From Candidatus Poribacteria bacterium (lineage in GTDB: Bacteria; Poribacteria; DTPJ01; WJIO01), in contig WJIO01000361.1 in NCBI GenBank assembly GCA_014730235.1, positions 1 through 12,475 of the forward strand: a stretch of DNA of 12,475 nt, read 5' to 3'. The notes under the pieces are model-generated. The model saw only the letters and a program-made list of their open reading frames with translations. It was not told the DNA's origin and made no database searches. Shown piece by piece: positions 1 through 12,475 of this stretch (the stretch's first letter is position 1; the number at the start of each line of letters is the position of its first letter). A program made the position numbers and the translations under genes.

Positions 1-1
1 G

Positions 2-475
2 GATCCCCTGCTGGTATTAGCTCTTATGCTGGAAGAAAGCAGGTATGATCCCGATGCCGTATCCTATGTTGGCGCAAGAGGACTTACCCAGATTATGCCT
101 TCTACAGGCAGAGAAATAGCAGGTCGTATAAGTATTAATCCCTTTTTCACAGAAATGCTGTTCCAGCCTGAGTTAAATATCAAGATGGGTACGTGGTATC
201 TTGGAAGTATTGCCCGACGTTTTAAGAAGCGCGTACAGGATAATCTTGGTAATAATCACAGCCATATAACAAAGTCAGACAGGGATTATGTAGCCATGAT
301 GCTGGCCGTAGGTGCATATAACGGCGGTGAATCCAGAGTAAAAAGGTGGATGGCTAAATATGGTATTCAGGATATAGATGAATTTGTGGAAAATATACCA
401 ATATATGAAACACGACGCTATATTAAAAAAGTATTTGATTCTTATGAAATGTATAAAGCCATATATAAAGATTAA
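2..475 (+). CDS. Lytic transglycosylase, SLT domain (5'-truncated by window edge)
   Basis: This is the C-terminal part of a soluble-lytic-transglycosylase-like enzyme, which cleaves the MurNAc-GlcNAc bond of peptidoglycan to give 1,6-anhydro-MurNAc ends. The reading frame is open to the window edge: the codons before the first ATG (26) read DPLLVLAL, the conserved start of the SLT domain, so that ATG is internal and the true start lies upstream. Visible motifs in order are EESRYDP with the catalytic Glu (codon 35-37), GARGLTQIMP, AYNGGESRV and the C-terminal IPIYETRRYIKKV. All are in the usual order and spacing for the family. A signal peptide or membrane anchor would be in the missing part. 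A sulfatase-like gene follows 25 nt downstream on the same strand, so the two may be co-transcribed. Confidence 0.9.
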   Translation, partial: DPLLVLALMLEESRYDPDAVSYVGARGLTQIMPSTGREIAGRISINPFFTEMLFQPELNIKMGTWYLGSIARRFKKRVQDNLGNNHSHITKSDRDYVAMMLAVGAYNGGESRVKRWMAKYGIQDIDEFVENIPIYETRRYIKKVFDSYEMYKAIYKD

Positions 476-500
476 AGATGAAAACTGAAAGGAATTCGTC

Positions 501-1904
501 ATGACTGATAAACGCCCGAATATACTCCTTTATACAACAGATCAGCAACGAGGTGACCATATAAGTATTTCAGGGCATCCGGTAATCGAAACACCTAACG
601 TTGACTCCTTTGTAAACCGGGGAGCTTATTTCCCCAACGCCTATACTGAAATTCCATCCACCACCGGTGCCCGTAGATGTCTGCATGCAGGGCAGGGAAG
701 CTACGATTGCGGGTTGGTAGGATATGCGGCTGCTGAGTGGAACGAACCAAACATCCTGGCCCAGGTCTTGGCTGATAATGGTTATCACTGCATCAACGTA
801 GGATGGCGTAACATGCACCCGCGACGTAAGCTGTTCGGCTTTCATAACGTTATATGTCATGATCTGCATGAAGGCGAAGACGACTACTGGGACTGGCTTA
901 AAGAAAAATTGGGCCCTGAGGTATTGGAACGCGGGCATGGTTGTGATGCTAACGGCTGGTTAACCCGACCCTGGCATCTGGAAGAAAGGTATCATCCCAC
1001 CAACTGGACAAACGATGTTTCCATTGATCAGCTAAAAAAACGTGATCCTACACGCCCTTTTTTCATCTGGGTTTCTCACCTGCGACCTCATTCTCCCTAC
1101 GATCCTCCCCAATTCTTCTGGGATATGTATATCAATCGGGAACTCCCTGAAATACCTGTGGGCGATTGGGCATCAGAGCACGATATACCCGGTCCCGGCC
1201 TGGACATGACAGCCTGGAGAGGTCGTTTGACACCAGAACAAAATCAGCGCATGAGAGCCGCATATATGGGACTTTGCTCCCATCTTGATTATGATTTGGG
1301 TCGTCTAATGCAGGAAATGCAGAGATCGTTGGGTGTAATGAATAACACTATGGTTATTTTCACATCGGATCACGGCGATATGATGGGTGATCATCACCTT
1401 CACCGTAAGACATATGCATACGAAGGCTCAGCAAGAATTCCCTTTGTGGTGCGTTATCCTGCTGGTTTGAATCTCCCCACAGGCACTTTTGAGCATGTAG
1501 TGGGTTTGCAGGATGTTATGCCTACTATACTGGATGCTATTGGTATAGATATACCCGATTCGGTCACAGGTAAAAGCGTTTTAAAAGCTGTTAAGGGGGA
1601 AGAATGGCGGAAATTCATACATGGTGAACATTCTCCATGCTATTCAGCCGATGAGGCCATGCACTATCTGACTGACGGTAGAGAAAAATATATATATTTC
1701 CCCAAAAGCGGAGATGAGCAATTCTTTGACATGAGGGAGAACCGTCTGGAACTGCATAACCTGGTAGGAAAATCGGAATTTGAAGAACGTGTATCCCTCT
1801 GGCGTAAACGCTTGATTAAAATCCTTGGTGATCGAGGTGATGGATTCTCTGACGGGGAAAAACTGCTGAGGAAAGATAGCTGGAGCGCAATTGTAAGTAA
1901 GTAG
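501..1904 (+). CDS. Sulfatase-family (alkaline phosphatase superfamily) hydrolase, Thr at the formylglycine position
   Basis: A 467-residue protein of the sulfatase/alkaline phosphatase fold. Metal-site motifs are present: D14-Q15 in NILLYTTDQQRGD near the N-terminus and D290-H291 in the SDHGDMMGDHHLHRK segment, with K303 nearby. Histidines in VSHLRPHSPYDPP (about 193 and 197) fit the substrate-side motif, and a C-terminal subdomain ends in an FFDMREN...ELHNL segment typical of these enzymes. The nucleophile region reads PSTTGARRC (52-60). Aligned on the conserved Arg (R58) of C-x-P-x-R, the position normally converted to formylglycine is Thr54 and the Pro is Gly. A classical formylglycine sulfatase is therefore unlikely; a phosphodiesterase or phosphomonoesterase-like activity is possible. 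There is no signal peptide, so it is probably cytoplasmic. The start is supported by AAAGGA at 488-493, 7 nt before the ATG. Confidence 0.85.
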   Translation: MTDKRPNILLYTTDQQRGDHISISGHPVIETPNVDSFVNRGAYFPNAYTEIPSTTGARRCLHAGQGSYDCGLVGYAAAEWNEPNILAQVLADNGYHCINVGWRNMHPRRKLFGFHNVICHDLHEGEDDYWDWLKEKLGPEVLERGHGCDANGWLTRPWHLEERYHPTNWTNDVSIDQLKKRDPTRPFFIWVSHLRPHSPYDPPQFFWDMYINRELPEIPVGDWASEHDIPGPGLDMTAWRGRLTPEQNQRMRAAYMGLCSHLDYDLGRLMQEMQRSLGVMNNTMVIFTSDHGDMMGDHHLHRKTYAYEGSARIPFVVRYPAGLNLPTGTFEHVVGLQDVMPTILDAIGIDIPDSVTGKSVLKAVKGEEWRKFIHGEHSPCYSADEAMHYLTDGREKYIYFPKSGDEQFFDMRENRLELHNLVGKSEFEERVSLWRKRLIKILGDRGDGFSDGEKLLRKDSWSAIVSK

Positions 1905-1913
1905 AATTTTTAT

Positions 1914-1935
1914 GGCTCTTCGGTCTTGAGTGTGG
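1914..1935 (+). repeat. Solitary end of the small palindromic element family
   Basis: The segment begins GGCTCTTC and continues to GAGTGTGG. It matches the outer ends of the three complete elements at 4495-4614, 5312-5473 and 5599-5740, whose ends begin GGnTnnTCC and reach GTGTGG after about 20 nt. No matching inverted end is visible before the next gene or within about 400 nt downstream. It is probably the remnant of a decayed or partly deleted copy, 10 nt after the sulfatase stop codon. Confidence 0.5.
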
Positions 1936-1962
1936 AAAATAATCTATTTCAGGAGAGTACCA

Positions 1963-2265
1963 ATGCTTCAAAATAATAGCAATAATAAAGGACGATTTTG
2001 TCCGGACTGCGGGATGAATATAACACAGATATGCCCTTTGTGTCATGGTCTTGGTTATACACAACCCCTTCCGCTTATGCCGGCTTTTACTGTTACAATA
2101 TGTGATCATCCAAACGAACGGGGGGAGTATTGCTCAATATGTGGAACGAGGCTTAAACAGCAGCCTTTGCGGGAGACATGCACCACATGCCTTGGTAAGG
2201 GTTGGGTTCCAGCACCTAGTCATATCTGTATAAAGAAAATTTCTCTTCCGCCCAGGAGATTTTAA
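1963..2265 (+). CDS. Small protein with duplicated CxxCG / CxxCxGxG zinc module
   Basis: A 100-residue protein of unknown function. I start it at the ATG at 1963 because AGGAGAG (1951-1957) lies just upstream. The upstream in-frame ATG at 1930 has no ribosome binding site and would translate part of a repeat remnant. Two similar modules are visible. Module 1 is C13-x2-C16-G, then C24-x2-C27-HGLG. Module 2 is C57-x2-C60-G, then C73-x2-C76-LGKG. Each can supply four Cys for one zinc. The CxxCxGxG halves resemble the DnaJ zinc-finger motif, but there is no J domain. C48 and H49 lie between the modules. There is no signal peptide or membrane segment. It follows the sulfatase-like gene on the same strand and ends at a strong inverted repeat. 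A role as a metal-binding adaptor or nucleic-acid-binding protein is only a guess. Confidence 0.7.
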   Translation: MLQNNSNNKGRFCPDCGMNITQICPLCHGLGYTQPLPLMPAFTVTICDHPNERGEYCSICGTRLKQQPLRETCTTCLGKGWVPAPSHICIKKISLPPRRF

Positions 2266-2298
2266 ACATTCCATTCCAGCTGAGCTGGAATGGAATGT
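2266..2298. terminator. Inverted repeat between convergent genes, probable bidirectional terminator
   Basis: A perfect 15-bp stem (ACATTCCATTCCAGC, loop TGA, then the exact complement) lies immediately after the zinc-module stop codon and 8 bp before the stop of the convergent histidine kinase gene. The flanks are AT-rich (AAATTAATTT on the right; TTAAAAT when read leftwards) but lack a long uninterrupted T run. The position and perfect stem favour a shared terminator. Confidence 0.6.
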
Positions 2299-2306
2299 AA
2301 ATTAAT

Positions 2307-3791
2307 TTAAGCAAAAGTATGGGTTCCCCGGCATTTTTCTTCCCTTATTTTCATACCTTTTGCAACTGAATCCCTGATCTGGCTTATCTGGAAGGGTTTT
2401 GAGATAACAAAATCCACATCACCCTCATTTGTCTGTATATCTGTGATATCCCCTCCCCAGCCTGTGACCATTACGACTACAGAATTGCTGTCATATTCCT
2501 TGATTGCAGACGCTACTTCCAAGCCTGACAATTCAGGCATACCCAGGTCTGTATATACCAGATCAAAATTTCCCTCCCTGAATATTTCTAATCCTTCTCT
2601 GCTATCGCCTATTAAAGTAACTTCATGTCCTTCTCTGGTAAGAATTGCATAGAAAAGTTCCCTTATTACCTGTTCATCATCTATTACCAAAATATTTGCT
2701 TTCTTTTTGGATATGCCAATTATTTGCTCTCGTTTTTTTTCTTCTTTTTTCTTGATAAAAGGCAGGTAAAACTTAATTTTTGTGCCGCATGGGTCTGTAT
2801 TTTCAATCTCAATATCCCCACCGTATCTTTTTATTATACTTCTGGAAATAGTTAGACCAATGCCTTTTCTTTCATTTCCTTTTGTTGTGAAAAAGGGTTT
2901 AAGGACCTTCCGCTTTATCGGAGTTGGTATACCGATTCCTGTATCACATACAGATATATAAACATAATCTTTATCAGAGGTTATATCAATACTGATTATT
3001 CCTCCCGATGGCATAGCTTCTATGGCATTGATGATAATATGAGTAAGTGCATTTTTAATTTCACCTTTGTTGCCAATTATATTGGGAATATTTTCTTCAG
3101 ATTTTGTTATCTGTATTTCAATACCATTTTCCAATATCTGTTCTTTTTTATAAATATTTATATTATTTACCACCTGTTTAGTAATATCTCTTAAATCCAG
3201 AATTTCATGGTTATTCATACTAACTGATGTGGCAAATTCCTGAGCTTTTCTTATCATATCAATAGCTTCAACCGAAACATCTTCTACAGCTTTAAATCCG
3301 CTTTCGTAAAATGGTATATCATCTTCATCAAAAGACAGTTGTTGCATTAATTGGGTGCGTCCTATTACGGTGGTTAAAACATTATTAAACTCGTGCATAA
3401 TACCAATGGTCAGCAGCCCTATATTTTTTAATTCTTCGGCATTGGAAAGATCGTTATGATTTTCTATCTCTGCTGTTATGTCTTTGATAAGCCATAAGTT
3501 TTTTTCTAAACCATTTTTTTTCGTATATTTATTTTTCGAGATATGATAATGTTTTCCGGAAAAATCAAGGCACAAATTACTTTTCTGGTCGTTTTTTAGT
3601 TTTTTTGGTATAAATTGACATTCAGGCCTATTTTCTGCTGTCTGAATTAACTCCAATAATTCATTATCCCCAATGTTGCCAAACATATGAAATACAACTT
3701 CGTTTGTAAATTCTATTTTGTGGTTTTCGTCAAGTAATATGATTCCATCTTTCATAATATTAAGTATAGAATTGATCTCATCATTATCCAT
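2307..3791 (-). CDS. Soluble PAS-histidine kinase-receiver hybrid
   Basis: A hybrid sensor kinase, 494 residues from the chosen start. Order: an N-terminal PAS-like segment (about 5-110), a dimerisation/phosphoacceptor helix with H133 in GIMHEFNNVLTTVIG, an HATPase domain (N-box N255 in IINAIEAMPSGG, DTGIGIP with D283, GIGLTIS at 310-316), a basic linker, and a C-terminal receiver (D371/D372 pocket, phosphoacceptor D415 in YTDLGMPELSG, T443, K465). There is no membrane segment, so it senses a cytoplasmic signal, and no DNA-binding output domain, so a partner is needed. An in-frame ATG at 3884 would add 31 residues but has no ribosome binding site. AGGGG (3798-3802) lies 6 nt before the ATG at 3791; 3794 is the near alternative. 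No partner regulator is in the window. Confidence 0.88.
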   Translation of the reverse strand: MDNDEINSILNIMKDGIILLDENHKIEFTNEVVFHMFGNIGDNELLELIQTAENRPECQFIPKKLKNDQKSNLCLDFSGKHYHISKNKYTKKNGLEKNLWLIKDITAEIENHNDLSNAEELKNIGLLTIGIMHEFNNVLTTVIGRTQLMQQLSFDEDDIPFYESGFKAVEDVSVEAIDMIRKAQEFATSVSMNNHEILDLRDITKQVVNNINIYKKEQILENGIEIQITKSEENIPNIIGNKGEIKNALTHIIINAIEAMPSGGIISIDITSDKDYVYISVCDTGIGIPTPIKRKVLKPFFTTKGNERKGIGLTISRSIIKRYGGDIEIENTDPCGTKIKFYLPFIKKKEEKKREQIIGISKKKANILVIDDEQVIRELFYAILTREGHEVTLIGDSREGLEIFREGNFDLVYTDLGMPELSGLEVASAIKEYDSNSVVVMVTGWGGDITDIQTNEGDVDFVISKPFQISQIRDSVAKGMKIREEKCRGTHTFA

Positions 3792-3879
3792 CATAAACCC
3801 CTGTATAATAGTCAACGCTTCAACTATCCATGCTGCTTTTGAATATAAATTAATAGAATATACTTTTATCGCGGATTTT

Positions 3880-3909
3880 ATCATACAGGGTGTGACATAC
3901 CTATGTCAC
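3880..3909 (-). promoter_or_regulatory. Candidate kinase promoter overlapping a palindromic operator
   Basis: Read leftwards, GTGACA (3904-3909, 5/6 to TTGACA) and TATGAT (3880-3885, 5/6 to TATAAT) are separated by 18 nt. The -35 lies in a perfect 18-bp palindrome at 3892-3909, GTGACATA-CC-TATGTCAC. A dimeric regulator bound there would cover the promoter. The -10 hexamer contains the in-frame ATG at 3884, which is another reason to start the kinase downstream at 3791. The binding protein is unknown. It is not a CRP site, because the GTGA/TCAC halves are 10 nt apart rather than 6. Confidence 0.45.
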
Positions 3910-4036
3910 TCTTATATATAATTTTATTTATAGTTTTTGAGATTTAGCTGTTTAAATAGGCAAGTAATAATAGATTACTAAAAATCTTGGTAGGTTAGAT
4001 TATTTTATTAATGAAAGAATTCTAAGTTAGAAGAAA

Positions 4037-4396
4037 TGGTGGAGGCGGCGGGAATCGAACCCGCGTCCGTTGATACATCCACAAAAGCTACTACATGCTT
4101 TTCCTGTGTTTAAATTTCGCTTACTGAGATTCCCACAGGCAGGATTCCCGGGAAACTAGCTCAAATAAAGTTTCACCTATTGACTCTTTGAGCAAAAGTC
4201 AACTGGTATATCCTGCTAATCGTCGCTCTTTCCTAACCCGCAGGCGAGGAAAGGAAGAACGTAGCCGTCGTTAATTACGCAGCTAGAGCCAATTCATTAT
4301 CGGCAATTAAAGTTTTTCCACCTTTTTTACGAGGCCGATGGAACCTCGGCATGCAACCATTGTTTCATCTATCCCCGTCGAAACCAGATCGCCCCC
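4037..4396 (-). ncRNA. ssrA: Transfer-messenger RNA (tmRNA)
   Basis: A one-piece tmRNA of about 360 nt that rescues stalled ribosomes together with SmpB. The 5' end GGGGGCGATCTGGTTTCGAC (read leftwards from 4396) and the 3' end, with its T-arm GGGTTCGATTCCC and encoded CCA (4037-4039), form the tRNA-like domain. GGGGGCG pairs with CGCCTCC as a 7-bp acceptor stem containing one G-U. The tag frame (4278-4322) reads GGKTLIADNELALAA, followed by TAA at 4275-4277. The ALAA ending is the usual protease degron, and the GKT start resembles the B. subtilis tag. The exact resume codon is uncertain: GGT is the best guess, but the upstream A-run makes it ambiguous. smpB lies upstream on the same strand with a mobile element between them. 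Confidence 0.97.
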
Positions 4397-4403
4397 TGCA
4401 TTT

Positions 4404-4412
4404 ATTATAACA
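4404..4412 (-). promoter_or_regulatory. Extended -10 promoter of ssrA
   Basis: Read leftwards, TGTTATAAT is an extended -10 element (TGn plus TATAAT). It ends exactly 7 nt before the first G of the tmRNA, so transcription can start at the mature 5' end. There is no good -35 hexamer, which fits an extended -10 promoter. It implies that ssrA can be transcribed independently of smpB. Confidence 0.65.
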
Positions 4413-4494
4413 TATTCCTGTTATTTAATATTCCTGAAATATATTATGTAATCGCTAAAAAAACAAGGATATACTTGCATAATTAATATTCTTT

Positions 4495-4614
4495 GGTTCT
4501 TCCGGGTTTAGTGTGGTCATAATTGAAAATGCCCTCAGCTTGCCATTCCTGCTTCCGCAGGAATGACAGCATAAGGAAGTTTCTTATCTTTACCACACCA
4601 AACCCGGAAGAATC
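4495..4614. mobile_element. Small palindromic element (MITE-like), copy 1, 120 bp
   Basis: A non-coding element with inverted ends (GGTTCTTCCGGGTTTAG... on the left, complement of GATTCTTCCGGGTTTGG... on the right). At its centre is CATTCCTGC-TTCC-GCAGGAATG. It is flanked by a perfect 8-bp direct repeat, TATTCTTT (4487-4494 and 4615-4622), which looks like a target-site duplication. It is an inverted copy of the element at 5599-5740 and lies between smpB and ssrA. There is no transposase in the window. The GGnTCTT ends and 8-bp duplication recall the ISL3 family; that link is from memory and unchecked. Confidence 0.8.
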
Positions 4615-4672
4615 TATTCTTTTTAATGATTACATTATAATAACTTTTTTGCAAAATTCAGTATTATTTTGA

Positions 4673-5137
4673 TTAATTTCTCTTAATGGCTGATTCCAAC
4701 TCTCTTCTTATTGTTTTCTTTTTGATGCTTTCTCGCTTATCGTATAAATGTTTTCCCCTCGCCAACGCAAGTTCTACCTTTGCAAAGTTTTTTTCGTTGA
4801 AATAAATACTAAGCGGGATCAAAGTCACTCCACTTTGATGAGTTTTACCGGACAATTTCCTGATCTCCCGCTTTTTCAGTAACAGCTTCCTTCGTCGTTT
4901 TGGATCATATCTCATGGAATTGCTGTGACTGTATTGGCTGATATGAACATCACATAAAAAGACTTCCCCATTTTCTATTTTCGCATAACTATCCTGAAGG
5001 CTGATTTTACCTTCTCTGAGAGACTTAACTTCGTTGCCTTCCAATGCAATACCAGCTTCGTAAGTGTCTATTATTTCATAATCATGACGTGCTTTTCTGT
5101 TTACCGCGACATTTTTAATTTCTCTTGTATTAGCCAA
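4673..5137 (-). CDS. smpB: SsrA-binding protein SmpB
   Basis: SmpB binds the tRNA-like domain of tmRNA and places it in the A site of stalled ribosomes. The chosen start gives 154 residues, normal for the family. Visible hallmarks are NRKARHDYEI near the N-terminus, the GIALEGNEVKSLREGKISLQDSY strand region, the YDPKRRRKLLL segment, and the basic tail ALARGKHLYDKRESIKKK...RREL that enters the mRNA channel. The start is TTG either way: the outermost one (5146) abuts AAGG with no spacing, while the TTG at 5137 has AAGG 9 nt upstream and gives an N-terminus MANTREIKNVAVNRKARHDY that fits the family better. It has its own promoter (5184-5212) and is followed by an element copy and then ssrA on the same strand. 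Confidence 0.95.
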   Translation of the reverse strand: MANTREIKNVAVNRKARHDYEIIDTYEAGIALEGNEVKSLREGKISLQDSYAKIENGEVFLCDVHISQYSHSNSMRYDPKRRRKLLLKKREIRKLSGKTHQSGVTLIPLSIYFNEKNFAKVELALARGKHLYDKRESIKKKTIRRELESAIKRN

Positions 5138-5183
5138 TTTAATCAACCTTGAGTTAAAAAGTTAAAAATAACACGCAATTATC

Positions 5184-5212
5184 ATTATATCACAAATAGG
5201 GTTATACGGCAA
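5184..5212 (-). promoter_or_regulatory. Sigma-A-type promoter of smpB
   Basis: Read leftwards, TTGCCG (5207-5212, 4/6 to consensus) and a perfect TATAAT (5184-5189) are separated by 17 nt. Transcription would start near 5177, about 40 nt before the smpB start codon. There are no other genes on this strand upstream within the window, so this is the likely smpB promoter. Confidence 0.6.
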
Positions 5213-5311
5213 GAAATTCAACTGATTCTCACCAAGCATAAATTTTACATCCCTGTGTTATTGCGAAGAACGGAGTAGCAAATAAAGTTTTTAGTCTGTA
5301 TCAAAATTTTT

Positions 5312-5473
5312 GGCTCATCCGGTTTAAGTGTGGAAGTGTAAAAGACATTGTCCAATTAAGAAAAAACATCCTCCATTTGTCATTCCTGCTTCAAGCTTTT
5401 TCAAAAAGCTTGAAGCAGGAATGACAAGCTGAGAAAATTTTCAAATTATTACCATACTCAAACCGGAAGAGCC
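5312..5473. mobile_element. Small palindromic element (MITE-like), copy 2, 162 bp
   Basis: A second copy of the element family. The ends are GGCTCATCCGGTTTAAG... and the complement of GGCTCTTCCGGTTTGAG.... The centre is a long hairpin at 5377-5427, 25 bp of perfect stem with a 1-nt centre (TTGTCATTCCTGCTTC... and its complement). Flanks are AAATTTTT (5304-5311) and AAAGTTTT (5474-5481), 7/8 identical. Its right arm aligns with the right arm of copy 3. The left arm is diverged and longer, so this copy is the oldest-looking or belongs to a subfamily. It lies in the divergent region between smpB and the glycosidase operon and contains no ORF. Confidence 0.75.
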
Positions 5474-5531
5474 AAAGTTTTCATGGACATAGATTTTATG
5501 CTTCGACTGATTCAAATATGATTTTAGCATC

Positions 5532-5560
5532 TTAACAGATGGATCATGTTATGGTATAAT
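5532..5560 (+). promoter_or_regulatory. Sigma-A-type promoter of the glycosidase operon
   Basis: TTAACA (5532-5537, 5/6 to consensus), a 17-nt spacer and a perfect TATAAT (5555-5560). Transcription would start near 5567, giving a leader of about 220 nt before the fucosidase start. That leader contains the whole of element copy 3 with its strong hairpin. This is the best promoter match on the + strand in the window. Confidence 0.7.
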
Positions 5561-5598
5561 ATCATAAACAAATTATATGGGCGAGATTAATGAATATA

Positions 5599-5740
5599 GG
5601 TTTTTCCGACTTGGGTGTGGTAAAGATAAGAAACTTCTTTATGCTGTCATTCCTGCTTCAAGCTTTTTTCAAAAAGCTTGAAGCAGGAATGGCAAGCTGA
5701 GGGCATTTTCAATTATGACCACACTAAACCAGGAAAAGCC
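5599..5740. mobile_element. Small palindromic element (MITE-like), copy 3, 142 bp
   Basis: The third copy, inverted relative to copy 1. Between the GTGTGG boxes and the hairpin the arms of copies 1 and 3 differ by about one base, but the outer 20 bp differ more. The central hairpin (5648-5691) is 44 nt, 21 bp of perfect stem with a TC centre, against 22 nt in copy 1; this accounts for the length difference. Flanks are TGAATATA (5591-5598) and GGAATATA (5741-5748), 7/8 identical. It sits between the operon promoter and the fucosidase start codon and so is probably transcribed as a folded leader. Confidence 0.8.
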
Positions 5741-5790
5741 GGAATATAAAGGAATTTAAAATTCAGATCATCTAGATCAGGAGTTAAATT

Positions 5791-7098
5791 ATGTTAGCAA
5801 AACCCACACCGCAACAGCTTGAATGGCAGGAATCGGAACTTACCATGTTCCTTCACTTTGGCGTCAATACCTTTACCGACCGGGAGTGGGGTGATGGCAC
5901 AGAAGATCCCATGATTTTTAATCCTACAGAATTGGATACAGATCAGTGGGTGGAAGTGGCTAAAGATGCTGGGTTTAAATATATGATAATTACAGCAAAG
6001 CACCATGACGGTTTCTGCTTGTTTCCCAGCAAATATACAGAACACTCGGTCAAGAATAGTCCCTGGAAGGATGGTAAAGGCGATGTGGTAAAAGAGCTTG
6101 CCCAATCCTGTCGTAAGAGGGACATGAAGTTGGGAATTTACCTTTCGCCCTGGGATCGCCACGAAAAAACTTACGGTGATTCACCGGCTTATAACCAATA
6201 TTTTAGAAATCAACTTACTGAACTTCTCACAAATTACGGTGAAATTTCTGAGGTCTGGTTTGATGGTGCCTGCGGGGAAGGCCCTAATGGAAAACGACAG
6301 GAATATGATTGGCAGAGCTATTATCAGGTAATCCGCGATCTTCAGCCAGATGCCCTTATCGCTATCTGTGGACCAGATATACGATGGGTAGGCAATGAAG
6401 ACGGTATTGCCAGGGAGACTGAATGGAGCGTTCAGGAAGCCTCGCCTGAAAGACACCCGGATACTAAAGGTAAGATCTGGTATCCTGCAGAATGCGATGT
6501 TTCCATCCGGCCCGGTTGGTTCTGGCACGCATCCCAGGATTCAAAGGTTAAACCCCTTGAGCATTTGATTGATATTTACTATAAATCTGTAGGAAGAAAT
6601 AGCGTTCTTTTATTAAACGTGCCGCCAAATGATAAGGGTTTATTTGCTGATCCTGATGTCCAAAGGCTAAAGGAATTTAGATCTGTTCTGGACCAGACCT
6701 TTGATGTAAATTTCGCAGAAGGTAAAGCGGTTCAAGCCAGCAGTGCCCATCCTGAGCATCCCGCGTCCAATTCTGTAGATGGAAATGGCAATACCTTCTG
6801 GATGACTGCCCAGAATCCACCAGGAGGAACTATTGAGATTGATCTTGGTGAACCTGTTATCTTCAATATAGCTATGGTGAAAGAATATATATCCCTCAGC
6901 CAGCGCGTAGAATCTTATTCCTGGGAGATATGGAAAGATGGTAACTGGATAAAACTTGCTGAAGGTACAACTATCGGACATAAAAAACTGGATCGTTTTA
7001 CTGATGTAACTACGAACAAAGTTAGATTGAATATAATTAAATCCCTGGCAACTCCTCTTATAAGATACGTGGGTCTCTATAAAGCACCATTGATTTAA
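5791..7098 (+). CDS. Alpha-L-fucosidase, GH29, with C-terminal discoidin-like domain
   Basis: A 435-residue retaining alpha-L-fucosidase that releases alpha-linked L-fucose. The GH29 barrel covers about 1-300: MFLHFGVNTFTDREWG, the AKHHDGFCLFPSKYT signature, LGIYLSPWD, and EVWFDGA with the catalytic nucleophile D158. The GNEDG...ETEW segment (202-211) resembles GH29 subfamily B, where its first Glu (here E203) would be the acid/base; this suggests activity on alpha-1,3/1,4-fucosyl (Lewis-type) linkages, an inference. Residues about 308-432 form a discoidin/F5-8-type-C (CBM32-like) domain with NSVDGNGNTFW and EIDLGEPV motifs. There is no signal peptide, so it is cytoplasmic. AGGAG (5779-5783) is 7 nt before the ATG. 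The next gene follows after 25 nt, so the two form an operon. Confidence 0.93.
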   Translation: MLAKPTPQQLEWQESELTMFLHFGVNTFTDREWGDGTEDPMIFNPTELDTDQWVEVAKDAGFKYMIITAKHHDGFCLFPSKYTEHSVKNSPWKDGKGDVVKELAQSCRKRDMKLGIYLSPWDRHEKTYGDSPAYNQYFRNQLTELLTNYGEISEVWFDGACGEGPNGKRQEYDWQSYYQVIRDLQPDALIAICGPDIRWVGNEDGIARETEWSVQEASPERHPDTKGKIWYPAECDVSIRPGWFWHASQDSKVKPLEHLIDIYYKSVGRNSVLLLNVPPNDKGLFADPDVQRLKEFRSVLDQTFDVNFAEGKAVQASSAHPEHPASNSVDGNGNTFWMTAQNPPGGTIEIDLGEPVIFNIAMVKEYISLSQRVESYSWEIWKDGNWIKLAEGTTIGHKKLDRFTDVTTNKVRLNIIKSLATPLIRYVGLYKAPLI

Positions 7099-7123
7099 TT
7101 TTGATACCTGAAAGGTTTATACC

Positions 7124-9307
7124 ATGTCTAAAAATAAACCGTATGCTGAGGTTAAAACATACAACGGCGCTCCTACATTATTTCTTGATGGTAAACCAAC
7201 TTTCTATTCTGCGTTGTGGCTTACTACCCTTACACCTGGTTTATGGAAAGACGCAGATCTGGTGAAAAGGTATGCTGAGCATACAAATATACATATATAT
7301 GCCTTTGATGTAGGCGAAGCATGGTGTGGCCCTGGTCCGGATAGAAAAGGAAATTTTGATTTTTTATCTGTTGATGCCAAATTTGAAAATGTTATTAAAG
7401 CCGATCCTGAAGCCCGTTTCCATTTGCGGATTAACCTGGAGCAGAATAAACCCTGGTGGCAGGAACTTCACCCGCAAGAGTGTGAGATTACATCCCTCGG
7501 TATACAGCTTCAGCAGTCCTTTGCATCCAGAATATGGCGTGAAGAGGCAAAAGAATTTCTCCAGGCCTTTGCAGAACATATGCACAAAGAAGGAATGTCC
7601 CGACGCGCTATCGCCTATCAGGTAGGGGCAGGACATACAGGTGAATGGTGCAAGCGTAATTCATCTATGGCCAACCCATGCGGCGACTACAGCAAACCGA
7701 TGAAGCAGCATTTTCAGCAGTGGCTTCGCAAAAAGTATAATAGCAACATCTCGGTACTGCGTAAGACATGGGGGAATGATCAGGTTACATTTGATACAGC
7801 TCAAGTTCCATCTGAAGAACAGCAGCTAAAGGCAATGAATTATACATTCCGGGATCCAATACAAGAGCGCAATGTAATTGATTATTTCCAATGTCTTGCG
7901 GATTTATGCGCTGATCTAATAGTAGAATTCTGTGATACAGTCAAATCCAGCACAAATGGAATGAGTCTGGCTGGAGCTTTTTATGGTTATCTTATGGAGA
8001 TGTCATGGAACTCATGTTTCTTTTCAGAATGGCACGAAAGATGGTCAGAAGGTGACTACAGCACACTTCAGCGAAGCGGTCATTTAGGTTTAAAAAAAGT
8101 TCTAGAATCACCGAATGTGGATTTTCTGGTGAGTCCATACAGCTATGGCTTCCGGGGTATTGGGGGGCATGGCCCATGTATGCTGCCATCAGAATCGGTT
8201 CGTCATCATGGTAAGTTATACATATACGAGGAGGATTCCCGTCTTCATACAGGTAAATTTCATACAACTTATGGAAGGGCGGCTGATGTAAACCAGAGTC
8301 GTGCAATACTGCGCCGGAATTTCTCTTATGTAGTTACTCACGGTCAAGGTGTATGGACTTTTCCCAACGCCGATGATGATATTTTCTGGGAGATAAAGCG
8401 TTTCAAGGAAAAAGGTGATCTCACTGTTAAAACCGACAGATCATCAATCTCAGAGATCGCTGTTCTTGTGGATGATGAAAGCTTTTTATACGAATCCCTG
8501 GATAACGGTCTTGATGTATCTCTTATCTTACACCAGAATTTACAGGGGTTACCTCGCATCGGTGCACCTTATGATGTGTATCTGCTGGATGATTTTCTGG
8601 ATGGAAATTTAAAGCCATATAAACTGTATATATTCCTTAACGTTTTTCACCTTGATAAGAATCGTCGTGAAACCCTCAAGAAAGAGATACAAAGAGATGA
8701 TCGGGCTGCTTTATGGATATACGCTCCGGGTTATCTCGATGAAACCGCATCTATTGATAATATGAATGACTTAACAGGTTTTAAGTTTGGTATGGGAAAA
8801 CAGCCATGGAGTTCTTTTATGCACATAGTGAACTTCAATCATCCCATAACCAGAAAACGGCCGCAGGATTTGTTCTGGGGAACTGAAAGGCTTATCTCAC
8901 CCCATTTTCATCTTGAGGACGAAGAAGCGGTAATTTTAGGTCAGGTAGTATATTCTCAGGGCAGCTGTATGCCCGGTTTTGGGGTTAAGGAATTCGACAA
9001 GTGGACATCTATATACGTTGCTTCACCGAACATACCGGCATCGGTTCTACGCGGTATCGCAGATTATGCCTGTGTCCATATATACAATGAAGAAGGCGAC
9101 GTCATCTATGTTTCTTCTAATCTTTTGGGAATTCATACCCTTTCAGGTGGCAAAAGAATATTTAGACTGCCAGAACCAGTTGAACAAGTCTATGATGTAT
9201 TAGAAGAAAAAGTAATTCCAAACAACTCGAGCAGTTTTAGTGTGTCTCTTAAACCTATATCTTCTGCGCTTTATTATATAGGTGATGAAAAATTTCACCT
9301 TGCCTAA
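7124..9307 (+). CDS. Putative GH42-like (clan GH-A) glycoside hydrolase
   Basis: A 727-residue protein with the layout of GH42 beta-galactosidases but weak similarity in the motifs. The N-terminal barrel (about 20-400) contains AYQVGAGHTGEW, whose E174 fits the acid/base position, and KLYIYEEDSR, where E369 or E370 fits the nucleophile. The central part (about 440-600; EIAVLVDDESFLYES, APYDVYLLDDFL, YKLYIFLNVFHLD, ALWIYAPGYLD) resembles the GH42 trimerisation domain with its glutaminase-like fold. The C-terminus is beta-rich. There is no signal peptide. GAAAGG lies 8 nt before the ATG, and the gene follows the fucosidase by 25 nt. It probably acts on the same imported glycan, perhaps on a galactoside exposed after fucose removal. 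The substrate is not readable from the sequence, and another clan GH-A family is possible. Confidence 0.75.
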   Translation: MSKNKPYAEVKTYNGAPTLFLDGKPTFYSALWLTTLTPGLWKDADLVKRYAEHTNIHIYAFDVGEAWCGPGPDRKGNFDFLSVDAKFENVIKADPEARFHLRINLEQNKPWWQELHPQECEITSLGIQLQQSFASRIWREEAKEFLQAFAEHMHKEGMSRRAIAYQVGAGHTGEWCKRNSSMANPCGDYSKPMKQHFQQWLRKKYNSNISVLRKTWGNDQVTFDTAQVPSEEQQLKAMNYTFRDPIQERNVIDYFQCLADLCADLIVEFCDTVKSSTNGMSLAGAFYGYLMEMSWNSCFFSEWHERWSEGDYSTLQRSGHLGLKKVLESPNVDFLVSPYSYGFRGIGGHGPCMLPSESVRHHGKLYIYEEDSRLHTGKFHTTYGRAADVNQSRAILRRNFSYVVTHGQGVWTFPNADDDIFWEIKRFKEKGDLTVKTDRSSISEIAVLVDDESFLYESLDNGLDVSLILHQNLQGLPRIGAPYDVYLLDDFLDGNLKPYKLYIFLNVFHLDKNRRETLKKEIQRDDRAALWIYAPGYLDETASIDNMNDLTGFKFGMGKQPWSSFMHIVNFNHPITRKRPQDLFWGTERLISPHFHLEDEEAVILGQVVYSQGSCMPGFGVKEFDKWTSIYVASPNIPASVLRGIADYACVHIYNEEGDVIYVSSNLLGIHTLSGGKRIFRLPEPVEQVYDVLEEKVIPNNSSSFSVSLKPISSALYYIGDEKFHLA

Positions 9308-9328
9308 ATTCCTATATTCTGGTATACT
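9300..9328 (+). promoter_or_regulatory. Candidate promoter of the PEP carboxykinase gene
   Basis: TTGCCT (9300-9305), a 17-nt spacer, and an extended -10, TGGTATACT (9320-9328). The -35 overlaps the last codons and stop of the upstream glycosidase gene. Transcription would start near 9335, giving a leader of about 150 nt. A less convincing alternative lies near 9420-9465. Confidence 0.45.
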
Positions 9329-9367
9329 ATTCTACTAAGTATCCTCATGTCACAAAAAATAAAAAAT

Positions 9368-9389
9368 GATATAAACTAAGGTTTATATC
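9368..9389. promoter_or_regulatory. Inverted repeat in the PEP carboxykinase leader
   Basis: A perfect 9-bp inverted repeat, GATATAAAC-TAAG-GTTTATATC, in the 180-nt gap between the GH42-like gene and pckA. No T run follows it on the + strand. Read leftwards it is followed by ATTTTTTATTTTTT, which would suit a terminator for - strand transcripts, but no gene on that strand is visible. It could be an operator or a leader hairpin. Confidence 0.35.
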
Positions 9390-9487
9390 TCCAACCCGAT
9401 TACCCGAGAATAATCAAAAAATAATTTAAATAAGTCAACGGATAAGTATACAAACAAATATAACTATATCAAAAAAGGAGATTAAGT

Positions 9488-11206
9488 ATGGGGAAATACG
9501 ATTTCGTTCTTGAAAAGGTAAAAGAGATTATCGCAAGGTCGAAGCATTCGGCTACTAACGTAACAGAATATATGGGACCTTCCCTGAGAATAATATCTGA
9601 AGTAACAGGTCAAAGGACAAAATACAGTGGCTTTAACTGGGATACCCGCGTAAGAAGCCGTTCTGCCAAATATACTGTAACAGTCGGCAGTGAAAAAGTA
9701 ACCTTGCAGAATATGTCTAAAGAGCAAAATGAGACCATGGATCAGATTGATGTAAATCTGGCCAGAGTCTTTGGTGGTTGTGTTGATGAAGAAGAATTCA
9801 AGGGACACGCCAACATGCTACCTATTGATTATGTCCACAGGGTAATGGGTAGCGGCAGTGATCCCAACTTTACGTTTAACTGTAATTTTCTTGTCAGCAG
9901 TAAGAATCCTACATATCATCACATTGGTTACATGTGGGGTAAAATGCTGCGGGAAGTAGATCCCATCCCGGATGCACCTGATCTGTATATTATTATGCTT
10001 CCTGATATAAACACCGGAACTTTCGGTAGATTTTACGCATTTCCGGAAATCGGTGTAACCGTTGGTCTTGGCAGCGATTACATGGGTGAAGTCAAAAAGG
10101 GTTTCCTGAGAATGGCCATGTATCAGGCCAAGCAAAATGGTATTCTTGGCGTCCACGCCGCTTCAAAAATAATAAAGGCTTTAGATGTTGAATCAGAAGA
10201 AATCAAGACATACGGAACTGTAATATTTGGTCTTTCAGGTACAGGAAAAACTACCAATGTTGGTCATACCCATTATCTTGACAGGGAAGGTGAAGCCTCG
10301 TTACTTACCCAGGACGATTTTGTCGGTCTTCGTATGAGCGACGGTAGTGTAATGGGAACTGAACAAGCCCTGTTCCTTAAGACAGACTTGGATGACGATG
10401 ACTTATTGCTGAAACCTGCCACAAAATCAGCGGACTTCGTATCTCAAAACCTCTATGTAGATGCCAAAGGTGGAATAGGTTACCTGGAAGAAGACCTCTG
10501 CGCCAACGGTAGGGGCATTCTGCCTATATCCTCATTACCTAAAAATAGGGTTTATGAAAGCATTGATATTCCACCTGTGTCTGAACTGGATGGACTGTTT
10601 ATTTTCTTTAACACCCGTAGAAATACAGTAGTTCCTATAATCCAGGAAATTCCTACACCGGAACAGGCTGCCGGTTATTTCATGCTTGGTGAATCCATCG
10701 AAACAGCCGCCGGTGATCCAGCCAAAGCCGGCCAGTCAGTACGCGTCGTTGGTACAAATCCATTTATTGTGGGGCCCGAAGGTGAAGAAGGTAATATGTT
10801 CTACGAATTTGCCAGTAAATTCAAAGACAAGATTCGCTGTTTTGTCATGAATACAGGTGGAGTTGGTGAAATAAGAGACGAGAAAGACCGCTCTAAAATT
10901 ATAAGACAGCCTATCAGACCCTGGAAAAACGGTATTGGCTACATGTCCAGGGCATTATTCAGAGACACAGCCCGATGGGCTGACAGCAGTGATTTTGGAA
11001 CAAAAATATTGGTTGGCGGCGTAACTGATGAACATGGCATGAATTACGATATGGATAGTTTTAATCCAAAACTTATTTATGATAATTCAGTTAGAGATAA
11101 GATGGTAGTTGAGCTTAACAAAGAAAGAATTGCTTATCTGGAAAAATTCCCAACTCTTAATCCTAAGATTATTGAGTCAATGAAAGCTACTCTCAGAGTT
11201 AAATAG
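9488..11206 (+). CDS. pckA: Phosphoenolpyruvate carboxykinase, ATP-type family, divergent
   Basis: A 572-residue PEP carboxykinase, which interconverts oxaloacetate + ATP with PEP + CO2 + ADP in gluconeogenesis or, in fermenters, fixes CO2 onto PEP. Family marks: GLSGTGKTT (248-256), the kinase-1a P-loop of the ATP-dependent family; LLTQDDFVGL (272-281) at the kinase-2 metal site; SDYMGEVKKGFLRMAMY (196-212) with the GE(V/M)KK motif; GVHAAS where the family usually has a HxSAN-like segment; and FFNTRRNTVVPI followed by TPEQAAGYFMLGES. It is somewhat longer than the usual 520-540 residues, and the first 130 residues do not read like the standard N-terminus. AAGGAG lies 7 nt before the ATG. A sulfatase-like gene follows 53 nt after the stop. 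Confidence 0.9.
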   Translation: MGKYDFVLEKVKEIIARSKHSATNVTEYMGPSLRIISEVTGQRTKYSGFNWDTRVRSRSAKYTVTVGSEKVTLQNMSKEQNETMDQIDVNLARVFGGCVDEEEFKGHANMLPIDYVHRVMGSGSDPNFTFNCNFLVSSKNPTYHHIGYMWGKMLREVDPIPDAPDLYIIMLPDINTGTFGRFYAFPEIGVTVGLGSDYMGEVKKGFLRMAMYQAKQNGILGVHAASKIIKALDVESEEIKTYGTVIFGLSGTGKTTNVGHTHYLDREGEASLLTQDDFVGLRMSDGSVMGTEQALFLKTDLDDDDLLLKPATKSADFVSQNLYVDAKGGIGYLEEDLCANGRGILPISSLPKNRVYESIDIPPVSELDGLFIFFNTRRNTVVPIIQEIPTPEQAAGYFMLGESIETAAGDPAKAGQSVRVVGTNPFIVGPEGEEGNMFYEFASKFKDKIRCFVMNTGGVGEIRDEKDRSKIIRQPIRPWKNGIGYMSRALFRDTARWADSSDFGTKILVGGVTDEHGMNYDMDSFNPKLIYDNSVRDKMVVELNKERIAYLEKFPTLNPKIIESMKATLRVK

Positions 11207-11216
11207 AATACTCAAA

Positions 11217-11244
11217 GCAGGGGCACAGTTTACTGTGTCTCTGC
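11217..11244 (+). promoter_or_regulatory. Intercistronic hairpin after pckA
   Basis: GCAGGGGCACAG-TTTA-CTGTGTCTCTGC forms a 12-bp stem with two G-U pairs and a 4-nt loop. No T run follows; instead the ribosome binding site AAAGGA of the next gene (11246-11251) starts 2 nt later. This fits a partial terminator, an mRNA-stabilising 3' end or a translation-modulating hairpin better than a full Rho-independent terminator. Confidence 0.5.
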
Positions 11245-11259
11245 CAAAGGAATTAAGCC

Positions 11260-12475
11260 ATGAATAATCCTAATATACTTTTGGTATCTCTGGAGACAAT
11301 AAGACGTGACCATCTACGCTGTCATGGATACCATAAAGATTTAGCACCTCATCTGGATCGACTGGCAAGAGATGGTGTTTACTGCACAGATGCCATAGCT
11401 AACTGCGGCTGGACTCTCCCGCAGAATATAACCTTGCATACAGGTTTATACCCCCTTACCCATGATCTCACGCTGTTGAGGGATCAGCATCCATTGAGTT
11501 CGTCTTTTACTCTACTTGCAGAACACTTAAAAGAGCACGGATACCGAACATTCGCCGGTGTAAACAGCAGTAACCCCTACAGTGCCCATGCAAGATATGG
11601 TTTTGACCGGGGATTTGATGAGCATAACCCGGGTGCTATCTATAATCAGCATATGGAATGGACGGAAGAATTCACTCTGAAAAGATTTGCTGAAAACCAT
11701 ACCGAAGCTCCGTGCTTTGTATATACCCATGTAAACGACACCCATGAACCCTGGGATGCGCCAGAACCCTGGAAAACCATGTGGGGTGATTCGTACCATA
11801 ATCAATACGAATCGGACATCAGTTACACAGACCACTATTTAGGCAGGATTTTTACAGGTCTTAAAGAGATAGGTATACTTGAAAACACCCTGATTGTAAT
11901 CGCTGGAGACCATGGAACGGAATTCTGGGAACATGGTTTTATCGAAAAGAAGGTAAACCTTTATAATGAAATACTGCATATTCCCATAATTTTCCACTGT
12001 CCATCATTGTTACCTTCAGGAATAGCTTTGAGTGGCTTAAGCGAATCGGCTCAGGTTACACCTACTATAGTTGATATAGCAGGCCTACCACCTATTCCCA
12101 AAGCACAGGGAAAAAGCCTTTTACCCCGGATTCAGGGTAAAGAATCCAGTGGTCTGGATTATGTTTGCAGCTATACACGTCATGAACACCAGGGAGAGGG
12201 TGGGCCTGTGCAGTTTGATCACTACTCCATACATACGCAACAATACAAATTCATACGTCTTGAGTTACATTCGGAACTGGAAGACCTGGCTCACGACTGG
12301 AAATACAGGATACAGGCCATTGCAATACGCTGCCGTATATCTCCTGATTCCCTGAAACCTGGTTCAGTCATGCGGGAATTATATGATCTGAAGCGAGATC
12401 CCGGTGAAGGTAATAACCTTATACCCAGGGAACAGTATGGGAAAATAGCAAAGGATCTGGAAGATAAGCTTGATA
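11260..12475 (+). CDS. Second sulfatase-family hydrolase (3' end beyond window)
   Basis: The frame is open to the window end, giving 405 complete codons of an alkaline-phosphatase-superfamily protein. It starts NILLVSLETIRRDHLRCHGY, where the usual metal-binding Asp of the DTLRxDHL motif is Glu (E12). The nucleophile region, CGWTLPQNITLHTGLYP, follows the 'WTLPSHxSLxTGLxP' pattern: Thr52 occupies the formylglycine position and Asn56 that of the usual Arg or His. Further motifs are HVNDTHEPW (about 157-165), the metal pair D217-H218 in IAGDHGTEFWEHGF, and IPIIFHCP; a LYDLKRDPGEGNNL segment near the window end is typical of the C-terminal subdomain. There is no signal peptide. AAAGGA at 11246-11251 is 8 nt before the ATG. 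It is probably co-transcribed with pckA. It is only remotely similar to the sulfatase-like gene at 501-1904. Confidence 0.85.
   Translation, partial: MNNPNILLVSLETIRRDHLRCHGYHKDLAPHLDRLARDGVYCTDAIANCGWTLPQNITLHTGLYPLTHDLTLLRDQHPLSSSFTLLAEHLKEHGYRTFAGVNSSNPYSAHARYGFDRGFDEHNPGAIYNQHMEWTEEFTLKRFAENHTEAPCFVYTHVNDTHEPWDAPEPWKTMWGDSYHNQYESDISYTDHYLGRIFTGLKEIGILENTLIVIAGDHGTEFWEHGFIEKKVNLYNEILHIPIIFHCPSLLPSGIALSGLSESAQVTPTIVDIAGLPPIPKAQGKSLLPRIQGKESSGLDYVCSYTRHEHQGEGGPVQFDHYSIHTQQYKFIRLELHSELEDLAHDWKYRIQAIAIRCRISPDSLKPGSVMRELYDLKRDPGEGNNLIPREQYGKIAKDLEDKLD

Follow-up and report, generated by a model that had tools for sequence, protein, structure and literature searches.

The window, the whole 12,475-nucleotide stretch that was analyzed, corresponds to contig 305 of a draft genome (5.53 Mb, 451 contigs) and carries three short palindromic elements, E1, E2 and E3, which lie between the tmRNA gene, smpB and an alpha-L-fucosidase gene (Table 1). 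All three belong to one abundant family of MITEs, here called F1. Its center is a REP of the CGTC-1 type, and it nests in two further MITE families (F2 and F3). We consider it likely that F1 is moved by ISL3 transposases and that recombination between REPs has yielded chimeras and arm mosaics. An initial sequence-only reading of the window had described three copies of 120, 162 and 142 bp, each with a GTGTGG box, a central hairpin and flanking 8-bp repeats matching at 8/8, 7/8 and 7/8 positions, and all of these features were borne out by the sequence. The inverted ends that it gave as GGnTnnTCC are present in all three elements as well, except that the right terminus of E1 (...GGAAGAATC) ends in TC, not CC. 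It did not note the F2 element around E1, the F3 element around E2, or the identity of the hairpin as a REP. As single strands, E1 and E3 fold more strongly than 200 of 200 shuffled sequences (z ~ -8). We also observed two sulfatase genes in the window (501-1904 and 11260-12474) near the GH29-like fucosidase gene, a clustering that suggests use of a sulfated polysaccharide.

Table 1. Positions and parts of the elements in the window and their neighboring genes, with example copies of F2 and F3 elsewhere (positions within the named locus).
Feature	Position	Strand	Description
tmRNA gene (ssrA)	4037-4396	minus	
ATTAT bordering the F2 host of E1	4443-4447 and 4634-4638		5-bp duplication
F2-type MITE enclosing E1	4448-4633		ends GTAATCGCTAAAAAA / ..TTTTTAATGATTAC
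E1 left target-site duplication	4487-4494		TATTCTTT; from sequence
E1	4495-4614	plus	F1-type MITE, 120 bp; left arm B, right arm A
E1 central REP hairpin	4541-4568		TGCCATTCCTGC-TTCC-GCAGGAATGACA
E1 right target-site duplication	4615-4622		TATTCTTT; from sequence; 8/8 vs left
smpB	4673-5146	minus	
F3-type MITE enclosing E2	5232-5505		ends CCAAGCATAAATTTTA / TAGATTTTATGCTTCG; duplication ~9 bp
E2 left flank	5304-5311		AAATTTTT
E2	5312-5473	plus	F1-type MITE, 162 bp; left arm C, right arm Bt (mosaic)
E2 central palindrome	5378-5426		TGTCATTCCTGCTTCAAGCTTTTTC..GGAATGACA, 49 bp
E2 right flank	5474-5481		AAAGTTTT; 7/8 vs left; common to many F3-embedded copies
E3 left target-site duplication	5591-5598		TGAATATA
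E3	5599-5740	plus	F1-type MITE, 142 bp; left arm A, right arm B
E3 central palindrome	5645-5694		~50 bp
E3 right target-site duplication	5741-5748		GGAATATA; 7/8 vs left
Alpha-L-fucosidase gene, GH29-like	5791-7098	plus	
F2 example	L111 807-932		
F3 example	L104 10002-10295		

A search of the host genome with the DNA of E3 returned many matches, and a pattern search of all 5.53 Mb identified 973 F1 ends with at most 3 mismatches. The reversed pattern, used as a control, gave 0 matches, and the F1 ends are therefore not due to chance. For all further statistics we used 80 stretches (0.86 Mb), of which 60 (contigs 1-60, 0.52 Mb) were unselected for content; extrapolating from the density in the unselected stretches, the genome holds ~370 full copies, making up ~1% of its length. 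The 0.86 Mb sample contained 74 paired elements of 62-244 bp, with inverted repeats of ~22 bp reading GGYTCTTCCGGGTTHAGTGTGG at their ends and no coding content, and with lengths that form a ladder near 120, 141, 164, 185 and 205 bp. Among the arm types, the combination A/B occurs in 54 of 76 copies, next to C/B, A/C and others. Outside this genome, the element found no match in plasmids, its end patterns none in viral contigs, its core pattern none in a public genome collection, and a 141-base F1 DNA query none in 38 relatives; within the phylum, however, 14 further genomes contain related ends with 1-2 mismatches.

When the copies were compared together with their flanks, perfect 8-bp repeats bordered 29 of the 74 paired elements and repeats of at least 7/8 bordered 39; random pairing of flanks gave 0.4% and 2.6%, respectively. 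This signal is exclusive to a length of 8 and an offset of 0, and is gone at 9 bp, at other lengths and at other offsets. Flank clustering showed that 23 of 76 copies share a repeated flank, chiefly that of F3, leaving 53 copies in unique contexts, 26 of which have perfect 8-bp duplications and 37 duplications of at least 7/8. The targets are A/T-rich (12% GC vs 39%), with a consensus near AAATTTTT, and long ORFs, despite a coverage of 85%, contain just 3 of the 76 copies. The constant duplication length in unique contexts, together with filled and empty paralogous sites (see below), confirms the earlier proposal that these elements transpose, while their length, 22-bp inverted ends, absence of coding content and constant-length target-site duplication identify them as MITEs, as had been suggested.

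The same flanks reveal that F1 elements are inserted into other MITEs. F2 is a second MITE family with inverted ends GTAATCGTTAAAAAATG and duplications of 5-6 bp, which usually has the same REP core. At locus L126, an intact F1 element interrupts an F2 element, with TCATTTTT flanking it on both sides, so that the filled site (..CATTTTT, F1, TCATTTTTTAACG) can be compared exactly with the empty site in the uninterrupted F2 element at L111 (..CATTTTTTAACG). F3, a third family, is an inverted repeat of greater length that ends in CCAAGCATAAATTTTA; 6 of 23 F3 pairs show a perfect 9-bp duplication. It frequently holds an F1 element inside, although copies free of F1 exist as well (L097 18857-19021 and L125 4167-4331). 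F3 copies appear to have multiplied while carrying F1. Since E2 lies inside F3 and its flank AAAGTTTT is common to many copies, its 7/8 duplication is not independent evidence: the AAATTTTT/AAAGTTTT flank was probably inherited from one ancestral insertion. Taken as a whole, these data provide an unusually clear case of MITE-in-MITE nesting in a bacterium.

At the center of the elements, the core TGTC-ATTCCTGC-GAAA-GCAGGAAT-(GACA or CCA) matches the published CGTC-1 REP, which is defined by a CGTC or TGTC tag, an 8-bp stem with AT first, a 4-base loop, a 3-base tail and the formation of inverted dimers (PMC3733652); tag, stem, loop, tail and inverted dimers are all found here. The core occurs as a monomer or an inverted dimer in both F1 and F2, and the length ladder of F1 results largely from dimers with CCAG..CTGG spacers and from an extra inner palindrome, TTCAAGCTTTTT..AAAAAGCTTGAA. 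To relate cores to arms, we scored the 64 intact palindromes with both edges in the unselected 0.52 Mb. A MITE arm was attached to 62 of them: 38 had F1 arms on both sides, 6 had F1 and F2, 4 had F2 on both sides, 3 joined an F1 or F2 arm to a fourth repeat, and 11 had one F1 or F2 arm and an unrecognizable other side; the other 2 had no arm at all. In other words, nearly every CGTC-type hairpin in this genome is the core of a MITE that belongs to either of two transposon families, and elements combining a half of each occur. The fourth repeat (..TTTGCTAGTGTCTCTTTAAGCACTGCAACATCTGGTTTTAGTTAATTTTAGAAATATCAG) was observed adjoining the REP core, directly or at a short distance, at L083 5288-5483, L114 ~1918 and L128 ~12293.

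Two of the chimeras (L103 11167-11369 and L078 6376-6620) retain an outer F2 end beside the F1 end, so F1 had already entered F2 when the segment separating the two REPs disappeared, which fits recombination or slippage between cores. Alternatively, the REP itself could be the mobile unit, inserted separately into F1 and F2 without recombination between the families. REPINs are mobile in other bacteria (PMC3116915), and both families contain the core in monomeric and in inverted-dimer form; nevertheless, we regard this alternative as rather unlikely, considering that only 2 of 64 cores lie outside a MITE and that independent insertion does not generate F1/F2 half-and-half elements. Moreover, the genome yielded a single Y1 transposase, which is of IS200-like size (146 aa) and has no REP palindrome next to it. 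A RAYT was rejected as the mover of the core on the same grounds, and neither a REP-flanked RAYT gene nor the GTAG tag of RAYT-mobilized REPINs was found in this genome. A 2013 survey came to the conclusion that CGTC REPs have no dedicated transposase, and raised the question of whether they are moved by others (PMC3733652). Returning to recombination between cores, we tentatively propose, at somewhat less than even chances, that CGTC-type REPs persist as the centers of IS-derived MITEs and cross between unrelated MITE families by palindrome recombination, with the hairpin acting as the core for arm exchange.

The symmetry of the hairpin was analyzed in 36 copies of the 24-bp-arm palindrome. 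Complementary changes on both arms were found at 13 positions, where ~0.1 are expected by chance; non-complementary changes on both arms were found at 0, and 9 positions had changed on one arm only. Several of the compensatory changes are transversions without single-change intermediates; compensatory changes have previously been noted in REPINs (PMC3116915). Arm-to-arm copying, through template switching in the hairpin, would account simply for this symmetry, and selection for RNA pairing could conceivably lie behind it as well. Covariation between the left and right outer ends was weak (z ~4), and conversion between these ends was set aside on that signal. The compensatory changes also bear on a functional explanation, in which the elements are hairpins with a regulatory role in RNA or DNA (as terminators, mRNA stabilizers or protein-binding sites) that were kept and spread for the benefit of the host, transposition being merely their origin. 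Such a role would suit the almost exclusively intergenic position, the strong folds and the neighboring ssrA, smpB and fucosidase genes. We nonetheless judge it unlikely: the intergenic position is explained by selection against insertion into genes, transversions without intermediates fit arm-to-arm copying equally well, and the copies are found in very diverse contexts.

The sequence-only reading had suggested that an ISL3-like transposase may move the elements. Here, the related ends, the 8-bp duplications and the presence of ISL3 fragments speak in its favor, but no complete element with exact GGYTCTTCCGGGTTHAGTGTGG ends accompanies them. In four plasmid-borne ISL3 elements with annotation, the ends read GGTTCATCCGG.. 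or GGYTCTTC.., and three of the four have perfect 8-bp duplications; ends GGTTCATCCGGCTAAAGCG.. and GGTTCATCCGGTAAATCG.. with such duplications are seen among the annotated elements. In the host genome, ISL3 transposase fragments are located at contig ends, one fragment terminating in GGTTCATCCGGTTAATGCGTAG, an end common to close ISL3 relatives in Bacteroidota MAGs. Compared with both the annotated elements and the host fragments, the F1 termini fit the GGYTC[AT]TC type, and the 8-bp duplication agrees with that of ISL3 elements; the host ISL3 end agrees with the F1 end at 15 of 22 positions, while the subterminal parts do not match. Relatives within the phylum contain longer non-coding elements that end in GGYTCTTCAGRGTTAAGTGTGG, share up to 20 of 22 terminal bases with F1 and lack the REP core; 5 of 9 are bordered by 8-bp duplications matching at 7/8 or better. 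In one of these genomes, an ISL3 gene fragment leads directly into an end 36/45 identical to such a non-coding element, a subterminal match that concerns these related elements rather than F1 itself; BLAST with this ISL3-adjoining end recovered GGYTCTTCAGRGTTAAGTGTGG-type elements in two genomes (E-values of 6e-7 and 1e-5). The GGYTCTTCAGRGTTAAGTGTGG-ended elements span ~270-1200 bp in G029, G004, G007 and G051 (L152-L171), which belong to other families of the phylum, and the copies listed for G004 are no more than ~60 bp away from a contig end, as is usual for multi-copy elements.

A full-length insertion sequence with identical ends and 8-bp duplications, which the earlier reading had proposed as a check, did not turn up: neither the draft genome (451 contigs) nor the phylum yielded a complete ISL3 element whose ends are exactly those of F1, widely spaced end pairs in the sampled part of the genome contained no full-length element with a perfect duplication, and a search of the host genome for the Zn-ribbon ISL3 domain gave nothing above the cut-off. 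Because no complete ISL3 element with the exact GGYTCTTCCGGGTTHAGTGTGG ends was found, we infer the mover from the chain that leads from F1 through the related elements to ISL3, which holds link by link without being closed. A complete element may be concealed by the breaks at repeats in the draft assembly. We also considered whether the same MITEs could be moved by another transposase family that makes 8-bp duplications, such as IS1595, given that IS1595 transposases are present in seven phylum genomes with related GGYTCTTCAGRGTTAAGTGTGG ends, several of which lack an ISL3 match (G004, G007, G029 and G051 among the genomes with related elements). However, no IS1595 copy in these relatives bears the ends, the host genome has zero IS1595 matches, and an ISL3 gene fragment does adjoin such an end. 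IS1595 was therefore discarded as the mover, and we consider a different transposase family unlikely.

Overall, the initial observation is real, and its first interpretation is supported in substance. In the scenario that we favor, F1 would most likely have been mobilized in trans by an ISL3-family DDE transposase, inserting into A/T-rich intergenic sites close to AAATTTTT and duplicating 8 bp. A REP hairpin (TGTC-ATTCCTGC-loop-GCAGGAAT-GACA), sometimes as an inverted dimer, forms the center of both F1 and F2. F1 copies enter F2 and F3 elements, and F3 appears to have multiplied with F1 inside. REP cores would then have recombined, or been miscopied from one to another, giving rise to F1/F2 half-and-half elements and to mosaics of F1 arms.

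Each of these components resembles a known system. ISL3 insertion sequences, such as the element on the Pseudodesulfovibrio profundus plasmid NZ_LT907976 and ISRta1-like and ISVa10-like elements, share GGYTC[AT]TC.. termini and 8-bp duplications with F1, whereas F1 is only 62-244 bp long, is non-coding and ends in GGYTCTTCCGGGTTHAGTGTGG. RUP, NEMIS, ERIC, Nezha and other bacterial MITEs (PMC3733652) are likewise short and non-coding, with inverted ends and many gene-adjacent copies, but differ from F1 in their ends and mover. TIMEs are also non-autonomous and generate mosaics, but are derived from Tn3 (PMC4133298). CGTC-1 REPs, including dRS3 of Neisseria (PMC3733652), have the same C/TGTC tag, stem, loop, tail and dimers and no associated transposase gene; those are mostly free-standing, while the REPs described here are the centers of two MITE families. 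Exchangeable arms around a REP core common to two MITE families were not found in the literature searched, and while the individual pieces are of known kinds, their combination seems, as far as that literature shows, to be undescribed. What is added here is the nesting of MITEs in MITEs within the window and a CGTC-type REP that centers two MITE families with arm exchange, an arrangement that offers a concrete and testable route by which CGTC REPs could spread.
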